From contig CALWLJ010000015.1 in the NCBI GenBank assembly GCA_944381495.1, positions 1 through 64,000 on the forward strand: DNA of 64,000 nucleotides, given 5' to 3'. Under the pieces are notes generated by a model. It saw only the letters and a list, made by a program, of their open reading frames with translations, was not told the DNA's origin and did not search any database. Positions 1-64,000 of the stretch are shown one piece after another (position 1 is the stretch's first letter; the number at the start of each line of letters is the position of its first letter). Origin of the DNA: an uncultured Mediterraneibacter sp. (GTDB taxonomy: Bacteria; Bacillota; Clostridia; Lachnospirales; Lachnospiraceae). The position numbers and the translations under genes are program-made.

Positions 1-252
1 TAAGAATTGTCATATCTGTAATTCTTACCAAAAAGGGGCCATTTTTTACCAAAGCCACAAAGTTTTTTACACTACCGCTGTTTACCTGAAATTTCTGCAA
101 AGAGTTTCTGGCAAGCAACAGAAAGTACCTGTCCTTTTCTTTTTGTGAGCAAATCTTGAATGATGTATGCAGCTGCAACAGGCTGGAAATTGTATGTGCT
201 TTTCACGATGCGCTTCCTGATACACTTCCTGATGCACGTTTAGATCTGTTTC

Positions 253-1230
253 CTAATTCAGCTGAGAGCTGCGCCACTTCCCGGGAGAACTGCCGTATTT
301 CCTTTTGAAGATCCGGTTGAAGTAGGATAAATTTTCGAATCCATTCATCTCGGCAATTTCCAGGACTGAAGCATCGCTGATACGAAGCATTCTTTCTGCC
401 ATAGTGAGACGATAATCATTCAAATATTCTATAAAGCTGTTTCCCATATGACTCTTGAAAAATTTCATGAAATGAGACTTACTGTAATAGGTAAGATCTG
501 CCATATCATCTATTGAGATCCGCTCCTGATAATGTTCCTCCACGTATTTAAGGATTGTTTTCATTTTCTCCAGAGTTTTCGTCTGGGGAGTGGATTCTTC
601 TTCATTTTGTTTCTGGTTTGAGACCAGGATGAAGAAAAACTGAAACAGGAAACCTTTTACTGCCAGCTGGTATCCGTCGGGACGTGCATCGCAGAGCAGA
701 TCGATCTGCCGGATACAGTCAGAGACGCTGGTATAATAGGACAGAACAGGGGTATAAAATGTTGCTGAAGGGATCTCGCCTTTCAGGAGAGGGGTGAGAA
801 AACGTGCAGTACACAGATCAGCCGGTCCGGACGTCAGGAGCTCTTTCTTGAAAATGATATTTTCATATTCCATGGACCGGTGTTCTTCCTGTTCTATAGA
901 GTGGAGCTGTCCCGGCCGGATAAATATGATATCCCCTGCGGTTACGGCATGACGGTTCAGGTCTACAGAGACGATGCCCCGGCCTTTCTTAATGACGATC
1001 AGCTCCAGCTCTGAATGCCAGTGCGGAGGAACCTGAGTAAAGTCAAGGGGAATGGAACAGAGATATGTATTATATGGAAATTCGGATTCGGTATGGCTTT
1101 TGGTCTCATGGTAATTCTGGTATTCGCTGTGATATTTCAGATATTCATCAGTGTTTTGCCTGTCATTTGAATCCTGATGCCTGTAAAAAGCAATATTAAC
1201 ATCCGGATCCTGACTGTTTTCTGTATGCAT
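253..1230 (-). CDS. AraC-family transcriptional regulator
   Basis: This is a sugar- or metabolite-responsive DNA-binding regulator of about 325 residues. The N-terminal half holds a cupin-like sensing domain (about residues 70-115, HWHSELELI and RPGQLHS), and the last 100 residues hold the two helix-turn-helix motifs of AraC/XylS proteins (ISIDDMADLTYYSKSHF, then VLEIAEMNGFENLSYFNRIF). The start is set at the ATG ending at 1230, which has an AGAAAGGA ribosome binding site. An in-frame TTG at 1293 is rejected because it lies in the -35 box of the gene's own promoter. The gene is divergent from glgP-malQ, so control of alpha-glucan use is a reasonable inference, but the ligand is unknown. Confidence 0.85.
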   Translation of the reverse strand: MHTENSQDPDVNIAFYRHQDSNDRQNTDEYLKYHSEYQNYHETKSHTESEFPYNTYLCSIPLDFTQVPPHWHSELELIVIKKGRGIVSVDLNRHAVTAGDIIFIRPGQLHSIEQEEHRSMEYENIIFKKELLTSGPADLCTARFLTPLLKGEIPSATFYTPVLSYYTSVSDCIRQIDLLCDARPDGYQLAVKGFLFQFFFILVSNQKQNEEESTPQTKTLEKMKTILKYVEEHYQERISIDDMADLTYYSKSHFMKFFKSHMGNSFIEYLNDYRLTMAERMLRISDASVLEIAEMNGFENLSYFNRIFKRKYGSSPGKWRSSQLN

Positions 1231-1263
1231 AGAGAACCAGTCCTTTCTGCTTATAATGATAGT

Positions 1264-1320
1264 ATTGTACAATAATATGAAAGTATTTTGCAAGAAATAT
1301 CAGATAAATCGTATTAAAAT
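1264..1320. promoter_or_regulatory. Divergent promoters sharing one -35 box
   Basis: TTGCAA at 1288-1293 is its own reverse complement. On the minus strand it is followed after 18 bp by TACAAT (1269-1264), the araC-type gene promoter. On the plus strand it is followed after 18 bp by TATTAA (1312-1317), a weaker promoter for glgP. Both transcripts would therefore start from polymerases competing for the same -35 hexamer. The minus-strand promoter is the stronger match; the plus-strand one is a prediction. Confidence 0.5.
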
Positions 1321-1420
1321 GCGAAGTAACAGTTGCAGAATGAACCGCGGAGACGAGAAGCCGCGGAGACAGGCTGTGACAGACAAAACGAATTGAGACA
1401 GTTTTGAAAGGAGAAACGTC

Positions 1421-3676
1421 ATGAACATTCAGGAAAAGTTAAAACAGATTCTTGGAAAAGAAATTGCACAGGCATCTAACGAGGAAATCTATCACGCGCT
1501 GATGACGATCGTACAGGAGATGGCTACAGAGAAAGAACGCACAGACAGCAAAAAGAAGCTTTACTATATCTCAGCAGAGTTCCTGATCGGAAAGCTTCTC
1601 TCCAATAATATGATCAATCTTGGAATATATAAAGAAGTAAAGGATATCTTGGAGGCAAATGGAAAGGATATCGCAGAGATCGAAGAGGTCGAGCCGGAAC
1701 CGTCACTTGGAAACGGCGGTCTGGGACGTCTGGCAGCATGTTTCCTTGACTCCATCGCTACACTTGGACTGGCAGGAGATGGAATCGGTCTGAACTATCA
1801 TCTGGGATTGTTCAAGCAGGAGTTTGAGGACAGACTGCAGAAGGAGACACCGAATCCGTGGATCGAGGAGAAGTCCTGGCTGAAGAGAACAGATGTGACA
1901 TATCCGGTTGATTTCAAAGGACTGAGAGTCAACGCAAGAATGTATGACATCGAAGTGACCGGATACAACAATAAGACAAATAAACTTCATCTCTTTGACC
2001 TTGATTCTGTTGATGAGTCCATCGTTGAGGATGGAATCGACTTTGACAAAGAAGATATCCAGAAGAACCTGACTCTGTTCCTGTATCCGGATGACAGCGA
2101 CGAACAGGGAAGACTGCTTCGTATCTATCAGCAGTATTTCATGGTGAGCAGCGGCGCGCAGCTGATCCTGGACGAATGTACTGCCAAGGGATGCAATCTC
2201 TACGATCTGCCGGATTATGCAGTGATCCAGATTAATGATACTCATCCGACTATGGTGATCCCGGAACTGATTCGTCTGCTTGTGGAGAGAGGCATGGATA
2301 TGGACGACGCGATCGATGTTGTATCCAGAACATGCGCTTATACAAACCACACGATCCTGGCAGAGGCACTGGAAAAATGGCCGGTAGCTTACCTGAAGAA
2401 GGTTGTTCCGCAACTGATGCCGATCATCGAAGTACTGGATGACAAGGTAAGAAGAAAATATGCTGATGAGAGTGTCGCAGTGATCGACAGAAACGATACC
2501 GTACACATGGCACACATTGATATCCATTACGGATTCAGCGTGAACGGTGTTGCTGCTCTGCATACAGAGATCCTGAAGAACTCAGAGCTGAACAACTTCT
2601 ATAAGATTTATCCGGAGAAGTTTAACAACAAGACAAATGGTATTACATTCCGCCGCTGGCTCCTGCACTGCAATCCGCGTCTGGCAGATTACATTGAAAG
2701 CCTGATCGGTGACGGATTCAAGAAAGATGCTGCCGAACTGGAAAAACTGCTTGCGTACAAAGATGACGAGAAGGTTCTGGAGAAGCTCCTTGAGATCAAA
2801 CGTAAAAATAAAGAAGATCTGTGCGATTACCTGAAAGAGACTCAGGGAGTCGAGATCAGCCCGGATACGATCTTCGATATCCAGGTAAAACGTCTCCACG
2901 AGTACAAACGTCAGCAGCTCAATGCGCTGTATATTATTGATAAATATCTTGAGATCAAGGCCGGAAAGATCCCGGCGGCTCCGGTTACCGCGATCTTCGG
3001 CGCGAAGGCGGCTCCGGCATATGTGATCGCAAAGGATATCATCCATCTGATCCTCTGCCTGCAGGAGATCATCAACAACGATACGGAAGTAAACAAATAC
3101 CTGAGAGTTGTCATGGTAGAGAACTATAATGTAACAAAGGCTGGAAAGCTGATTCCGGCATGTGATATCTCCGAGCAGATTTCTCTGGCTTCCAAGGAGG
3201 CAAGCGGTACCGGAAACATGAAGTTCATGCTCAATGGTGCGGTAACTCTGGGAACAGAGGACGGAGCAAACGTAGAGATCCACGAGGCTGTCGGCGATGA
3301 CAACATTTTCGTATTCGGTGCATCCAGCGACGAGGTAATCGAGCATTATGCGAAAGCAGATTATGTGGCAAAGGATTACTATGAGAACAATCCGGCTATC
3401 AAGGCTGCCGTAGACTTTATCACAAGCGATGAAATGCTTGAGGTAGGACAGAAGGAGAATCTGGAGCGTCTGCAGAAAGAGCTGATCAACAAAGACTGGT
3501 TCATGACACTGCTTGACTTCGATTCCTACAAAGAGACGAAGGAGAAAGCTCTCAGCGCATATGCGGACAGAAAAGACTGGGCAGAGAAGATGCTTGTAAA
3601 TATTGCGAAAGCAGGATTCTTCTCATCAGACAGGACGATCGAGGAGTACAACAGAGATATCTGGCATCTGGCTTAA
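1421..3676 (+). CDS. glgP: Glycogen/maltodextrin phosphorylase
   Basis: This cytosolic GT35 enzyme uses phosphate to release glucose-1-phosphate from the non-reducing ends of glycogen, starch or maltodextrins. At 751 residues it is somewhat shorter than the E. coli enzymes. The [15 protein letters not shown] segment and the pyridoxal-phosphate site [14 protein letters not shown] (Lys601) are intact, as is the following [11 protein letters not shown] segment. The ATG at 1421 has a GAAAGGAG ribosome binding site. malQ follows 159 bp downstream, giving the usual phosphorylase/glucanotransferase pair. A 10-bp direct repeat (CCGCGGAGAC at 1345 and 1361) lies in the leader and could be a regulator site. 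Confidence 0.95.
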
Positions 3677-3835
3677 TATAAAAAATATAAAGGAACCTCC
3701 GACAGAAATGCCGGAGGAATTCCTGCATATTCTGTCTTTCTGTCAGTCCCCGGCAGACTTTTTGTGCGCTGGGAACTGAATGAAAGGCTGAAGATGTGAA
3801 CATTGATATTATATAGATAAGAAGGAGAAAAAGAG

Positions 3836-5344
3836 ATGAAAAGAGCAAGCGGAATCTTATTACCGGTATTTTCCCTGCCGTCTAAATACGGGATTGGATG
3901 TTTCTCAAAAGAAGCGTACAAATTTGTCGATATGCTGAAGAGAGCGGGACAGAGCTACTGGCAGATCCTGCCGCTTGGACCGACCGGATACGGAGATTCC
4001 CCGTACCAGTCTTTCTCCACGTTTGCAGGAAATCCATATTATATTGATCTGAAGACACTGATCAAGGAAGGTCTTCTGACGAAAAAGGAGTGCAAATCCT
4101 TTGATTTCGGTGATAAGGATGACGAGGTGGATTACGAGAAGATCTACCGCTCCCGTTTTAAAGCACTGAAGCTGGCCTATGACCGCTTCGAGAAAGATGC
4201 TGACTATGAGCAGTTTGTAAGCGATAATGCTTACTGGCTTGAGGATTATGCCCTTTACATGGCGATCAAGGATAGAAATAACGGTGTGAGCTGGAAGGAG
4301 TGGGAGGCGCCGCTCCGCGACAGAGAAGAGACAGCACTGGCAAGAGCCAGAGAAGAGCTGGCAGAGGAGATTGATTTCTATCGTTTCCAGCAGTATGAGT
4401 TCGATAAACAGTGGAAGAAGCTTCATGCATATGCAAATGAGCAGGGCGTGAAGATCATAGGCGACATCCCGATCTATGTGGCATTTGACAGTGCAGATAC
4501 ATGGGCGGCGCCTGAGCTGTTCCAGTTTGATGAGGAGAACAATCCGACCGGAGTGGCAGGATGCCCGCCGGATGCGTTCTCAGCTACAGGACAGCTGTGG
4601 GGAAATCCTCTTTACAGATGGGAATATCATAAAAAGACAGGCTATGCATGGTGGATCAAGAGAATCGCTTACTGCCTGAAGCTCTACGATGTGGTTCGGA
4701 TCGATCATTTCCGCGGATTCGATGAGTACTATGCGATTCCTTACGGGGATGAGACTGCTGTCAATGGTAAATGGATGCCGGGACCGGGAATGGATCTGTT
4801 CCATGCTATTGAAAAAGCTCTTGGAAGGCCGGAGATCATCGCGGAGGATCTGGGATTCCTGACACCCAGTGTGCTGAAACTGTTAAAAGACAGCGGATTC
4901 CCGGGAATGAAAGTGCTCCAGTTTGCCTTTGACGCCCGTGAGTCTTCCAATTACCTGCCCCATACTTACCCCACAAACTGTGTAGTTTACACAGGAACTC
5001 ATGACAATGACACTACAAGAGGCTGGTATCATGAGGTGGGAAAAGGTGCAAGAGACTTTGCAAAGGAATATATGTGCAAGCCGCGGCTGGACGAAGACAG
5101 TCTGGCAGATGACTTTATCGCAATGGCAATGAGCAGCGTGGCGGATCTGTGTGTGATCCCCATGCAGGATTATCTCAACCTGGGCAGCGAGGCAAGGATC
5201 AACATCCCGTCAACCCTTGGCGGAAACTGGGTGTGGAGGATGAAGAAAAAACAGTTCTCCGGTGAAGTGGCGGATGAGATCGCGAGAGTGACGAAGCTGT
5301 ACGGAAGAATGCCGGAGAAGGAAGATGGCTGTTTAGGTCAATAG
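3836..5344 (+). CDS. malQ: 4-alpha-glucanotransferase (amylomaltase)
   Basis: This GH77 enzyme transfers glucan segments between maltodextrins and makes chains long enough for GlgP to attack. The 502-residue length is normal. The catalytic residues are visible: nucleophile Asp290 in VVRIDHFRGF, acid/base Glu337 in IIAEDLG, and Asp390 in GTHDNDT. The N-terminal MKRASGILLPVFSLPSKYGI is typical of the family. A GAAGGAG site precedes the ATG. The gene follows glgP and is probably cotranscribed with it. Its TAG stop lies inside the left end (CAATAGC) of a long palindromic repeat, so that element abuts or was inserted at the 3' end of the gene. Confidence 0.95.
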   Translation: MKRASGILLPVFSLPSKYGIGCFSKEAYKFVDMLKRAGQSYWQILPLGPTGYGDSPYQSFSTFAGNPYYIDLKTLIKEGLLTKKECKSFDFGDKDDEVDYEKIYRSRFKALKLAYDRFEKDADYEQFVSDNAYWLEDYALYMAIKDRNNGVSWKEWEAPLRDREETALARAREELAEEIDFYRFQQYEFDKQWKKLHAYANEQGVKIIGDIPIYVAFDSADTWAAPELFQFDEENNPTGVAGCPPDAFSATGQLWGNPLYRWEYHKKTGYAWWIKRIAYCLKLYDVVRIDHFRGFDEYYAIPYGDETAVNGKWMPGPGMDLFHAIEKALGRPEIIAEDLGFLTPSVLKLLKDSGFPGMKVLQFAFDARESSNYLPHTYPTNCVVYTGTHDNDTTRGWYHEVGKGARDFAKEYMCKPRLDEDSLADDFIAMAMSSVADLCVIPMQDYLNLGSEARINIPSTLGGNWVWRMKKKQFSGEVADEIARVTKLYGRMPEKEDGCLGQ

Positions 5345-5666
5345 CGTTTTCTCGGAAAGCATCCGGAAGCGGGGCGGAAACATTGGCTGAGCGTATTCCG
5401 GATGAAGCGGTGTGTGTGGCATGTTCCGTTCCGGAATCTGGGAAGAATCTAAAGGAAGGAAAAACTGTTTAAAAGCAAAACGGCACGAGGGGCAACTCGC
5501 ATTCGCTCAGACAATCCCCTCGTGCCGTTTAACAACAGTTTATCCTTCCTTAAGATCTTCCAGCAGATTCCTCCAAAGTCACATGCCCCACACACCGCCT
5601 CAGCCGGAAAGGCTCATCCCGCCGTCCGCTCCGCTTCCTGCGCTGTTCAGAAGGGAAATGCTATTG
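5339..5666. repeat. Giant palindromic element, family 1, copy A
   Basis: The spacer after malQ folds almost completely on itself. A left arm of about 154 nt (5339-5492) pairs with a right arm of about 151 nt (5516-5666) around a 23-nt loop, CAACTCGC ATTCG CTCAGACAAT (5493-5515). The best-paired blocks are 5484-5492 with 5516-5524, the GCGGTGTGTG/CACACACCGC block, and GGAAGCGG/CCGCTTCC near the base. The ends are inverted repeats (CAATAGC and GCTATTG). The same loop recurs in the element at 20056-20385, whose arms are otherwise different. Reading frames across it are by-products of the palindrome. Transcribed, it would be a very long hairpin and could terminate malQ or protect its 3' end. Confidence 0.85.
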
Positions 5667-5690
5667 TCTAAACAAACCAAAATATAAACT

Positions 5691-5771
5691 GGCGCGGCTT
5701 GGAAGTCTTACAATATGGTAAGTTCTCCAAGCCGCGCCTCTGGTTTCCCGGGTGTATAGCCACTAACTTCC
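5691..5771. repeat. Hairpin plus element-end fragment of family 1
   Basis: Two things lie here. GGCGCGGCTTGGA (5691-5703) pairs perfectly over 13 bp with 5726-5738. Next, 5753-5770 (TGTATAGCCACTAACTTC) is identical to the reverse complement of the right end of the 20-kb palindrome (20368-20385), and similarity extends some 20 bp on either side. It is therefore a detached or partial family 1 end in the opposite orientation, lying just outside the stop of the DUF3784-like gene. Confidence 0.7.
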
Positions 5772-5825
5772 CCTACTTTGAACAATCAGAATACGTTTTA
5801 GAGATTATGCTCCTGTTTTCGGGTC

Positions 5826-6131
5826 TTATTTCCTTTTCCTGCAAACGGTGTTGGCAAGAATTACTGCAACCACGGCGGCAATAAAAATGATAGTTGCGAA
5901 AAGCCCAGCCATGTCCGCAGACTCTTCTCCCATAATGCCGTCCACAACAAATATGGCAGCGCAGAATCCGCTCAGACAGCTCATCAGACGGCATACTTTT
6001 CTGTAATCATACTTCTGTTTCTGCTTTTCGCTCATGGTATTATATCCTGCAAACAAAAAGCTTCCTTTTTCCTTCCAGAACGCGACAGCCATAATGACAA
6101 ATATGATTGCAATGCCATATTCTATCCTCAT
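5826..6131 (-). CDS. DUF3784-like small membrane protein
   Basis: This 101-residue protein has an N-terminal hydrophobic segment (about residues 5-19), a short cytoplasmic loop with GYNTMSEKQKQKYDY, and two further hydrophobic stretches (about 50-65 and 74-94). The GYNTMS...YD motif after the first membrane helix is the signature I associate with DUF3784 proteins of Firmicutes; their function is unknown. The gene follows the DUF2007-like gene by 34 bp on the same strand, so the two probably form an operon. A GAGG-containing site precedes the ATG. Confidence 0.7.
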   Translation of the reverse strand: MRIEYGIAIIFVIMAVAFWKEKGSFLFAGYNTMSEKQKQKYDYRKVCRLMSCLSGFCAAIFVVDGIMGEESADMAGLFATIIFIAAVVAVILANTVCRKRK

Positions 6132-6165
6132 TTTCTCTACCTCGCTTTCCCTGTTCAGGCGAGCC

Positions 6166-6567
6166 TTATCCCATAATGATATTCATAATCGATGGAACCA
6201 CTGCGCCCAGCAGCAGGAACAACGCTGCAATAAAGCAGATGACCTTTACGGCCAGCATCTTCCTGCTCTGGGATCTGTCAGGAAGTTCATCCTCCTCGAT
6301 GACCTGGGTGCCATCCTGATCTGATGGAGTCATTCCTTTTATGATCTGTGCTGCCCGTTCCTGATCTCCTTCATCTACATATATCTTCTCGCCGAATATA
6401 GAATTCCCCATGTAGATGTTCATGTAGTCGCCGCTGCCTTCAGACTGGCTGTATGCAGGGATCCCTTCGGATCTCAGCGCTTCGATGATCATATCCGCCT
6501 GAACACGGTCAGCACAGGACCAGACTTTTACGGGTTTCATACCTTTTAGACGATTTTTTTCACTCAT
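6166..6567 (-). CDS. DUF2007-like protein with C-terminal membrane helix
   Basis: The 133-residue protein has two parts. Residues 12-75 (VKVWSCADRVQADMIIEALR ... GEKIYVDEGDQERAAQII) look like the DUF2007 'putative signal transducing' fold, a small alpha/beta domain that often accompanies membrane segments. Residues 101-131 form a hydrophobic helix, so the protein is probably membrane-anchored with the domain in the cytoplasm. GGAGGGGAAAAT precedes the ATG. It is the first gene of a two-gene operon with the DUF3784-like gene. No function can be assigned from sequence. Confidence 0.65.
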   Translation of the reverse strand: MSEKNRLKGMKPVKVWSCADRVQADMIIEALRSEGIPAYSQSEGSGDYMNIYMGNSIFGEKIYVDEGDQERAAQIIKGMTPSDQDGTQVIEEDELPDRSQSRKMLAVKVICFIAALFLLLGAVVPSIMNIIMG

Positions 6568-6699
6568 ATTTTCCCCTCCTCCGGATGCCGGGCAGAGCTA
6601 GGAATTACTATTGGCCCGGCAGAATGAATCTGACGTTTTTCCTGACTGGAATCTGTAGGACAGAATGCCCTGTCAGGATATTTCTGTTATGGTGATTTT

Positions 6700-6728
6700 A
6701 TTATAGAATAAGTAAATGCAGGAGACAA
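6700..6728 (-). promoter_or_regulatory. Sigma-A promoter of the DUF2007/DUF3784 operon
   Basis: On the minus strand TTGTCT (6728-6723), a 17-bp spacer and a perfect TATAAT (6705-6700) lie about 130 bp upstream of the first gene. The -10 is consensus and the spacing is optimal. Confidence 0.6.
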
Positions 6729-6840
6729 TGGTTTTTATGAAAGCAGTTCTTGAAAGAAAGTACAGGCCTCTGAAAGTGCTGTGGCGGCAATACTGTATTT
6801 TGTCTTCCTGATGTATTACAAGAGAAAGTACGGGGGCTGA
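6728..6840 (+). pseudogene. Possible frameshifted remnant of a tiny membrane protein
   Basis: An ATG at 6728 behind GGAG opens a short frame (MVFMKAVLERK...). It ends soon, but the adjacent frame continues into a hydrophobic stretch, AVAAILYFVFLMYYKRK, that stops at 6840, one base before the XRE gene. A single indel would join them into a protein of about 37 residues with one membrane helix. This could be chance; no homolog is recognised. Confidence 0.2.
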
Positions 6841-6841
6841 T

Positions 6842-7054
6842 ATGGAGAACAGGATACGGGAGAGACGGAAAGAAATGAAGATCTCTCAGGAGGAGCTGGC
6901 GAAGAAGTGCGGCGTTTCCCGGCAGACCATCAATGCCATTGAGAACAACAAATATGATCCGACCCTGTCTCTGGCCTTCGCGCTGGCCAGGGAGCTGGGG
7001 ATGCTGGTGGATGAACTGTTTATTCCTGGTGAGAAATCGAAAATCGGGAAATAA
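6842..7054 (+). CDS. Small XRE-family HTH regulator
   Basis: The 70-residue protein is little more than one Cro/CI-type helix-turn-helix: IRERRKEMKISQEELAKKCG, then VSRQTINAIENNKYDPTLSLA. This compact type (YozG-like) usually represses its own operon or acts with a neighbouring membrane protein, but no intact partner follows here. A strong terminator lies 20 bp downstream, so the gene is transcribed alone. The target is unknown. Confidence 0.8.
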   Translation: MENRIRERRKEMKISQEELAKKCGVSRQTINAIENNKYDPTLSLAFALARELGMLVDELFIPGEKSKIGK

Positions 7055-7073
7055 GTGATATCTATTCAACAGG

Positions 7074-7140
7074 AAAAAGGACATCTCCTGCAGAAGAGTA
7101 CATGCTGAGAAGCACGGAAATCTGCGGGAGATGTCTTTTT
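7074..7140 (+). terminator. Rho-independent terminator after the XRE gene
   Basis: AAAAAGGACATCTCC at the 5' side pairs with GGGAGATGTCTTTTT at the 3' side, with a 37-nt apical part that folds further, and ends in a T run at 7136-7140. The A run on the left makes it plausible in both directions. Confidence 0.8.
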
Positions 7141-7180
7141 GAGAAAATCGGGATTAAAAATGTTATTATCCTGCAGATTG

Positions 7181-7189
7181 TGATAGAAT
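7181..7189 (+). promoter_or_regulatory. Extended -10 promoter of mntA-hepT
   Basis: TGATAGAAT (TG, one base, then TAGAAT) lies 40 bp upstream of the mntA start. There is no good -35, as is usual for extended -10 promoters. Confidence 0.45.
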
Positions 7190-7228
7190 GAAACGAGAAA
7201 AAATGACAAAAGTCAGAGAGGCGAAAAA

Positions 7229-7531
7229 ATGTTAGATCTGAATAAAACAGGAATAAAACAGGTGGTTCTGGACGAGATTATTTCAATTGCAAAGAGATAT
7301 CAGATTAAAAGATTAATATTATTTGGTTCTAGGGCAAGGGGAGATTTCAGGAGAACAAGTGATATCGATCTTGCGGTTTCAGGAGGAGACTTTAACCGGT
7401 TTGTTCTTGATGTGGAAGAAGAAACACCCACTCTCTTAAAATACGATTTTGTTGATCTGGACCGGAAGGTTCAGGAGGAACTACTGAGATCAATTGAAAA
7501 AGAAGGAGTAGTGATCTATGAAAAAATATGA
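7229..7531 (+). CDS. mntA: MntA-type nucleotidyltransferase antitoxin
   Basis: This 100-residue minimal nucleotidyltransferase contains the exact GSx10DxD signature of MntA antitoxins: Gly33-Ser34, Asp45 and Asp47 (GSRARGDFRRTSDID), with a third acidic residue in FVDLD (Asp76/Asp78). In the characterised HepT/MntA systems this enzyme adds AMP units to a tyrosine of the HEPN toxin and inactivates it. The next gene encodes that partner and overlaps by 14 nt, so translation is coupled. The site is intact, so the antitoxin is probably active. Assignment to type VII toxin-antitoxin is by motif and gene order. Confidence 0.85.
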   Translation: MLDLNKTGIKQVVLDEIISIAKRYQIKRLILFGSRARGDFRRTSDIDLAVSGGDFNRFVLDVEEETPTLLKYDFVDLDRKVQEELLRSIEKEGVVIYEKI

Positions 7532-7907
7532 TAACTTCTGTGCTGCACTGACAAATATGAAAGAAATATATAACTATGAAGAACCCTATGATACGGTTGT
7601 TCTTACAGGACTTGTCGGCCTGTATGAGATCTGCTTTGAACAGTCGTGGAAAATGATGAAAGAGATACTTGGAGTCCATGGCTATGAGGAGAGTGCGACC
7701 GGGTCGCCAAAGACAATCCTGAAAACAGCTTATCAGGCGGGAATGATAAAAGATGAGGCTTTATGGATTAGGGCTCTTCAGGAAAGAAATAATGTGTCTC
7801 ATTCTTATAATAAAGAAATTGCATTGGAAATTGTAAGACAGGCAAAAGATGATTTTTATCAGATGTTTTGCGAACTGGAACGGGAGATAGAACTCCGCTG
7901 GCTATAG
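7518..7907 (+). CDS. hepT: HepT-type HEPN ribonuclease toxin (HI0074-like)
   Basis: This 129-residue helical protein matches the nucleotidyltransferase substrate-binding (HI0074) branch of HEPN proteins. Its RNNVSHSY segment gives the full Rx4HxY toxin motif: Arg90, His95 and Tyr97. In studied HepT proteins the Arg/His pair cuts RNA and the Tyr is the AMPylation target of MntA. The start lies within the 3' end of mntA. Whether it limits phage or stabilises the region cannot be read from sequence. Confidence 0.85.
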   Translation: MKKYDNFCAALTNMKEIYNYEEPYDTVVLTGLVGLYEICFEQSWKMMKEILGVHGYEESATGSPKTILKTAYQAGMIKDEALWIRALQERNNVSHSYNKEIALEIVRQAKDDFYQMFCELEREIELRWL

Positions 7908-7932
7908 AATATTGTGGAAGGGAACATGGAAA

Positions 7933-8655
7933 ATGAACCAGATACTGATCGTGGAGGATGATCCGGATATCAATGGACTCCTGGGGCGGATCCTTAAGAA
8001 AGGCGGATATGAAGTGACGCAGGCGTATTCCGGCACGGAGGCGAAGCTTCTGCTGGAGCGGCAGGAGCCGGACCTGGTGCTGCTGGATCTGATGCTCCCC
8101 GGGATGACAGGGGAAGAGCTTATTACTTATATAAGGGATGAACGGAAGACGTCCATCCCTGTTATTGTGCTTTCTGCCAAAAGCGCTCTGGAGGATAAGC
8201 TGGAGACCATACGCAGCGGCGCCGATGATTATATGACAAAGCCCTTTGAACCGGAGGAGGTGCTAGTGCGGGTGATGGCTCTGCTGCGCAGGAGCGGACA
8301 GAAAGAAAAAGATGTGGGGGTCTGTGTGGAAGACAGGAATCACTCCGCTATGGGAACGGACAGGATTTCCTATAAGAACCTGACTCTGGATGAGGGTGCA
8401 AGGGAGGTGTGCGTCAATGGAAAACAGATTTCCCTTACGCCTCATGAATTTGAGATCCTTCGTCTGCTGACGGGCAGACCGGATAAAGTGTTTTCCCGGG
8501 CCAGTCTCTATGAGCAGGTATGGGGAGGCGGCTATTACGGAGAGGACAATACGGTAAATGTCCATGTGAGCAACATCCGCAAGAAGATTGCTTCCGCCGA
8601 CCCGGGGGAGGAATATATCAGGACCGTCTGGGGGATCGGATTTCGGATGGCGTGA
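7933..8655 (+). CDS. OmpR-family response regulator
   Basis: The 240-residue protein has a receiver domain (acidic pocket EDD at residues 8-10, phospho-acceptor Asp52 in DLVLLDLMLPGM, and a conserved Lys in DDYMTKPFEP) and a C-terminal winged helix (about 145-238, ending YIRTVWGIGFRMA). The ATG at 7933 follows GGAAGGGA; a TTG 21 bp upstream has no suitable site and is rejected. It lies upstream of an ABC transporter and a sensor kinase on the same strand, so it very probably answers to that kinase and controls the transporter. An acidic spacer of about 20 residues separates the two domains. Confidence 0.9.
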   Translation: MNQILIVEDDPDINGLLGRILKKGGYEVTQAYSGTEAKLLLERQEPDLVLLDLMLPGMTGEELITYIRDERKTSIPVIVLSAKSALEDKLETIRSGADDYMTKPFEPEEVLVRVMALLRRSGQKEKDVGVCVEDRNHSAMGTDRISYKNLTLDEGAREVCVNGKQISLTPHEFEILRLLTGRPDKVFSRASLYEQVWGGGYYGEDNTVNVHVSNIRKKIASADPGEEYIRTVWGIGFRMA

Positions 8656-8669
8656 TCTTTATACTTTCT

Positions 8670-8712
8670 TTAAGGTTTCTTGAGGACTTATTAAAAGGCG
8701 AAAGGGTATGAT
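8670..8712 (+). promoter_or_regulatory. Putative response-regulator site and promoter of the ABC operon
   Basis: TTAAGG (8670-8675) and TTGAGG (8680-8685) form a direct repeat with a 10-bp period, the arrangement used by OmpR-type regulators. A -10-like TATGAT (8707-8712) lies 21 bp beyond the second half-site, which therefore overlaps a poor -35. This fits activation of the transporter genes by the regulator encoded just upstream. Confidence 0.45.
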
Positions 8713-8821
8713 ACAGATACATCGAAGGACAGGACCGGAAGAGACGGGAGGAAACGGAGCGTTTCCGAGATAAGGTTCCTGTCGTGGAGATGAAGAAACT
8801 TGAAGAGAGGAATGTTGACGT

Positions 8822-9745
8822 ATGAAAGAAATCATAGCAGCGACAAGAGACCTGACGAAAATATACGGGTCCACAGAAGCCCTCGTTCATATGAACCTGA
8901 ATGTGAAAAGAGGACAGATCCTGGGACTGATAGGGGATAATGGGGCAGGGAAGACTACACTTTTGAAAATGCTTGCAGGACAGATCTATCCTACCCGGGG
9001 AGAGATTACGCTGTTTGGAGCGCATGGAGAAAAGGAACTTGAGAAACAGCGGAAAAGGATTGGAACTATGATCGAGTCGCCGGGATTTTATCCTCAGATG
9101 TCCGTGGAGGGGAATCTGGAGTATTACCGGATTCAGAAAGGAATCCCGGGAAAGGAAAAAGTGGCAGAGATCCTGAAAGCAACCGGCCTGCATGAGAAGA
9201 GAAGAGTACCGGCAAGGAAGCTGTCATTCGGTATGAAGCAGCGCCTGGGACTGGGGATCGCCCTGATGGGTGAGCCGGAGCTTCTCCTTCTTGACGAACC
9301 TATAAACGGGCTGGATCCAAGTGGAATCATGGAGATCCGGGAAATGCTGCAGAGACTGAGCGGGGAGAAGAACATCGCGGTGATCCTGTCCAGCCATATT
9401 CTGACGGAGCTGGAGCAGCTGGCGGATAAATACTGTTTTCTTTACAAAGGAAAGGTCCTAAAGCAGATTTCGGCCGAGGATCTGGAAGATGAATGCAGTT
9501 CCTACATCGAGATCCAGGTATCAGATCCCGGACTTTTTACAGTCCGGATGGAGAAAAGATATCCGGAACAGAAGTATCAGGTCCTGCCGGATCGGAGGAT
9601 CCGTATCCTGGGAGAGGAAATTGAGCCGGAGAGATTCAGCAGCCTGGCGGCGGAAAACGGCATACAGGTTTCCTCACTGGCAGTGAAGTCGATCACGCTG
9701 GAGGAATATTATATGGATCTGAAGAGAGGGGGCGGACAGTCATGA
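8822..9745 (+). CDS. ABC transporter ATP-binding protein (ABC-2 type)
   Basis: This 307-residue ATPase powers the permease encoded next. Walker A (GDNGAGKTT), signature (LSFGMKQRLGL), Walker B (LLLLDEPINGLDP) and the switch His (SSHILTE) are all present. The C-terminal 80 residues form the accessory domain common in lantibiotic-immunity and bacitracin-type exporters. It overlaps the permease gene by 4 nt (ATGA). With the flanking regulator and kinase it forms a sensing-and-export module, probably for a peptide or other cell-envelope antibiotic; the substrate is inferred from layout only. Confidence 0.9.
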   Translation: MKEIIAATRDLTKIYGSTEALVHMNLNVKRGQILGLIGDNGAGKTTLLKMLAGQIYPTRGEITLFGAHGEKELEKQRKRIGTMIESPGFYPQMSVEGNLEYYRIQKGIPGKEKVAEILKATGLHEKRRVPARKLSFGMKQRLGLGIALMGEPELLLLDEPINGLDPSGIMEIREMLQRLSGEKNIAVILSSHILTELEQLADKYCFLYKGKVLKQISAEDLEDECSSYIEIQVSDPGLFTVRMEKRYPEQKYQVLPDRRIRILGEEIEPERFSSLAAENGIQVSSLAVKSITLEEYYMDLKRGGGQS

Positions 9746-10515
9746 TGAATTATATGAGAAGCGAGTGGTACCGGATCACTCATACGAAGGATATATATGT
9801 GTTTACAGGAATAATGGCAGCGGGCGTACTGCTGCTGAATGTGGGACAGTATGTGTGCAGCGCGGTCATACCGGACTTCCGGTACAGCAGCGTAAAGTTT
9901 GCCCTGTCATTTCTGACCGGGGGAATGGGCGCGCTTTTTCTGACAGGGATGATTCTGGCGATGGTGCTCTTCTCAGCAGATCAGAAGAACGGGATCGCGA
10001 AAAATGCAGTCGCATATGGCATTTCCAGAGAGAAGCTTTTTATTGGAAAATGCATCGTATCTTTTGCCGCTGCGCTTATCAGCATGATGATCTTACTTGT
10101 CCTCTATATAGGAACAGCTGTCCTTCTCCTGGAAGGCCCGGCGCAGCCTTATGTGGGACTTCTTCTGGAGGGCGTGCTGTGTAATCTCCCCGCAGCAGCG
10201 GCTTTCATGATACTGGCTGTGGCTCTTGGACAGTTCTTTGAAAAGGATAGTGTGGCTATTGTCCTTTGGGTGGCTGTCTATTACTTCATTCCTGTAGCGA
10301 CATTTATGCTGGGGCTGGAGATCCCAGCCCTGGAAAAAGTGGCGAAGTGGATGCCCTGTTATTACCTGAATTTTGAGGTGGTGGCAGGAATGAGCGGCTA
10401 TGACTGCCTGTGGAGCGAGCCGGCGGGAGCGGCACGATGCATCATCGCCGGAGTGATCGGGATCATAGTGTTCCTGACAGCGGGAATCCTGATGAACCGT
10501 AGGAAAGAACTGTAG
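9742..10515 (+). CDS. ABC-2 type permease
   Basis: The 257-residue protein has six hydrophobic segments, beginning near residue 20 (VFTGIMAAGVLLLNVG) and ending near 247, and the N-terminal MRSEWYRI...KD amphipathic start common to ABC-2 permeases paired with lantibiotic-type ATPases. It is the membrane partner of the preceding ATPase, with which it overlaps. A second ATG three bases on is equally possible as start. The kinase gene starts 25 bp downstream. Confidence 0.85.
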   Translation: MMNYMRSEWYRITHTKDIYVFTGIMAAGVLLLNVGQYVCSAVIPDFRYSSVKFALSFLTGGMGALFLTGMILAMVLFSADQKNGIAKNAVAYGISREKLFIGKCIVSFAAALISMMILLVLYIGTAVLLLEGPAQPYVGLLLEGVLCNLPAAAAFMILAVALGQFFEKDSVAIVLWVAVYYFIPVATFMLGLEIPALEKVAKWMPCYYLNFEVVAGMSGYDCLWSEPAGAARCIIAGVIGIIVFLTAGILMNRRKEL

Positions 10516-10540
10516 AAGGACAAGGAAAGGAGCGGATCGG

Positions 10541-11473
10541 ATGGAAGAGAGAATGATACTGATCGTGACAGCCATCTTGTGTATGGCAGCTCTGTCTGCG
10601 GCAGTGTATTTCGGCGTGCGTTTCTTTCTGATGAAAAAGTCTGTCCGCTCTGCTGCCCGTGATCTGACCGAGATCACCGGGCAGCTGGAGGAAAACCGTG
10701 TTCTGAAGCTGGAGGCCGCTGACCGGGATCTGGAACAACTTCTGTGTGAGATGAACCGGACTCTGGCAGCAGTCAGGAAAGAAAGGACGGAATTCGAACG
10801 GCGGGAACAGGAACTGAAGAGACAGATCGAGAATATCAGCCACGACCTGCGCACGCCTCTTACCTCGATCCTGGGGTATCTCAGGATAACAGATATGGAA
10901 GAACTGTCGGATGAGACAAGAGGGAATCTGGAAATTGTGGAAAGGAAGGCGGAGGCCCTCTCAAGACTGGTGGAACAGTTCTATGAGTATTCCAGGATAT
11001 CAGCGGAGGAGTATGCGCCGGAGATCCATCAGATCGACCTGGGCAGGATCCTGCGGGAGACAGTGCTGGATTCCTGGAAAGATATCGAACAGAGCGGGCT
11101 GGAGCTTAAGTTTGTCGATCCGGAAAGGCCCGTCCTGATCATGGGAAATGAAAACGCTGCCGAGCGGATCATCCGGAATCTGATCCAGAATGCATGCAGA
11201 TATGCAGACAGCTTCCTTGACATCAGGCTGACATCCGGGGACAACGGAGCGGGAGCGGACCTTATCTTTGAGAACGATGCTAAAGGTCTCAAAGAGGAGG
11301 ATGTGGAGAAAATATTCAGGCGGTTTTATGTGGGTGAATCCTCCAGAAACGGCCGGGGGACCGGACTTGGACTTACCGTGGCAAAGACTCTGGCAGAGAA
11401 AACCGGCGGGAGCATGAAGGCGGAGCTGGTCGGAAAGGACCGTCTGCAGATCACAGTACAATGGAAAAAATAG
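10541..11473 (+). CDS. Sensor histidine kinase
   Basis: The 310-residue kinase has one clear N-terminal membrane helix (about residues 6-30), a coiled-coil-like linker (40-95), the phospho-acceptor His101 in ISHDLRTPLTSI, and an ATPase domain with an N box (NLIQNACRYAD) and G box (GRGTGLGLTVAKTL). There is almost no extracellular part, so it probably senses through the transporter or the membrane, as in intramembrane-sensing kinases. It closes the regulator-ATPase-permease-kinase cluster. A ribosome binding site (AAAGGAG) precedes the ATG. Confidence 0.9.
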   Translation: MEERMILIVTAILCMAALSAAVYFGVRFFLMKKSVRSAARDLTEITGQLEENRVLKLEAADRDLEQLLCEMNRTLAAVRKERTEFERREQELKRQIENISHDLRTPLTSILGYLRITDMEELSDETRGNLEIVERKAEALSRLVEQFYEYSRISAEEYAPEIHQIDLGRILRETVLDSWKDIEQSGLELKFVDPERPVLIMGNENAAERIIRNLIQNACRYADSFLDIRLTSGDNGAGADLIFENDAKGLKEEDVEKIFRRFYVGESSRNGRGTGLGLTVAKTLAEKTGGSMKAELVGKDRLQITVQWKK

Positions 11474-11513
11474 CAAAGAGTATGTCCATTTATCAGCGCG
11501 AATCCCAATGCAT

Positions 11514-11542
11514 TTGACTTCTATGCCGTCAGTGTATATAAT
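11514..11542 (+). promoter_or_regulatory. Sigma-A promoter of feoAB
   Basis: TTGACT (11514-11519), a 17-bp spacer and a perfect TATAAT (11537-11542) lie 65 bp upstream of feoA. This is one of the best promoter matches in the window. Confidence 0.85.
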
Positions 11543-11549
11543 TGCTTAT

Positions 11550-11564
11550 GGAGAATTATTATCA
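11550..11564 (+). promoter_or_regulatory. Fur-like operator at the feoAB start site
   Basis: GGAGAAT-T-ATTATCA is a 7-1-7 inverted repeat with one perfect Fur half-site (ATTATCA) and one 5/7 match. It starts 8 bp after the -10 box, so a bound repressor would cover the transcription start. A Fur-family gene lies at 52865-53326. Confidence 0.5.
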
Positions 11565-11606
11565 ACAAGCATTTATAAAAGACAGCAAAACAAAGGATGA
11601 CGGCAT

Positions 11607-11834
11607 ATGACATTAAAAGAGGGAAAAAACAATCAGACGTATATTGTTGAGGAGATCCATATCGAGCTGAACCTGGAACGCAGGCTGGAAGCGTTGGGCC
11701 TGACCCAGGGGTCACGGATCACCATCCTCAACAACAATAAAAAGGGAGCCATGACAGTCCGGTTCCGCGGGACCAGGTTCGCTCTTGGCAGGCGCATCGC
11801 CGACAATATCATTGTAAGGGAGGCGGCAGCATGA
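11607..11834 (+). CDS. feoA: Ferrous iron transport protein A
   Basis: This 75-residue protein has the SH3-like FeoA fold: RRLEALGLTQGSRITILNN, a beta-rich centre, and the closing FALGRRIADNIIVRE. FeoA is a small cytosolic protein that acts with FeoB in uptake of Fe2+. The stop overlaps the feoB start (ATGA), so the two are translationally coupled. AAAGGA lies ahead of the ATG. The transcript probably starts near 11549 under a possible Fur operator. Confidence 0.92.
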   Translation: MTLKEGKNNQTYIVEEIHIELNLERRLEALGLTQGSRITILNNNKKGAMTVRFRGTRFALGRRIADNIIVREAAA

Positions 11835-13876
11835 GCGGACAGATTATCAATGTAGGCTTTATCGGAAATCCGAACTGTGGAAAGACAACACTTTTTAACG
11901 CTTACACCGGGGCAAATCTGAAAGTTGCTAACTGGCCGGGAGTAACAGTGGAGAAAAAGGAAGGAAGGACATTTTACAAGGGACAGGAATTCAAGCTGAT
12001 CGACCTTCCCGGGATTTACAGCCTGACTTCCTATACCATGGAGGAAAAGGTTTCCAGAGAATGTATCATGAGCGATGAAGTAGATGTGATCGTGGACGTG
12101 GCAGACGCGTCCTGTCTGGAACGAAACCTGTATCTTACCCTGCAGCTTATCGAACTGGGAAAACCGGTTGTCCTGGCGCTTAACATGATGGATGTGGTGG
12201 AGGAGAGGGGAATGGAGATTGACCTTCACCGTCTGCCGGAGATGCTGGGTATCCCCACCATCCCAGTCTCGGCGAGAAAGCGGACTGGTCTGGAGATCCT
12301 GATGCATGCGGTTGCCCATCATAAGGAATATGAGAAACAGGGCCCCTTCATTCATCATCACTCTGAGAAGTCGAAGCACAAACATAATCATCACAGCGAG
12401 TATGCCATGGTGTACAGCGATGGGATCGAAGACAAGATCGACATGATCATCGCGCAGTTTAAAGAAAAATATCCGGATATGGACAATATGCGCTGGCACG
12501 CCATTAAGATGCTGGAGCAGGACGAGGCAGTGATGAAGCAGTATCCGGTAGATCTGAAGGGAATTGTGGACCACAGTTATGAAAAAGAGATCATCAATGA
12601 AAAGTACGACTTTATTGATGAGATCATAGACGAGGTCCTGGTCAACAAAAGCCAGAAAGCGGAGCGGACAGATGAGATCGATCGTTTTCTGACGGGAAAG
12701 TGGACCGGACTTCCTATTTTCCTCGGGATCATAGCACTGGTATTTTTCCTGACGTTTACAGTAGGAGACTGGCTGAAAGGATATTTTGAGATTGGACTGG
12801 ATATGCTGACAGGCTTTACGGAAAATGCACTTCAGACAGCGGGCGTATCACCGATGCTGGAGTCTCTTATCGTGGACGGCATTATTTCAGGAGTAGGCGG
12901 GATCCTGACATTCCTGCCGAATATCTTTATCCTGTTCCTTGCCCTGGCTTTTCTGGAGGACAGCGGATATATGTCAAGGGTCGCTTTTGTCATGGATGAC
13001 ATCATGGGACATCTGGGACTTTCCGGAAGGGCTTTTCTGCCCATGCTGCTTGGATTTGGCTGCTCGGTGCCGGCGATCATGGCGTCGAGGGCGCTGGAAC
13101 ACAGAAAGGACAGACTGAAGACCATCCTTGTGACTCCTTTTATGTCCTGCAGTGCGAGACTTACGATCTATGTGCTGTTTTCCTCTCTGTTTTTCGGGAA
13201 ATTCGCCATGGTGGCATGCTACTCCATGTATCTGCTCGGGATCGTGATCGCCATCGCGACAGCATATGTTTTGTCAAAATTTGATGGAAGCAAGGCGGAG
13301 AACGAACTGTTGATCGAGCTTCCAGAATACAAAGCGCCAAACGCCCGTACCATTGCCCTTTATGTGTGGGAAAAAGTGAAAGATTATCTGACCAAGGCCG
13401 GAACAGTCATTTTCCTTGCATCCATTATCATGTGGGTCCTGCTGAATTTCGGGACAACGGGATATGTTACAGACATATCGGAAAGCTTCGGCTCTCTGAT
13501 CGGAAAAGCAATCGTACCGGTCTTCAAGCCTCTCGGGCTGGGATACTGGCAGATCGTGGTCGCTCTGATCGCCGGGATCGCTCAGAAAGAAGTGGTCGTT
13601 TCCAGCTGCAGTGTACTGTTCGGGATCCAGAATATTACGACGGCCCACGGCATGAACAGTTTCGTTACACTGCTGGGAAGCATGGGATTCGGAGCTGCAA
13701 ATGCTTATTCACTGATGGTATTCTGCCTGCTTTATGTTCCGTGTACGGCTACCATCGCAACGATCAGCAGAGAAGTGGAGAGCAAGAAGATTACCTGCGG
13801 GATTGTTTTGTACCAGCTTGCGGCAGCATGGGTGGTCAGCTTTATCGCCTATCATATTGCCGGGCTGTTCCTGTAA
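11831..13876 (+). CDS. feoB: Ferrous iron transport protein B
   Basis: This 681-residue inner-membrane Fe2+ transporter has an N-terminal G domain (G1 GNPNCGKTT at residues 12-20, G3 DLPGIYSLT, G4 NMMD), a helical regulator domain, and a membrane part from about residue 293 with two Gate repeats and the FeoB_C segment. A His-rich stretch (FIHHHSEKSKHKHNHH, about 173-190) sits between the G domain and the membrane part and could bind metal. Length is within the normal range. It is coupled to feoA. A hairpin downstream has no T run on this strand. Confidence 0.95.
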   Translation: MSGQIINVGFIGNPNCGKTTLFNAYTGANLKVANWPGVTVEKKEGRTFYKGQEFKLIDLPGIYSLTSYTMEEKVSRECIMSDEVDVIVDVADASCLERNLYLTLQLIELGKPVVLALNMMDVVEERGMEIDLHRLPEMLGIPTIPVSARKRTGLEILMHAVAHHKEYEKQGPFIHHHSEKSKHKHNHHSEYAMVYSDGIEDKIDMIIAQFKEKYPDMDNMRWHAIKMLEQDEAVMKQYPVDLKGIVDHSYEKEIINEKYDFIDEIIDEVLVNKSQKAERTDEIDRFLTGKWTGLPIFLGIIALVFFLTFTVGDWLKGYFEIGLDMLTGFTENALQTAGVSPMLESLIVDGIISGVGGILTFLPNIFILFLALAFLEDSGYMSRVAFVMDDIMGHLGLSGRAFLPMLLGFGCSVPAIMASRALEHRKDRLKTILVTPFMSCSARLTIYVLFSSLFFGKFAMVACYSMYLLGIVIAIATAYVLSKFDGSKAENELLIELPEYKAPNARTIALYVWEKVKDYLTKAGTVIFLASIIMWVLLNFGTTGYVTDISESFGSLIGKAIVPVFKPLGLGYWQIVVALIAGIAQKEVVVSSCSVLFGIQNITTAHGMNSFVTLLGSMGFGAANAYSLMVFCLLYVPCTATIATISREVESKKITCGIVLYQLAAAWVVSFIAYHIAGLFL

Positions 13877-13912
13877 GAGAAGAAAAGAAAACGATCCTGT
13901 TTTTGAAACAGG
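13877..13912 (-). terminator. Terminator for truA
   Basis: CCTGTTT (13896-13902) pairs with AAACAGG (13906-13912). On the minus strand it is followed by a T-rich tract (complement of 13877-13892), so it ends truA transcripts. On the plus strand it lacks a T run. Confidence 0.55.
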
Positions 13913-13949
13913 ACCGCCGGAAACGTATATTTATACATATAGGGAACAT

Positions 13950-14687
13950 TTATTTATATGAGATATCTGTAAGGCAGAGACTTTTCGCTTCGGCGGGAGG
14001 TCCTGCCTTTTCTTTTCCGGAAAATATGTCGTTGATGCGCTCCGGATCAGCGCAGCCGGATCCGATCTCAAGAAGGGTACCCGCCAGAAGAGCAGGCATC
14101 TGTTGAAGATGATCATTGGCTGTAATGGAAAAGATAAGGCGGTCGTCATCCTGGCGGAAACGGATATCCAGGATCTCTTTTTCCGTCCCTTTCTTTTTCC
14201 TTCCGGCTGAAAAGGCGCGGAAGTCGTGCTTTCCCAGAAGAAATGCCGTGGCCTGTTCCATAAGCGGGACGGATGGCGCTGGGAAGCAGTGGGACTCATA
14301 CTGCCTGCGGAACACATCGTAGACTCTGGCTGTACAGATCCGGCACTCATACGTGCGGGATACGGCATTCAGATCCGCCCGGAACCGTTCGGGAGCGTTT
14401 GCGGCGGACAGGACGGAGATGTCCAGCGGCAGATACTGATTGAGCCCGGACAGAATCTCTCTGGGAGACATGCCGGAGGACGTCTGGAAACTGACGGTCT
14501 GAGCAGAAGCATGTACGCCCGGGTCTGTTTTGGCTCCGGCAAAAAGAGTAATATTATCTCCGGTCATGCGGTCCAGGACAGTTTTTAGCTTATATGAGAC
14601 AGTATGTGCGGCTCCGTCCTTTTCCGGCTTCTGCCAGCCCAGATACCTGGTGCCGTCGTATTGGATAGTAAGTCTGATGTTCTGCAT
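13950..14687 (-). CDS. truA: tRNA pseudouridine synthase A family protein
   Basis: TruA converts uridines 38-40 of the anticodon stem-loop to pseudouridine. The 245-residue length, the opening IRLTIQYDGTRYLGWQ, and the VSRTYECRI and ANDHLQQMPALLAGTLLEIG motifs fit the family. The catalytic Asp55 lies in GAKTDPGVHA. The usual Arg two residues before it (GRTDxGVHA) is Lys53 here, which is uncommon and may mark a second TruA-type paralog with altered specificity. GGGGAGG precedes the ATG. The gene is convergent with feoB and divergent from the pheST leader. Confidence 0.88.
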   Translation of the reverse strand: MQNIRLTIQYDGTRYLGWQKPEKDGAAHTVSYKLKTVLDRMTGDNITLFAGAKTDPGVHASAQTVSFQTSSGMSPREILSGLNQYLPLDISVLSAANAPERFRADLNAVSRTYECRICTARVYDVFRRQYESHCFPAPSVPLMEQATAFLLGKHDFRAFSAGRKKKGTEKEILDIRFRQDDDRLIFSITANDHLQQMPALLAGTLLEIGSGCADPERINDIFSGKEKAGPPAEAKSLCLTDISYK

Positions 14688-14761
14688 AATCTGGTGCCTC
14701 CCCTGTTTTTGCCGAGATGCCTTTGCTGCGGATGTCTGTGATCCCGGTACATTTTTACCTT

Positions 14762-14791
14762 AGTATAATACAAAAACAGTGGAAAAGACAA
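14762..14791 (-). promoter_or_regulatory. truA promoter
   Basis: On the minus strand TTGTCT (14791-14786), an 18-bp spacer and TATACT (14767-14762) lie about 75 bp upstream of truA. It is back-to-back with the pheST promoter 13 bp away. Confidence 0.55.
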
Positions 14792-14803
14792 CGATGATTA
14801 GGG

Positions 14804-14831
14804 TTGACAAACAGAAAACCTGTGTTAAAAT
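14804..14831 (+). promoter_or_regulatory. pheST operon promoter
   Basis: TTGACA (14804-14809), a 16-bp spacer and TAAAAT (14826-14831) lie directly upstream of the T-box leader, putting the start near 14838. Confidence 0.75.
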
Positions 14832-14837
14832 GAAATA

Positions 14838-15128
14838 GTGATTTGCCCGGTCTGCAGAATCTGACACTGCGGCTGGCATTATATTGAAAAAGCTGAGATC
14901 GTGTAAAGTAGAGACCCATTTTCTATTAGAGAGAGAAAATCACCGGCTGAAAGTTTTCTTTAGTTCAGATGGCAATCGAATTTCCCACGTTAGCTGCACT
15001 TCTGAATTCAGCAGTAGGGAGTGCCGTAGATTGTACGTTACACAAACCGAGTGCCTGCAGGATTCCTGCGGGAAACAGGGTGGTACCGCGAGCTTATGAC
15101 CTCGTCCCTTTTAGGGACGGGGTTTTTT
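14838..15128 (+). ncRNA. T-box leader (Phe) of pheST
   Basis: This riboswitch senses uncharged tRNA-Phe. The 14-nt T-box AGGGTGGTACCGCG is at 15077-15090, and an intrinsic terminator follows at 15099-15128 (CTCGTCCC pairs with GGGACGGGG, then six T). Upstream are the AGTA motif after GTGTAA, the AGAGAG motif near 14931, and a candidate specifier in CGAATTTCCCAC. The four bases TTTC (14981-14984) contain both Phe codons, which fits pheS downstream. Uncharged tRNA would favour the antiterminator. Unusually, about 300 bp of GC-rich DNA separates the terminator from pheS. Confidence 0.93.
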
Positions 15129-15430
15129 GCGCGATATGCCCGGAGGGCGAACGCCGTGCTTGCACGAGCGGGCATCCGACGGGCAACGGTCATCGAGCGG
15201 TAAGGCCGCGAGATGATTGCGAAGCCAAGGACTGCGTGCAGCGGCTTCCCGTCAGAGACGGCCATGCTTGCATGAGCCGGGGAAGACGGGAGAGACGCTA
15301 TAGGCAGGCTGGCCGCGACCGAGATGAAGCGAAGCGGAATCGAGGTGTGTGCCAGACGGGCACGCAGTCCGAACGGGGCCGAATAGGCTGGCCGCGACCG
15401 ACAGGACGTACACGAAACCTGGGACTTATA
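15129..15430. repeat. GC-rich structured insert between T-box and pheS
   Basis: About 300 bp with much higher GC than the surroundings and no convincing gene. It holds several hairpins: CGTGCTTGCACG (15155-15166) and CATGCTTGCATG (15263-15274), the second nested inside CCCGTC/GACGGG (15249-15254 with 15285-15290); GCGG/CCGC near 15197-15210; and a GTGTGCC/GGGCACGC hairpin near 15347-15364. AGGCTGGCCGCGACCGA occurs twice exactly (15306-15322 and 15385-15401). It looks like an inserted mobile or repetitive element, now part of the pheST 5' untranslated region. Confidence 0.6.
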
Positions 15431-15447
15431 CGGGAAAGGAGTAAAAG

Positions 15448-16467
15448 ATGAAGGAAAAACTGGAACAGATCAAAGCGGAGGCAGTTGCTCTTATCCAGGC
15501 GGCTGACGCCCCGGAGAAGCTGAATGATGTGAGAGTAAAATACCTGGGAAGAAAAGGTGAGCTGACCGCCGTACTCAAGGGAATGAAAGATGTGGCGCCG
15601 GAGGATCGCCCGAAGGTCGGCCAGATGGTCAATGATACAAGAGCGGAGATCGAGGCTCTGCTGGATGAGACGAAGACAAAGATGGAGAGAGCCATCCGGG
15701 AACAGAAGCTGAAGGAGGAAGTGATTGATGTTACTCTTCCTTCCAAGAAGAATATCATCGGACACAGACATCCCAACACCATCGCTCTGGAGGAAGTAGA
15801 GCGCATTTTCGTGGGAATGGGATATGAAGTCGTAGAGGGACCGGAAGTAGAGTATGACGAATACAACTTCGAGAAACTGAATATTCCGGCTGATCATCCG
15901 GCAAAGGATGAGCAGGATACATTTTATATTAACAAAGAGATCGTGCTGCGTACCCAGACATCTCCGGTACAGGCGCGTGTTATGGAGCAAGGCAAGCTTC
16001 CTATCCGCATGATTGCTCCGGGAAGAGTGTTCCGTTCCGATGAGGTGGATGCTACCCATTCACCGTCCTTCCACCAGATCGAAGGTCTTGTGATTGACAA
16101 GAACATTTCCTTCGCTGACCTGAAAGGAACTCTGGAAGTATTTGCAAAAGAGCTGTTCGGACCGGAGACGAAGACGAAGTTCCGTCCCCATCATTTCCCG
16201 TTCACAGAGCCCAGCGCAGAGGTAGATGTGAGCTGCTTCAAGTGCGGAGGAAAAGGATGCCGCTTCTGTAAAGGTTCCGGCTGGATCGAGATCCTTGGCT
16301 GCGGAATGGTTCATCCTCATGTACTGGAAATGTGCGGCATTGATCCGGAAGAGTATACGGGGTTTGCATTCGGTGTCGGTCTTGAGCGTATCGCTCTGCT
16401 GAAATATGAGATCGACGATATGAGACTGCTGTATGAAAATGATATCAGATTCCTGAATCAGTTCTAA
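15448..16467 (+). CDS. pheS: Phenylalanyl-tRNA synthetase alpha chain
   Basis: This class II synthetase subunit (339 residues, normal length) charges tRNA-Phe as an alpha2-beta2 enzyme with PheT. The N-terminal coiled-coil arm (1-85) is followed by the catalytic core with motif 2 (APGRVFRSDEVDATHSPSFHQ) and motif 3 (FAFGVGLERIALLKY). A GGAAAGGAG site precedes the ATG. The gene lies behind a Phe T-box and is followed 52 bp later by pheT. Confidence 0.97.
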   Translation: MKEKLEQIKAEAVALIQAADAPEKLNDVRVKYLGRKGELTAVLKGMKDVAPEDRPKVGQMVNDTRAEIEALLDETKTKMERAIREQKLKEEVIDVTLPSKKNIIGHRHPNTIALEEVERIFVGMGYEVVEGPEVEYDEYNFEKLNIPADHPAKDEQDTFYINKEIVLRTQTSPVQARVMEQGKLPIRMIAPGRVFRSDEVDATHSPSFHQIEGLVIDKNISFADLKGTLEVFAKELFGPETKTKFRPHHFPFTEPSAEVDVSCFKCGGKGCRFCKGSGWIEILGCGMVHPHVLEMCGIDPEEYTGFAFGVGLERIALLKYEIDDMRLLYENDIRFLNQF

Positions 16468-16519
16468 GGTCAGCAGAGTAACAGTTTGGAAGAAAATCAG
16501 AGAAGGAAGGTCAACAGAA

Positions 16520-18940
16520 ATGAATACTTCATTATCATGGATAAAAGCATATATTCCGGATCTTGACGTTACGGCTCAGGAGTATACAGACGCCATGACA
16601 TTATTCGGAACGAAAGTAGAAGGATACGAAAAACTGGACGCTGATCTGGACAAGATCGTGATCGGACAGATCGAGAAGATCGAGAAACATCCGGATGCGG
16701 ACAAGCTGATCATCTGCCAGGTCAACATCGGGACGGAGACGATCCAGATCGTGACAGGCGCTCCTAACGTAAAAGAAGGAGACAAGATACCGGTGGTCCT
16801 TGACGGGGGACGTGTTGCAGGCGGACACGAGCCGGGGCAGAAGGTTGCCGGAGGAGTCAAGATCAAGAAAGGCAAGCTCCGCGGTGTGGAGAGCAACGGA
16901 ATGATGTGCTCCATTGAAGAGCTGGGTTCCACAAGAGAAATGTATCCGGAGGCCCCGGAGTATGGCATCTATATTTTCCCGGAGGACGCTGTGGTAGGAG
17001 AGAGCGCCATCAAGGCTCTGGGACTGGACGATGCGATCTTCGAATATGAGATCACATCCAACCGTGTGGACTGCTTCAGCGTCATCGGCATCGCAAGAGA
17101 GGCGGCTGCTGCATTCCGCAAGGAGTTCAGACCTCCGGTGGTAACACCTACAGGAAATGATGAAGATGTAAATGATTATGTGAAAGTAACCGTTGAAAAT
17201 ACAGATCTTTGCCCCCGCTACTGTGCAAGAGTGGTAAAGAACATCAAGATCGGTCCCTCTCCGAAATGGATGCAGAGACGGCTTGCTTCTGTGGGAATCC
17301 GTCCCATTAACAACCTGGTGGATATCACCAACTATGTAATGGAAGAGTATGGACAGCCCATGCATGCTTATGACCTGGATACTATTGCAGATCATCACAT
17401 TGTTGTTAAAACAGCGAATAACGGAGATAAATTTACAACTCTTGACGGCCAGGAGCGCACCATGGATGAAAATGTGCTCATGATCTGTGACGGCGAGAAA
17501 GAGATCGGCATCGCCGGTATCATGGGAGGAGAAAACTCCATGATCACAGATGACGTGAAAACAATGCTGTTTGAGGCTGCATGCTTCGATGGTGTAAACA
17601 TCCGTAAATCCAGCAAACGGATCGGTCTGAGAACAGACGCTTCCGCAAAATTTGAAAAGGGACTGGATCCGAACAATGCTCAGGCTGCTATCGACCGTGC
17701 CTGCCAGCTGGTAGAGGAAATGGGCGCCGGAGAAGTTGTAGGCGGAATGGTTGATGTATATGGAAAGAAAAAGGAACCGGTAAGAGTGCCTTTCGATGCG
17801 GACAAGATCAACGCCCTTCTTGGAACAGACATTTCAGAAGAGTATATGCTTGACTGCTTCCGGACACTGGATCTGGAATATGATCCGGAGACAAAGGAAG
17901 TCATTGCTCCGACATTCCGTCAGGATCTGTTCCGTCTTGCAGATCTGGCAGAGGAAGTGGCGCGTTTCTACGGATATGACAATATCCCCACCACACTTCC
18001 TACAGGAGAGGCTACCACCGGAAAACTTTCCTTCAAGCTGAGAGTGGAGCAGACTGCAAGAGATATCGCAGAGTTCTGCGGATTCAGCCAGGGCATGACC
18101 TATTCCTTCGAGAGCCCGAAGGTATTTGACCGGCTTCTGCTTCCGGCAGATTCCCCGCTGAGAAACGCGATCCAGATCATGAACCCGCTGGGTGAGGATT
18201 ACAGTATCATGAGAACCACTTCTCTGAACGGAATGCTCACTTCACTGGCAACTAACTACAACAGAAGAAATAAAGATGTAAGGCTCTACGAGCTTGGCAA
18301 TATTTACATCCCGAAGGCACTTCCTCTGACGGAGCTTCCGGATGAGAGGATGCAGTTTACACTTGGTATGTACGGAGCAGGAGACTTCTTTACCTTAAAG
18401 GGTGTTGTGGAAGAGTTCTTTGAGAAGATCGGCATGACGAAGAGGGAAGTTTATGATCCCAATGCAGGCAGACCGTACCTCCATCCGGGACGCCAGGCAA
18501 ATATCGTCTATGACGGAAAGATCGTCGGATATATGGGGGAGGTTCATCCGGAAGTGGCTGACACCTACGGAATCGGCGAGCGTGCATATATCGCAGTGAT
18601 CGATATGCCGGAGATCATGGAGTACGCTACCTATGACAGAAAGTATACAGGCATTGCAAAATACCCGGCAGTGACCAGAGATATCAGCATGGTAGTGCCC
18701 AAGGAGATCCTTGTGGGACAGATCGAGGATGTGATCGAGAAGAAGGGCGGAGCTTATCTGGAAAGCTATAAGCTGTTCGACATCTATGAAGGTTCTCAGA
18801 TCAAGGAAGGCTTCAAGTCTGTTGCCTACTCTATCGTATTCCGGGCCAAGGACAAGACTCTGGAGGAGCCGGATGTGACCGCTGCTATGGAGCGGATCCT
18901 GAAAGCTCTTGAAGAAATGGGAATCGAGCTTAGAAAATAA
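16520..18940 (+). CDS. pheT: Phenylalanyl-tRNA synthetase beta chain
   Basis: The 806-residue beta subunit has the full domain set: a tRNA-binding OB fold near residues 40-150 (IEKHPDADKLIICQV), the B3/B4 editing region (about 210-385, with NNLVDITNYVMEE), B5 (about 405-480), the catalytic-like core, and the C-terminal ferredoxin-like anticodon-binding domain (from about 710, YPAVTRDISMVV). It is cotranscribed with pheS under the T-box. Confidence 0.97.
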   Translation: MNTSLSWIKAYIPDLDVTAQEYTDAMTLFGTKVEGYEKLDADLDKIVIGQIEKIEKHPDADKLIICQVNIGTETIQIVTGAPNVKEGDKIPVVLDGGRVAGGHEPGQKVAGGVKIKKGKLRGVESNGMMCSIEELGSTREMYPEAPEYGIYIFPEDAVVGESAIKALGLDDAIFEYEITSNRVDCFSVIGIAREAAAAFRKEFRPPVVTPTGNDEDVNDYVKVTVENTDLCPRYCARVVKNIKIGPSPKWMQRRLASVGIRPINNLVDITNYVMEEYGQPMHAYDLDTIADHHIVVKTANNGDKFTTLDGQERTMDENVLMICDGEKEIGIAGIMGGENSMITDDVKTMLFEAACFDGVNIRKSSKRIGLRTDASAKFEKGLDPNNAQAAIDRACQLVEEMGAGEVVGGMVDVYGKKKEPVRVPFDADKINALLGTDISEEYMLDCFRTLDLEYDPETKEVIAPTFRQDLFRLADLAEEVARFYGYDNIPTTLPTGEATTGKLSFKLRVEQTARDIAEFCGFSQGMTYSFESPKVFDRLLLPADSPLRNAIQIMNPLGEDYSIMRTTSLNGMLTSLATNYNRRNKDVRLYELGNIYIPKALPLTELPDERMQFTLGMYGAGDFFTLKGVVEEFFEKIGMTKREVYDPNAGRPYLHPGRQANIVYDGKIVGYMGEVHPEVADTYGIGERAYIAVIDMPEIMEYATYDRKYTGIAKYPAVTRDISMVVPKEILVGQIEDVIEKKGGAYLESYKLFDIYEGSQIKEGFKSVAYSIVFRAKDKTLEEPDVTAAMERILKALEEMGIELRK

Positions 18941-19024
18941 TAACAGAAGAAGCAGATAACGCGGGCGGGCGCCGGATCAGAAAGGCGTACCGCCCTGCGC
19001 TGACATTTAGAGAGGTTCAGATTT

Positions 19025-20050
19025 ATGAAGACAAGCGACTTTTATTATGATCTGCCCCAGGAACTGATCGCTCAGGATCCTCTTGAGGACAGATCTTCCT
19101 CCCGTCTTCTCATCCTGGATAAAGAGACGGGAAAGACAGAGCACCATGTATTCCGTGAGATCGTTAACTATCTGGAGCCGGGAGACTGTCTGGTGATCAA
19201 TGATACCAAGGTGATCCCGGCCCGACTCATAGGCGCAAAGGAAGAGACTGGCGCCAAGATCGAGGTGCTGCTCCTGAAACGGGGATCCGGCGATGTGTGG
19301 GAGACCCTTGTAAAGCCCGGACGGAAGGCAAAGCCCGGCACCAGGATCAGTTTCGGCGACGGCCTCCTTGTAGGAGAAGTGGTGGACATCGTGGATGAAG
19401 GGAACCGCCTGATCCATTTTGAATATGATGGAATATTTGAAGAGATCCTGGATCAGCTGGGACAGATGCCTCTGCCGCCCTATATCACCCATCAGTTGAA
19501 AGACAAGGACCGTTACAATACAGTTTATGCGGCACATTCCGGCTCGGCGGCCGCGCCTACGGCAGGACTTCATTTTACGCCGGAGCTTCTGAAGGAGATT
19601 GAAGAGAAAGGCGTTGATATCGCACGTGTGACCCTGCATGTAGGTCTGGGAACGTTCCGTCCAGTGAAAGTGGACGATGTGGAAAACCACCACATGCACT
19701 CGGAGTTCTACATGATCGACGAAGAGGCGGCAGAGAAGATCAACCGCGCAAAAGACAGTGGAAAGCGGGTGATCTGCGTAGGGACTACCAGCTGCCGGAC
19801 CATCGAGTCGGCAGCAGATGAGACCGGACACCTGAAAGCCTGCAGCGGCTGGACCGAGATCTTTATCTATCCGGGATATCAGTTCAAGATACTGGATGCC
19901 CTGATCACCAACTTCCATCTGCCGGAATCCACACTGATCATGCTGGTTTCCGCACTGGCTGGAAGAGAGCATGTGCTGGCTGCCTATGAAGAGGCGGTGA
20001 GAGAGAGATACCGGTTCTTCAGTTTCGGAGACGCCATGTTTATCGTTTAA
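19025..20050 (+). CDS. queA: tRNA ribosyltransferase-isomerase
   Basis: QueA transfers and rearranges the ribosyl group of S-adenosylmethionine onto 7-aminomethyl-7-deazaguanine in tRNA, giving epoxyqueuosine at position 34. The 341-residue length is normal, with the opening [15 protein letters not shown], the central [15 protein letters not shown] and the later [10 protein letters not shown] and [15 protein letters not shown] motifs. It follows pheT by 84 bp and may be read through from it. A long palindromic element begins 5 bp after its stop. Confidence 0.96.
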
Positions 20051-20055
20051 CTGAC

Positions 20056-20385
20056 TGTATAGTTCACTAACTTCAGTGATTGAATATCCGAAAACAGGGG
20101 GATTTCCAAAACGTATTCTGCGGGGATGGAGATGGCATCCGGGTTCCGCTCCAGGGATATAAGTTAAACTAAGGGTTCCGTGGATAGACTAAATGCAAGG
20201 ACTGGCGGTGAACAACTCGCCTTCGGCTCAGACAATTTCACCGCCAGCCCTAACGTCTCTCCCCGGAACCCAAGTTTAACTAATACCCTTTCGAAGTCAC
20301 CCGTCCACCATCTCCATCCCCGCAGAAAGGTTTTCCAAATCAGCTGTTTTCTGGTCTGTTCAGGAAGGAAGTTAGTGGCTATACA
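20056..20385. repeat. Giant palindromic element, family 1, copy B
   Basis: About 330 bp that folds on itself: left arm 20056-20212, loop 20213-20236 (CAACTCGC CTTCGG CTCAGACAAT) and right arm 20237-20385. The best stem is 18 bp without mismatch (20118-20135 with 20308-20325); others are GTTAAACT..GGGTTCCG with its partner near 20264-20280 and TGGCGGTGA/TCACCGCCA around the loop. The ends are an inverted repeat (TGTATAG..CACTAACTTC at 20056; GAAGTTAGTGGCTATACA at 20368-20385). The loop is nearly identical to copy A while the arms are not. Frames crossing it are palindrome artefacts. Confidence 0.88.
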
Positions 20386-20505
20386 GCCCGGAAACAAATG
20401 AACTAAACAGCCATAATACTTATCCGCTGTTCTGGAACTTTGGGATTATCGTGGTGCCGGATATAGCAAAGGTAAAAATGACACAGGACCAGGAGGAAAC
20501 AACAG

Positions 20506-21597
20506 ATGTTGACAAAGCTAAAACAGAAAGATTTTGATAAGGTCTTTATGATCATGGAAGATAGCTTTCCAAAAGATGAATACAGGACATATGAAAAGCA
20601 AAAGGCCCTGCTGGATGATGAGCGGTATATGATTTATATCATACCGGATGGAGAGGAAGTTAAAGCATTTATTGCAGTATGGCAGTTTGATGAATTTGCA
20701 TTTGTAGAACATTTTGCGGTGAATCAGACATATAGGAATCAGGGACTTGGATCCATTATATTACAAGAGCTTATGAAGAAACTGCCATGTATGATATGTC
20801 TGGAGGTGGAGCTTCCGGAGACAGACTTTGCGAAGCGGAGGATCGGATTTTACGAGAGGAACGGGTTCACACTGAACTCATATGACTATGTACAGCCGGC
20901 AATGTCCGAAGGAAGAAACGAACTTCCGCTGCAGATCATGACTTCCGGGAAAGCTGTTTCTGAAGAACAGTTTGAAAAGATAAGGGATACGCTTTACCGG
21001 GAAGTCTACCATACAGATCCCCGGTGCGGAAAGTCTGGGGATGAATGTCTGTGGACGATCCCGGCCGGCAGAGCATTCCCGGATGAGGGACTTCGTGAGC
21101 GGTTTGAACTGCGCTGTATCCGTCAGGACGAAGGAGAGCAGGCCGCTGAGATCGAGAGGATCTGTTTCCCGCCAAATGAAGCCTGCAAAAGAGAAATGAT
21201 GCTTCAACGAGTGGCTAAAGCCCCGGAACTGTTCCTTGTTGCAGTGGACCGGGCTACAGGAAAACTTGCAGGGTTCCTGAACGGGCTGTCCACAGATGAG
21301 GAGTCTTTCCGGGATGAGTTTTTTACCGATGCCGATCTTTGTGATCCGGATGGCAGAAATGTCATGCTGCTTGGCCTGGATGTGCTGCCGGAATACCGGA
21401 GGCAGGGCCTTGCCCGGGAGCTGATGCTCGAATATCTGCAGAGAGAAAAAGCAAAAGGCAGGTACAGGATTCTGCTTACCTGCGCAGACTCCAAGGTTGA
21501 CATGTACCGGAAAATGGGATTCCGCGACCTTGGAACTTCCGGATCAGTCTGGGGCGGACACCCCTGGCACGAGATGGACTGCGTGCTGAACCTGTAA
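20506..21597 (+). CDS. Tandem GNAT acetyltransferase
   Basis: Two acetyltransferase folds lie in one 363-residue chain. The first (1-135) has the acetyl-CoA loop motif NQTYRNQGLGSIIL and ends in RRIGFYERNGFTLNSYDY. The second (about 200-363) has a diverged but readable motif, LPEYRRQGLARELMLEYL, and DMYRKMGFRDLG; its ICFPPNEACKREMMLQR helix is like aralkylamine-type GNATs. Residues 137-195 join them. The substrates are unknown. AGGAGG precedes the ATG. It sits alone between two repeat elements, suggesting an accessory gene. Confidence 0.82.
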   Translation: MLTKLKQKDFDKVFMIMEDSFPKDEYRTYEKQKALLDDERYMIYIIPDGEEVKAFIAVWQFDEFAFVEHFAVNQTYRNQGLGSIILQELMKKLPCMICLEVELPETDFAKRRIGFYERNGFTLNSYDYVQPAMSEGRNELPLQIMTSGKAVSEEQFEKIRDTLYREVYHTDPRCGKSGDECLWTIPAGRAFPDEGLRERFELRCIRQDEGEQAAEIERICFPPNEACKREMMLQRVAKAPELFLVAVDRATGKLAGFLNGLSTDEESFRDEFFTDADLCDPDGRNVMLLGLDVLPEYRRQGLARELMLEYLQREKAKGRYRILLTCADSKVDMYRKMGFRDLGTSGSVWGGHPWHEMDCVLNL

Positions 21598-21674
21598 GGT
21601 GTTTTATCAGGAAATTTTTCATAAAACTGTGCCAATTGTTAAGACTGCTTATTTGAGTAATGTTGTGAACTGTC

Positions 21675-21789
21675 TGTTACTGCTCAGTCAAGCCGCGGTA
21701 TCCAGCCATGTCGCACGTTGCTGTTCAGTCATACCTCATTCGACCATAACAGATGTTACTGCTCATCCATGTCTCAGTATCCAGCTATG
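21675..21789 (+). repeat. Imperfect 36-bp direct repeat
   Basis: TGTTACTGCTCA begins each of two units (21675-21710 and 21754-21789), and both end in GTATCCAGC(C/T)ATG. The units are 79 bp apart. The second unit runs into the left end of the family 2 palindrome. Confidence 0.6.
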
Positions 21790-21922
21790 AAGGAGCCGTG
21801 CTGTCACGAAGGCCCGTAGTGGTGCGCCGGCACTTGGGACGCGTCCTTGGCATCCCTATGTGTCCGCTGCACTCCGAGCGAAAGCGTGGCCGCCGGGATA
21901 ACACGGCTCCTTCATGGCGGAC
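21776..21922 (+). repeat. Palindromic element, family 2, copy C
   Basis: GCTATGAAGGAGCCGTG (21784-21800) pairs 16/17 with 21902-21918. The roughly 100-bp interior contains smaller GC-rich hairpins and the core GCGAAAGCGTGGCCGCCGGG (21878-21897). The core and the outer flanks (CAGTATCC on the left, ATGGCGGAC on the right) recur at 28369-28451, where the stem sequence is different but still paired. The rest of the 536-bp gap between the GNAT and rpn genes shows a small hairpin near 21925-21945 and no gene. Confidence 0.75.
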
Positions 21923-22133
21923 GATCGAGAAAATTCCATTTCTCGAAAGTTCTTGCTTTCCCTTCAAAACGGTGTTAATATGTTCCTACATCAAAGAGCC
22001 GGATACTATTTTCTGAAAATCCAAACATCCGGACATAGATGCTGTCAAGGCATCATATCTCATAGTTCAGGGCTGATTCAGCCGGAGATACCATTTTTGA
22101 TGAAAAATTAATATCAGCAGGAGGATAATACTT

Positions 22134-23192
22134 ATGGGAAATGCAAATGTGGCGGTGAATACCTGGCTGAGCAGTAAGGAAAGGTTTGCGGATCTGTTTA
22201 ATGGCGTACTGTTTGGCGGACGAAAGGTAATCCTGCCGGAGGAACTGGAAAATGTAGACAGAGAGATGGATCTGCTCGTTACAGACAAGACAGGTAGAAG
22301 AAGGGCAGTACAGCGGTACAGAGATACTGCTATGGCATGGAAAAAGGAAGTGATCCTTGCGCTTCTCACATGCGAGTCACAGAATAAGATCCATTATGCC
22401 ATGCCGGTCAGGGAGATGATGAACGACAGCCTGACTTATACAGACCAGATCCGGGAGCTGTGGAGAAAGTATGAGAGAAAGGAAAGGCTCCGGAAAGAAC
22501 AGAAAGAAAACACAAAAGGAATTAAGGAAAGAAATGACAGACACCTGACAGCGGAAGAATATCTCTCACGATTTCGAAAAAAAGACCGACTTTTTCCGGT
22601 GATCAGCCTCGTATTTTATTATGATCAGAAACAATGGGACGGTGCAAAAGATCTCTATGATATGTTCCATATCAGTGACGAGCTGAAAAAAGAGAATATT
22701 ATAGAAAAATATATTCCAAATTATCGCATCAACTTCCTGGATGCAGGGAATGTAGAGGATACGGAAAGATTTCATTCGGATTTACACCAGATTTTCGACA
22801 TGTTAAAATACAGAGAAGAAAAGGACGAAATGGTGAAGTACATACGAGATAACAGAGATTTCTTTGGAAATATTGATGTGGAGACATATCAGGCGCTGAG
22901 GGAGTTTCTGCACTCTGAAAAAATACTGAAGGATATGGGAAAAGCCGGAAAGGAGACGAAGATAGATATGTGCAAGGCACTGGAAGACTGGTATCGGGAT
23001 GGCGTGAAAGAGGGAGAAAGACGTGGGGAGAGGCGCGGAGAAAGGCGTGGAGAGAAACGAGGGGAAGAGCGAGGCATAAAAATAGGGAAAATTCTGCTCA
23101 TAAAGAATATGCGGCAAAATGGAATGTCGGACGAGGATATCAGGAAATATACAGGGGTATCGGAGGCGGAAATGGCGGCGGCAAAGGGGTAA
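22134..23192 (+). CDS. Rpn-family recombination-promoting nuclease / putative transposase
   Basis: This 352-residue protein closely resembles the clostridial Rpn/Transposase_31-like proteins (PD-(D/E)XK nuclease fold). Recognised segments are WLSSKERFADLFNGVLFGG, the acidic EMDLLVTD strand, and NKIHYAMPVREMMNDSLTY. Characterised E. coli Rpn proteins are DNases that raise recA-independent recombination. The C-terminal part has a charged repeat (GERRG units at about 297-318), probably a slippery or disordered linker, then a short helical tail. AGGAGG precedes the ATG. It lies between two family 2 palindromes, fitting a mobile or recombination role. Confidence 0.8.
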   Translation: MGNANVAVNTWLSSKERFADLFNGVLFGGRKVILPEELENVDREMDLLVTDKTGRRRAVQRYRDTAMAWKKEVILALLTCESQNKIHYAMPVREMMNDSLTYTDQIRELWRKYERKERLRKEQKENTKGIKERNDRHLTAEEYLSRFRKKDRLFPVISLVFYYDQKQWDGAKDLYDMFHISDELKKENIIEKYIPNYRINFLDAGNVEDTERFHSDLHQIFDMLKYREEKDEMVKYIRDNRDFFGNIDVETYQALREFLHSEKILKDMGKAGKETKIDMCKALEDWYRDGVKEGERRGERRGERRGEKRGEERGIKIGKILLIKNMRQNGMSDEDIRKYTGVSEAEMAAAKG

Positions 23193-23293
23193 GCCGTATT
23201 TTCCAGTAATCTCATATTGTTCCGCCGCTTATATACCGATACAATCAGTCTGGTCATAATATGACAAATATTTTGAAAGGACTGATAAGGTAA

Positions 23294-26200
23294 ATGAAAA
23301 AAATAAGAGCCTTGCTGGCGGTATTGATCCTTGTATGCGGACTCTTATGGAGCGGCGGTATGATTGCTGCCGCGGACGCAGGGAAAATGATGGTCATCTC
23401 TTCGTCAGCATCCGTAAAGAAGGGGGAGGAGGTGAGACTTACATTTTCTCTGGATGCTCATGATAATATCGAGAAGGGAATCAATGCAGTAAAAGGTACG
23501 CTGAAATATGACCCTGATGTTTTTGAAACGGCCGGGCAGGCAGATTTTGAGACGGCAGGCCAGTGGGAGCGGCTTTTCTTTAATCCTGAAAACGGACAGT
23601 TTGTGCTGATCAACCGGAGCGGAGGCATGGCTGCGGAAGAACTGTTTACGCTGACTCTGAAAGCAGCGGAGAATATGTCTGCCGGAGATTCTTATGTTAA
23701 AGTAATTGATGTATCAGCCTCGGAAGGCAGAGAAGACATTCATCCGGCAGGTGCTTCCGTAAAGATAACGGCATTGTCTGACAATGTGCCTGGTGATCCC
23801 GGCGACAGCGGCGCGGAAGAACCTGGAGATAATGGGACAGAAGATCCCGGCGACAGCGGCACAGAAGAACCGGAAGATAATGGGCCAGAAGACCCGGGAG
23901 ACGGCGGCGCAGAAGATCCCGGAGACAATGGAACAGGAGATCCTGAAGTTGAAAAGCCGGAAATGCCTGGTCAGGAGTCAGGAACTTCGGAACAGCCGGA
24001 ACCTGAGAACGGCAGTTCTGTCTCCACTGGAGATGATGCTTCTGGGATACTTCTGTTTTCCCTTGTGATGGCGGCTGCGCTGCTTTTTGCGGGTGTAGTC
24101 ATTATTTGCAGAAAAAAAGGAAAGATCTCAGGCGGTATCAAAATACTGGTGTGTTTGATCGCGGCGGGGATTGGAGTGATGGCTTCGGCAGGGAATGTAC
24201 ACGCTGCTTCCGCTAAGGGAGATCTTAACAGTGACGGAAATACAGATTATGTGGATGTGGAGCTTTTGGAAAAGCATCTGATCGGTCTGGAAAAACTTCC
24301 GAAAGAAAAGTGGGAAGAGGCTGATCTGAATATGGATTCTGTTCTCACGGTGACAGATCTGTCTCTGCTGATCTTGAAGATAGAGGAGCCGCCTCATGAA
24401 GACGATGCGGAAGAAGATCATGATGCGATCGAACTGAAAGACGTAACACAGAACATACTTTATTACAGCGGCGGAGATGAAGCAGAAGAAATAGAGGTGC
24501 TTGATATCACCGGCGGGCTGCCGGAAGACCTGGAGAACTATTATGCCCTTATTCGCATGGAAAGCATGCCGGACCTCTATGCGGGGATCCGTCTGTTTCG
24601 CCAGGATGAAGATACAGGCAGAGTATATGCCGAACTTGATCAGGATAAGCTTGTTAGTTACGGATCAGACGGAACGAAGAAAGAAGGGTATGAGTTCCCG
24701 GTCGCCTATCAGGATCAGGAGGGACTGCACCCGCTTGTCAGGAGCGCGGAACAGTTGTTCCGGGAGATGGCAGCCGACCCGTCCGGCAGTTTTGAATTGA
24801 CGGAGGATCTGGATGCGTCCGGCATTTCCGCGGACACTGCTGCGGTAAAAGGGACATTTACCGGAGAACTGAACGGAAACGGATATCGTATCCTGAATCT
24901 TCCCACGGCGCTGTTTGGAACGCTGAGCGGGGCGGATATTCATGATCTGGTGATCGAAGATGCGGATATCACTGCGGAGAGAGCCGGCATCCTGGCGGAA
25001 GTGATCCAGCGCAACTCCTCGGTGGAAAATGTATTTATCGTAGATTCGTCTATCTATAACAATGTGGATGAACTTGGCGCATTTGCAGGAAGACTGTCGG
25101 ATTCTTCTGTCAGACGGAGCGCGGCTATTGATGTATCGGTCCGCGGACTGGTGGCGGCAGGAGGTATTGCCGGGAAGACAGAGGCGGGCGCGCTGATTGA
25201 AAACTGTTATGTTACGGGAAAGGTGCAGGGAACTTATGACCATCCGTCCCTGGGATCCCGTGCGGGAGGAATTGCCGGATGGCATGGAGGCGGAAAGATC
25301 AGCCGTTGTTATACAAGGGTACAGATCCTGGCTCCCGCACAGAAAGGGAACGGAGGGATCATCGGAGGACCCAATACAGGAAGCCCGGCAATCGAGTACA
25401 GCTTGAGCATGAGTACAGGAGCCGGCTATCGGATTGCCGGATTCGATGTTCTTGACAGTGTCAGAGAGGTATATGAATACTCGGGATCGGACAGCAGGAC
25501 AAATGTGACGGAAGACAACGGAGACAATGTAAAGACAACGGATCAGATCTATGACAGAAAGTTTTATGAGGAAACACTTGGATTTGACAGCGAGATATGG
25601 AATCTTGATCTCTTGGAATATGAGATGCTTCCCGGCCTTAAGGATATGCCTGTAACAGAAAATAAGCACCATATCCCTAATTACGGAACCATTCGGGACA
25701 ATCCGGAATATCAGCAGAAAAAGGAGCAGGCGTATGCGAATATGGCGGAACTGATGCCCTTTTCTGATACAGATGCATGGGTTGGATATGGAAACAGTCT
25801 GTCTGACGGAGATATACTGGCTTCACGGAAGATTAAGTATGTCCTTCCGCTGGACGAAGAAGGCGGACTTGTAACAGGAATCTGGTTACAGCAGCCTGAG
25901 GTGGTGCGGAAGATCCGGCTTGTATTTGAAGCGGGCAAACCTGAGGAATTTTCTGTATCAGCAGAATATATTCTGGGGGATCTTGTGTCCGTATATCGGA
26001 TAGATGGCAGAGGGTTATATTACCAGTTCCCGCATTATGTGGCGGATCCGGAGGAAACTCTGCTGGAGCAGATGACAGGTCTGGCGGAAGCTTACGATTA
26101 TGATACAGATATAGCCGGCTTCACTTCAGAGAAAGAAAGCCGGCTGTACAGGGACTATTACGATGAAAAAATGAAACCGGATATAAAGAAAGTACTGAAG

Positions 26201-28384
26201 AGTATGATATCCGCAGGAGAGCAATATCCGTTTTACGGGAATAATGCCGTGATCCGGACTTTGGCTGAGGAGCGTCTGAGAGAGGATGAAAGCCTGAGAA
26301 AGATGCTGTATGCATACAATTATTTTGATAAATGGTACCATGTTGATTACAAGGGCGTAATCCTCAGTGACCTTATGTTCTTCCACGGGGAGATGCTGGC
26401 GGACGGAATGAATGCGTCTGTCCTTACAGACCAGCTGCTCTCTGCGTCATCTGCGCAGCGCGGCACGGATGCTACAGTACAATTTTATGATCAGGCGATA
26501 AAGCGTTTTACAGGTGGAGATATCATGGATTTTCTTGGAAGTCTGTCATATTCTCTTGCCGGATACGATGATCCAAGTGACTGGTTTGCAGACGGATTTG
26601 ACGGAATTCTGGTGGAAAAAGCGGCTTATGGAGATACGGGCAGGATAAAATACAGGATCTGGGATATTCTGAATGGGCTTGATAATACACAAAAAAAGAT
26701 CCTGCTTCCTATCCTGACGGCTCCGCAGGAAGATATGTATCTGATTTCCGTACCAAGCCAGCTGATGATCGGAAGTCTGAACCGTTATGAATCTTATCTG
26801 AACAAGGATGGAAACGAGCGGCAGAGGATGCGCCGGATTGCGGAAGAGTATGCAGAAAAAATGAGTATATTCTACGGCGTGTCTTCCAGATGGATGAGCA
26901 GATCTGCTGAAATATTGAACAGTTTTGTAAATATCCAGTTTGATACAAGAATGAACTTCCCGCAGAGCGAAAAGGCGGATGCCGGAGAACAGAAGAAAGG
27001 CGTGACAAGAGAACCGGTCATGAAATGGGTATACGAAGCTACCGGCTATTTCAGTGGAGTAAACGGAAGCGCCGCTTATGCTGACGGGACCAATGTGTTC
27101 TGGATGTGGGACGCCGGACTGGGGACCAGTGATTATATTTTCTTTACCTTCAGCCACGAGACTGCTCACAATCAGGACGGACGGTATTTCTACGGAGGAG
27201 CGGGCAGGCGCAGAGGAACCGGGGGAGAGGCCCATGCGGACGGAAACATTGCTCAGGAGATGAGGGACGGATGCATGGTGTTCAACATTTCCAAGATCAA
27301 CGACCCTGGTACAGAGATGACCAACAACTTCAGCTATGAGAGGATCGATTCGGCTGATAAGGTACACAGTTTCTACCGGGAGATGTTTGAGACCGGGTAT
27401 GTGCTGGATTATCTGGCGGCTCAGGCTTTTCTGAGGATGACGCCGGAGCAGCAGGCCGCGGTGGCTGTACAGGCGGAGCATACAGAAGCGGGGAATGATT
27501 CCATGAAGACAGTATATCGCCGGCTGACGGCCGACGAGATCCGGGGAATGAATCTGAAGGATATGGAAGACTTGTGGGACAACCGGATCTCCGTCCGGAC
27601 TTCGCGAAATTATCCGGAAACCGTAGGAACAGCTACGGACGGGAGCTATGGATTCGAGTCTTTCTACAGTATGAACTGGTATCAGTCTCACAATGATAAC
27701 GGATCACCGGATACTCATTCTTTTAAAAGGCTGGGACAGGAGATGCTGGGCGTCGCAGGCTATGAAAAAGGCTATATGGTGTACATGTCTGCCCTCAGTG
27801 AGAATGACCTGGACGCTCTGCGAAAGATCACAGGAGATGATACGATCACCTGGAAAAAATATAAAATGAACCGGTGGAGTCAGGTGGAACAGGGGCTGGA
27901 CCGGATTTCCCATTTTGACAGGGAGGCTGTGATCAGTCAGTTCCAGGTGGCTTTTGAAGAGGATGCGGCAAATGGAAATACTGACCGGAGCGTTAATATA
28001 AAAAGGACGCTCTACAGTATGCTGAAGAGGATGACGGATGATTTCAGCAATGGCAGTATCTATAATGATCTGGCCGGAATAGCTGACAGTCTGCCTGATC
28101 AGCAGATCGTTCCCGATCCGGAGCAGTCCGCCGGAGAACCAATACCAGAGGCGGCTCCTTCAGAAGATATAACAGAAGAACCGTCGGAAGAAACAACAGA
28201 AGAACCGTCAGAGAAACCTTCAGAAAATACATCCGGAGATTCGACAGAAGATACTTCAGAAGATACAACAATAGAAAGTACACCTGTCAAAGAACCTGAT
28301 GAAGATGACCCGACCGAGATAACGGACGATCTTGAAGACCAGCAGCCAGTTACTGTTCGGACGCGTCGCAGTATCCGGCCATAA
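23294..28384 (+). CDS. Cohesin-dockerin M26-like metalloprotease (fused, surface)
   Basis: This 1696-residue exported protein has, in order: a signal peptide (1-28), a cohesin-like domain (about 31-160), an acidic Pro-Gly-Asp repeat linker (165-240), STGDD and a hydrophobic helix followed by RKK (244-277), a second signal-like hydrophobic stretch ending AGNVHAASA (283-306), and a dockerin-like domain (GDLNSDGNTDYVDVELLEKH and ADLNMDSVLTVTDL, 309-362). Then come GLUG-like repeats (about 590-700) and an M26/Zmp peptidase with zinc ligands His1288, His1292 (HETAH) and Glu1312 in GRRRGTGGE. The last 80 residues are a Ser/Thr/Glu-rich linker with no anchor. M26 enzymes cleave host immunoglobulin A or other secreted proteins. 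The layout suggests two ancestral genes fused in frame. Confidence 0.8.
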   Translation: MKKIRALLAVLILVCGLLWSGGMIAAADAGKMMVISSSASVKKGEEVRLTFSLDAHDNIEKGINAVKGTLKYDPDVFETAGQADFETAGQWERLFFNPENGQFVLINRSGGMAAEELFTLTLKAAENMSAGDSYVKVIDVSASEGREDIHPAGASVKITALSDNVPGDPGDSGAEEPGDNGTEDPGDSGTEEPEDNGPEDPGDGGAEDPGDNGTGDPEVEKPEMPGQESGTSEQPEPENGSSVSTGDDASGILLFSLVMAAALLFAGVVIICRKKGKISGGIKILVCLIAAGIGVMASAGNVHAASAKGDLNSDGNTDYVDVELLEKHLIGLEKLPKEKWEEADLNMDSVLTVTDLSLLILKIEEPPHEDDAEEDHDAIELKDVTQNILYYSGGDEAEEIEVLDITGGLPEDLENYYALIRMESMPDLYAGIRLFRQDEDTGRVYAELDQDKLVSYGSDGTKKEGYEFPVAYQDQEGLHPLVRSAEQLFREMAADPSGSFELTEDLDASGISADTAAVKGTFTGELNGNGYRILNLPTALFGTLSGADIHDLVIEDADITAERAGILAEVIQRNSSVENVFIVDSSIYNNVDELGAFAGRLSDSSVRRSAAIDVSVRGLVAAGGIAGKTEAGALIENCYVTGKVQGTYDHPSLGSRAGGIAGWHGGGKISRCYTRVQILAPAQKGNGGIIGGPNTGSPAIEYSLSMSTGAGYRIAGFDVLDSVREVYEYSGSDSRTNVTEDNGDNVKTTDQIYDRKFYEETLGFDSEIWNLDLLEYEMLPGLKDMPVTENKHHIPNYGTIRDNPEYQQKKEQAYANMAELMPFSDTDAWVGYGNSLSDGDILASRKIKYVLPLDEEGGLVTGIWLQQPEVVRKIRLVFEAGKPEEFSVSAEYILGDLVSVYRIDGRGLYYQFPHYVADPEETLLEQMTGLAEAYDYDTDIAGFTSEKESRLYRDYYDEKMKPDIKKVLKSMISAGEQYPFYGNNAVIRTLAEERLREDESLRKMLYAYNYFDKWYHVDYKGVILSDLMFFHGEMLADGMNASVLTDQLLSASSAQRGTDATVQFYDQAIKRFTGGDIMDFLGSLSYSLAGYDDPSDWFADGFDGILVEKAAYGDTGRIKYRIWDILNGLDNTQKKILLPILTAPQEDMYLISVPSQLMIGSLNRYESYLNKDGNERQRMRRIAEEYAEKMSIFYGVSSRWMSRSAEILNSFVNIQFDTRMNFPQSEKADAGEQKKGVTREPVMKWVYEATGYFSGVNGSAAYADGTNVFWMWDAGLGTSDYIFFTFSHETAHNQDGRYFYGGAGRRRGTGGEAHADGNIAQEMRDGCMVFNISKINDPGTEMTNNFSYERIDSADKVHSFYREMFETGYVLDYLAAQAFLRMTPEQQAAVAVQAEHTEAGNDSMKTVYRRLTADEIRGMNLKDMEDLWDNRISVRTSRNYPETVGTATDGSYGFESFYSMNWYQSHNDNGSPDTHSFKRLGQEMLGVAGYEKGYMVYMSALSENDLDALRKITGDDTITWKKYKMNRWSQVEQGLDRISHFDREAVISQFQVAFEEDAANGNTDRSVNIKRTLYSMLKRMTDDFSNGSIYNDLAGIADSLPDQQIVPDPEQSAGEPIPEAAPSEDITEEPSEETTEEPSEKPSENTSGDSTEDTSEDTTIESTPVKEPDEDDPTEITDDLEDQQPVTVRTRRSIRP

Positions 28385-28451
28385 ACAAACTGCGCTCCAC
28401 TATGGGCGAAACCGTGGCCGCCGGGGCAGCACAGCCCGTTTATGGCGGACC
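28369..28451 (+). repeat. Palindromic element, family 2, copy D
   Basis: CCATAAACAAACTG (28379-28392) pairs imperfectly with CAGCCCGTTTATGG (28431-28444) around the core GGGCGAAACCGTGGCCGCCGGG. Core and flanks match copy C, while the stem differs. The left end provides the last codons and TAA stop of the metalloprotease gene. Confidence 0.7.
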
Positions 28452-28532
28452 TCCTGAGAACACGTGAACAGGACGCCGCCTGCAGATAAAATGGCTGAGG
28501 AAAATAAGGACTTCCCATTTAGATACCCACTG

Positions 28533-28541
28533 TGATATAAT
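28533..28541 (+). promoter_or_regulatory. Extended -10 promoter of the first MATE gene
   Basis: TGATATAAT (TG, one base, TATAAT at 28536-28541) lies 40 bp upstream of the chosen start. It includes the ATG at 28540, ruling that codon out as start. Confidence 0.65.
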
Positions 28542-28581
28542 GTCTGGACTTGAGATGTTCAGCGAAAGGAATGGGAAGTTA

Positions 28582-29898
28582 ATGGAGAAATACAAAAGAT
28601 TTTTTGTATATGTGATCCCATCTATACTGGCCTTTGCGCTTTCCGGCGTATATGCCATTGTAGACGGGTACTTTGTAGGAAACAGGGTAGGCGATATCGG
28701 AATCTCTACGATCAATATCGCCTACCCTATTGTGGCCTTGATCCAGGCGGCAGGAACCGGCATCGGTATGGGCGGAGCGGTTTATTATTCCATCTTCCGC
28801 GCGGAAGGAAAGGAGAAAGAGGCCCGTGAATATACTGCAGGAACCCTCTGGATGCTGTTGGCAGCCAGCGCTGTCCTGACGGTTTTTGCCCTGGCTTTTA
28901 TGACCCCGCTTCTGAAGCTGCTTGGAGCAGAGGGGGAGATCCTGAGACTGGGAGAGGAGTATATTCGCATCATAGCTTTTGGCGCTGTGCTTCAGGTGAT
29001 CGGAACTGGTCTGATTCCGCTGATCCGGAACAACGGCGGCGCAATGTTCGCCATGGCAGCTATGGTGCTGGGATTTCTGACGAATATCCTGCTGGATTTC
29101 CTTTTTGTGTGGGTATATGACTGGAGTACGGGAGGGGCCGCATGGGCTACGATCATCGGACAGGGCGCTGCCATGGCGGCAGGCGCAGGATATCTGCTCT
29201 ACAAAAAGCAGATGACATTCCAGATCGCTCCCGGCAGAATGGGAAATGTTGCAAAACATATCATAAGGATCGGGCTGGCGCCTTTCGGACTGGCCCTGAC
29301 GCCCAACTTCTCTCTGATATTTATCAACCGGTTTTCCGTGATGTACGGCGGAGAACAGGCGGTGGCAGTCTATGCCTGTATTGCCTATATCATTACCATC
29401 GTCTATCTGGTCCTTCAGGGAGTGGGAGACGGGATCCAGCCGCTGATGAGTGAATATTACGGGGCGAAAAAGGAAAAAGAGCTTCACCAGGCAAATGTAT
29501 TTGCCTATGTCTTTTCACTGATCCTTTCTGCTGTCAGTATCGTGATCCTGTATCTCTACCGGGAAGAGACCGGAGTTCTGTTTGGAGCTTCCGGCGCGGT
29601 GACGGAGGAAGTGGCGGCGGTATTCCCTATTTTCCTGCTGGCAGTTCCCTTTATTGCGATAAACCGGGTCACCACAGCCAGCTTTTACGCTACAGAGAAA
29701 AGCGGATTTTCCTATATCCTGACCTATGTGGAGCCGGTTGCCATGCTGATCCTTATGCTGATCCTGCCGCCCCTTTTCGGCGGACAGATCATGATCTGGT
29801 GGAGCGCTACCATTGCACGGATCTTCTCAGCGGTGATCGCGGCAGGACTGAAGCTTTATACGATGAAAAAGGGAAAATATGGAAAAGTACAGGAGTGA
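28582..29898 (+). CDS. MATE-family efflux transporter
   Basis: This 438-residue membrane protein has about 12 hydrophobic segments in two similar halves. Family features are YAIVDGYFVGNRVGDIGIST and TGIGMGGAVYYSI in the first half and a matching GDGIQPLMSEYYGA in the second. MATE proteins export cationic drugs or metabolites using Na+ or H+ gradients; the substrate here is unknown. The ATG at 28582 has GAAAGGAA upstream, and the upstream ATG lies in the promoter. A terminator follows its stop directly. The MarR-controlled exporter lies next but is separately transcribed. Confidence 0.9.
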   Translation: MEKYKRFFVYVIPSILAFALSGVYAIVDGYFVGNRVGDIGISTINIAYPIVALIQAAGTGIGMGGAVYYSIFRAEGKEKEAREYTAGTLWMLLAASAVLTVFALAFMTPLLKLLGAEGEILRLGEEYIRIIAFGAVLQVIGTGLIPLIRNNGGAMFAMAAMVLGFLTNILLDFLFVWVYDWSTGGAAWATIIGQGAAMAAGAGYLLYKKQMTFQIAPGRMGNVAKHIIRIGLAPFGLALTPNFSLIFINRFSVMYGGEQAVAVYACIAYIITIVYLVLQGVGDGIQPLMSEYYGAKKEKELHQANVFAYVFSLILSAVSIVILYLYREETGVLFGASGAVTEEVAAVFPIFLLAVPFIAINRVTTASFYATEKSGFSYILTYVEPVAMLILMLILPPLFGGQIMIWWSATIARIFSAVIAAGLKLYTMKKGKYGKVQE

Positions 29899-29899
29899 T

Positions 29900-29930
29900 G
29901 AAGGAGACTTTAATGTCTTCTTCTTTTTTT
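29900..29930 (+). terminator. Terminator after the MATE gene
   Basis: GAAGGAGAC (29900-29908) pairs with GTCTTCTTC (29915-29923) around TTTAAT, followed by a run of seven T. Confidence 0.85.
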
Positions 29931-29932
29931 TC

Positions 29933-29982
29933 TTGACATTAGTCCGATATCATACTATAATCCTGGTACGATATCGGACTAA
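29933..29982 (+). promoter_or_regulatory. Consensus promoter with large MarR-type operator
   Basis: TTGACA (29933-29938), a 17-bp spacer and TATAAT (29956-29961) match the sigma-A consensus at all 12 positions. The 17-bp left arm (29939-29955, TTAGTCCGATATCATAC) fills the whole spacer. Its inverted copy (29966-29982, one mismatch) lies just after the -10. A repressor on both arms would bury the promoter. The MarR gene starts 11 bp later, implying autoregulation. Confidence 0.85.
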
Positions 29983-29993
29983 GGAGGAGCTAT

Positions 29994-30446
29994 ATGATCA
30001 TGCATCAGGAAAATGAAGTACAGGAATTTAATCATCTTTACAAAGAGCTGGATGATCTTTATCATGAGATCGCACTGAAGCTGGGAATCTCCGACAGCGC
30101 GCTGGCCATCCTGTATACGGTATGCGCGCTGGGAGACGGATGCCTTCAGAAAGACGTATGCCGGGAAGCATATATCAGCAAGCAGACGGTCAATTCCTCG
30201 GTGAGGAATCTGGAGAGAGCCGGCTATTTATATCTGGAGCAGAGTACGGGAAGGGATAAGCATATCCGCCTGACAGAGATGGGGCAGAGATTTGTAGAGG
30301 AGAAGATCCGTCCTGTTATCCAGATGGAGAATGAGGCGTTCCTGGATATGGAACCAGAAGAACGCAAAGAGTTCATTAACCTGTCCAGAAAATATGTGGA
30401 CCGGTTCCGAACTCGGGAGAAGAAACTGCTGGAGGTGCTGACATGA
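29994..30446 (+). CDS. MarR-family repressor of the ABC exporter operon
   Basis: This 150-residue winged-helix protein has recognition-helix region KDVCREAYISKQTVNSSVRN and wing STGRDKHIRLTEMGQRF, both typical of MarR. It probably binds the large inverted repeat around its own promoter and lets go when a drug or metabolite binds. An AAGGAGGAG site precedes the ATG. The stop overlaps the first ABC gene by 4 nt, so regulator and exporter form one transcript. Confidence 0.92.
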   Translation: MIMHQENEVQEFNHLYKELDDLYHEIALKLGISDSALAILYTVCALGDGCLQKDVCREAYISKQTVNSSVRNLERAGYLYLEQSTGRDKHIRLTEMGQRFVEEKIRPVIQMENEAFLDMEPEERKEFINLSRKYVDRFRTREKKLLEVLT

Positions 30447-32176
30447 AGCTTATCCTTCATTTCTTGAAGCCTTACAGGAAGCTGTGCGCCTTTACGATCC
30501 TGGCAATGCTTCTCGATGTGGCAGGAGGACTGGTAGTCCCGAAGCTGACTTCTGATATGATTAATATCGGTGTGGGAAGCGGCAGCCTGAACTACATGAT
30601 AGGAAAAGGAATGGCCATGCTGGCTGTCACCCTTATAGCCGGAGGCGGGGCGCTGCTGGGAAGCTGGCTGTGCGCAGATCTGTCGGCGAAGATCGGACGG
30701 GATATGCGCAATGCGGTCTATGACAGATCGCTGCTCTTTTCCGCCCATGATTTTGAACGGTTCGGGACAGGATCTATGATCACGCGGACGCTGAATGATA
30801 TCAATGTGATCCAGCAGTCCGTAGTGTGGTGTATCCAGATGGTGCTCCCGGTTCCGGCGGTATGTATTATGGGGATCGGCATGGCCTTTGCGATCGACAG
30901 GGTCATGGGATTTCTCCTTATCGGTGTTACGGTGCTGATCATCGTGCTGGCGATCCTTGTGACGAGCAGAGCTTCCGCCATCTTTGGCAGGCTTCAGCGT
31001 CTTCTCGACCGGATGAACGTGGTGCTGCGGGAAAATCTGACCGGAGTGAGAGTGATCCGGGCCTTTCGGAAAGAAAAGGACGAGGAAAAGAGGATGAGAA
31101 GATCCTTCGAAGACTATGCCCGGACTTCTGTCAGCGCCAACCTTCTGTTCGCGGGACTGGAGAGCACGGCCTTTTTCGTGATCAATATCTGTATCGTTGC
31201 CATCCTCTGGCTGGGCGGAGACCGGATCGGAGCAGGATACATGGAGATCGGAGATATCACTGCTCTGACGGAATACTCCATTCTCATCCTGTTCTATATC
31301 ATCATGGCCCAGATGGTGATCATCCTTCTGCCGAGGGCGAGGGTGTGCATACGGCGAATCCGGGAAATCCTGGAGACAGAGCCGGAGATCCGGGACGGAG
31401 CGGAAAGGATGGGAGAACGGATACCGGAGACAGAGCCGGCAGCAGCTTTTGAGCATGTTTCTTTTCGCTTTCCCGATGCAGATGAGAATGCGTTGACAGA
31501 TCTGGATTTTGTATGCAGGCGAGGTGAGACTACAGCGGTCATCGGAGGGACGGGCTGTGGAAAGTCTACACTTGCCAGACTGCTGCTCCGTTTTTATGAC
31601 GTATCCGCCGGTTCCGTATCCGTGAATGGAAAGGACGTGAGGAGCATTTCACAGGAAGAACTGCGAAACCATATTGCCTATGTACCCCAGAAGGCATGGC
31701 TGTTTTCCGGTACTATAGCGGATAACCTGCGGCAGGGGAAGGAAGACGCGACAGAAGATGAGATGCGCCGGATCCTGTCTGTGGCACAGGCGGATTTCGT
31801 GAGTTCTCTGGCAAATGGCCTGGACGCCCATGTGGCCCAGGGAGGAACCAATTACTCCGGCGGCCAGAAGCAAAGGCTGTCTATTGCAAGAGCATTGATG
31901 AAAAAAGCTGACCTGTATATTTTTGATGACAGTTTTTCCGCACTTGATTTCAAGACAGACGCGGCGCTCAGGAAGTCTCTGAAAAGAGAGGTGGCAGACT
32001 CCGCTGTACTGATCATCGCCCAACGGATCAATACGATCCTGAATGCCGACCAGATCATTGTTCTGGATAAAGGGCGGATCGCCGGAAAAGGAACACATGA
32101 GGAGTTGATGAAAAGCTGTCCGGTCTACCGGGAGATCGCTGCGTCTCAGATGAAAGGAGGGGAACAAAATGGCTGA
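30443..32176 (+). CDS. Heterodimeric ABC exporter, half with degenerate site
   Basis: This 577-residue half-transporter has six membrane helices (about 15-310) and a nucleotide-binding domain with Walker A (GGTGCGKST), signature (YSGGQKQRLSIARAL) and Walker B (LYIFDDSFSALD). The residue after the Walker B Asp is Asp instead of the catalytic Glu, a hallmark of the non-catalytic half in heterodimeric exporters of the BmrCD/LmrCD/TM287-288 type. The partner gene overlaps by 8 nt. It is controlled with the MarR gene ahead of it and probably exports drugs or lipid-like compounds. Confidence 0.93.
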   Translation: MKLILHFLKPYRKLCAFTILAMLLDVAGGLVVPKLTSDMINIGVGSGSLNYMIGKGMAMLAVTLIAGGGALLGSWLCADLSAKIGRDMRNAVYDRSLLFSAHDFERFGTGSMITRTLNDINVIQQSVVWCIQMVLPVPAVCIMGIGMAFAIDRVMGFLLIGVTVLIIVLAILVTSRASAIFGRLQRLLDRMNVVLRENLTGVRVIRAFRKEKDEEKRMRRSFEDYARTSVSANLLFAGLESTAFFVINICIVAILWLGGDRIGAGYMEIGDITALTEYSILILFYIIMAQMVIILLPRARVCIRRIREILETEPEIRDGAERMGERIPETEPAAAFEHVSFRFPDADENALTDLDFVCRRGETTAVIGGTGCGKSTLARLLLRFYDVSAGSVSVNGKDVRSISQEELRNHIAYVPQKAWLFSGTIADNLRQGKEDATEDEMRRILSVAQADFVSSLANGLDAHVAQGGTNYSGGQKQRLSIARALMKKADLYIFDDSFSALDFKTDAALRKSLKREVADSAVLIIAQRINTILNADQIIVLDKGRIAGKGTHEELMKSCPVYREIAASQMKGGEQNG

Positions 32177-34070
32177 AAATGAGACAAATTTATTTGAGGC
32201 AGATCAGGAAACGGAAATCCCTTCCAACGCCGGGAGGACAGTTCTTCGGCTGTGGGAGGCTATGGGACGGCAGAGGATCCGTCTGATCATTGTGTTCGTT
32301 TCCGTAATATTGTATACAGTGCTTTCTGTGGCAGCTCCCGTGTACAGCGCAGGGATCGTGGATCTGTTGTGGAAAGAGATACAGGAGTCGATGGGAGGAT
32401 GCTCTGCTTTTCGGGTGACGTGGGATCACGGAGGTATGGAGATCATGATCCTTTTGATAATATATACGGTTACCGGGATTCTGTATACATTTCAGAGCTT
32501 TTTGATGGCTAGCTTTGCAGAGCGACTCAGCCTGGAACTGCGGACCAGGATCGGGGAGAAACTGAACCGTCTGCCTCTTTCCTTTTATGATGAGCATAAG
32601 ACTGGTGAAGTGTTAAGCAGGGTCACCAATGATCTGGATAAAATGGCGGAAGTAATGCAGACCGGTCTGCTGAAGCTGTTTACTGCTGTAGGCATGGTGG
32701 TCGGATCACTGATCATGATGTTCCGTTTTCATGCCGGGCTTACTTTGATCTTCCTTGTATTTACTCTGCTGTCCATGCTGTCTACGAAGCTTTTCGCGGC
32801 CAGGACGCTTCAATATGCCATGAGGCGGCAGCAGGCAGTTAGCCGGGTTACCGGACAGGTGGAGGAAGCATACAGCGGACGGACTGTGATCAAGGCGTTC
32901 AATCAGGAAGAAAACAGCAGGAATGCAATGCGGGAGGCCGTAGAAGAGCTTGCTGATACATCACGGAAAGCAGACTTCATGATGAATGCGGTGAATCCTT
33001 TCATCCGTCTGGTGAACCGGGCCGGGCAGGCGGTGATCGCTGTGTCCGCGGGCAAGCTTCTGTTGGACGGCGTCCTGACTGTAGGGACATTTCAGGCATT
33101 TTTCCAGTATGTGTACCAGGCCTCAGAGCCGCTGACCGAGGCGGCCTATATGATTAATTCTCTTCAGTCTTCCATCGCGTCTGTGGAGCGGATCTTCCAG
33201 CTGATGGATGAGAAGGAGATCCGTCCTGATCCGGATGTGAAGGAAGAGACTGGAGATATGATGGAGGCCGGAGCCGGCGTTCACAATGTCCGCCCGGATC
33301 TGCCGGAAAATGAAAATGCGGAAGGCGGGAAGGAAGCAAGTACAAGAGGAAGGGTACAGTTTCAACATGTCCGTTTCGGCTACACTCCGGATCATATCCT
33401 GATGAAGGATATCAGCTTTACGGCGGAGCCGGGCAGGAAGATTGCCGTGGTAGGAAGTACCGGAGCGGGGAAGACCACATTGATTAACCTTCTCATGCGG
33501 TTCTATGAGGTGAATGGAGGCCGGATCCTGCTGGATGGCAGGAATACGGGAGCTATGTCCTATGACGAACTCCGGAGAAATTTTGGTATGGTGCTGCAGG
33601 ATACCTGGCTTTTTGACGGTACGGTGGCAGAAAATATCGCCTATGGAAAGCCTGACGCTTCCCGTGAAGAGATCATCGCCGCGGCGAAAGCAGCCCGGGC
33701 AGACTTCTTCATCCGGACTTTGCCTGATGGGTATGATACTGTGCTAAATGGTGACGCGGAAAATATTTCTGCAGGGCAGAGGCAGCTGCTTACCATAGCA
33801 AGAGTATTTCTATGTGATCCGCCCATCCTGATCCTGGACGAGGCTACATCCAGTGTGGACACCCGCACGGAGATGGAAATCAGCAGAGCAATGAATGAGC
33901 TGATGAAGCATCGGACCAGTTTTGTGATCGCACACAGGCTGTCTACCATTGTTGACGCGGATCTGATCCTGGTGATGCAGAACGGTGATATCATCGAACA
34001 GGGCAGCCACCGTGAGCTGCTGGATACAGGGGGAGCCTATGCGGATCTGTATAACAGCCAGTTTGCGTGA
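32169..34070 (+). CDS. Heterodimeric ABC exporter, catalytic half
   Basis: The 633-residue partner has a canonical nucleotide-binding domain: Walker A (GSTGAGKTT), signature (ISAGQRQLLTIARVF), Walker B with the catalytic Glu (ILILDEATSSVD) and switch His (IAHRLSTI). The signature uses SAGQ instead of SGGQ. A charged insert of about 40 residues (roughly 355-395) sits between the membrane and ATPase domains and is probably a flexible linker. An AAAGGAGG site within the end of the previous gene serves its ATG. A hairpin terminator follows. Confidence 0.93.
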   Translation: MAENETNLFEADQETEIPSNAGRTVLRLWEAMGRQRIRLIIVFVSVILYTVLSVAAPVYSAGIVDLLWKEIQESMGGCSAFRVTWDHGGMEIMILLIIYTVTGILYTFQSFLMASFAERLSLELRTRIGEKLNRLPLSFYDEHKTGEVLSRVTNDLDKMAEVMQTGLLKLFTAVGMVVGSLIMMFRFHAGLTLIFLVFTLLSMLSTKLFAARTLQYAMRRQQAVSRVTGQVEEAYSGRTVIKAFNQEENSRNAMREAVEELADTSRKADFMMNAVNPFIRLVNRAGQAVIAVSAGKLLLDGVLTVGTFQAFFQYVYQASEPLTEAAYMINSLQSSIASVERIFQLMDEKEIRPDPDVKEETGDMMEAGAGVHNVRPDLPENENAEGGKEASTRGRVQFQHVRFGYTPDHILMKDISFTAEPGRKIAVVGSTGAGKTTLINLLMRFYEVNGGRILLDGRNTGAMSYDELRRNFGMVLQDTWLFDGTVAENIAYGKPDASREEIIAAAKAARADFFIRTLPDGYDTVLNGDAENISAGQRQLLTIARVFLCDPPILILDEATSSVDTRTEMEISRAMNELMKHRTSFVIAHRLSTIVDADLILVMQNGDIIEQGSHRELLDTGGAYADLYNSQFA

Positions 34071-34116
34071 TTCTTTTAACCGGCATAATTCTCCATGCGG
34101 GAGCATATAACTGAAA

Positions 34117-34150
34117 TGAGCGTGTCTCAGCGCGGGACGCGCTCAATTTT
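34117..34150 (+). terminator. Terminator of the MarR-ABC operon
   Basis: TGAGCGTGTC (34117-34126) pairs with GACGCGCTCA (34136-34145), allowing one G-U, followed by ATTTT. Confidence 0.65.
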
Positions 34151-34168
34151 CGCATGGGGGTGTTTTTT

Positions 34169-35284
34169 TTGATCTATACAGTGAAAAAAGGAGATACTCT
34201 GGATGGCATCTCATCGATTACGAAGGTGCCGGTCTGGAAGATCGTTTATGATAATCAGATACAGAATAAGGATAGAATCGTACCAGGACAGGCGCTTCTG
34301 GTCCTTCAGGAAGGAGAAAAGCCGGGAAGGACAAAGGGAATGACAGTGGGCGGCTATGCCTATCCTTTTATTGAGCCTGCTGTTCTGGAACAGGCGTTTC
34401 CTGCAATGAAGGAGCTGCCGGTATTTTCCTATGGATTTACTTTTGAGGGGAATCTTGTGCCTCCTCAACAGGATGATCTGTGGCTGGTGGAGGCAGCATG
34501 GAAAAATGGCGCCCGTCCGCTGCTTGTGCTGACGCCGTTTTCTCAGGGGGCGTTCAATAATCAGCTTGTCAAGATCATCGTGGAAAATGAGACGATCCAG
34601 GATCAAGTGATCAACGGCCTGCTGGAAACGGTGAGAGAAAGGGGATATGCGGGAGTGAATATTGATTTTGAATATATTCTTCCGGAAAACAGGATCCAGT
34701 ATGCTGAGTTTGTCGGGAAAGTGAGAAAGGTCATGAACGACAGCGGATATAAGGTATCTGTAGCCCTTGCTCCAAAGACATCGGATGACCAGCGGGGACT
34801 TCTTGTAGAAGGAATGGACTATGCTCTCCTTGGAGAGAACGCGGACGCTGTATTTCTTATGACTTATGAGTGGGGATATACTTATGGACCGCCTATGGCC
34901 GTAGCTCCACTGGATAAGGTACGCCAGGTGGTAGAGTACGCTCTGACAAGGATTCCCGGGGAGAAGATCATACTTGGAATACCGAATTACGGATACGACT
35001 GGCCGCTTCCCTATGTGAGAGGGATCACACGTGCTGCCACAATAGGAAATGCAGAGGCGGTAAATATTGCGGCAGAAAATGGTGTATCCATTGAATATGC
35101 CCAGATATCCAGGGCTCCATGGTTTACTTATAAAAAATCCGGGATCGAGCATGTGGTATGGTTTGAGGATGTGAGGAGTATAGAGGCAAAGCTGGAGCTT
35201 GCAGGGGCGTACGGCCTGTTGGGAGCGTGGTACTGGGATATCATGAGGCCCTTCCGGGCCGGCTGGCTGCTGTCAGAGCAGTGA
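34169..35284 (+). CDS. LysM and GH18 domain protein (YaaH/SleL-like)
   Basis: The 371-residue protein begins with one LysM peptidoglycan-binding domain (MIYTVKKGDTLDGIS to about residue 48) followed by a GH18 domain. The catalytic strand GYAGVNIDFEYI carries the Asp and Glu of the DxE motif. YaaH/SleL proteins cut spore cortex peptidoglycan at N-acetylglucosamine or sit in the spore coat, which fits a spore former. The TTG at 34169 is chosen as start because GGGGGTG lies 7 bp upstream and the family opens with MIYTV; an ATG 15 bp earlier lacks a site. No signal peptide is visible, as in the family. Confidence 0.88.
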   Translation: MIYTVKKGDTLDGISSITKVPVWKIVYDNQIQNKDRIVPGQALLVLQEGEKPGRTKGMTVGGYAYPFIEPAVLEQAFPAMKELPVFSYGFTFEGNLVPPQQDDLWLVEAAWKNGARPLLVLTPFSQGAFNNQLVKIIVENETIQDQVINGLLETVRERGYAGVNIDFEYILPENRIQYAEFVGKVRKVMNDSGYKVSVALAPKTSDDQRGLLVEGMDYALLGENADAVFLMTYEWGYTYGPPMAVAPLDKVRQVVEYALTRIPGEKIILGIPNYGYDWPLPYVRGITRAATIGNAEAVNIAAENGVSIEYAQISRAPWFTYKKSGIEHVVWFEDVRSIEAKLELAGAYGLLGAWYWDIMRPFRAGWLLSEQ

Positions 35285-35347
35285 TAAAAGGTGCTGACAG
35301 CAGCTCAAGGAAGAGCGTGCATAACGCATACAGAAAACAGTGACGGC

Positions 35348-36682
35348 TCAGGGAATCAGTTTCTTTTGTCTGATCATATAATATCCGATTCCCAGAGCAT
35401 CCGCCAGAAACCAGCCGATAGGCACCGACCACCAGATCCCTGTTACGCCGATCGCCGGGATGGCAGAAAGGGCGTAAGCCAGCGCGACCCGGGTTCCCAG
35501 AGACATGACAGTAAGGACGACGGACATACCGGGTTTCCCAAGGGCACGGTACAGACCATAGAGCAGGAACAGAATGCCGATCAGCGCGTAAAATGCCCCT
35601 TCAATGCGCAGATACCGGGCTCCTTCTGCGATGACAGCCTCTTCTCCGGCATCCAGGAACAGTCCCATCAGCGGTTCTGCAAAGAGAAAGACCAGCAGAG
35701 AGATCAGCAGACTGAAGGATACGGAAGTGATGACCGCAGTCCGTATCCCCTTTCGGATCCGCTCCGGCTGCTTTGCACCGTAATTTTGCGCAATGAATAT
35801 AGAAAAGGCATTTCCAAAGTCCTGGACCGGAAGGTAGGCGAAGGCGTCGATCTTCACTGCTGCGGCGAAGGCTGCCATGATGGTAGTTCCGAAGCTGTTT
35901 ACCAGGCCCTGCACGGCCAGGATCCCCAGGTTCATGATAGACTGCTGGAGACAGGTCAGACCGGAGAAACTGGTGATCTCTTTCATACGGCTGAGGCGGA
36001 GACGGACATCCGGATCTCTTCGAAGAAGATGGGGGAATTTTATAATAGTATAAATTGTAATCCCTATACCGGATACATACTGGGAAATAACCGTAGCTTC
36101 GGCCGCTCCGGCTACCCCGCGTCCCAGTCCTGCTACGAACCAGAGATCCAGCGCGATGTTGAGCAGGGCGGAGACTGCCAGAAACGCCAGAGGCACTACA
36201 GAGTTTCCCAGGGAGCGCAGGAGAGAGGCGAAAAAGTTATAAAGAAAGATTCCCACCAGTCCTGCAAAGATTACAATCAGATAGTCTTTCATCAGTGAGA
36301 TGAGCTCCGAGGGAGTCCTGAGAAACCATATGATCCAGTCAATCCCTGCAAAGACCAGGACATTTAGGATAACGGTCACGATCCCTAGCAGGGTAAATGA
36401 GGCAAGGATTCCTTCTTTCAGACCTTTTTCATCTTTTTCTCCGAACCGGATGGAGAATACAGTCCCGCTTCCCATGGCAAGGCCCAGGAGGATGGAAGTG
36501 AGAAATGTCATCAGTGAAAATGCAGATCCGACCGCCGCCAGGGCGTCTGCCCCCAGGAAGCGTCCTACGATCAGCGTGTCAGCGATATTGTAGCACTGCT
36601 GCAGGAGATCTCCCAGGATCATGGGAATGGCAAACCGCAGCATGGTTTTCATGACAGGTCCCTTTGTCAGTTCATTTTCCAT
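35348..36682 (-). CDS. MATE-family efflux transporter (second)
   Basis: The 444-residue membrane protein belongs to the NorM/DinF-like MATE branch: MKTMLRFAIPMILGDLLQQ, then YNIADTLIVGRFLGADALAA. It has about 12 helices. It is distinct from the MATE protein encoded at 28.6 kb and lies on the opposite strand. The start is set at the ATG ending at 36682 (MENELTKGPV), with GTGGA upstream; a longer in-frame reading would add 12 charged residues not seen in the family. The substrate is unknown. Confidence 0.9.
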   Translation of the reverse strand: MENELTKGPVMKTMLRFAIPMILGDLLQQCYNIADTLIVGRFLGADALAAVGSAFSLMTFLTSILLGLAMGSGTVFSIRFGEKDEKGLKEGILASFTLLGIVTVILNVLVFAGIDWIIWFLRTPSELISLMKDYLIVIFAGLVGIFLYNFFASLLRSLGNSVVPLAFLAVSALLNIALDLWFVAGLGRGVAGAAEATVISQYVSGIGITIYTIIKFPHLLRRDPDVRLRLSRMKEITSFSGLTCLQQSIMNLGILAVQGLVNSFGTTIMAAFAAAVKIDAFAYLPVQDFGNAFSIFIAQNYGAKQPERIRKGIRTAVITSVSFSLLISLLVFLFAEPLMGLFLDAGEEAVIAEGARYLRIEGAFYALIGILFLLYGLYRALGKPGMSVVLTVMSLGTRVALAYALSAIPAIGVTGIWWSVPIGWFLADALGIGYYMIRQKKLIP

Positions 36683-36735
36683 TTTGTATCCACACTTCTT
36701 TCGTTTCGTAATTATCAAATTAACATCTGAAATTT

Positions 36736-36764
36736 ATCATAATAGCAGAGATCCGTTTTGTCAA
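36736..36764 (-). promoter_or_regulatory. Promoter of the second MATE gene
   Basis: On the minus strand TTGACA (36764-36759), a 17-bp spacer and TATGAT (36741-36736). Confidence 0.75.
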
Positions 36765-36795
36765 TGAGAATAAAGAATTATAGCAGCGCATCAGG

Positions 36796-36825
36796 TTGAC
36801 TTCCTTTTTCGCGGCATTGTATAAT
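36796..36825 (+). promoter_or_regulatory. Promoter of the Lrp-type gene
   Basis: TTGACT (36796-36801), an 18-bp spacer and TATAAT (36820-36825) lie 68 bp ahead of the Lrp-like start and back-to-back with the MATE promoter. Confidence 0.75.
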
Positions 36826-36893
36826 GGCAGAAAACAACTCCGTCCCCGGCTGCTTTACCAGTCGGAAGGCAGAGAACAAGGAGAGTACAGATT

Positions 36894-37352
36894 ATGTTTT
36901 TGGACGGACTTGACGAGCTGGATCAGAAGATTGTGGACCTGCTGATCCGCAATGCCCGGATGTCTTATTCTGAGATCGGACAGCAGATCGGAATCTCACG
37001 AGTAGCGGTAAAGATGCGGATACAGGCGCTTGAACAGAAAGGTATCATCGAGGAATATACTACGATCATCAATCCTCAGAAGATCAGCGGGGCTATATCC
37101 TGTTATTTTGAAATTGAGACCAGGCCGGATGCCCTTATGGAGGTGGCAGGGATCCTCCGTGAGAATGATACGGTCACCCAGATATACCGGGTCACGGGAA
37201 AGAGCCGGCTTCATGTTCATGCCGTGGCATCTTCCAACGAGGAGATGGAAGACCTGATATATAACACGATGGACAAACTGCCCGGGGTGCTGGAATGTAC
37301 CTGTAATACGATCCTCTCCCGGATCAAGGATATCAAGGGACTGCGGCTGTAG
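36894..37352 (+). CDS. Lrp/AsnC-family regulator
   Basis: This 152-residue protein has an N-terminal helix-turn-helix (LDQKIVDLLIRNARMSYSEI, then GQQIGISRVAVKMRIQALEQ) and a C-terminal RAM domain (about 65-145) that binds amino acids and drives oligomerisation. It may respond to an amino acid and control nearby transport genes, but the target is unknown. AAGGAG precedes the ATG. The cbiG gene begins 45 bp downstream and may be cotranscribed. Confidence 0.9.
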   Translation: MFLDGLDELDQKIVDLLIRNARMSYSEIGQQIGISRVAVKMRIQALEQKGIIEEYTTIINPQKISGAISCYFEIETRPDALMEVAGILRENDTVTQIYRVTGKSRLHVHAVASSNEEMEDLIYNTMDKLPGVLECTCNTILSRIKDIKGLRL

Positions 37353-37397
37353 AATCGGATTAAAAGGCTGCGGCTATAGCAGTGGAAAGGAACAGAT

Positions 37398-38477
37398 ATG
37401 TCGAATAAGATCATTGTTTTCAGCTTTACCAGGATCGGGACAGAGCTGAACAGGAAGCTGTGCAGCGCTTTCAGAAAGTGGGAGGACACGTTATGCTGCA
37501 GCTATGTACCCGGGAAGTATGCAGGAGACGGAGTAGATCCTTTGCCGGAGGACATAAGGATGTTTATCGGAAGGAACTGGAGAGACTGCTCTTTTCTTTT
37601 TATCGGCGCGGCGGGGATTGCTGTCCGGTATATTGCTCCCTGGGTGAAAGATAAGTTTACGGATCCGGCAGTCCTGGTTATGGATGAAAAGGGACAGTAC
37701 GTGATCCCTCTCCTTTCCGGCCATGTGGGCGGCGCGGCGGCTCTGGCGGATAAAGTGGCTGAGATCACAGGCGGCACGGCAGTGCATACTACGGCAACAG
37801 ATGTGCAGGGCAAGTTTGCCCCGGATGTTTTTGCAGAAAGAAACCATCTTTTTATCACAGACAGGAAGAGGGCAAAGGAAATATCAGCGGCTATACTGGA
37901 AGGAGAGCGGATCGGTTTCCTGGCTGAAGATTCCCAGAGCTGCATGGAAGGAACTGTGCCGGGCGAACTGGCTGTGTGCAGGAGTCTGGAAGAGGCGGAG
38001 AAGTTCTCACACAGGATCATAGTATCAGATCGTAACCTCTCGGGGGAGGATGGAACCCTTCTCCTCAGACCGAAGAATGTGATCGCAGGGATCGGCTGCC
38101 GGAAAGGAATCTCTCCGGAGTTGCTGGAAAGGGGACTTATAGAGATCCTGGACCGGCATGGACTTGTGCCGGAGCAGCTGGAGGCTGTTGCAAGCATTGA
38201 TCTGAAAAAGGAAGAACCAGCCATTCTGGCCCTGACGGAGAAGTATCGAATCCCTTTTATCACATATTCTGCAGAGGAGCTGGGCAGGATCACAGAAGTA
38301 ACAGCGGGTTCCGATTTTGTGAAACAGACGACAGGAGTGGATAATGTGTGCGAGCGCGCGGCTTTGCTGTACAGCCAGGAAAGGAATTTTGAGGGAGAGA
38401 TGATCCAGGGGAAATGGATCGGGAGTTCCATGACTGCGTCATTGGTCAGGCGGCGGGTAGTATTGAGATTCCTCTGA
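37398..38477 (+). CDS. cbiG: Cobalt-precorrin-5A hydrolase
   Basis: CbiG opens the delta-lactone of cobalt-precorrin-5A in anaerobic cobalamin synthesis, releasing acetaldehyde. The 359-residue protein has the N-terminal FIGAAGIAVRYIAPWVKDK, the central PLLSGHVGGAAALADKVAE, and the C-terminal domain beginning NVIAGIGCRKGISPELLERG. It ends in an atypical basic tail. No other cobalamin gene and no B12 riboswitch are visible here, which is unusual because cbi genes normally cluster. AAAGGAAC precedes the ATG. Confidence 0.92.
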   Translation: MSNKIIVFSFTRIGTELNRKLCSAFRKWEDTLCCSYVPGKYAGDGVDPLPEDIRMFIGRNWRDCSFLFIGAAGIAVRYIAPWVKDKFTDPAVLVMDEKGQYVIPLLSGHVGGAAALADKVAEITGGTAVHTTATDVQGKFAPDVFAERNHLFITDRKRAKEISAAILEGERIGFLAEDSQSCMEGTVPGELAVCRSLEEAEKFSHRIIVSDRNLSGEDGTLLLRPKNVIAGIGCRKGISPELLERGLIEILDRHGLVPEQLEAVASIDLKKEEPAILALTEKYRIPFITYSAEELGRITEVTAGSDFVKQTTGVDNVCERAALLYSQERNFEGEMIQGKWIGSSMTASLVRRRVVLRFL

Positions 38478-38513
38478 TGATGGGAGGGGGCTGTCCGTTT
38501 GCTCTTACAACAC

Positions 38514-38553
38514 CAGAGGCCAGTGTGACTCATGCGAGTCATACTGGCCTCTG
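38514..38553. terminator. Strong 18-bp hairpin after cbiG
   Basis: CAGAGGCCAGTGTGACTC (38514-38531) and GAGTCATACTGGCCTCTG (38536-38553) pair around ATGC with a single G-U. It lacks a clear T run. It lies between the convergent cbiG and P-II genes and probably separates their transcripts. Confidence 0.6.
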
Positions 38554-38638
38554 TCTTAAGCTGTCGTATTTGCAGCCATATATATTATTTAAACCTGCAT
38601 TCTGTGATTTCCGGTGGATCTGTCTTTAAGTCCGGATC

Positions 38639-38995
38639 TTATACGTCTGACTGAACTGCGTCGTATCCGGTTTCTTTTGTACGGATCTTCAGAGCGCTTC
38701 TGATCTCATAGCTGAAGATCTTGCCGTCTCCGACTTCGCCGGTGTATGCAGTCTTCTGGATCACATCGATGACTTTCTTCTCCCATTCTTCTGAAGATAC
38801 AACGATCTCAAATTTGATCTTGGGCTGAAGGAAGATCTCTACCTCGGATCCGCGGACAATCTCTTTATATCCGCGCTGAGCTCCGTATCCCATGACCTGG
38901 GATACTGTAATACCGTTTACCTCGATGGCATTCAGCGCATCTTTGATCTCTTCCATTTTTTCTTCTCTGACGATTGCTTCTACTTTAATCAACAT
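38639..38995 (-). CDS. P-II family nitrogen regulator
   Basis: This 118-residue GlnB/GlnK-like protein sits directly downstream of the ammonium transporter, the usual place for the P-II protein that blocks Amt when nitrogen is plentiful. The T-loop reads GAQRGYKEIVRGSEVEIFLQ: where GlnB of enterobacteria has the uridylylated Tyr51, this one has Val, so regulation by uridylylation is not expected. ATP/2-oxoglutarate loop elements (TGEVGDGKIF) are present. The start is at the ATG ending at 38995, with AGGAGGAA upstream. Confidence 0.9.
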   Translation of the reverse strand: MLIKVEAIVREEKMEEIKDALNAIEVNGITVSQVMGYGAQRGYKEIVRGSEVEIFLQPKIKFEIVVSSEEWEKKVIDVIQKTAYTGEVGDGKIFSYEIRSALKIRTKETGYDAVQSDV

Positions 38996-39044
38996 AATAT
39001 ATGTTCCTCCTGTCCTCTCAATATTATCCACTTATCAGTTCCCT

Positions 39045-40283
39045 TTAGTCAAGACCGTTGAAGGACGGATATGCACTCTCACCATGCTGCGAGATATCAA
39101 GGCCTACAGCCTCATCCTTCTGATCTACACGAAGAGTAGTGAAGATGCGGATGATACCGATACAGATCAGGGTTCCCACTACAGCGACAGCGATGGTCAC
39201 CAGGATACTGATGATCTGAGCAACGAACAGCCTGGTATCACCAAATACAAGACCATCCCACTGTGCAACGGAGTTGATGGAAGTCTGTCCGAAAAGTCCG
39301 GTAGCGATGCCTCCCCAGATACCGCCGATGCCGTGGCATCCGAAAGCATCCAGTGCGTCGTCGATTTTCAGTTTATGTTTGATGAAGTTCATCATAAAGT
39401 AGCAGATCGGGCTGACCAGCGCACCGATGATAAAGGCAGCCCAGATCGGAACGAATCCTGCTCCCGGAGTGATAGCTACAAGACCTACTACAAGACCTGT
39501 GGAAGCGCCTACCAGTGTGGGTTTTCCGTCTTTTATTGTATCGAGAAGCATCCATACGAGCAGAGCCATTGCAGCGGATATAGAAGTTGTCATAAATGCA
39601 TGAGCTGCAAGGCCGTCAGCTGCAAGCGCACTTCCTGCATTGAAGCCGTACCATCCGAACCAGAGGAGAGACGCTCCAAGAACAACGAAGGGAATGTTGT
39701 GGATGCGGTAAGAAGTCTTCTCGTAGCCCCGTCTTCTTCCGAGATACGTTGCAAGAACGAGAGCGCTCACACCTGAACTGATATGTACGACGTTTCCGCC
39801 TGCAAAGTCAACAGAACCGATGGAGGCGAGGAATCCTCCCTGTCCCCATACCATGTGGGCCATCGGGTAATATACGATGATGGACCACAGTGCAATGAAT
39901 GCGAACAGTGCTTTGAACTTCATCCTTCCTACGACAGCACCGGTGATCAGAGCCGGTGTGATCATGGCAAACATCATCTGAAATGCCGCGTATACAAGGT
40001 GCGGAATGCTGTCTGAATAAGGTCCTGCCTCCCAGCCTACACCGTTCAGAGCCAGCCAGTCGAAGCCTCCGATGACTCCGCCGTGGTCAGTGCCAAATGC
40101 CAGTGAATATCCGAAAAGAGCCCACATTACAACCGATAATCCCATAATCGCCACGCAGGCCATCATTGTGTTACATACGTTTTTTCTTCTTACAAGACCG
40201 CCGTAGAAGAACGCCAGTCCCGGCGTCATGATAAAGACCAGCGCCGTGCAGATCATCATAAATCCAGTGTTTCCTGTATCCAT
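39045..40283 (-). CDS. amt: Ammonium transporter
   Basis: The 412-residue Amt/Mep/Rh channel has about 11 membrane helices. It has the family's MTPGLAFFYGGLVRRKNV start, the paired pore histidines in the fifth and tenth helices (DFAGGNVVHISSGVSAL and DALDAFGCHGIGGIWGG), and DD(A)LDAF. The ATG ending at 40283 (MDTGNTG) is chosen because the ATG 15 bp upstream lies in the GGGAGG ribosome binding site. The P-II gene follows 49 bp downstream. Confidence 0.95.
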   Translation of the reverse strand: MDTGNTGFMMICTALVFIMTPGLAFFYGGLVRRKNVCNTMMACVAIMGLSVVMWALFGYSLAFGTDHGGVIGGFDWLALNGVGWEAGPYSDSIPHLVYAAFQMMFAMITPALITGAVVGRMKFKALFAFIALWSIIVYYPMAHMVWGQGGFLASIGSVDFAGGNVVHISSGVSALVLATYLGRRRGYEKTSYRIHNIPFVVLGASLLWFGWYGFNAGSALAADGLAAHAFMTTSISAAMALLVWMLLDTIKDGKPTLVGASTGLVVGLVAITPGAGFVPIWAAFIIGALVSPICYFMMNFIKHKLKIDDALDAFGCHGIGGIWGGIATGLFGQTSINSVAQWDGLVFGDTRLFVAQIISILVTIAVAVVGTLICIGIIRIFTTLRVDQKDEAVGLDISQHGESAYPSFNGLD

Positions 40284-40367
40284 AGAAATACCTCCCATTT
40301 GCCTTTGGATTTGCAGTGCCGGTCATGTCCGCATGCGAAAAAACATACCTGCCTGCTGAAATAAGAA

Positions 40368-40460
40368 AAGGACGCCTGATTGATGAGGCATTCTGTTTAC
40401 CTTATCATCAGACGTCCTTGTCTTGACGTAAAGCATATCAGACGAAAAAAGAAAAATCAA
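40368..40460 (-). promoter_or_regulatory. amt promoter and leader hairpin
   Basis: On the minus strand TTGATT (40460-40455), a 17-bp spacer and TATGCT (40437-40432) form a promoter. The transcript runs at once into a hairpin: AAGGACGTCTGAT (40419-40407) pairs with ATCAGGCGTCCTT (40380-40368), followed by TTTCTTATTTC. This has the look of a terminator or attenuator placed before amt. The rest of the divergent spacer up to the protease gene is AT-rich and shows only the next promoter. Confidence 0.55.
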
Positions 40461-40557
40461 GGAAATCTGGGGAAAAATAAATTATTTGTTAAAATTTTAA
40501 GAAAAATTCAGAAAACATGAGGAAATATCAGTTAAAATTACAAGATATCCATATTGC

Positions 40558-40586
40558 TTGTAACTACACCGGACATCCGTTATAAT
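40558..40586 (+). promoter_or_regulatory. Promoter of the M50-like gene
   Basis: TTGTAA (40558-40563), a 17-bp spacer and a perfect TATAAT (40581-40586). Confidence 0.75.
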
Positions 40587-40681
40587 GGGAGGAAGGAAAA
40601 AACAGCAGGTATCCGGCAGGAAAAACAGGTCGTGATTCAGAGCCTCCGGGGTGTGATACCAGCTATGACAAGGAGAGAGAT

Positions 40682-41860
40682 ATGGCTGAAAAAAAGAAAA
40701 GATCATCACAGAAAAGCAGGAAAACGGCAGGAGTCCTGCTTATGATACTGTCTGTTGCGGCAGGAGGTGCGGCGGGTTATGGACTGGCGGCATTTGCGGA
40801 TCTGTCTGGTGCAGAGACGGGAGAATTCCTTTTTATGATGGCGGGACTGATTATTTCTATTTATATCGGGTCCTTTCTGCAGACCGTGATCCATGAAGGC
40901 GGTCATCTGATATTCGGACTGCTGAGCGGTTACCGGTTCTGCTCTTTCAGAGTCGGAAGTTTCATGTGGATCCAAAAGGGAGGAAAAATTGTCTTCAGGA
41001 GATTTTCCCTGGCCGGAACAGGCGGACAGTGCCTGATGGGGCCGCCGGATCTGACAGACGGAAAGGTTCCTTATATCCTTTATAATCTGGGCGGAGTGCT
41101 GATGAATCTGATCTCGGCGGCCATATTCTTCGGCATTGCCCTGCTGTTCAGAGAAAATTTTGCTGTGCTTGTTTTCTTTGCAGCCGCTGCAGCGATGGGA
41201 CTGCTTCTGGCATTGATGAACGGCATCCCCCTGAAGCTGGCCATGGTAAACAACGACGGACAGAACATCATTGATATAGGGAAGAGCAGCCGGGAGATGT
41301 ACTCCTTCTGGCTGCAGATGAAGATCGCCGAGCTGCAGGCGGAGGGAGAACGATTGAAGGATATGCCTCAGGAGTGGTTCGAAGTGCCGAATGACGAGGA
41401 AATGAAGGGCAGCATGACCTCGGTACGTGCAGTGTCTGCCTCCAACAGGCTTATGGAGGAACACAGATTTCAGGAGAATGCCCGGCTGATCGATCACATT
41501 CTCTCAATTGATTCTGCAATCCCAGGGATCTACCGGGGATTACTGATCTGTGACCGCATATACTGCGAACTGACGGGAGAGAAAAGCCCTGAGATCCTTG
41601 CAAAATGGACTGAAAAGGATCAGCAGAAAGTAATGAAACAGATGAAGAATTATCTTTCTGTCATCCGGACGCAGTATGCCTATGCCCTTCTGGCGGAGAA
41701 TGACTGCGAGAAGGCCGGAAAACTGAAGAAACTTTTCGAAAAAAATCTCCGTACATATCCGTATGAAGCGGATGGACAGATCGAGAAGGAACTGGTTGAG
41801 ACAGCGGAAGAAATCTGGAATGCAGGGAGAAAGGAGATAAGCGATGGACAGGACAACTGA
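40682..41860 (+). CDS. M50-like membrane metallopeptidase
   Basis: The 392-residue protein has membrane helices at about 17-37, 48-68, 140-160 and 165-185. The zinc-peptidase motif HEGGH lies in the second helix region (FLQTVIHEGGHLIFGLLSG), and MVNNDGQ and NGIPL segments follow. M50 enzymes cut substrates inside the membrane and often control signalling. The C-terminal half (200-392) is soluble and helical, perhaps TPR-like. The following gene overlaps by 17 nt, so the two likely work together. The substrate is unknown. Confidence 0.75.
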   Translation: MAEKKKRSSQKSRKTAGVLLMILSVAAGGAAGYGLAAFADLSGAETGEFLFMMAGLIISIYIGSFLQTVIHEGGHLIFGLLSGYRFCSFRVGSFMWIQKGGKIVFRRFSLAGTGGQCLMGPPDLTDGKVPYILYNLGGVLMNLISAAIFFGIALLFRENFAVLVFFAAAAAMGLLLALMNGIPLKLAMVNNDGQNIIDIGKSSREMYSFWLQMKIAELQAEGERLKDMPQEWFEVPNDEEMKGSMTSVRAVSASNRLMEEHRFQENARLIDHILSIDSAIPGIYRGLLICDRIYCELTGEKSPEILAKWTEKDQQKVMKQMKNYLSVIRTQYAYALLAENDCEKAGKLKKLFEKNLRTYPYEADGQIEKELVETAEEIWNAGRKEISDGQDN

Positions 41861-43073
41861 AAAGGATGAGAAAGCAGCGGGCACTGTACAGGAAGAAGCT
41901 TCAACCGTGGAAAACGGTGCAGCGGATGAATGGTCTGTATACTTTTCGGAGAATTTCTGGTCACAGAAACACAGGGGAAAGCCGGGCCGGGAGATACGGC
42001 TCGATCATGATTTCCGATGGGGAGACGAACAGTTCCGGCTCCTCTCACTGTATCTCTGCGAGGAAGGTGCAGTACTTGATCTGTGCAAATCCTTCAGTCG
42101 GGAGGCTTTCCATGAGTTTAAAGAAAAATGGAAGGAATCGATCGAAAAAGCAAATAAATGGACTGACAGGGAAATGGAACAATTCGAAATGGAGAATCCC
42201 TCTTCGATGGGCTTTGGCATAGAAATGCACCTGGACAGCGTATCGCTTTATTCCTGCGGATCCTGCGGAATGGGATGGTCGCCGGATTTTCCGGATCAGT
42301 CAGATCCGGAAGTGCGGCAGTTTATAAAGCATTATGACCTGGGAGAGGAAAAATGCTGGACTGTACAGAGGAGCAGCTTCGCTTTGCGGGAAGATCCCGA
42401 TGGAGCCTGGGAATGCGGCGAGGAGCAGGTGTATGTCGACAGCAAGGAGCAGAGCGGGGAGGAGACACTATCTCTTCCGGAGTCCCCCGGATATATGGAA
42501 CTGTCCCTTTCACAGCAGCAGAGACCGGTGCTGGCGGCTGAATTTACATTGGAAGGAACAGGCCAGGCTGTCCGCTTTACTCATCCTGTGAGCGGCAGAG
42601 AATATGAGATGGTGATCAGATCTGTGGAAAAGAAGAAGATGGAGGACCTGGCAGCGGGGGAGGACGAGATAACTTCCAGATTCAGGATGCCTCAATGGTA
42701 TACAGAGATCATCTATACACTGGATCCTGAACCTGCGGAGGGCGGCCTGCTCATCCGCAGCAGATCTCACGGCGACGACCCTATCCCTGTGGAGAATCAG
42801 GATGACGGGGCTTCCTGCTGCACAGTGATCGGGGGCGCTGACGGCCCTACATCCATATTTCTTGCGGGAAAGTTCTCGAACAGAAAGGCAGAGGAGAGGG
42901 TAGTCCATACAGCATACTCCTCAATGTATTTTCAGCCTACAGAGGTAAAAGACTGGGAGGTTTTATTCTATATAAAAAAGAAGGAAGATCTGACGCTGCA
43001 GATCCCCATTGCTGAAAAATCCATGCAAGACGGGAAAACCAGCCGGGATCAGACAAAACAGCGGGAGGAATGA
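41844..43073 (+). CDS. Uncharacterised protein with an ADGPTSIF motif
   Basis: I do not recognise the family of this 409-residue protein. It is acidic and apparently soluble, with a Cys pair in SCGSCGMGW (about residue 138). Near residues 329-345 it has CCTVIGGADGPTSIFLAGK, which closely resembles the Asp-containing helix of the beta subunit of Na+-translocating decarboxylases (GGADGPT). No membrane helices surround it here, so ion transport is unlikely. It overlaps the M50-like gene and has its own GAAAGGAG site. moaC follows by 3 bp. Confidence 0.6.
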   Translation: MDRTTEKDEKAAGTVQEEASTVENGAADEWSVYFSENFWSQKHRGKPGREIRLDHDFRWGDEQFRLLSLYLCEEGAVLDLCKSFSREAFHEFKEKWKESIEKANKWTDREMEQFEMENPSSMGFGIEMHLDSVSLYSCGSCGMGWSPDFPDQSDPEVRQFIKHYDLGEEKCWTVQRSSFALREDPDGAWECGEEQVYVDSKEQSGEETLSLPESPGYMELSLSQQQRPVLAAEFTLEGTGQAVRFTHPVSGREYEMVIRSVEKKKMEDLAAGEDEITSRFRMPQWYTEIIYTLDPEPAEGGLLIRSRSHGDDPIPVENQDDGASCCTVIGGADGPTSIFLAGKFSNRKAEERVVHTAYSSMYFQPTEVKDWEVLFYIKKKEDLTLQIPIAEKSMQDGKTSRDQTKQREE

Positions 43074-43076
43074 CAA

Positions 43077-43595
43077 ATGGGATTTACACATTTTGACGAG
43101 AACGGAAGGGCCAGGATGGTGGATGTGACTGACAAGAAGGAAACGGTGCGTGAGGCCTCCGCGGAGGGAAGGATCCTGGTGAGCCGTGAGGTGTTTGAGG
43201 CGATCCGCTCCGGATCAGTGGAGAAAGGCGACGTCCTTAATGTTGCCGCTACGGCGGGCATTATGGGGGCGAAGAAGACTTCGGAGCTGATCCCCATGTG
43301 CCATATCCTGCCTCTTACCAATTGCCGGGTCAGCTTCGAGATGGATCAGGAAGAGTGCGCTGTCTACTGCACCTGTACTGTAAAGGTGACGGGTAAGACA
43401 GGCGTGGAGATGGAGGCTCTGACCGGGGTCAGCACAGCACTGCTGACTATATATGACATGTGCAAGGCAATGGACAAAGGCATGGAGATCGGAGAGATCC
43501 GTCTGGTGAAGAAGACCGGAGGAAAGAGCGGAGATGTGTATAACAAGACACATCATGAGCGAAATAGAAAGAAAAAGGAACTGAATATTCTTTAA
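43077..43595 (+). CDS. moaC: Cyclic pyranopterin monophosphate synthase
   Basis: MoaC makes cyclic pyranopterin monophosphate, an early molybdenum-cofactor intermediate. The 172-residue protein carries [27 protein letters not shown], the [21 protein letters not shown] core (split here only for reading), and [18 protein letters not shown] short Lys/Arg-rich tail follows (about 159-172). GGGAGG precedes the ATG. It lies directly behind the ADGPTSIF gene and ahead of mogA and a MOSC gene. Confidence 0.93.
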
Positions 43596-43635
43596 AAGTT
43601 TTAATAGAAAGAATATTAAAATAGATGGTGTGCTG

Positions 43636-43660
43636 ACGGGAGGCGTCTGCCTCCTGTTTT
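43636..43660 (+). terminator. Terminator after moaC
   Basis: ACGGGAGGC (43636-43644) pairs with GCCTCCTGT (43649-43657) around GTCT, followed by a short T run. It may be partly read through into mogA. Confidence 0.6.
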
Positions 43661-43685
43661 GTAAAATGAAAAGAGGTTATGGCAT

Positions 43686-44204
43686 ATGGAACAGTCTGGA
43701 TGGAAAGCGGCAGTAGTAACACTCAGTGACAAAGGTTATGCAGGAGAGCGGGAGGATAAAAGCGGACCTCTTCTCTGTAAAATGCTGGAAGAAGAAGGCT
43801 ATGATGTGACAGAACATCTTCTGCTCCCGGATGATCAGAAGCAGATTGAAAAGTGTCTTTGTACACTGTGTGATGAAAAAAGAAACAATCTAATACTTAC
43901 AACCGGCGGAACCGGCTTTGCACCCCGGGACTGCACTCCGGAGGCAACTCTGGCAGTTGGAGAGAGAAACGTTCCGGGTATAGCAGAAGCTATGAGAAGC
44001 GCGTCTATGAAGATTACTCCCCGTGCCATGCTCAGCCGGGGCGTTTCTGTGATCCGTGGTAACACACTGATCATCAATCTTCCCGGCAGTCCGAAGGCGG
44101 CAAAAGAAAATCTGGAGGCGGTACTCCCGGCTCTGGGCCACGGACTGGAGATCCTCTCCGGTTCCGGCGGAGAATGTGCCGTGCCTTTAAAGGAAAATCA
44201 GTGA
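43686..44204 (+). CDS. Molybdopterin adenylyltransferase-like (MogA/MoaB)
   Basis: This 172-residue protein has the molybdopterin-binding fold with NLILTTGGTGFAPRDCTPEA, the family's GGTG...P.D.TPEA motif, and IINLPGSPKAAKENLEAVLP. MogA activates molybdopterin by adenylylation before metal insertion; MoaB is a close relative, and sequence alone does not decide between them. It follows moaC and precedes a MOSC gene by 16 bp. Confidence 0.9.
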   Translation: MEQSGWKAAVVTLSDKGYAGEREDKSGPLLCKMLEEEGYDVTEHLLLPDDQKQIEKCLCTLCDEKRNNLILTTGGTGFAPRDCTPEATLAVGERNVPGIAEAMRSASMKITPRAMLSRGVSVIRGNTLIINLPGSPKAAKENLEAVLPALGHGLEILSGSGGECAVPLKENQ

Positions 44205-44220
44205 GGAGGAAGAAATTCAT

Positions 44221-44652
44221 ATGGGAAAAGTTCTGGCAGTCTGTACAAGTCCGGCGAAAGGAACGCCAAAGCAGAATGTACAGGAAGGAAATTTTATTCA
44301 GGATTTTGGCATAGAAGGCGATGCCCATGCCGGCAAATGGCACCGGCAGGTCAGTCTTCTTTCTTATAATAAAATAGAAGAATTCCGAAAGCGCGGAGCG
44401 GAAGTGGAAGACGGAGCTTTCGGAGAAAATCTGGTGGTAGAGGGGATTGATTTCCGCGCACTGCCCGTAGGGACCCGGCTTGGGTGCAGTGATGTGGTCC
44501 TGGAAATCACGCAGATCGGAAAGGAATGTCATCATGGCTGTCAGATCTTTCAGAAGATGGGAGACTGTATCATGCCACGGGAAGGTGTGTTTGCAAAAGT
44601 AATCCGGGGAGGAAAGATCCGTGTGGGAGATGAAATGATGATCCTGAGGTAA
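44221..44652 (+). CDS. MOSC-domain protein
   Basis: The 143-residue protein is a single MOSC domain: GIEGDAHAGKWHRQVSLLS near the start, FGENLVVEGIDF in the middle, and the conserved Cys region IGKECHHGCQIF. MOSC proteins bind molybdopterin-type ligands or carry sulfur via the Cys; stand-alone copies next to mogA and moaC are common in Clostridia. GAGGAGG precedes the ATG. Confidence 0.9.
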   Translation: MGKVLAVCTSPAKGTPKQNVQEGNFIQDFGIEGDAHAGKWHRQVSLLSYNKIEEFRKRGAEVEDGAFGENLVVEGIDFRALPVGTRLGCSDVVLEITQIGKECHHGCQIFQKMGDCIMPREGVFAKVIRGGKIRVGDEMMILR

Positions 44653-44739
44653 AAGCCTCTTGCACGCCGGGCATTTTCGGTATATTCTAAATTGGTAACA
44701 CTTTGGAGAAACTGGGAAAGGCAGCATGGTATAGATCCA

Positions 44740-45642
44740 ATGAGGAAGGTGAAAATCTTATTTCCGGCTCTGGTCAGTGTTCTTTTGCTCGCTGGATGCA
44801 GTCTGCATTTAGAAGATGAGAAGGATGCCGGAGAACAGCCAGCCGGTGTGGTAATAGAAGAAAAAGACGGAATCTCCTATTTCCATTTTCAGGATGTGGA
44901 AGAAAATGAATATGAAGCGGTGCTTCTCGAATCGGTTCCCCGATGTACTTATGATTTTGACAGAATGATCACAGATGAACATTCCGGATATAAATCATAT
45001 TTAGATGAAGAGCATGGCGTGACATCCAGAATGGGGATTGATGTTTCTGAGTTCCAGGGAGAGGATATTGACTGGCAGCAGGTGAAGGCAAGCGGGATTG
45101 AATTCGTTTTTGTCCGTGTAGGATACCGTGCATACGGGGAAGGCGGTGAGCTGGTGCTCGACGCCATGTTTGACCAGAATATGCAGGGCGCTCTGGATGC
45201 CGGACTTGATGTGGGAGTATACTTTTTTTCTCAGGCCGTGAGTGCGGCAGAGGTTATCGAGGAAGCTGAATTTGTGCTGGATCATATCAGCCCATATGAG
45301 ATCAGCGGTCCGGTTGTATATGATACAGAGGAGATCAGCTGGGACAAGGCACGCACGGATGAGAATACGGATCAGGAGTTTACGAATTTCTGTAAGATTT
45401 TCTGCGATACTATGGAATATGAGGGTTATGACACCATGATCTACGCCAATATGAAATGGATGGCGTTTACGCTGGATATGGAGGAACTGAAGGACTATGA
45501 TTTCTGGTATGCAGACTATCATGAGCTTCCCCAGTGTCCATACGATTATAAGATCTGGCAGTACAGTGAGTCCGGGAGCGTGCCGGGCATAAAAGGAAAT
45601 GTGGATCTGGATATATGGTTTCAGGAGGATGAAGAGAAATGA
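44740..45642 (+). CDS. GH25 muramidase-like lipoprotein
   Basis: The 300-residue protein has a lipoprotein signal peptide with lipobox LLAGC (Cys near residue 20) and a GH25 fold: opening RMGIDVSEFQGEDIDW, the central VVYDTEEISWD with catalytic acids, and IWQYSESGSVPGIKGNVDLD at the end. GH25 enzymes cut peptidoglycan between N-acetylmuramic acid and N-acetylglucosamine. It would act outside the cell, tethered to the membrane. The ATG at 44740 gives a proper signal peptide, although no strong ribosome binding site is near it. The stop overlaps prmA. Confidence 0.85.
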   Translation: MRKVKILFPALVSVLLLAGCSLHLEDEKDAGEQPAGVVIEEKDGISYFHFQDVEENEYEAVLLESVPRCTYDFDRMITDEHSGYKSYLDEEHGVTSRMGIDVSEFQGEDIDWQQVKASGIEFVFVRVGYRAYGEGGELVLDAMFDQNMQGALDAGLDVGVYFFSQAVSAAEVIEEAEFVLDHISPYEISGPVVYDTEEISWDKARTDENTDQEFTNFCKIFCDTMEYEGYDTMIYANMKWMAFTLDMEELKDYDFWYADYHELPQCPYDYKIWQYSESGSVPGIKGNVDLDIWFQEDEEK

Positions 45643-46610
45643 AATGGAATAAATTTCGGTTAAAGACAACAACGCAGGCAGAGGATATTGTCAGCAGCAT
45701 GCTGATGGATCTCGGGATTCAGGGAGTGGAGATTGAGGACCATATTCCTTTGAGCCAGTCGGACAAGGAGCAGATGTTTGTAGATATCCTGCCTGAGATT
45801 GAGGCGGACGATGGAGTTGCCTATCTCAGTTTCTATCTGGAGGAAGATGATGACAAGGAGAAGATCCTTGCAGATGTAATGAACGGCCTCAGAGAAATGT
45901 CCGAGTATGTAGATGTAGGGGAATGTGTGATCGAAGAGTCACAGACAGAAGATGTGGACTGGGTGAATAACTGGAAACAGTACTTCCATCAGTTCTATGT
46001 CGATGATATTCTGATCATCCCGTCCTGGGAGGACGTAAAACCGGAGGATGAGGATAAGATGGTGATTCATATTGATCCGGGGACGGCTTTCGGTACAGGT
46101 ATGCATGAGACGACTCAGCTCTGTATCCGTCAGATCAGAAAGTATACGAAAGAAGGCACGAAAATCCTTGATGTGGGATGCGGCAGCGGTATTCTCGGCA
46201 TGCTGGCCCTGAAGTTCGGAGCCGCTTACTCTGTAGGCACGGATCTGGATCCCTGCGCGATTGAGGCAACCAGGGAAAACATGGAGGTAAACGGAATCCG
46301 GGATGACCAGTATGAAGTCATGATCGGCAATATTATTGATGATAAGGCCGTGCAGGATAAGGTGGGATATGAGTGCTATGATATTGTGGCTGCCAACATT
46401 CTCGCGGACGTCCTTGTCCAGCTGACGCCTGTGGTCGTAAACCAGCTGAAACCGGGCGGGATCTATATCACCAGCGGAATCATTGATGACAAGGAACAGA
46501 CGGTAGTGGATGCAGTCAGGGCAGCAGGGCTGGAAGTACTTGATGTGACATATCAGGGGGAATGGGTCTGTGTTACAGCCAGAAAGCCTGAGCAGGTAAA
46601 AGGAGTTTGA
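45639..46610 (+). CDS. prmA: Ribosomal protein L11 methyltransferase
   Basis: PrmA trimethylates residues of ribosomal protein L11. The 323-residue protein has the expected N-terminal substrate-binding domain and a class I methyltransferase domain with IDPGTAFGTGMHETTQ and the SAM motif LDVGCGSGILGMLALKFGA, then ANILADVL. It overlaps the GH25 gene (ATGA) and is followed one base later by rsmE, the usual prmA-rsmE pairing in Firmicutes. Confidence 0.95.
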   Translation: MKWNKFRLKTTTQAEDIVSSMLMDLGIQGVEIEDHIPLSQSDKEQMFVDILPEIEADDGVAYLSFYLEEDDDKEKILADVMNGLREMSEYVDVGECVIEESQTEDVDWVNNWKQYFHQFYVDDILIIPSWEDVKPEDEDKMVIHIDPGTAFGTGMHETTQLCIRQIRKYTKEGTKILDVGCGSGILGMLALKFGAAYSVGTDLDPCAIEATRENMEVNGIRDDQYEVMIGNIIDDKAVQDKVGYECYDIVAANILADVLVQLTPVVVNQLKPGGIYITSGIIDDKEQTVVDAVRAAGLEVLDVTYQGEWVCVTARKPEQVKGV

Positions 46611-46611
46611 T

Positions 46612-47385
46612 ATGCAGCACTTTTTTGCAGACCGGTCGGCGATACAGGAAAACAAGATTTATCTGGAGGGTCCGGATCTCAATCATATGAAAAATGTTCT
46701 GCGTATGAAACCTGGAGAGGACGTGCAGATCAGCGATGGAGACGGCACCTCGTACCTGTGCTGTATAGACGGGTATGAGGAGAACAGAGCAGTTCTTGAT
46801 ATTCTGAAAATACTGGAAAATGATACAGAGCTTCCATCAAGGATCACCCTTTTCCAGGGACTGCCCAAAGGGGACAAGATGGAATGGATCGTTCAGAAAG
46901 CGGTAGAGCTTGGGGCATACGCCGTTGTTCCGTTTGCGGCAAAGCGTTCTGTCGTAAAGCTGGATGAGAAGAAGGCGGGGAAGAAGCTTTCACGCTGGCA
47001 GGCGATCGCAAAGGGAGCGGCGGAGCAGTCCGGGAGAGGCATCGTTCCCCAGGTCCATACAGTAATGACATTTGAAGAGGCGTTAAGGAAAGCAGGGGAG
47101 ATGGATGTTCTGATGATCCCTTACGAGCTTGAGGAAGGAATGACAGAAACGGTTCGGTGTGTTGAGAAGATTGAGCCGGGACAGTCAATCGGGATATTTA
47201 TCGGTCCGGAAGGCGGGTTCGAACAGGAAGAGGTAGAGCGTGCCAAAGCAGCAGGAGCTGTTCCGGTTTCCCTGGGAAAGAGGATCCTGCGTACAGAGAC
47301 GGCAGGTCTGACAGTTCTTTCCATCCTGATGTATCATCTGGAGAGCCGGAGCTCCTGTGTATCATCTCAGGAGCTTGAATCATAA
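46612..47385 (+). CDS. rsmE: 16S rRNA (uracil-1498-N3)-methyltransferase
   Basis: RsmE is a SPOUT-fold enzyme that methylates U1498 of 16S rRNA. The 257-residue protein has an N-terminal PUA-like part (NHMKNVLRMKPGEDVQISDG) and the SPOUT knot with IFIGPEGGFEQEE and LGKRILRTETAGL. It sits immediately behind prmA with an AAAAGGAG site inside the end of that gene. Confidence 0.95.
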   Translation: MQHFFADRSAIQENKIYLEGPDLNHMKNVLRMKPGEDVQISDGDGTSYLCCIDGYEENRAVLDILKILENDTELPSRITLFQGLPKGDKMEWIVQKAVELGAYAVVPFAAKRSVVKLDEKKAGKKLSRWQAIAKGAAEQSGRGIVPQVHTVMTFEEALRKAGEMDVLMIPYELEEGMTETVRCVEKIEPGQSIGIFIGPEGGFEQEEVERAKAAGAVPVSLGKRILRTETAGLTVLSILMYHLESRSSCVSSQELES

Positions 47386-47423
47386 TTTATATCAGAAGAA
47401 TAGAATAGAAAAGGAAAGGAACT

Positions 47424-48581
47424 ATGGAAGTTTATTTGGACAATTCTGCTACAACAATGTGCTATCCTGAAGTGGGAGAACTGGTCTATCAGGTTCTGTG
47501 CAGAGATTACGGAAATCCGTCATCCATGCACAGAAAAGGTGTAGAGGCAGAGCATTATATACGGCAGTCGAAAGAAACTCTTGCAAAACTGCTTAAAGTG
47601 AATGCAAAGGAGATTTACTTTACATCCGGAGGAACGGAGAGTGACAATCTGGCTCTGATCGGATGTGCCAGAGCAAACCGGAGAGCGGGGAATCACCTGA
47701 TTACAACATCTATCGAGCACCCGGCAATCTTAAATACGATGCGTTACCTGGAGGAGGAAGAAGGATTTCGTGTCACATATCTTCCGGTGGATGCGCAGGG
47801 AAAGGTGAGTCTGGAGGCACTGAAAGAAGCTCTCTGTCCGGAGACAATTCTGGTATCCATCATGTATGTAAATAATGAAGTGGGAACCGTACAGCCGGTG
47901 CAGGAAGCTGCACAGATTGTAAAACGATATAAGCCATCTATCCTGTTTCATACAGATGCGGTTCAGGGATTTGGAAAGTACATTATATATCCGAAAAGGA
48001 TGGGGATTGACCTTCTTACAGCCAGCGGGCATAAGATCCATGGACCAAAAGGCATCGGATTCCTTTATATTGACAGCAAGGTGAAGATTCATCCCATCGT
48101 ATTTGGCGGGGAACAGCAGAAAAATATCCGTTCCGGCACAGAAAATGTACCGGGGATCGCAGGACTTGGGCTTGCCGCCAAGATGATCTATCAGGATCTC
48201 GGTGTGAAGACTGCGCTGATGCGCGAACTGAAGGAACATTTTATTGAGGGTATAAGGAAGATCGACCATACGGTGATCCATGGAATGACAGATGAAGGAA
48301 GCGCTCCACATATTATCAGTGTGGGATTCGCAGGCGTACGCAGCGAAGTGCTCCTCCACACGCTGGAAGATAAAGGAATCTATGTGTCATCAGGATCCGC
48401 CTGCTCGTCAAACCATCCTGCAGTCAGCGGCGTGCTGAAAGGAATCGGAGCGCCGAGAGAGTATCTGGATGCGACTCTGCGGTTTAGCATGTCGGAGTTT
48501 ACGACAAAAGAAGAAATTGACTATACGTTGGAAACACTATATAATTGTATACCGATGCTCAGAAGATTTACGAGAAGATAA
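47424..48581 (+). CDS. Cysteine desulfurase (IscS/NifS family)
   Basis: This pyridoxal-phosphate enzyme removes sulfur from cysteine. In 385 residues it has LDNSATT at the start, the PLP Lys204 in SGHKIHGPKG, and the sulfur-carrying Cys in VSSGSACSSNHPAV. It is directly upstream of thiI, as with NifZ-ThiI in Bacillus, and is probably the dedicated sulfur donor for 4-thiouridine in tRNA. Start is supported by GAAAAGGAAAGG. Confidence 0.93.
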   Translation: MEVYLDNSATTMCYPEVGELVYQVLCRDYGNPSSMHRKGVEAEHYIRQSKETLAKLLKVNAKEIYFTSGGTESDNLALIGCARANRRAGNHLITTSIEHPAILNTMRYLEEEEGFRVTYLPVDAQGKVSLEALKEALCPETILVSIMYVNNEVGTVQPVQEAAQIVKRYKPSILFHTDAVQGFGKYIIYPKRMGIDLLTASGHKIHGPKGIGFLYIDSKVKIHPIVFGGEQQKNIRSGTENVPGIAGLGLAAKMIYQDLGVKTALMRELKEHFIEGIRKIDHTVIHGMTDEGSAPHIISVGFAGVRSEVLLHTLEDKGIYVSSGSACSSNHPAVSGVLKGIGAPREYLDATLRFSMSEFTTKEEIDYTLETLYNCIPMLRRFTRR

Positions 48582-48610
48582 TATATACGTAATATGATGA
48601 AGGAGAAAAT

Positions 48611-49801
48611 ATGAAATTTCATTCATTTTTGATCAAGTACGGTGAGATTGGAATCAAAGGAAAGAACAGATATATGTTCGAGGATGCGCTGGTTCGTCAG
48701 ATCCGCTACGCGCTTCGTACGGTAGATGGAGAGTTCCTCGTTCATAAATGCCATGGACGTGTGTATGTGGATTGCGAAGGGGAGTATGATTATGAGGAGG
48801 CAGTGGAAAGCCTGAAAAAGGTGTTTGGAATCGTAGGCATTTGCCCGGTTGTCCGGGTGGAAGTCAAGGATCCGGAACTCCTGAAAAAGGATGTGGTATC
48901 CTATGTGGAACAGGTTTATCCGGACAGAAACAAGACCTTCAAGGTTGAGGCCAGAAGAGCGAATAAGAGATATCCCCAGAATTCCATGGAACTGAACTGC
49001 TCTCTTGGAGAAGCTGTTCTGGAAGCGTTTCCCGAGATGAAGGTAGATGTACACAATCCGGATATCCGGCTGAATGTGGAGATCCGCGAGGAAGTCTATA
49101 TCTATTCAGAGATTATTCCCGGACCGGGGGGGATGCCGGTAGGAACCAACGGCAGTGCGATGCTTCTTCTTTCCGGCGGGATTGACAGTCCGGTTGCCGG
49201 TTACATGGTGGCAAAGCGAGGCGTTGAGATTGAAGCAGTGTATTTCCATGCTCCGCCGTATACAAGCGAACGTGCGAAGGAGAAGGTAGTAGATCTGGCA
49301 AGACTGGTATCCGCTTATGCAGGTCCCATTAAGCTGCATGTAGTTAATTTTACAGATATTCAGCTTTATATATATGAAAAGTGCCCCCATGAGGAGCTTA
49401 CAATTATTATGCGGCGCTATATGATGCGGATCGCAGAGCATTTCGCGAAGAAGGATGGATGTCTGGGACTGATCACCGGAGAAAGTATCGGCCAGGTGGC
49501 AAGCCAGACCATGCAGAGCCTCGCAGCGACAAACGCCGTATGTACCCTGCCTGTATACCGTCCGCTGATCGGATTTGACAAGCGGGAAATCGTAGAGATA
49601 TCGGAGAAGATAGATACTTACGAGGTATCCATCCAGCCTTATGAAGACTGTTGTACGATATTCGTAGCGAAACATCCCGTAACGAAACCAGATGTTTCCA
49701 GAATCGAAAAGTCAGAGCAGAAGCTGACAGAGCAGATTGATGAGCTGATGGAAAAAGCAATCGAAACAACAGAAGTAATTTATGTAAAGTATGGGGAATG
49801 A
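48611..49801 (+). CDS. thiI: tRNA 4-thiouridine synthetase
   Basis: ThiI makes 4-thiouridine at tRNA position 8. The 396-residue protein has a ferredoxin-like/THUMP N-terminal part (to about 165) and a PP-loop ATPase domain with LLLSGGIDSPVAGYM. There is no C-terminal rhodanese domain, so sulfur must come from a partner, and the desulfurase gene directly upstream fits. GAAGGAG precedes the ATG. A CCCGCTG hairpin follows at 49811-49844. Confidence 0.95.
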   Translation: MKFHSFLIKYGEIGIKGKNRYMFEDALVRQIRYALRTVDGEFLVHKCHGRVYVDCEGEYDYEEAVESLKKVFGIVGICPVVRVEVKDPELLKKDVVSYVEQVYPDRNKTFKVEARRANKRYPQNSMELNCSLGEAVLEAFPEMKVDVHNPDIRLNVEIREEVYIYSEIIPGPGGMPVGTNGSAMLLLSGGIDSPVAGYMVAKRGVEIEAVYFHAPPYTSERAKEKVVDLARLVSAYAGPIKLHVVNFTDIQLYIYEKCPHEELTIIMRRYMMRIAEHFAKKDGCLGLITGESIGQVASQTMQSLAATNAVCTLPVYRPLIGFDKREIVEISEKIDTYEVSIQPYEDCCTIFVAKHPVTKPDVSRIEKSEQKLTEQIDELMEKAIETTEVIYVKYGE

Positions 49802-49810
49802 TAAAACGAT

Positions 49811-49844
49811 CCCGCTGTTATGTATCTAAAGACATAGCAGCGGG
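49811..49844. terminator. Hairpin after thiI
   Basis: CCCGCTGTTATGT pairs with ACATAGCAGCGGG around an eight-base loop. The T run is weak on both strands, so termination strength is uncertain. Confidence 0.5.
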
Positions 49845-49911
49845 AAAATCAGAGAACCTGGAGGGCCTTTACGGTTATAAAACAGAAAATCTGCCGTGGG
49901 TATGTTCTGAG

Positions 49912-49946
49912 AAGTAGAAAAAGCTGCCTCGTCAACAGAGACAGCT
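49912..49946 (-). terminator. Terminator of the HPr-like gene
   Basis: On the minus strand AGCTGTCTC pairs with GAGGCAGCT, followed by TTTTTC, about 35 bp beyond the stop. Confidence 0.7.
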
Positions 49947-49978
49947 CTTCTGCTTACTCAAAATAATAAATTAATTAA

Positions 49979-50212
49979 TTATTTAATGATGTACGGATCA
50001 AGAGCAGCGAGAATTTCGCTTACATCTCCATCAGCGTGGATATTCAGGTCGATCGGTTTGGAAAGATCCAGGCTGAAAATACCCATGATTGATTTGGCAT
50101 CTATAACATATCTTCCGGATACTAAATCAAAGTCATTGTCATACTTTGTGATTTCGTTAACAAAAGATTTTACTTTGTCGATTGAATTTAATGAGATCTG
50201 TACTGTCTTCAT
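49979..50212 (-). CDS. HPr-like protein lacking the phospho-histidine
   Basis: The 77-residue protein has the size and pattern of HPr, the phosphocarrier of sugar PTS uptake. The conserved site GLHARP is missing: residues at that place read SIDKVKSF, so no His15 or Arg17. The regulatory Ser46 region is kept (DAKSIMGIFSLDL). It cannot pass phosphate in the PTS as HPr does, but could act through seryl phosphorylation, as Crh does in Bacillus. The ATG ending at 50212 has AAGGAGG upstream. Confidence 0.82.
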   Translation of the reverse strand: MKTVQISLNSIDKVKSFVNEITKYDNDFDLVSGRYVIDAKSIMGIFSLDLSKPIDLNIHADGDVSEILAALDPYIIK

Positions 50213-50230
50213 TTTTAATTCCCTCCTTGG

Positions 50231-50261
50231 ATTATACAATAAAGTAAGGCTTTAAGCCTTA
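50231..50261 (-). promoter_or_regulatory. Promoter and palindromic operator of the HPr-like gene
   Basis: A perfect -10 (TATAAT, 50236-50231 on the minus strand) lies 19 bp from the start. The -35 region is replaced by the perfect palindrome TAAGGCTT-T-AAGCCTTA (50245-50261), a likely regulator site. Confidence 0.5.
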
Positions 50262-50328
50262 TGTATATTCTACGGGATGAAACAACAAAAGTCAAGAAAC
50301 AATAGAGGAAAAAAGAGGTAAAATAGTG

Positions 50329-51621
50329 ATGAAAAAAGCCGCGCTTCACAATCTGGGATGCAAAGTAAATGCTTATGAGACTGAGGCCATGCAGGAGATG
50401 CTGGAGAAAGCAGGATATGAGATTGTTCCCTTTAAAGAAGGGGCAGATGTATATGTGATCAACACCTGCACCGTAACTAATATTGCAGATCGAAAATCAC
50501 GGCAGATGCTCCACCGTGCCAGAAAAATGAATCCGGATGCCATCGTGGTGGCGGCAGGCTGTTACGTACAGGCACAGGCGGAAAAAAACGAGATTGATCC
50601 CTGCATTGATATTGTGATCGGAAACAATCATAAAAAAGATCTTGTGGGAATATTAAAAAAATATGAGGCGGAGAGATCTTCCCAGAAAAGTCTGGAAGAA
50701 ATCGGGAGGACCAGAGAGTATGAGGCTCTCCATCTGAGCAGGCCGGGAGATCATACCCGGGCATATATAAAAGTTCAGGATGGATGTAATCAGTTCTGCA
50801 CATATTGTATCATTCCATATGCACGCGGAAGGGTCCGGAGCCGCGACATGGAGGATGTAGTGAGAGAAGTTGAAGAGCTGGCGGATAATGGCTATAAAGA
50901 GATTGTCCTTACGGGAATTCATCTGAGTTCCTACGGGATCGACTTTGACGGTCAGCGCCATCTGGCGGATCTGATCCGGGCTGTCCACGAAGTGGACGGC
51001 ATCATGCGTATCCGTCTTGGATCGCTGGAACCGGGAATCATAACAGAAGAGTTTGCCCGCGAACTGGCTTCCCTGACGAAAATCTGCCCTCATTTTCATC
51101 TTTCTCTGCAGAGTGGCTGCGATGCAACTCTTAAGAGAATGAACCGCAGATATACAAGCGACGAATATTATGAAAAGTGCTGTATACTCAGAAAATATTT
51201 CGATAATCCTGCGCTGACGACAGATGTGATTGTCGGATTTCCGGGAGAGACTGAGGAAGAATTCCAGCAGTCCTATGCATTTGTGGATAAAGTGAACTTT
51301 TATGAGACTCATATTTTCAAATATTCCCGCCGGGAGGGGACAAAAGCCGCATCTATGGACGGGCAGATCGATGAACAGACTAAATCAGACCGCAGTGCCC
51401 GCATGATCGCATTGGGAGAGAAAAAGCGAAAACTTTATGAAGAAAGTTTCCGCGGAAAAGAAGTGGAGATCCTGTTTGAGGAAGATATGATGCTGGACGG
51501 CAGAAAGGTTCAGACTGGACATACAAGAGAATATATAAAAATTGCACGGCAGTCAGAAGAAAATCTCCGTAATTGTATCGTAAAAGCCAAAATTGATCAT
51601 GATTTACAAATTATTCATTGA
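50329..51621 (+). CDS. mtaB: tRNA t6A37 methylthiotransferase
   Basis: MtaB adds a methylthio group to N6-threonylcarbamoyl-adenosine 37 of tRNA. This 430-residue radical-SAM protein has the N-terminal cluster domain (LGCKVNAYETEAM, NTCTVTN, GCYVQ), the radical-SAM motif CNQFCTYCIIPYARGR (CxxxCxxC) and a C-terminal TRAM domain. GTG at 50326 is an alternative start. GAGG lies 10 bp before the chosen ATG. Confidence 0.93.
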   Translation: MKKAALHNLGCKVNAYETEAMQEMLEKAGYEIVPFKEGADVYVINTCTVTNIADRKSRQMLHRARKMNPDAIVVAAGCYVQAQAEKNEIDPCIDIVIGNNHKKDLVGILKKYEAERSSQKSLEEIGRTREYEALHLSRPGDHTRAYIKVQDGCNQFCTYCIIPYARGRVRSRDMEDVVREVEELADNGYKEIVLTGIHLSSYGIDFDGQRHLADLIRAVHEVDGIMRIRLGSLEPGIITEEFARELASLTKICPHFHLSLQSGCDATLKRMNRRYTSDEYYEKCCILRKYFDNPALTTDVIVGFPGETEEEFQQSYAFVDKVNFYETHIFKYSRREGTKAASMDGQIDEQTKSDRSARMIALGEKKRKLYEESFRGKEVEILFEEDMMLDGRKVQTGHTREYIKIARQSEENLRNCIVKAKIDHDLQIIH

Positions 51622-51717
51622 ATTTTAAAAAACATTATATTAAAATTGTAAATAGGGATTTCGGGCTTTCCCGGAATATTTGACTTACTGTATATACAAA
51701 AAGGAGGAACGAAGAAG

Positions 51718-51981
51718 ATGAGTGATTTAAGCAATACTCAATTCTTTCAGGTTGAGCCGGGACCGCAGATCTCAGCAAAGGATATTCTTGAGATCGTGTT
51801 CAAGGCTCTTAAAGAAAAAGGATATAATCCGGTGAACCAGATCGTCGGATATATTATGTCAGGAGACCCCACTTACATTACGAGCTATAATGGTGCGAGA
51901 AGTCTCGTTATGAAAGTGGAGAGAGATGAGCTGGTAGAAGAACTGCTGAAATCGTATATTGCGAACAATACATGGGAATAA
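51718..51981 (+). CDS. ireB: IreB-family regulatory phosphoprotein
   Basis: The 87-residue protein belongs to the DUF965/IreB family. Enterococcal IreB is phosphorylated on N-terminal threonines by the kinase IreK and affects cephalosporin resistance. Here Thr7 lies in [10 protein letters not shown]. The conserved core [20 protein letters not shown] is intact. AAAAAGGAGG precedes the ATG. ruvX starts 7 bp later, the order found in many Firmicutes. Confidence 0.94.
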
Positions 51982-51988
51982 TCCTGTT

Positions 51989-52459
51989 ATGAGGATCATG
52001 GGACTTGACTATGGGACGAAGACGGTGGGAGTCGCAGTGAGCGATCCACTTGGTCTGACTGCCCAGGGAATTGAGACGGTAGAAAGAAAAGAAGAGAACA
52101 AGCTTCGAAGGACCTGTGCGCGGATTGAAGAACTGGTCCGGGAATACCAGGTGGAGAAGATTGTTCTTGGATTTCCAAAGCACATGAACAATGATATCGG
52201 AGAAAGAGCCCTTAAAACTCTTGAATTCCGCGATATGCTGGCCAGACGGACCGGACTTGAAATCATAATGTGGGATGAACGCCTTACCACAGTGTCGGCA
52301 GAACGTACACTGATGGAAAGCGGAGTAAGACGTGAAAACCGCAAGAAATTTATAGACAAGATCGCGGCTGTTTTTATTCTGCAGGGATACCTGGATTCTC
52401 TTTCTATAAAAGGAAATGGGCATGTACCGGCGGAGACAGAGGAAACAGGCAGTTTTTAG
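51989..52459 (+). CDS. ruvX: RuvX/YqgF Holliday junction resolvase-like protein
   Basis: RuvX is an RNase H-like nuclease linked to Holliday junction resolution and 16S rRNA 5'-end processing. The 156-residue protein begins [20 protein letters not shown] with the first catalytic Asp, and contains [14 protein letters not shown] and [14 protein letters not shown]. The family opens at this MRIMGLDYG, so a TTG start 30 bp upstream inside ireB is rejected. No strong ribosome binding site is seen, so coupling to ireB is likely. Confidence 0.92.
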
Positions 52460-52546
52460 ATAATCCTTTTTATCAAAGGATACCTTATATTTACAATTAA
52501 AAGATATTCTTCTTTATCAGGGGATATTTTTCAGGGGACATTTATT

Positions 52547-52807
52547 ATGGAAAAAGTAAGATTTACTTTTGGCGATGGGAGCGGAGGGGACGAATTTTTT
52601 GTCCTTGAAGAGACAAAAATAAATGGTGCGGCATACATACTTGTGACAGACTCACAGGAGGATGACGCAGAGTGTCTGATCCTGAAGCAGATTGGCGAAG
52701 GACACCAGGAGGACAGTGTTTATGAGATCGTTGAGGACGAGACAGAACTCCAGGCTGTGTCGAAAGTATTTGAAGAACTGCTTGAGGATGTGAACATAGA
52801 AATGTAA
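52547..52807 (+). CDS. DUF1292 protein
   Basis: The 86-residue acidic protein matches DUF1292 (YrzB-like): FTFGDGSGGDEFFVLEETK, YILVTD, and the closing IVEDETELQAVSKVFEELL. Its function is unknown, but it usually sits in the ireB-ruvX-DUF1292-fur order seen here. Cytosolic by sequence. Confidence 0.9.
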   Translation: MEKVRFTFGDGSGGDEFFVLEETKINGAAYILVTDSQEDDAECLILKQIGEGHQEDSVYEIVEDETELQAVSKVFEELLEDVNIEM

Positions 52808-52864
52808 GATTTCAGATCTTTACAATAGATTATTTATTTACTGCGGGGAGACGGAAGAACACGG

Positions 52865-53326
52865 ATGGAACAGAAAAAGACAGAGGAGCTGCTGAAGGAA
52901 CGGTTAAAAGAAAAAGGATTAAAGGTTACGCACCAGAGGCTGCTCGTTTTATCGGTCCTCGAACAGAACAGTGGCAGACATATGACTGCGGAGGATGTAT
53001 ATGCCCTTGTTTCTCAAGATTATCCGGAAATCGGACTGGCGACTGTGTACAGAACACTCCAGCTTCTCTATGAAATGCAGCTGGCGGACAGGATTAGTCT
53101 GGATGACGGGTGTGTGCGCTATGAGATCGGACATCTGTTTGCCGGAGAATCAAAGCACAATCATCACCATCTTATCTGCAGAAGATGCGGTGCGGTGATT
53201 CCATTTGGTGATGATCTGCTGGATGATCTGGAGCATCATATTGAGAAGGCGACTGGTTTTCATGTTCTGGACCATGAACTGAAATTTTACGGAATTTGTA
53301 AGCAGTGTCTCGGAAAGGAAAAGTAA
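52865..53326 (+). CDS. Fur-family metalloregulator
   Basis: The 153-residue protein has a winged helix (KGLKVTHQRLLVLSVLEQ...AEDVYALVS...IGLATVYRTLQLL) and a dimerisation domain with metal-binding residues: HNHHHLICRRCG (CxxC), the acidic ...DDLEHHIEKATGFHVLDHEL, and GICKQC (second CxxC). Fur, PerR and Zur branches are not separable from sequence alone. A Fur-like operator at feoAB makes ferrous iron control a good guess. Confidence 0.9.
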   Translation: MEQKKTEELLKERLKEKGLKVTHQRLLVLSVLEQNSGRHMTAEDVYALVSQDYPEIGLATVYRTLQLLYEMQLADRISLDDGCVRYEIGHLFAGESKHNHHHLICRRCGAVIPFGDDLLDDLEHHIEKATGFHVLDHELKFYGICKQCLGKEK

Positions 53327-53419
53327 ATTCCAGGACAGTTTTAGGAGACACTGTTGTTCTTTTTGTGCCCGAAAGTAAAGAAATATACCTACATAAAATA
53401 CAGCGGAGGTGTTTATTTA

Positions 53420-55090
53420 TTGAAGAAAGAAAAAAAAGGAAAACTAAGAATCATACCCCTGGGAGGACTTGAGCAGATCGGTATGAACATTACTGCTTTT
53501 GAATATGAGGACAGTATTGTTGTCGTTGACTGCGGACTTGCTTTCCCGGAGGATGATATGCTGGGAATCGATCTTGTGATTCCTGATGTAACATATCTGA
53601 AGGACAATGCCGATAAAGTGAAAGGTTTTGTCATTACTCATGGTCATGAAGATCATATTGGCGCGCTGCCGTATGTTCTCAAGGAAATTAATCTTCCGAT
53701 CTATACTACCAAACTTACGATGGGAATCATTGAGAACAAGCTGAAGGAGCACAATCTTCTCAGAAGTACGAAAAGAAAGGTAGTCCGTCATGGGCAGTCC
53801 ATTAATCTGGGGAAATTCCGGATTGAGTTTATCAAGACAAACCACAGTATTCAGGATGCATCAGCTCTGGCAATTTATTCTCCGGCCGGGGTTGTGGTAC
53901 ACACGGGAGACTTCAAGGTGGATTATACACCGGTATTCGGAGATGCCATCGACCTTCAGCGGTTTGCCGAGATTGGTAAAAAGGGTGTTCTGGCGCTGAT
54001 GTCCGACAGTACGAATGCAGAACGTAAGGGATTTACACAGTCTGAAAGGACAGTAGGCATTACGTTTGACCACATTTTTGCAGAACACCAGAATACCCGT
54101 TTGATTATAGCTACATTCGCATCCAACGTAGACCGAGTGCAGCAGATCATCAACTCTGCATATAAATACGGCAGAAAAGTTGTTGTGGAAGGCCGGAGTA
54201 TGGTTAATATCATTTCGACAGCTTCAGAACTGGGATATCTGAATGTTCCTGATAATACGCTGATCGAGATTGACGAGATGAAGAACTACCCGCCTGAGAA
54301 GATGGTGCTGATCACTACGGGAAGCCAGGGTGAGTCCATGGCGGCCCTGTCACGAATGGCGGCGGATGTACATCGCAAAGTGACGATCCAGCCCAATGAT
54401 ACCATCATATTCAGTTCCAATCCTATTCCGGGTAATGAGAAGTCTGTTTCCCGGGTGATCAATGAACTGTCGGCGAAGGGCGCGGAAGTTATCTTCCAGG
54501 ATGCCCATGTTTCCGGACATGCCTGTCAGGAGGAACTGAAGCTGATCTATTCACTAGTGAAGCCCAAATATGCTATCCCGGTTCATGGAGAGTACCGCCA
54601 TCTTAAGGCGAATGCCGGCGTTGCGCGGTCCCTGGGTATACCGAAGGAAAACATCTTTATCGTACAGTCCGGCGATGTGCTGGAATTGGATGAGGAGTCC
54701 TGCAAGATTGTAGACAAGGTTCACACAGGAGCGATCCTTGTAGATGGTCTTGGCGTCGGCGATGTGGGAAATATCGTGCTCCGTGACCGTCAGCATCTGG
54801 CAGAGGACGGCATCATTATTGTTGTTCTTACTCTTGAGCGCAGGACGAATCGTCTGCTGGCGGGTCCGGATATCGTATCCCGCGGTTTTGTCTATGTCCG
54901 TGAGTCAGAACAGCTTATGGGTGAGGCAAAAAAAGCGGTGAATGATGCACTTGATAAATGTCTGTCCGGACGTCATACAGACTGGAACAGGATCAAGCTG
55001 GTCATCCGGGATGCGATGAATGACTATATCTGGAAGAAGACAAAACGGAAACCTATGGTAATTCCGATTATTATGGATGTGGATGTGTAA
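53420..55090 (+). CDS. rnj: Ribonuclease J
   Basis: Ribonuclease J is a metallo-beta-lactamase/beta-CASP enzyme with 5'-to-3' exonuclease and endonuclease activity, central to RNA turnover. The 556-residue protein has the metal-binding VITHGHEDHIGALPY, SDSTNAER and SGHACQEEL motifs. TTG at 53420 is chosen as start because GGAGG lies 10 bp upstream and the protein then opens LKKEKKGKLRIIPLGG. An ATG 66 bp upstream has no site. It is cotranscribed with the trmR gene 3 bp downstream. Confidence 0.93.
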   Translation: MKKEKKGKLRIIPLGGLEQIGMNITAFEYEDSIVVVDCGLAFPEDDMLGIDLVIPDVTYLKDNADKVKGFVITHGHEDHIGALPYVLKEINLPIYTTKLTMGIIENKLKEHNLLRSTKRKVVRHGQSINLGKFRIEFIKTNHSIQDASALAIYSPAGVVVHTGDFKVDYTPVFGDAIDLQRFAEIGKKGVLALMSDSTNAERKGFTQSERTVGITFDHIFAEHQNTRLIIATFASNVDRVQQIINSAYKYGRKVVVEGRSMVNIISTASELGYLNVPDNTLIEIDEMKNYPPEKMVLITTGSQGESMAALSRMAADVHRKVTIQPNDTIIFSSNPIPGNEKSVSRVINELSAKGAEVIFQDAHVSGHACQEELKLIYSLVKPKYAIPVHGEYRHLKANAGVARSLGIPKENIFIVQSGDVLELDEESCKIVDKVHTGAILVDGLGVGDVGNIVLRDRQHLAEDGIIIVVLTLERRTNRLLAGPDIVSRGFVYVRESEQLMGEAKKAVNDALDKCLSGRHTDWNRIKLVIRDAMNDYIWKKTKRKPMVIPIIMDVDV

Positions 55091-55093
55091 AAG

Positions 55094-55774
55094 ATGATTG
55101 TAGATGAACGTATTGTTACATTCATCAATTCACTGGACACAGAGAACAGCGACATACTGGAAACAATTGAGAAAGAAGCTCTTGCATCTGACGTTCCGAT
55201 CATACGGCGTGAGATGCAGAGCTTTCTCAAAGTTCTGCTTATGCTCAAAGGACCTGCGCGCATTCTGGAAGTCGGAACGGCCGTAGGTTTCTCTGCGTTA
55301 TTGATGAGTGAATACGCCCCTGAAGGGTGCAGGATAACAACAATAGAAAATTATGTGAAAAGGATTCCCATTGCCCGGGAAAATTTCCGGAGAGCAGGAA
55401 AAGAAGAGATGATTGAACTGATCGAAGGAGATGCCGCTGAGGTCCTGAAAGAATTGGACGGACCTTATGATTTTATCTTCATGGACGCTGCCAAGGGACA
55501 GTATATCCATTATCTGCCCGATGTGCTTCGACTGCTTCCGGAAGGAGGCTGTCTCGTGTCAGATAATGTGATGCAGGACGGCGACGTGATCGAGTCACGG
55601 TTCGCGGTGGAGAGGAGAAACCGGACTATTCATGCCCGCATGAGGGAATATTTATATGAGCTGAAGCACAACGATGAACTCGTAACGACGATTCTGCCGC
55701 TTGGAGATGGGGTGGCAGTAAGTGTAAAGAGGTGTACGGGGCATAAAATACATTCGACAGGAAAGGAAATGTGA
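55094..55774 (+). CDS. trmR: tRNA 5-hydroxyuridine methyltransferase (YrrM-like)
   Basis: The 226-residue class I O-methyltransferase has the SAM motif ILEVGTAVGFSALLMSEYAP and IFMDAAKGQYIHYLPDV. It matches Bacillus YrrM/TrmR, which methylates 5-hydroxyuridine 34 of tRNA to 5-methoxyuridine. The hydroxylase-type U32 gene follows one base downstream, strongly supporting the assignment over catechol-type methyltransferases. Confidence 0.88.
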   Translation: MIVDERIVTFINSLDTENSDILETIEKEALASDVPIIRREMQSFLKVLLMLKGPARILEVGTAVGFSALLMSEYAPEGCRITTIENYVKRIPIARENFRRAGKEEMIELIEGDAAEVLKELDGPYDFIFMDAAKGQYIHYLPDVLRLLPEGGCLVSDNVMQDGDVIESRFAVERRNRTIHARMREYLYELKHNDELVTTILPLGDGVAVSVKRCTGHKIHSTGKEM

Positions 55775-55775
55775 G

Positions 55776-57005
55776 ATGAGCAGACATCCTGAACTACTGA
55801 TTCCGGCAAGCAGCCTGGAAGTGTTAAAGACTGCGGTTATATTTGGCGCAGATGCCGTCTATATCGGGGGGGAGGCATTTGGCCTCCGGGCGAAGGCAAA
55901 GAACTTCTCCATGGATGACATGCGGGAGGGAATTGCATTTGCCCATGAGCATGGTGTAAAAGTATATGTTACCGCCAACATACTGGCCCACAATGAGGAC
56001 CTTCCCGGAGTGCGCGCGTATTTTGAAGAATTGAAAGAAATAAAGCCGGATGCGCTGATCATTGCTGATCCGGGAGTATTTGATATAGCAAAAGAGGTGT
56101 GTCCGGAGATTGACAGACATATCAGCACCCAGGCGAATAATACAAATTATGGCACTTACAATTTCTGGTACCGCCAGGGAGCAAGCCGTGTTGTATCCGC
56201 CCGGGAACTTTCCATGAAAGAAATCAAAGAAGTGAGGGCGAATATTCCCGCAGATCTGGAGATTGAGACCTTTATTCATGGGGCTATGTGCATCTCGTAT
56301 TCCGGACGATGCCTTCTGAGCAACTATTTCACCGGAAGGGATGCCAACCGGGGAGCGTGTACCCATCCCTGCCGCTGGAAGTATGCTGTGGTCGAAGAAA
56401 CACGGCCTGGAGAGTACATGCCAGTGTATGAAAATGAGCGGGGAACCTATATTTTTAACTCAAAAGATCTTTGTATGATCGAATATATTCCTGAACTGAT
56501 CGATGCTGGAATTGACAGCTTCAAGATTGAGGGAAGAATGAAAACTGCGCTTTATGTGGCGACAGTGGCACGAACATACCGCAGGGCGATTGATGATTTT
56601 CAGAAAGATCCGGAGCTTTACAAGAAAAATATGCCCTGGTATCTGGATCAGATATCTAACTGCACATACCGGAAGTTTACTACCGGCTTCTTTTTTGGCA
56701 AACCAGATCAAGACGCACAGATTTATGACAGTAATACCTATGTGAAAGAATATACTTACCTGGGTATTGTTGGAAATGTGGCAGATGGTATGTGCCGGAT
56801 TGAACAGCGTAACAAGTTTTCCGTTGGAGAACAGATCGAGATTATGAAGCCGGACGGGCGCAATGTGGAAGTAGTAGTAGAACGCATTCTTAACGAAGCA
56901 GGAGAAGAGCAGGAAAGCGCGCCTCATCCCAAACAGGTTTTGTGGGTGAAATTGAGTGAAGCGCCGGAAACATATGATATCCTCAGGAGGATGGAGTGGG
57001 ATTGA
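55776..57005 (+). CDS. U32 family tRNA uridine hydroxylase (YrrO/TrhP-like)
   Basis: The 409-residue protein is a U32-family member: GADAVYIGGEAFGLRAKAKN, STQANNTNYGTYNFWYRQGA, and the Cys-rich FIHGAMCISYSGRCLLSNYF ... RGACTHPCRW. U32 proteins were first called peptidases, but YrrN/YrrO/TrhP hydroxylate uridine 34 of tRNA in a prephenate-dependent way. It makes the substrate of TrmR encoded directly upstream. Collagenase activity is unlikely. Confidence 0.88.
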   Translation: MSRHPELLIPASSLEVLKTAVIFGADAVYIGGEAFGLRAKAKNFSMDDMREGIAFAHEHGVKVYVTANILAHNEDLPGVRAYFEELKEIKPDALIIADPGVFDIAKEVCPEIDRHISTQANNTNYGTYNFWYRQGASRVVSARELSMKEIKEVRANIPADLEIETFIHGAMCISYSGRCLLSNYFTGRDANRGACTHPCRWKYAVVEETRPGEYMPVYENERGTYIFNSKDLCMIEYIPELIDAGIDSFKIEGRMKTALYVATVARTYRRAIDDFQKDPELYKKNMPWYLDQISNCTYRKFTTGFFFGKPDQDAQIYDSNTYVKEYTYLGIVGNVADGMCRIEQRNKFSVGEQIEIMKPDGRNVEVVVERILNEAGEEQESAPHPKQVLWVKLSEAPETYDILRRMEWD

Positions 57006-57014
57006 TATGAAGCT

Positions 57015-57064
57015 GAAAAAAGCTGCTGAGTGTCATTCGTGAAGACAGTCAGCAGCTTTTTTTA
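57015..57064. terminator. Bidirectional terminator between trhP and sigK
   Basis: GCTGCTGA.TGTC (57022-57034) pairs with GACA.TCAGCAGC (57044-57056), with A6 on the left and T7 on the right, so it works on both strands. The sigK stop codon lies in the T run. Confidence 0.88.
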
Positions 57065-57679
57065 AAAGAAGGCCCTCAGTTTTTCTATGGCCCCCTTTTC
57101 AATCCGTGAGACATAAGAGCGGGAAATTCCAAGCTGTCTTGCAATTTCCCGCTGCGTGTATTCTTCTCCGTTATACAGGCCATAACGCATTTTTAAGACG
57201 AGCTTTTCCCGTTGAGAAAGCTCGCTTTCTACTTTTTCATATAGTTTCTGGATATTTTCCTTGAGCTGGATCCTGTCAGGAATCTCATTTTCCTCAGTTT
57301 CGATAATGTCATAAAGCCTTATCTCATTGCCCTCTCTGTCTGTTCCGATTGGTTCATAGAGAGAAATTTCTTTTCCGTTTTTTTTTCGGGAACGCAGGTG
57401 CATCAGAATTTCGTTTTCTACACATCGTGAGGCATATGCGGCAAGCCGGTTTCCTTTTTCGGGATTAAAGGTGACGACAGCTTTGATCAGCCCGATCGTG
57501 CCGATGGAAATCAGGTCTTCCGGGTCTTCTTCCAGATTCTGATATTTTTTAATCACATGAGCTACCAGACGCAGGTTTCGCTCAATCAGAATATGTTTTG
57601 CCTCAAGGTCCCCTTCCGTATATTTCCTGATATAATATTTTTCTTCCGAGGGAGTGAGTGGGTTAGGAAATGACTGCAA
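57062..57679 (-). CDS. sigK: Sporulation sigma factor SigK
   Basis: This mother-cell sigma factor of late sporulation (205 residues) has region 2 (EEDPEDLISIGTIGLIKAVV), the SigK-type SLYEPIGTDREGNEIRLYD segment and region 4 (TQREIARQLGISRSYVSRIE). TTG at 57679 is chosen as start: AGAGGTG lies upstream, and a GTG at 57697 would sit at the transcription start. The protein then opens QSFPNPLTPSEE, matching mature SigK; the inhibitory pro-sequence of Bacillus is absent. The coding frame is uninterrupted, so there is no skin element here. Confidence 0.9.
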   Translation of the reverse strand: MQSFPNPLTPSEEKYYIRKYTEGDLEAKHILIERNLRLVAHVIKKYQNLEEDPEDLISIGTIGLIKAVVTFNPEKGNRLAAYASRCVENEILMHLRSRKKNGKEISLYEPIGTDREGNEIRLYDIIETEENEIPDRIQLKENIQKLYEKVESELSQREKLVLKMRYGLYNGEEYTQREIARQLGISRSYVSRIEKGAIEKLRAFF

Positions 57680-57705
57680 GACGGCACCTCTTAGCACATT
57701 TGATA

Positions 57706-57733
57706 TAGTTTATGAAAATATGATGAAATTTGT
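57706..57733 (-). promoter_or_regulatory. Mother-cell (SigK/SigE-type) promoter of sigK
   Basis: On the minus strand AC (57733-57732), a 17-bp spacer and CATAAACTA (57714-57706) match the SigK consensus AC-17-CATAnnnTA. It lies just upstream of sigK and would allow autoactivation. Confidence 0.6.
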
Positions 57734-57987
57734 GCTTTTCCAAAGAGAAAGAAAATACAGAAAGAGATTGACAGAAACCCGGACGGGTTGTATTATGTTC
57801 TTACATTTCCGGAGAATTCTTCTCCGGCAATCAAATCCGGCTGATTCAGCCAAATTTTCAGCTGCTTGTTTTTGGAGACAGGATATAATCCTGAAGGAAA
57901 CAAAAGGTATGCCTGAAAAAAAGTGTGGTGTTTTACTGATTGTTTTAATTGAAGATGGAGCGGGAACTCATGGAAAGGAGCAAAAAG

Positions 57988-59523
57988 ATGAGTTTCAGCA
58001 AAGTTTTGTCCGCTGCGGTGAAAGGGATGGATATCGAGTTCGTTTACGTAGAGGCGGATGTATCAAATGGACTTCCGGTGTTCAATATGGTGGGATATCT
58101 GTCATCGGAGGTGAAGGAGGCGGGAGAGCGTGTACGTACTGCGGTACGCAATTCAGGCCTTGATTTTCCGGCAAAAAGAGTGGTGATCAATCTGTCACCG
58201 GCAACACTGAAGAAAAGAGGCGCGTCTTTTGATCTGCCGATCGCGCTGGCTGTTCTTGCTGCATTAGGGCAGATTCCGGCAGAACGGCTTCGAGGAAGTC
58301 TGGCTATAGGAGAACTGGGACTGGACGGTAGTGTCAGAAAAGTTCCGGGAATACTTCCTATTATGATGGAGGCGTCAAAGGAGAATCATGTGGCATGCTG
58401 CATTGTGCCGAAGGAGAATGCGGCTGAAGCGGCCCTTGTGGAAAATATAAGCGTGGTTGGCGTGGAGTCGCTGGAACAGGCTGTGTTATTCCTGAGGGGG
58501 AAAATACAGTTGAAGGAGGTATGCAGAAAGAAGAAAAACAGCAGGGTTCATATTGTACAAGAACCGGATTTTGCGGATATATGCGGACAGGAGAATGTGA
58601 AAAGAGCTGCTGAGATCGCTGTGGCGGGCGGGCACAATCTTCTGCTTATTGGCCCTCCGGGGAGCGGAAAGACGATGGCAGCCAAATGTCTGCCAGGTAT
58701 TTTGCCTCCGGTAAGCCGGGAAGAAAGTATGGAAATTACAAAAATATATAGTGTAATGGGCATGCTGGATGAGAATACCCCTCTTATAACCAGACGGCCC
58801 TTTCGCGAAGTACATCATACGGCTACCCGGGCGGCTCTTACAGGAGGAGGACTGGTTCCCAGGCCGGGAGAAATCAGCCTTGCTCATGGAGGTGTTCTCT
58901 TCCTGGATGAGCTTCCGGAGTTCAGAAAAAGTGTGCTCGAAGTTCTTCGTCAGCCGTTAGAGAGCAGAATGATACAGATATCCAGAGCACATGGAAAATA
59001 CAGTTTTCCTGCAGGGTTCATGCTGGTGGCGGCCATGAATCCATGTCCCTGCGGAAGATTTCCTGCCCCGGAATGTGTATGTACCCCTGCTCAGATCCAG
59101 GGATATCTGGGGAAAATAAGCCAGCCATTTTTGGATCGGATTGATCTGTGCGCGGAGGCATCCAGAGTAAAATATGAAGATCTTTCCGCAAAAAAGAGAG
59201 GGGAGGATTCTGCCGAGATCAGACGGCGGGTATGCCGAGCCCGGAAAATACAGCAAGACCGGTATAAGAAAACAGAAATCCGGGTGAATGCAGAACTTGG
59301 CAGCCGAGAACTGAAGAAATTCTGTGAACTTGGTTCGGATGAACAGAAGCTGATGTCCCAGGCTTTTTCGATATTGAATCTTACAGCCAGAGCTTATCAC
59401 CGGATCATACGAACCGCACGGACAATCGCAGATCTTGACGGTGCTGAACAGATCCGTACAGAGCATCTAAATGAAGCAATCGGATACAGAGTAGTAGATA
59501 AAAGATACTGGAGGCAGCAGTGA
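57988..59523 (+). CDS. comM: ComM/YifB-type AAA ATPase
   Basis: The 511-residue protein has the N-terminal Lon-like fold (EADVSNGLPVFNMVGY, RGASFDLPIALA) and a magnesium-chelatase-type AAA domain with Walker A GPPGSGKTMAA and Walker B GVLFLDELPEF, then the C-terminal extension. In Gram-negative bacteria ComM is a helicase that extends strand exchange in natural transformation. The ATG at 57988 follows AAAGGAG and is preferred to an ATG 39 bp upstream. It overlaps dprA, another transformation gene. Confidence 0.93.
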   Translation: MSFSKVLSAAVKGMDIEFVYVEADVSNGLPVFNMVGYLSSEVKEAGERVRTAVRNSGLDFPAKRVVINLSPATLKKRGASFDLPIALAVLAALGQIPAERLRGSLAIGELGLDGSVRKVPGILPIMMEASKENHVACCIVPKENAAEAALVENISVVGVESLEQAVLFLRGKIQLKEVCRKKKNSRVHIVQEPDFADICGQENVKRAAEIAVAGGHNLLLIGPPGSGKTMAAKCLPGILPPVSREESMEITKIYSVMGMLDENTPLITRRPFREVHHTATRAALTGGGLVPRPGEISLAHGGVLFLDELPEFRKSVLEVLRQPLESRMIQISRAHGKYSFPAGFMLVAAMNPCPCGRFPAPECVCTPAQIQGYLGKISQPFLDRIDLCAEASRVKYEDLSAKKRGEDSAEIRRRVCRARKIQQDRYKKTEIRVNAELGSRELKKFCELGSDEQKLMSQAFSILNLTARAYHRIIRTARTIADLDGAEQIRTEHLNEAIGYRVVDKRYWRQQ

Positions 59524-60638
59524 TGGAAAAAAGAGAAGAACAGAGAACTGCGGACAGAAAATATGAGTACTGGTTTGCCGGAATAAAAAATCTTTCTTCC
59601 AGGAAAAAATATATGCTTCGAGAACACATGAAATCAGCCAGAGCAGTCTATTATATAGAAGAAACAAAGATAAATAAGCTTCCGTTTCTTAATGATCGGG
59701 AGAAAAAAATACTTATTGAATCAAAGCAGGACAAAAATATAGAAGATGCCTATAAGAAACTGGAGGAAAAAGAAATCCGGTTCATCCCCTGGTTTTCACC
59801 GGAATATCCGGAAAGGCTGCTGGAACTGCCGGACTTCCCATATGCTCTGTATGTAAAAGGCAGCCTTCCGTCACCTGAGGGAAAGAAGGCGGCTATTGTC
59901 GGGGCCAGGAAATGTACACCGTACGGAGAAAAATATGCCTTGGAATTCGGGTGTGAGCTGGCCAGAGCGGGGGTAGAGATCATCAGCGGACTTGCCAGGG
60001 GAATTGACGGAATGGGGCAGAGAGGCGCCCTGACAGGACGGGGAAAAACCTTCGCCGTGCTTGGGTGCGGTGTTGATATATGCTATCCCAGAGAGCACAT
60101 CGGACTGTACATGGATATACTGGAGCAGGGCGGAGGAATTATATCAGAACTGGTACCTGGTACGCCGCCTCTTGCTCAAAATTTTCCCGCCAGAAACCGG
60201 ATCATCAGCGGGCTTGCCGATGCAGTTCTGGTGATAGAGGCCAGAGAAAGGAGCGGATCTCTGATCACGGCAGATCAGGCACTGGAGCAGGGAAGGGATG
60301 TATTTGCCCTTCCGGGGCCTGTAAACAGTCCTCTGAGTGCAGGATGCAATCTGCTGATCCGGCAGGGGGCGGGGCTGCTGCTCACGCCGGAAATGCTTCT
60401 GGAAGAGTGGAATCTGTCTTGTCCGGATGCTGCCCGAAAGGAACTGAAAAATAAAAAAAAGCTTGAAAGTCAGGAAAAATTGGTGTATAGTCGAATCGGT
60501 TTGTATCCGAAGAACGTGGATCAGCTGGCAGAAGAGACTGAGATGGAAGTGCGGGAACTTATGGCCCAGCTGGTATCATTGGAATTGAAAGGGTACATAA
60601 GAGAAATATCGAAGAATTACTATATCACGATACAATAA
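59523..60638 (+). CDS. dprA: DNA processing protein DprA
   Basis: DprA loads RecA on incoming single-stranded DNA in transformation. The 371-residue protein has a helical N-terminal region, the Rossmann-like core with GARKCTPYG, EIISGLARGIDGMGQRGAL and NRIISGLADAVLVIEARERSGSL, and a winged-helix tail (about 310-370). ATG at 59523 is preferred (GGAGG 8 bp upstream); GTG at 59520 is possible. It is cotranscribed with comM, and topA follows. Confidence 0.94.
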   Translation: MEKREEQRTADRKYEYWFAGIKNLSSRKKYMLREHMKSARAVYYIEETKINKLPFLNDREKKILIESKQDKNIEDAYKKLEEKEIRFIPWFSPEYPERLLELPDFPYALYVKGSLPSPEGKKAAIVGARKCTPYGEKYALEFGCELARAGVEIISGLARGIDGMGQRGALTGRGKTFAVLGCGVDICYPREHIGLYMDILEQGGGIISELVPGTPPLAQNFPARNRIISGLADAVLVIEARERSGSLITADQALEQGRDVFALPGPVNSPLSAGCNLLIRQGAGLLLTPEMLLEEWNLSCPDAARKELKNKKKLESQEKLVYSRIGLYPKNVDQLAEETEMEVRELMAQLVSLELKGYIREISKNYYITIQ

Positions 60639-60713
60639 ATCTGATTGTCGTGGTATTTAAAAAAGAAACAGCATTAAGACGGCAGAAGCTGCTGTATGGA
60701 GGAGTTTGGGTTT

Positions 60714-62789
60714 ATGGCACATTATCTGGTTATCGTAGAGTCACCTGCTAAAGTGAAAACGATTAAAAAGTTTCTGGGAAACAATTATACGGTCGCGGCG
60801 TCCCAGGGGCATGTCCGCGATTTGCCGAAAAGCTCACTGGGGATAGATGTTGAACATGATTTCGAGCCGAAGTACATCACGATAAGGGGCAAGGGAGATA
60901 TCCTTGCCGGTCTGAGAAAAGAAGTGAAGAAATCGGATCGGGTTTATCTGGCAACCGACCCTGACCGGGAAGGAGAGGCAATATCCTGGCATCTTGCGGC
61001 AGCTCTTAAGCTGGATGATAAGAAAATGCGGAGAATCACTTTCAATGAGATTACAAAGAATGCGGTGAAAGCTTCTCTTAAGAACCCACGAGATATAGAC
61101 ATGAATCTGGTAGATGCGCAGCAGGCTCGGCGAGTTCTGGATCGAATGGTAGGATATATGATCAGTCCCATCCTTTGGAAGAAGGTGAAGAGAGGGCTTA
61201 GCGCCGGTAGAGTTCAGTCGGTTGCGCTGAGACTGATCGCGGACCGTGAGGATGAGATCAATGCATTTATTCCGGAAGAGTACTGGACTCTTGACGTTGT
61301 GCTGAAAGTAAAGGGAGAAAGAAGACCCTTGACCGCCAGATTCTATGGAACGGATAAGAAAAAAATGACAATCCATTCTCAGAAGGAACTGGATGAGATC
61401 TGTGCGGCTGTTGAACAGGCGGAGTTTAAAGTTGCAGACATTAAGACAAGTGAAAGAATCCGCCGGGCGCCACTCCCGTTTACCACCAGTACACTTCAGC
61501 AGGAAGCGGCAAAAGCACTTAATTTTGGTACGCAGAAGACTATGCGTATAGCACAGCAGCTTTATGAAGGTGTTGATATTAAGGGAAATGGAACGGTAGG
61601 TGTGATCACATATCTGCGTACAGACTCCACCCGTATCGCAGAGGAAGCAGAGGCTGCGGCTGAGGAATACATTTCTTCTGTCTATGGAAAAGAGTATGCT
61701 GCAGAAGGAAAACAGGGGAAAAATGACGGAAAGAAAATCCAGGATGCGCATGAGGCTATCCGTCCTACGGATATCGCCCGTACTCCGGCTTCTCTGAAGG
61801 ATTCTCTGACCAGAGACCAGTTTCGACTCTATCAGCTGATCTGGCGTCGTTTTACGGCAAGCAGGATGGAGCCGGCACGTTACGAATCAACAGCAGTAAA
61901 GATTGCCGCCGGGGGATACACCTTTACTGTTTCTACATCTCGTCAGCTGTTTGACGGCTTCAGATCTGTCTATACCGAAGCAGATGAAGAGAAGGAAGAA
62001 AGCAATGTGCTGGTTGGAAATCTGGGAATGGATTCTGTCCTGACGCAGGAAGAGCTGGATAGAAAGCAGCATTTTACCCAGCCGCCGGCTCATTATACGG
62101 AGGCTACTCTTGTAAAGACTCTGGAGGAACTGGGAATCGGACGGCCCAGTACTTATGCGCCGACGATCTCTATAATCCTGGGACGGCGTTATGTGACAAA
62201 AGAAGCGAAAAATCTTTATATCACTGAAATCGGAGAGGTTGTCAACAGCATGATGAAACAGTCTTTCCCAAGTATTGTTGATGTTAATTTTACGGCAAAT
62301 ATGGAAGGACTTCTTGATATGGTCGCTGAAGGAAAAGTACAGTGGAAAGAAGTTATCCGTAATTTCTATCCGGATCTGGAAGATGCAGTTGAGAAGGCGG
62401 AGAAAGAACTGGAGACAGTAAAGATTGAAGATGAAGTGACAGATGTAATCTGCGAGGAATGCGGCCGCAATATGGTGATCAAATACGGACCTCATGGTAA
62501 ATTTCTTGCCTGTCCGGGATTCCCGGAGTGCAGGAATACCAAGCCTTATCTGGAAAAGATAGGAGTGCCGTGCCCGCTCTGCGGCAAAGACATCGTTATC
62601 CGCAAGACAAAAAAAGGCAGAAGATATTATGGGTGTGAGAATAATCCGGAATGTGAATTCATGTCATGGCAGAAGCCGTCCAAAGAAAAATGTCCGGTCT
62701 GCGGAGGTTATATGGTCGAAAAGGGGAATAAACTGGCCTGTGCAGATGAAAAATGCGGCTATGTCACTACTCTTCCTAAAGAAGGATGA
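60714..62789 (+). CDS. topA: DNA topoisomerase I
   Basis: TopA relaxes negatively supercoiled DNA. The 691-residue protein has the TOPRIM domain (VESPAKVKTIKKFLG, DPDREGEAISWHL), the active-site Tyr300 in GVITYLRTDS, and three C-terminal four-Cys zinc modules (from CEECGRN, CPLCGKD and CPVCGGY). The ATG at 60714 follows GGAGGAG; the ATG 18 bp earlier is part of that site. The dprA-topA order is common in Firmicutes. Confidence 0.96.
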   Translation: MAHYLVIVESPAKVKTIKKFLGNNYTVAASQGHVRDLPKSSLGIDVEHDFEPKYITIRGKGDILAGLRKEVKKSDRVYLATDPDREGEAISWHLAAALKLDDKKMRRITFNEITKNAVKASLKNPRDIDMNLVDAQQARRVLDRMVGYMISPILWKKVKRGLSAGRVQSVALRLIADREDEINAFIPEEYWTLDVVLKVKGERRPLTARFYGTDKKKMTIHSQKELDEICAAVEQAEFKVADIKTSERIRRAPLPFTTSTLQQEAAKALNFGTQKTMRIAQQLYEGVDIKGNGTVGVITYLRTDSTRIAEEAEAAAEEYISSVYGKEYAAEGKQGKNDGKKIQDAHEAIRPTDIARTPASLKDSLTRDQFRLYQLIWRRFTASRMEPARYESTAVKIAAGGYTFTVSTSRQLFDGFRSVYTEADEEKEESNVLVGNLGMDSVLTQEELDRKQHFTQPPAHYTEATLVKTLEELGIGRPSTYAPTISIILGRRYVTKEAKNLYITEIGEVVNSMMKQSFPSIVDVNFTANMEGLLDMVAEGKVQWKEVIRNFYPDLEDAVEKAEKELETVKIEDEVTDVICEECGRNMVIKYGPHGKFLACPGFPECRNTKPYLEKIGVPCPLCGKDIVIRKTKKGRRYYGCENNPECEFMSWQKPSKEKCPVCGGYMVEKGNKLACADEKCGYVTTLPKEG

Positions 62790-62866
62790 GAAATTATTAA
62801 TAAAATTATGTTGATATAACGCAAATTGTATGATAACATAGTCTCATATACGAACTTTGGTGCGAG

Positions 62867-62878
62867 TTGTATATACAA
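62867..62878. promoter_or_regulatory. Perfect 12-bp palindrome upstream of codY
   Basis: TTGTATATACAA lies about 95 bp before codY in an AT-rich spacer. It could be a repressor site. It does not resemble the CodY box. Confidence 0.3.
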
Positions 62879-62972
62879 TTTTGACAAATGATATCATGGC
62901 AGGCGGAATTGCTGATAAAAATGGGGAAGCTGTGAGATCATAAAGATATATGTAAAAGATGCGGAGGAAACA

Positions 62973-63752
62973 ATGAGCGTACAATTGTTGGATAAAACCA
63001 GAAAGATTAATAAGCTGCTGCACAATAATAATTCGAGCAAAGTGGTATTTAATGATATCTGTGCTGTGCTGACGGAGATTCTTGACTCTAATGTGCTGGT
63101 GGTCAGTAAAAAAGGAAAAATACTCGGAGTCAGCAAATGTGCAAAGGTAAATGCTATCAGTGAACTGATTACGGAATCGGTGGGGGCTCACATTGACAGT
63201 ATGTTGAATGAAAGACTTCTGAGCATTTTATCCACGAAAGAAAATGTGAATCTTGAGACACTGGGATTTTCTCACGATGCGGTTGAGGGATATCAGGCGA
63301 TTATTACCCCCATTGACATTGCAGGAGAGAGGCTGGGAACTCTGTTTATTTACAAGCAGGATGCCACCTATTCCATTGACGATATTATTCTCAGTGAATA
63401 TGGGACTGCCGTTGTAGGGCTGGAGATGCTCCGTTCAGTTAACGAAGAAAGCGCCGAAGAGACCAGGAAAGAGCATATTGTCCAGTCGGCTATCAGTACA
63501 CTTTCCTTTTCTGAACTGGAAGCAATCATACATATTTTTGATGAGCTCGGCGGGAACGAAGGAATTCTTGTCGCGAGCAAGATTGCAGACAGGGTTGGGA
63601 TTACCAGATCGGTGATCGTGAACGCACTCCGCAAATTTGAAAGTGCAGGTGTGATCGAATCCCGGTCATCCGGCATGAAGGGAACTTATATCAAAGTCCT
63701 GAATGATTACGTGTTCACAGAGCTTGAACAGATCAAGAAAGAGCGTATGTAG
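62973..63752 (+). CDS. codY: GTP- and BCAA-sensing regulator CodY
   Basis: CodY represses nutrient-acquisition and stationary-phase genes when GTP and branched-chain amino acids are high. The 259-residue protein has the GAF sensor (to about 155) and a winged helix with ASKIADRVGITRSVIVNALR, FESAGVIESRSSGMKG. GCGGAGG precedes the ATG. In Bacillus it lies downstream of topA with xerC and hslVU between; those genes are absent here. Confidence 0.96.
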   Translation: MSVQLLDKTRKINKLLHNNNSSKVVFNDICAVLTEILDSNVLVVSKKGKILGVSKCAKVNAISELITESVGAHIDSMLNERLLSILSTKENVNLETLGFSHDAVEGYQAIITPIDIAGERLGTLFIYKQDATYSIDDIILSEYGTAVVGLEMLRSVNEESAEETRKEHIVQSAISTLSFSELEAIIHIFDELGGNEGILVASKIADRVGITRSVIVNALRKFESAGVIESRSSGMKGTYIKVLNDYVFTELEQIKKERM

Positions 63753-63821
63753 TTACAGCAGCACACGGATTCTGCACGGATAGGCCTGCGGGCGGTGCGG
63801 AACAGTAACGGAGGAACAGCT

Positions 63822-64000
63822 ATGTATGAAGGAAATCCTGTAGATTTGCAGATGGAAAAAGTAATATCTGCAGATGGAATTTTTGACGACTCAACGAGAA
63901 AGTGTCAGGTTTATAAGTATGATCTGGAGGAGGATTATATTTATCTCGAGTTAAAAGAAGGAGACCTGACTTCTATTTCTCTGGATGCATGGTACAGGTG
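63822..64000 (+). CDS. Unknown protein, 3' end cut by the window
   Basis: An open frame begins with ATG at 63822 behind GGAGGAACAGCT and runs to the window edge (59 codons). It starts MYEGNPVDLQMEKVISADGI and continues with acidic, beta-strand-like sequence (DLEEDYIYLELKEGDLTSIS). No family is recognised. It is 69 bp after codY on the same strand and may be cotranscribed. Confidence 0.7.
   Translation, partial: MYEGNPVDLQMEKVISADGIFDDSTRKCQVYKYDLEEDYIYLELKEGDLTSISLDAWYR

What the first reader, a model, noticed from the sequence alone, without database searches (positions are those of the whole stretch)
5339..5666. Giant palindrome with an invariant loop and non-conserved arms (copy A)
The sequence shows about 150-bp arms that pair over their whole length, and a 23-nt loop nearly identical to that of the element at 20 kb. 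The arms have almost no sequence in common with the other copy, yet each is self-complementary. Either structure is selected (a very long RNA or DNA hairpin) or arms are regenerated by copying one strand onto the other. The left end overlaps the malQ stop codon. This matches no repeat class I can name.
Basis: seen in the sequence. Interest (0 to 1): 0.72.

Follow-up and report, generated by a model that had tools for sequence, protein, structure and literature searches.

The report
Mobile giant hairpins with conserved tip
The giant palindrome after malQ is one copy of a widespread non-coding repeat whose tip is nearly fixed while its long arms change but stay paired; it looks like a mobile hairpin element that we found described in no library or paper we searched.

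Summary
The palindrome is real: z -16 against shuffles. It belongs to a family: the loop pattern hits 12 places in this genome; a covariance model built without this genome recovers both window copies and matches 17 of 398 genomes of the phylum. A scan of named genomes finds it from Firmicutes to Proteobacteria and Bacteroidetes.

Close pairs of hairpins share one polarity: 18 of 19 or 13 of 14, by two arm filters. Inherited arms change by stepwise compensation, not arm-to-arm copying. Here the units lie at gene 3' ends. Content at both window sites differs from a sister species. In one relative, similar cores carry locus-specific but self-complementary outer arms.

Best reading: a mobile element working, like REPINs, through a folded single strand, with an unknown enzyme; Y1 transposases do not track it. 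Observation confirmed; the copying alternative stays open for outer arms only. No Rfam match at gathering score; eight literature searches found no description.

The parts
5327..5825 (+). Whole composite element between malQ and the converging ORF 5826-6131 (right limit approximate)
   Evidence: Left end GGCTGTTTAG at 5327; alignments with several congeners end at 5325; sister species G350 shares both outer ends but has another interior
5330..5674 (+). Big hairpin, A type, 345 bp; strand given is the one that reads AACTC..TCARACA, the more stable fold is on the other strand
5493..5515 (+). Conserved tip of copy A, CAACTCGCATTCGCTCAGACAAT
5691..5738 (.). Small GC-rich hairpin h (GGCGCGGC..GCCGCGCC)
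   Evidence: other copies in the genome, most beside A/B hairpins, one without
5746..5771 (-). Remnant of the inner end of an inverted B hairpin
   Evidence: 92% over 26 bp
5787..5822 (-). Remnant of the outer arm of the inverted B hairpin, shared with G350 (right limit by eye)
20055..20412 (+). Second copy in the window (B type), ends CTGTATAG .. CTAAACAGCC, directly after a gene stop
   Evidence: only a short residue in G350
20213..20236 (+). Conserved tip of copy B
21771..21935 (.). Module C palindrome, a third hairpin type with ends of the form CTGTTCA..TGAACAG in other copies; also nested inside A/B elements elsewhere
   Evidence: arms 21784-21814/21888-21918; nearly 40 matches in G350, others in this genome

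Best explanation
This is a non-coding mobile element that works through a folded single strand. A unit is a long hairpin, often two head to head with 180-411 bp between their tips. The tip is what a trans-acting factor recognises, so it stays fixed; the arms only have to pair, so their sequence drifts by compensatory changes. Units spread to many sites, tolerated mainly at gene 3' ends, and interiors are gained, lost or exchanged inside existing ends, giving nested and mosaic palindromes. SHOWN: hairpin, family, fixed polarity of most pairs, stepwise compensation, strand-specific stability, no orientation to genes, 3'-end position in this genome, different content at the same sites in a sister species. 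INFERRED: that it is mobile by an enzyme in trans, that the tip is the recognition site, and that the acting molecule is ssDNA or RNA. The enzyme is unknown.
For: Many copies in each of several genomes. A sister species with 99% identical malQ differs in content at both window sites. In 118 named-genome loci 70 of 124 tip-pattern hits have paired arms against 6 of 590 random positions, with unrelated arms in different genomes. A model without this genome finds both window copies at E 4e-8 and 5e-7. Pairs within 800 bp: 18 of 19 or 13 of 14 in one polarity. Compensation: 42 of 130 pairs with double changes against 8-14 when slid; double changes rise with divergence. Strand bias: isolated mismatches, written for the better-folding strand, are G.T 282 against A.C 167 and G.A 273 against C.T 78; lower energy in 134 of 152 hairpins, also without the tip and in inner and outer arms apart. 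Orientation to tandem genes: 18 sense, 25 antisense, p 0.36.
Against: No mobilising gene found: no telling recurrent family among the largest groups of neighbours shown, Y1 and DUF559 do not track copy number. No target-site duplication seen by eye. The polymorphic sites could be deletions in G350; the 45-bp residue there is not a significant hairpin (z -0.7 and -0.9). RNA and ssDNA cannot be told apart. The tip was part of the search pattern, so its conservation in those sets is partly by construction. Pair polarity has two exceptions: L168 (reverse order) and L189 (same strand). Copies within a genome share ancestry, so own and congener counts are not independent; the named-genome set (53 of 64) is the better test. 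The mismatch bias is weaker counted per hairpin (more A.C on the loop strand in 70, fewer in 27; single sets p 0.03 to 0.23) and absent in some outer stretches.
Confidence: 0.6

Rival explanations
1. Cis-acting RNA: a long 3'-UTR hairpin that ends or protects transcripts of the neighbouring genes (bidirectional terminator or 3'-end stabiliser).
For: 28 own-genome elements: 14 between convergent, 13 tandem, 1 divergent pair; median 0 bp to a flanking 3' end. Strand-specific fold with G.U and G.A mismatches suits RNA.
Against: Better-folding strand is sense 18, antisense 25 in tandem settings. No T run after the element at either window site, by eye. High copy number with swapped interiors.
Confidence: 0.15
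2. It is a REPIN/BIME moved by a RAYT (Y1 HUH) transposase.
For: Inverted pairs of palindromes in extragenic space, non-autonomous, strand-specific hairpin; one RAYT gene in G403 lies within 600 bp of hairpins on both sides.
Against: Y1_Tnp in 16 of 20 high-copy and 15 of 20 low-copy genomes; none in G282 (26 loop hits, one contig), G211, G297, G098. Eight of the low-copy genomes are congeners chosen only for lack of B-type DNA. 0 of 30 fetched Y1 loci have the tip motif. The G403 RAYT has GTAG-type repeats of its own around it (by eye).
Confidence: 0.08
3. Arms are made by copying one strand onto the other at insertion (inverted duplication of about 22 bp of target, or template switching).
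For: G282: 13 of 13 scored copies pair 18-22 of 22 outside the core, cross-copy pairing mean 10.8, maximum 15 of 22 (156 comparisons); left arms 49% identical between copies while 13 other cores are 83-94% identical to that of L331. Only one other short-loop hairpin of this size in 67.5 kb of G282, so waiting targets are rare. 6 further hairpins were dropped because the edge pattern missed them.
Against: Inherited B-type arms show stepwise compensation. In G191 the outer arms look like ordinary intrinsic terminator stems followed by T runs (by eye), which favours insertion into existing hairpins.
Confidence: 0.2
4. Ordinary MITE: decayed ends of a DDE insertion sequence with long inverted repeats.
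For: Small, non-coding, multi-copy, inverted ends GGCTGTTTAG/CTAAACAGCC.
Against: Ends differ between genomes (GCAAACA.. in G282) while the tip recurs across phyla, the reverse of a MITE; strand-specific folding is not expected of dsDNA transposition; no autonomous copy seen.
Confidence: 0.07

Closest known systems
REP / REPIN / BIME (Bertels and Rainey 2011, PMC3116915; abstract and outline seen)
   Same: Non-autonomous extragenic palindromes, functional unit a doublet of inverted copies, predicted to fold in ssDNA or mRNA
   Different: Units are about 130-350 nt here; the conserved part is the tip, not the foot; arms vary freely; no RAYT link found
GTAG- and CGTC-tagged REPs (Di Nocera 2013, PMC3733652; abstract, section 6 and a term search seen)
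   Same: Spread over phyla, opposite-orientation dimers, mostly downstream of coding regions; CGTC repeats also lack a known transposase
   Different: 20-40 bp with an unpaired tag at one end; the strings ACTCG, TCAGACA and TCAAACA do not occur in the held text, which has no figures
Insertion sequences that target REP palindromes (PMC1525189, search listing only)
   Same: Mobile DNA associated with existing palindromes
   Different: Encode a transposase (recalled); here the unit is itself a hairpin without a gene
Bacterial MITEs (PMC10969869, search listing only)
   Same: Small, non-coding, inverted ends, many copies
   Different: Conservation pattern is reversed: ends vary between genomes, tip recurs

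Membership tests
REPIN/BIME | Inverted doublet of a conserved palindrome as unit | tested here: met
   18 of 19 or 13 of 14 close pairs in one inverted polarity; single copies are common too
REPIN/BIME | GTAG/CGTC-like tag at the hairpin foot | tested here: inconclusive
   Feet differ between genomes; no such tag noticed by eye; no systematic test
REPIN/BIME | Linked RAYT (Y1 HUH) gene in the genome | tested here: not met
   No Y1 match in 4 of 20 high-copy genomes including one-contig G282; 0 of 30 fetched Y1 loci carry the tip motif
MITE | Terminal inverted repeats shared with an autonomous element | tested here: inconclusive
   Inverted ends present; no telling recurrent gene in 118 loci, 14 largest groups shown
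MITE | Target-site duplication | tested here: inconclusive
   None seen by eye; no clean empty site
Described RNA family (Rfam 15) | Match at gathering score | tested here: not met
   Whole window: T-box only, elsewhere; 8 relative loci: rRNA only; element at E<=10: 11 matches, all below gathering
Intrinsic terminator | GC stem followed by a T run | tested here: not met
   No T run after either window element, by eye
k-turn-like RNA motif | Tandem sheared G.A beside a short stem plus a bulge | not testable with these tools
   Better-folding strand reads UGUYUGA-[GC..GC]-GAGUU; k-turn rule recalled; three-dimensional fold not testable here

The most novel reading that the evidence does not exclude
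A bacterial class of mobile element, spanning phyla, whose identity lies in a fixed, strand-specific hairpin tip while its arms are disposable: it moves as a folded single strand (ssDNA or RNA), installs itself in or as a hairpin, and takes or makes complementary arms from each target, by an enzyme not yet known.
Probability: 0.3. Interest if true: 0.88.

Novelty: new variant of a known kind. Interest (0 to 1): 0.7.

Why it matters
If right, bacterial genomes of many phyla carry a mobile element that sequence searches miss, because only about 20 bases at the tip are conserved. Its strand bias and compensatory arms make a natural test bed for how selection acts on long nucleic-acid hairpins. 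It raises a direct question: which protein reads the tip, and does it act on ssDNA or RNA. It would also explain mosaic palindromes at gene ends in these bacteria.

Tried and rejected
RAYT/Y1 transposase as partner: profile over 40 genomes and proximity over 30 fetched loci, rejected as a general partner. DUF559: 5 of 20 high-copy and 5 of 20 low-copy genomes, no link. GIY-YIG and DUF559 queries against ORFs of all loci held then: nothing. Recurrent neighbour genes in 118 named-genome loci: the 14 largest groups shown are common housekeeping families and spurious ORFs across the hairpins. Phage origin: only 10 of 120 viral-contig stretches have palindromic hits, random positions 0 of 360. Rfam: nothing at gathering score. 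Plasmid search with a Variovorax pair: 13 records, one holding most of it, the rest short side matches. Arm-to-arm copying for inherited arms: not borne out. A base hairpin waiting at the copy B site in G350: not significant. G.T against A.C cells in the B alignment alone, 132 against 155, is weak. Covariation on alignment A1 is circular because rows were chosen for paired arms. Literature: searches gave no description of this motif or element; one search listed one paper with one of the strings (PMC8918986, on soil remediation, not opened). The library lacks most subscription papers and preprints, so it may be in print elsewhere.

One search shows that one of its 26 rows (L234, Lachnoclostridium sp. 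An76) lies on a contig of the length of G300:C1, a congener, so I now say without this genome. The draft also said that no close pair lies on one strand; one search shows one (L189). One search adds a random control for the named-genome loci.

Full report
OBSERVATION. The stretch 5339-5666 folds to -179.4 kcal/mol; 100 shuffles average -96.3, sd 5.1, and none reaches it. The unit begins at GGCTGTTTAG (5327) and malQ ends inside it, at 5344.

FAMILY IN THIS GENOME. The loop pattern ACTCGCN{0,12}CTCARACA has 12 matches in the 3.19-Mb genome, 1 with the reversed control. All 12 were folded and inspected: most are long palindromes, L004 has lost its right arm. DNA search finds two arm subfamilies: B (window 20 kb) with seven other copies at 86-90% identity and more at 77-79%, and A with three relatives at 89%, 92% (part only) and 74%. 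Some are joined as A - h - inverted B, as at C5:16141-16897, with internally deleted versions elsewhere. A third palindrome, module C, has its own ends and also sits inside such composites.

DISTRIBUTION. In 299 genomes of the family, 76 have at least one match, but single matches also occur with the control pattern (at most 3 in one genome); 18 of 299, this one included, have five or more, up to 46 (my count from its table). The tip was the search pattern, so its letters are conserved there by construction; what is not by construction is that 70 of 124 hits have paired arms (78 of 124 by a gapped score), against 6 of 590 and 5 of 354 random positions in the same loci. A covariance model from 26 hairpins, none from this genome and one from its genus (L234), finds exactly the two window copies, E 4e-8 and 5e-7. 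It matches 17 of 398 genomes of the phylum, own genome included with 12 copies; at most 13 candidates per genome were scored, so high counts are lower bounds, and the stricter filters lose weak matches. In viral contigs 10 of 120 stretches have palindromic hits.

ARCHITECTURE. The tip is AACTC-G[C]..[G]C-TCARACA, with a short inner stem that itself varies. Copies found through their arms rather than the tip also carry it, with variants such as ACTCACTTCGTTCAGACA and ACTCGGCTTCGCCTCAGACA. In 94 hairpins CTAAA lies on the 5' side in 31 and the 3' side in 7, and TAACG on the 3' side in 17 and the 5' side in 2, against 10 and 5 of 236 random 70-mers, so a second conserved internal loop exists in part of the family. 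Two hairpins within 800 bp are in the order + then - in 18 of 19 cases, 180-411 bp apart; with a gapped arm filter in 13 of 14. The exceptions are L168 (reverse order) and L189 (same strand, 209 bp apart). That polarity over phyla marks the pair as a unit.

HOW THE ARMS CHANGE. On 32 B-type copies from seven genomes, 86.1% of cells of a structure taken from copy B are paired and 42 of 130 pairs show double changes; slid controls give 35-50% and 8-14. Among copies in the 93-97% identity bin (13 comparisons), 5 of 222 changed pairs are double changes (2%); this rises to 7%, 14% and 26% with divergence. Concerted copying would give double changes from the start, so these arms evolve by stepwise compensation. 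The copies share ancestry, so counts are not independent events.

ARMS THAT ARE NOT INHERITED. In G282 the shared core is about 134 bp, and 13 other cores are 83-94% identical to that of L331, but just outside it each of 13 scored copies has its own arm pairing 18-22 of 22, while arms of different copies pair 10.8 on average, 15 at most (156 comparisons); left arms are 49% identical. Six further hairpins were dropped because the edge pattern missed them; one of these (L332) lacks the right arm, the others look paired by eye. In G646, G406 and G191 even the inner arms differ between copies (about 50% identity) while pairing with themselves 15-17 of 20 against 9-10 across copies (7, 4 and 9 hairpins); the two G735 copies share their inner arms. 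Either units enter existing hairpins, as terminator-like outer stems in G191 suggest (by eye), or insertion duplicates about 22 bp in inverted form, as the rarity of free hairpins in G282 suggests (1 in 67.5 kb). This is open.

STRAND. Reading the loop strand, isolated mismatches in the arms are A.C 282 against G.T 167, and C.T 273 against G.A 78, over five sets. Hence the complement carries G.T and G.A, the mismatches that RNA and ssDNA tolerate best (established knowledge). Per hairpin the first bias is weaker: more A.C in 70, fewer in 27, single sets p 0.03 to 0.23, and it fades or turns in some outer stretches; in the B alignment alone the counts are 155 against 132. Energies are clearer: the complement folds lower in 53 of 64 (named genomes), 34 of 38, 16 of 19, 13 of 13 (own) and 18 of 18 (congeners) with RNA parameters, and similarly with DNA parameters. 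The bias holds for the arms alone without the tip, and for inner and outer parts apart. On that strand the tip reads TGTYTGA-[GC..GC]-GAGTT, which could form tandem G.A pairs beside the inner stem; the likeness to a k-turn is recalled, not tested.

POSITION. Of 28 elements in this genome 14 lie between convergent genes, 13 in tandem and 1 in a divergent pair; all neighbouring ORF pairs of these loci, the same ones included, are 19 convergent, 40 tandem, 8 divergent. The median distance is 0 bp to a flanking 3' end (n=41) and 128 bp to a 5' end (n=15) (genes by a simple ORF rule). In other genomes the better-folding strand is sense 18 times and antisense 25 times in tandem settings, p 0.36; hairpins inside ORFs (20 of 68 in the named-genome set), at locus edges or in pairs were left out of this count. 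So a strand-specific fold goes with no orientation to genes, which suits an element acting for itself rather than a regulatory RNA of its neighbour.

MOVEMENT. G350, whose malQ is 99% identical, keeps both outer ends after malQ but has a different interior with module C at the centre. At the copy B site G350 has about 45 bp in place of about 360 bp; that residue is not a significant hairpin, so loss in G350 is as possible as gain here. Among more distant congeners shown, several have only an ordinary terminator after malQ and some have palindromes of their own (read by eye, output cut).

MECHANISM AND PARTNER. The best reading is a non-autonomous element recognised at the tip of one folded strand. 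Y1 transposases are present in 16 of 20 high-copy and 15 of 20 low-copy genomes and not found in G282, G211, G297 and G098; eight of the low-copy genomes were chosen only for lack of B-type DNA. None of 30 fetched Y1 loci carries the tip. One RAYT gene in G403 has hairpins on both sides, but also GTAG-type repeats of its own. No telling recurrent neighbour gene was found. The enzyme is therefore unknown.

VERDICT. A real, widespread repeat family without a match in Rfam at gathering score and without a description in the papers searched. It works like REPINs in general plan but fails the RAYT criterion, and its conservation is inverted: fixed tip, free arms.

Noticed in passing
window 14886-15112 (+): T-box leader, 117.8 bits.
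   Followed up: no
window 21771-21935: Module C palindrome: a separate family with nearly 40 matches in sister species G350 and several in this genome, with its own ends (CTGTTCA..TGAACAG).
   Followed up: partly
window 5327-5344: The element supplies the last five codons and the stop of malQ; several other copies also overlap the ends of flanking ORFs.
   Followed up: partly
L202:1610-2130 and L284 (Variovorax): A symmetrical paired element bounded by CTTTCTTTTGCTTCGCCAAAAGAAAG-like hairpins; a 45-base side repeat near it recurs 37-40 or more times in each of seven Paraburkholderia replicons.
   Followed up: partly
L555:2300-3650 (G403): RAYT gene (NF047646) with GTAGGGGCGACC..GTCGCCCG repeats and two of these hairpins around it.
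   Followed up: partly
L425, L431, L475, L482, L524: Five viral-contig stretches share the same hairpin with an AAAATTTTT arm, perhaps one related prophage region.
   Followed up: no
Genome-contig loci L161, L175, L202, L204, L213, L238: Long ORFs run across or near the hairpins and cluster together between genomes; probably spurious proteins made by translating the repeat.
   Followed up: no
L234: Lachnoclostridium sp. An76 contig of 939,034 bases, the length of G300:C1, which suggests that the unnamed genus of the window includes this organism.
   Followed up: partly
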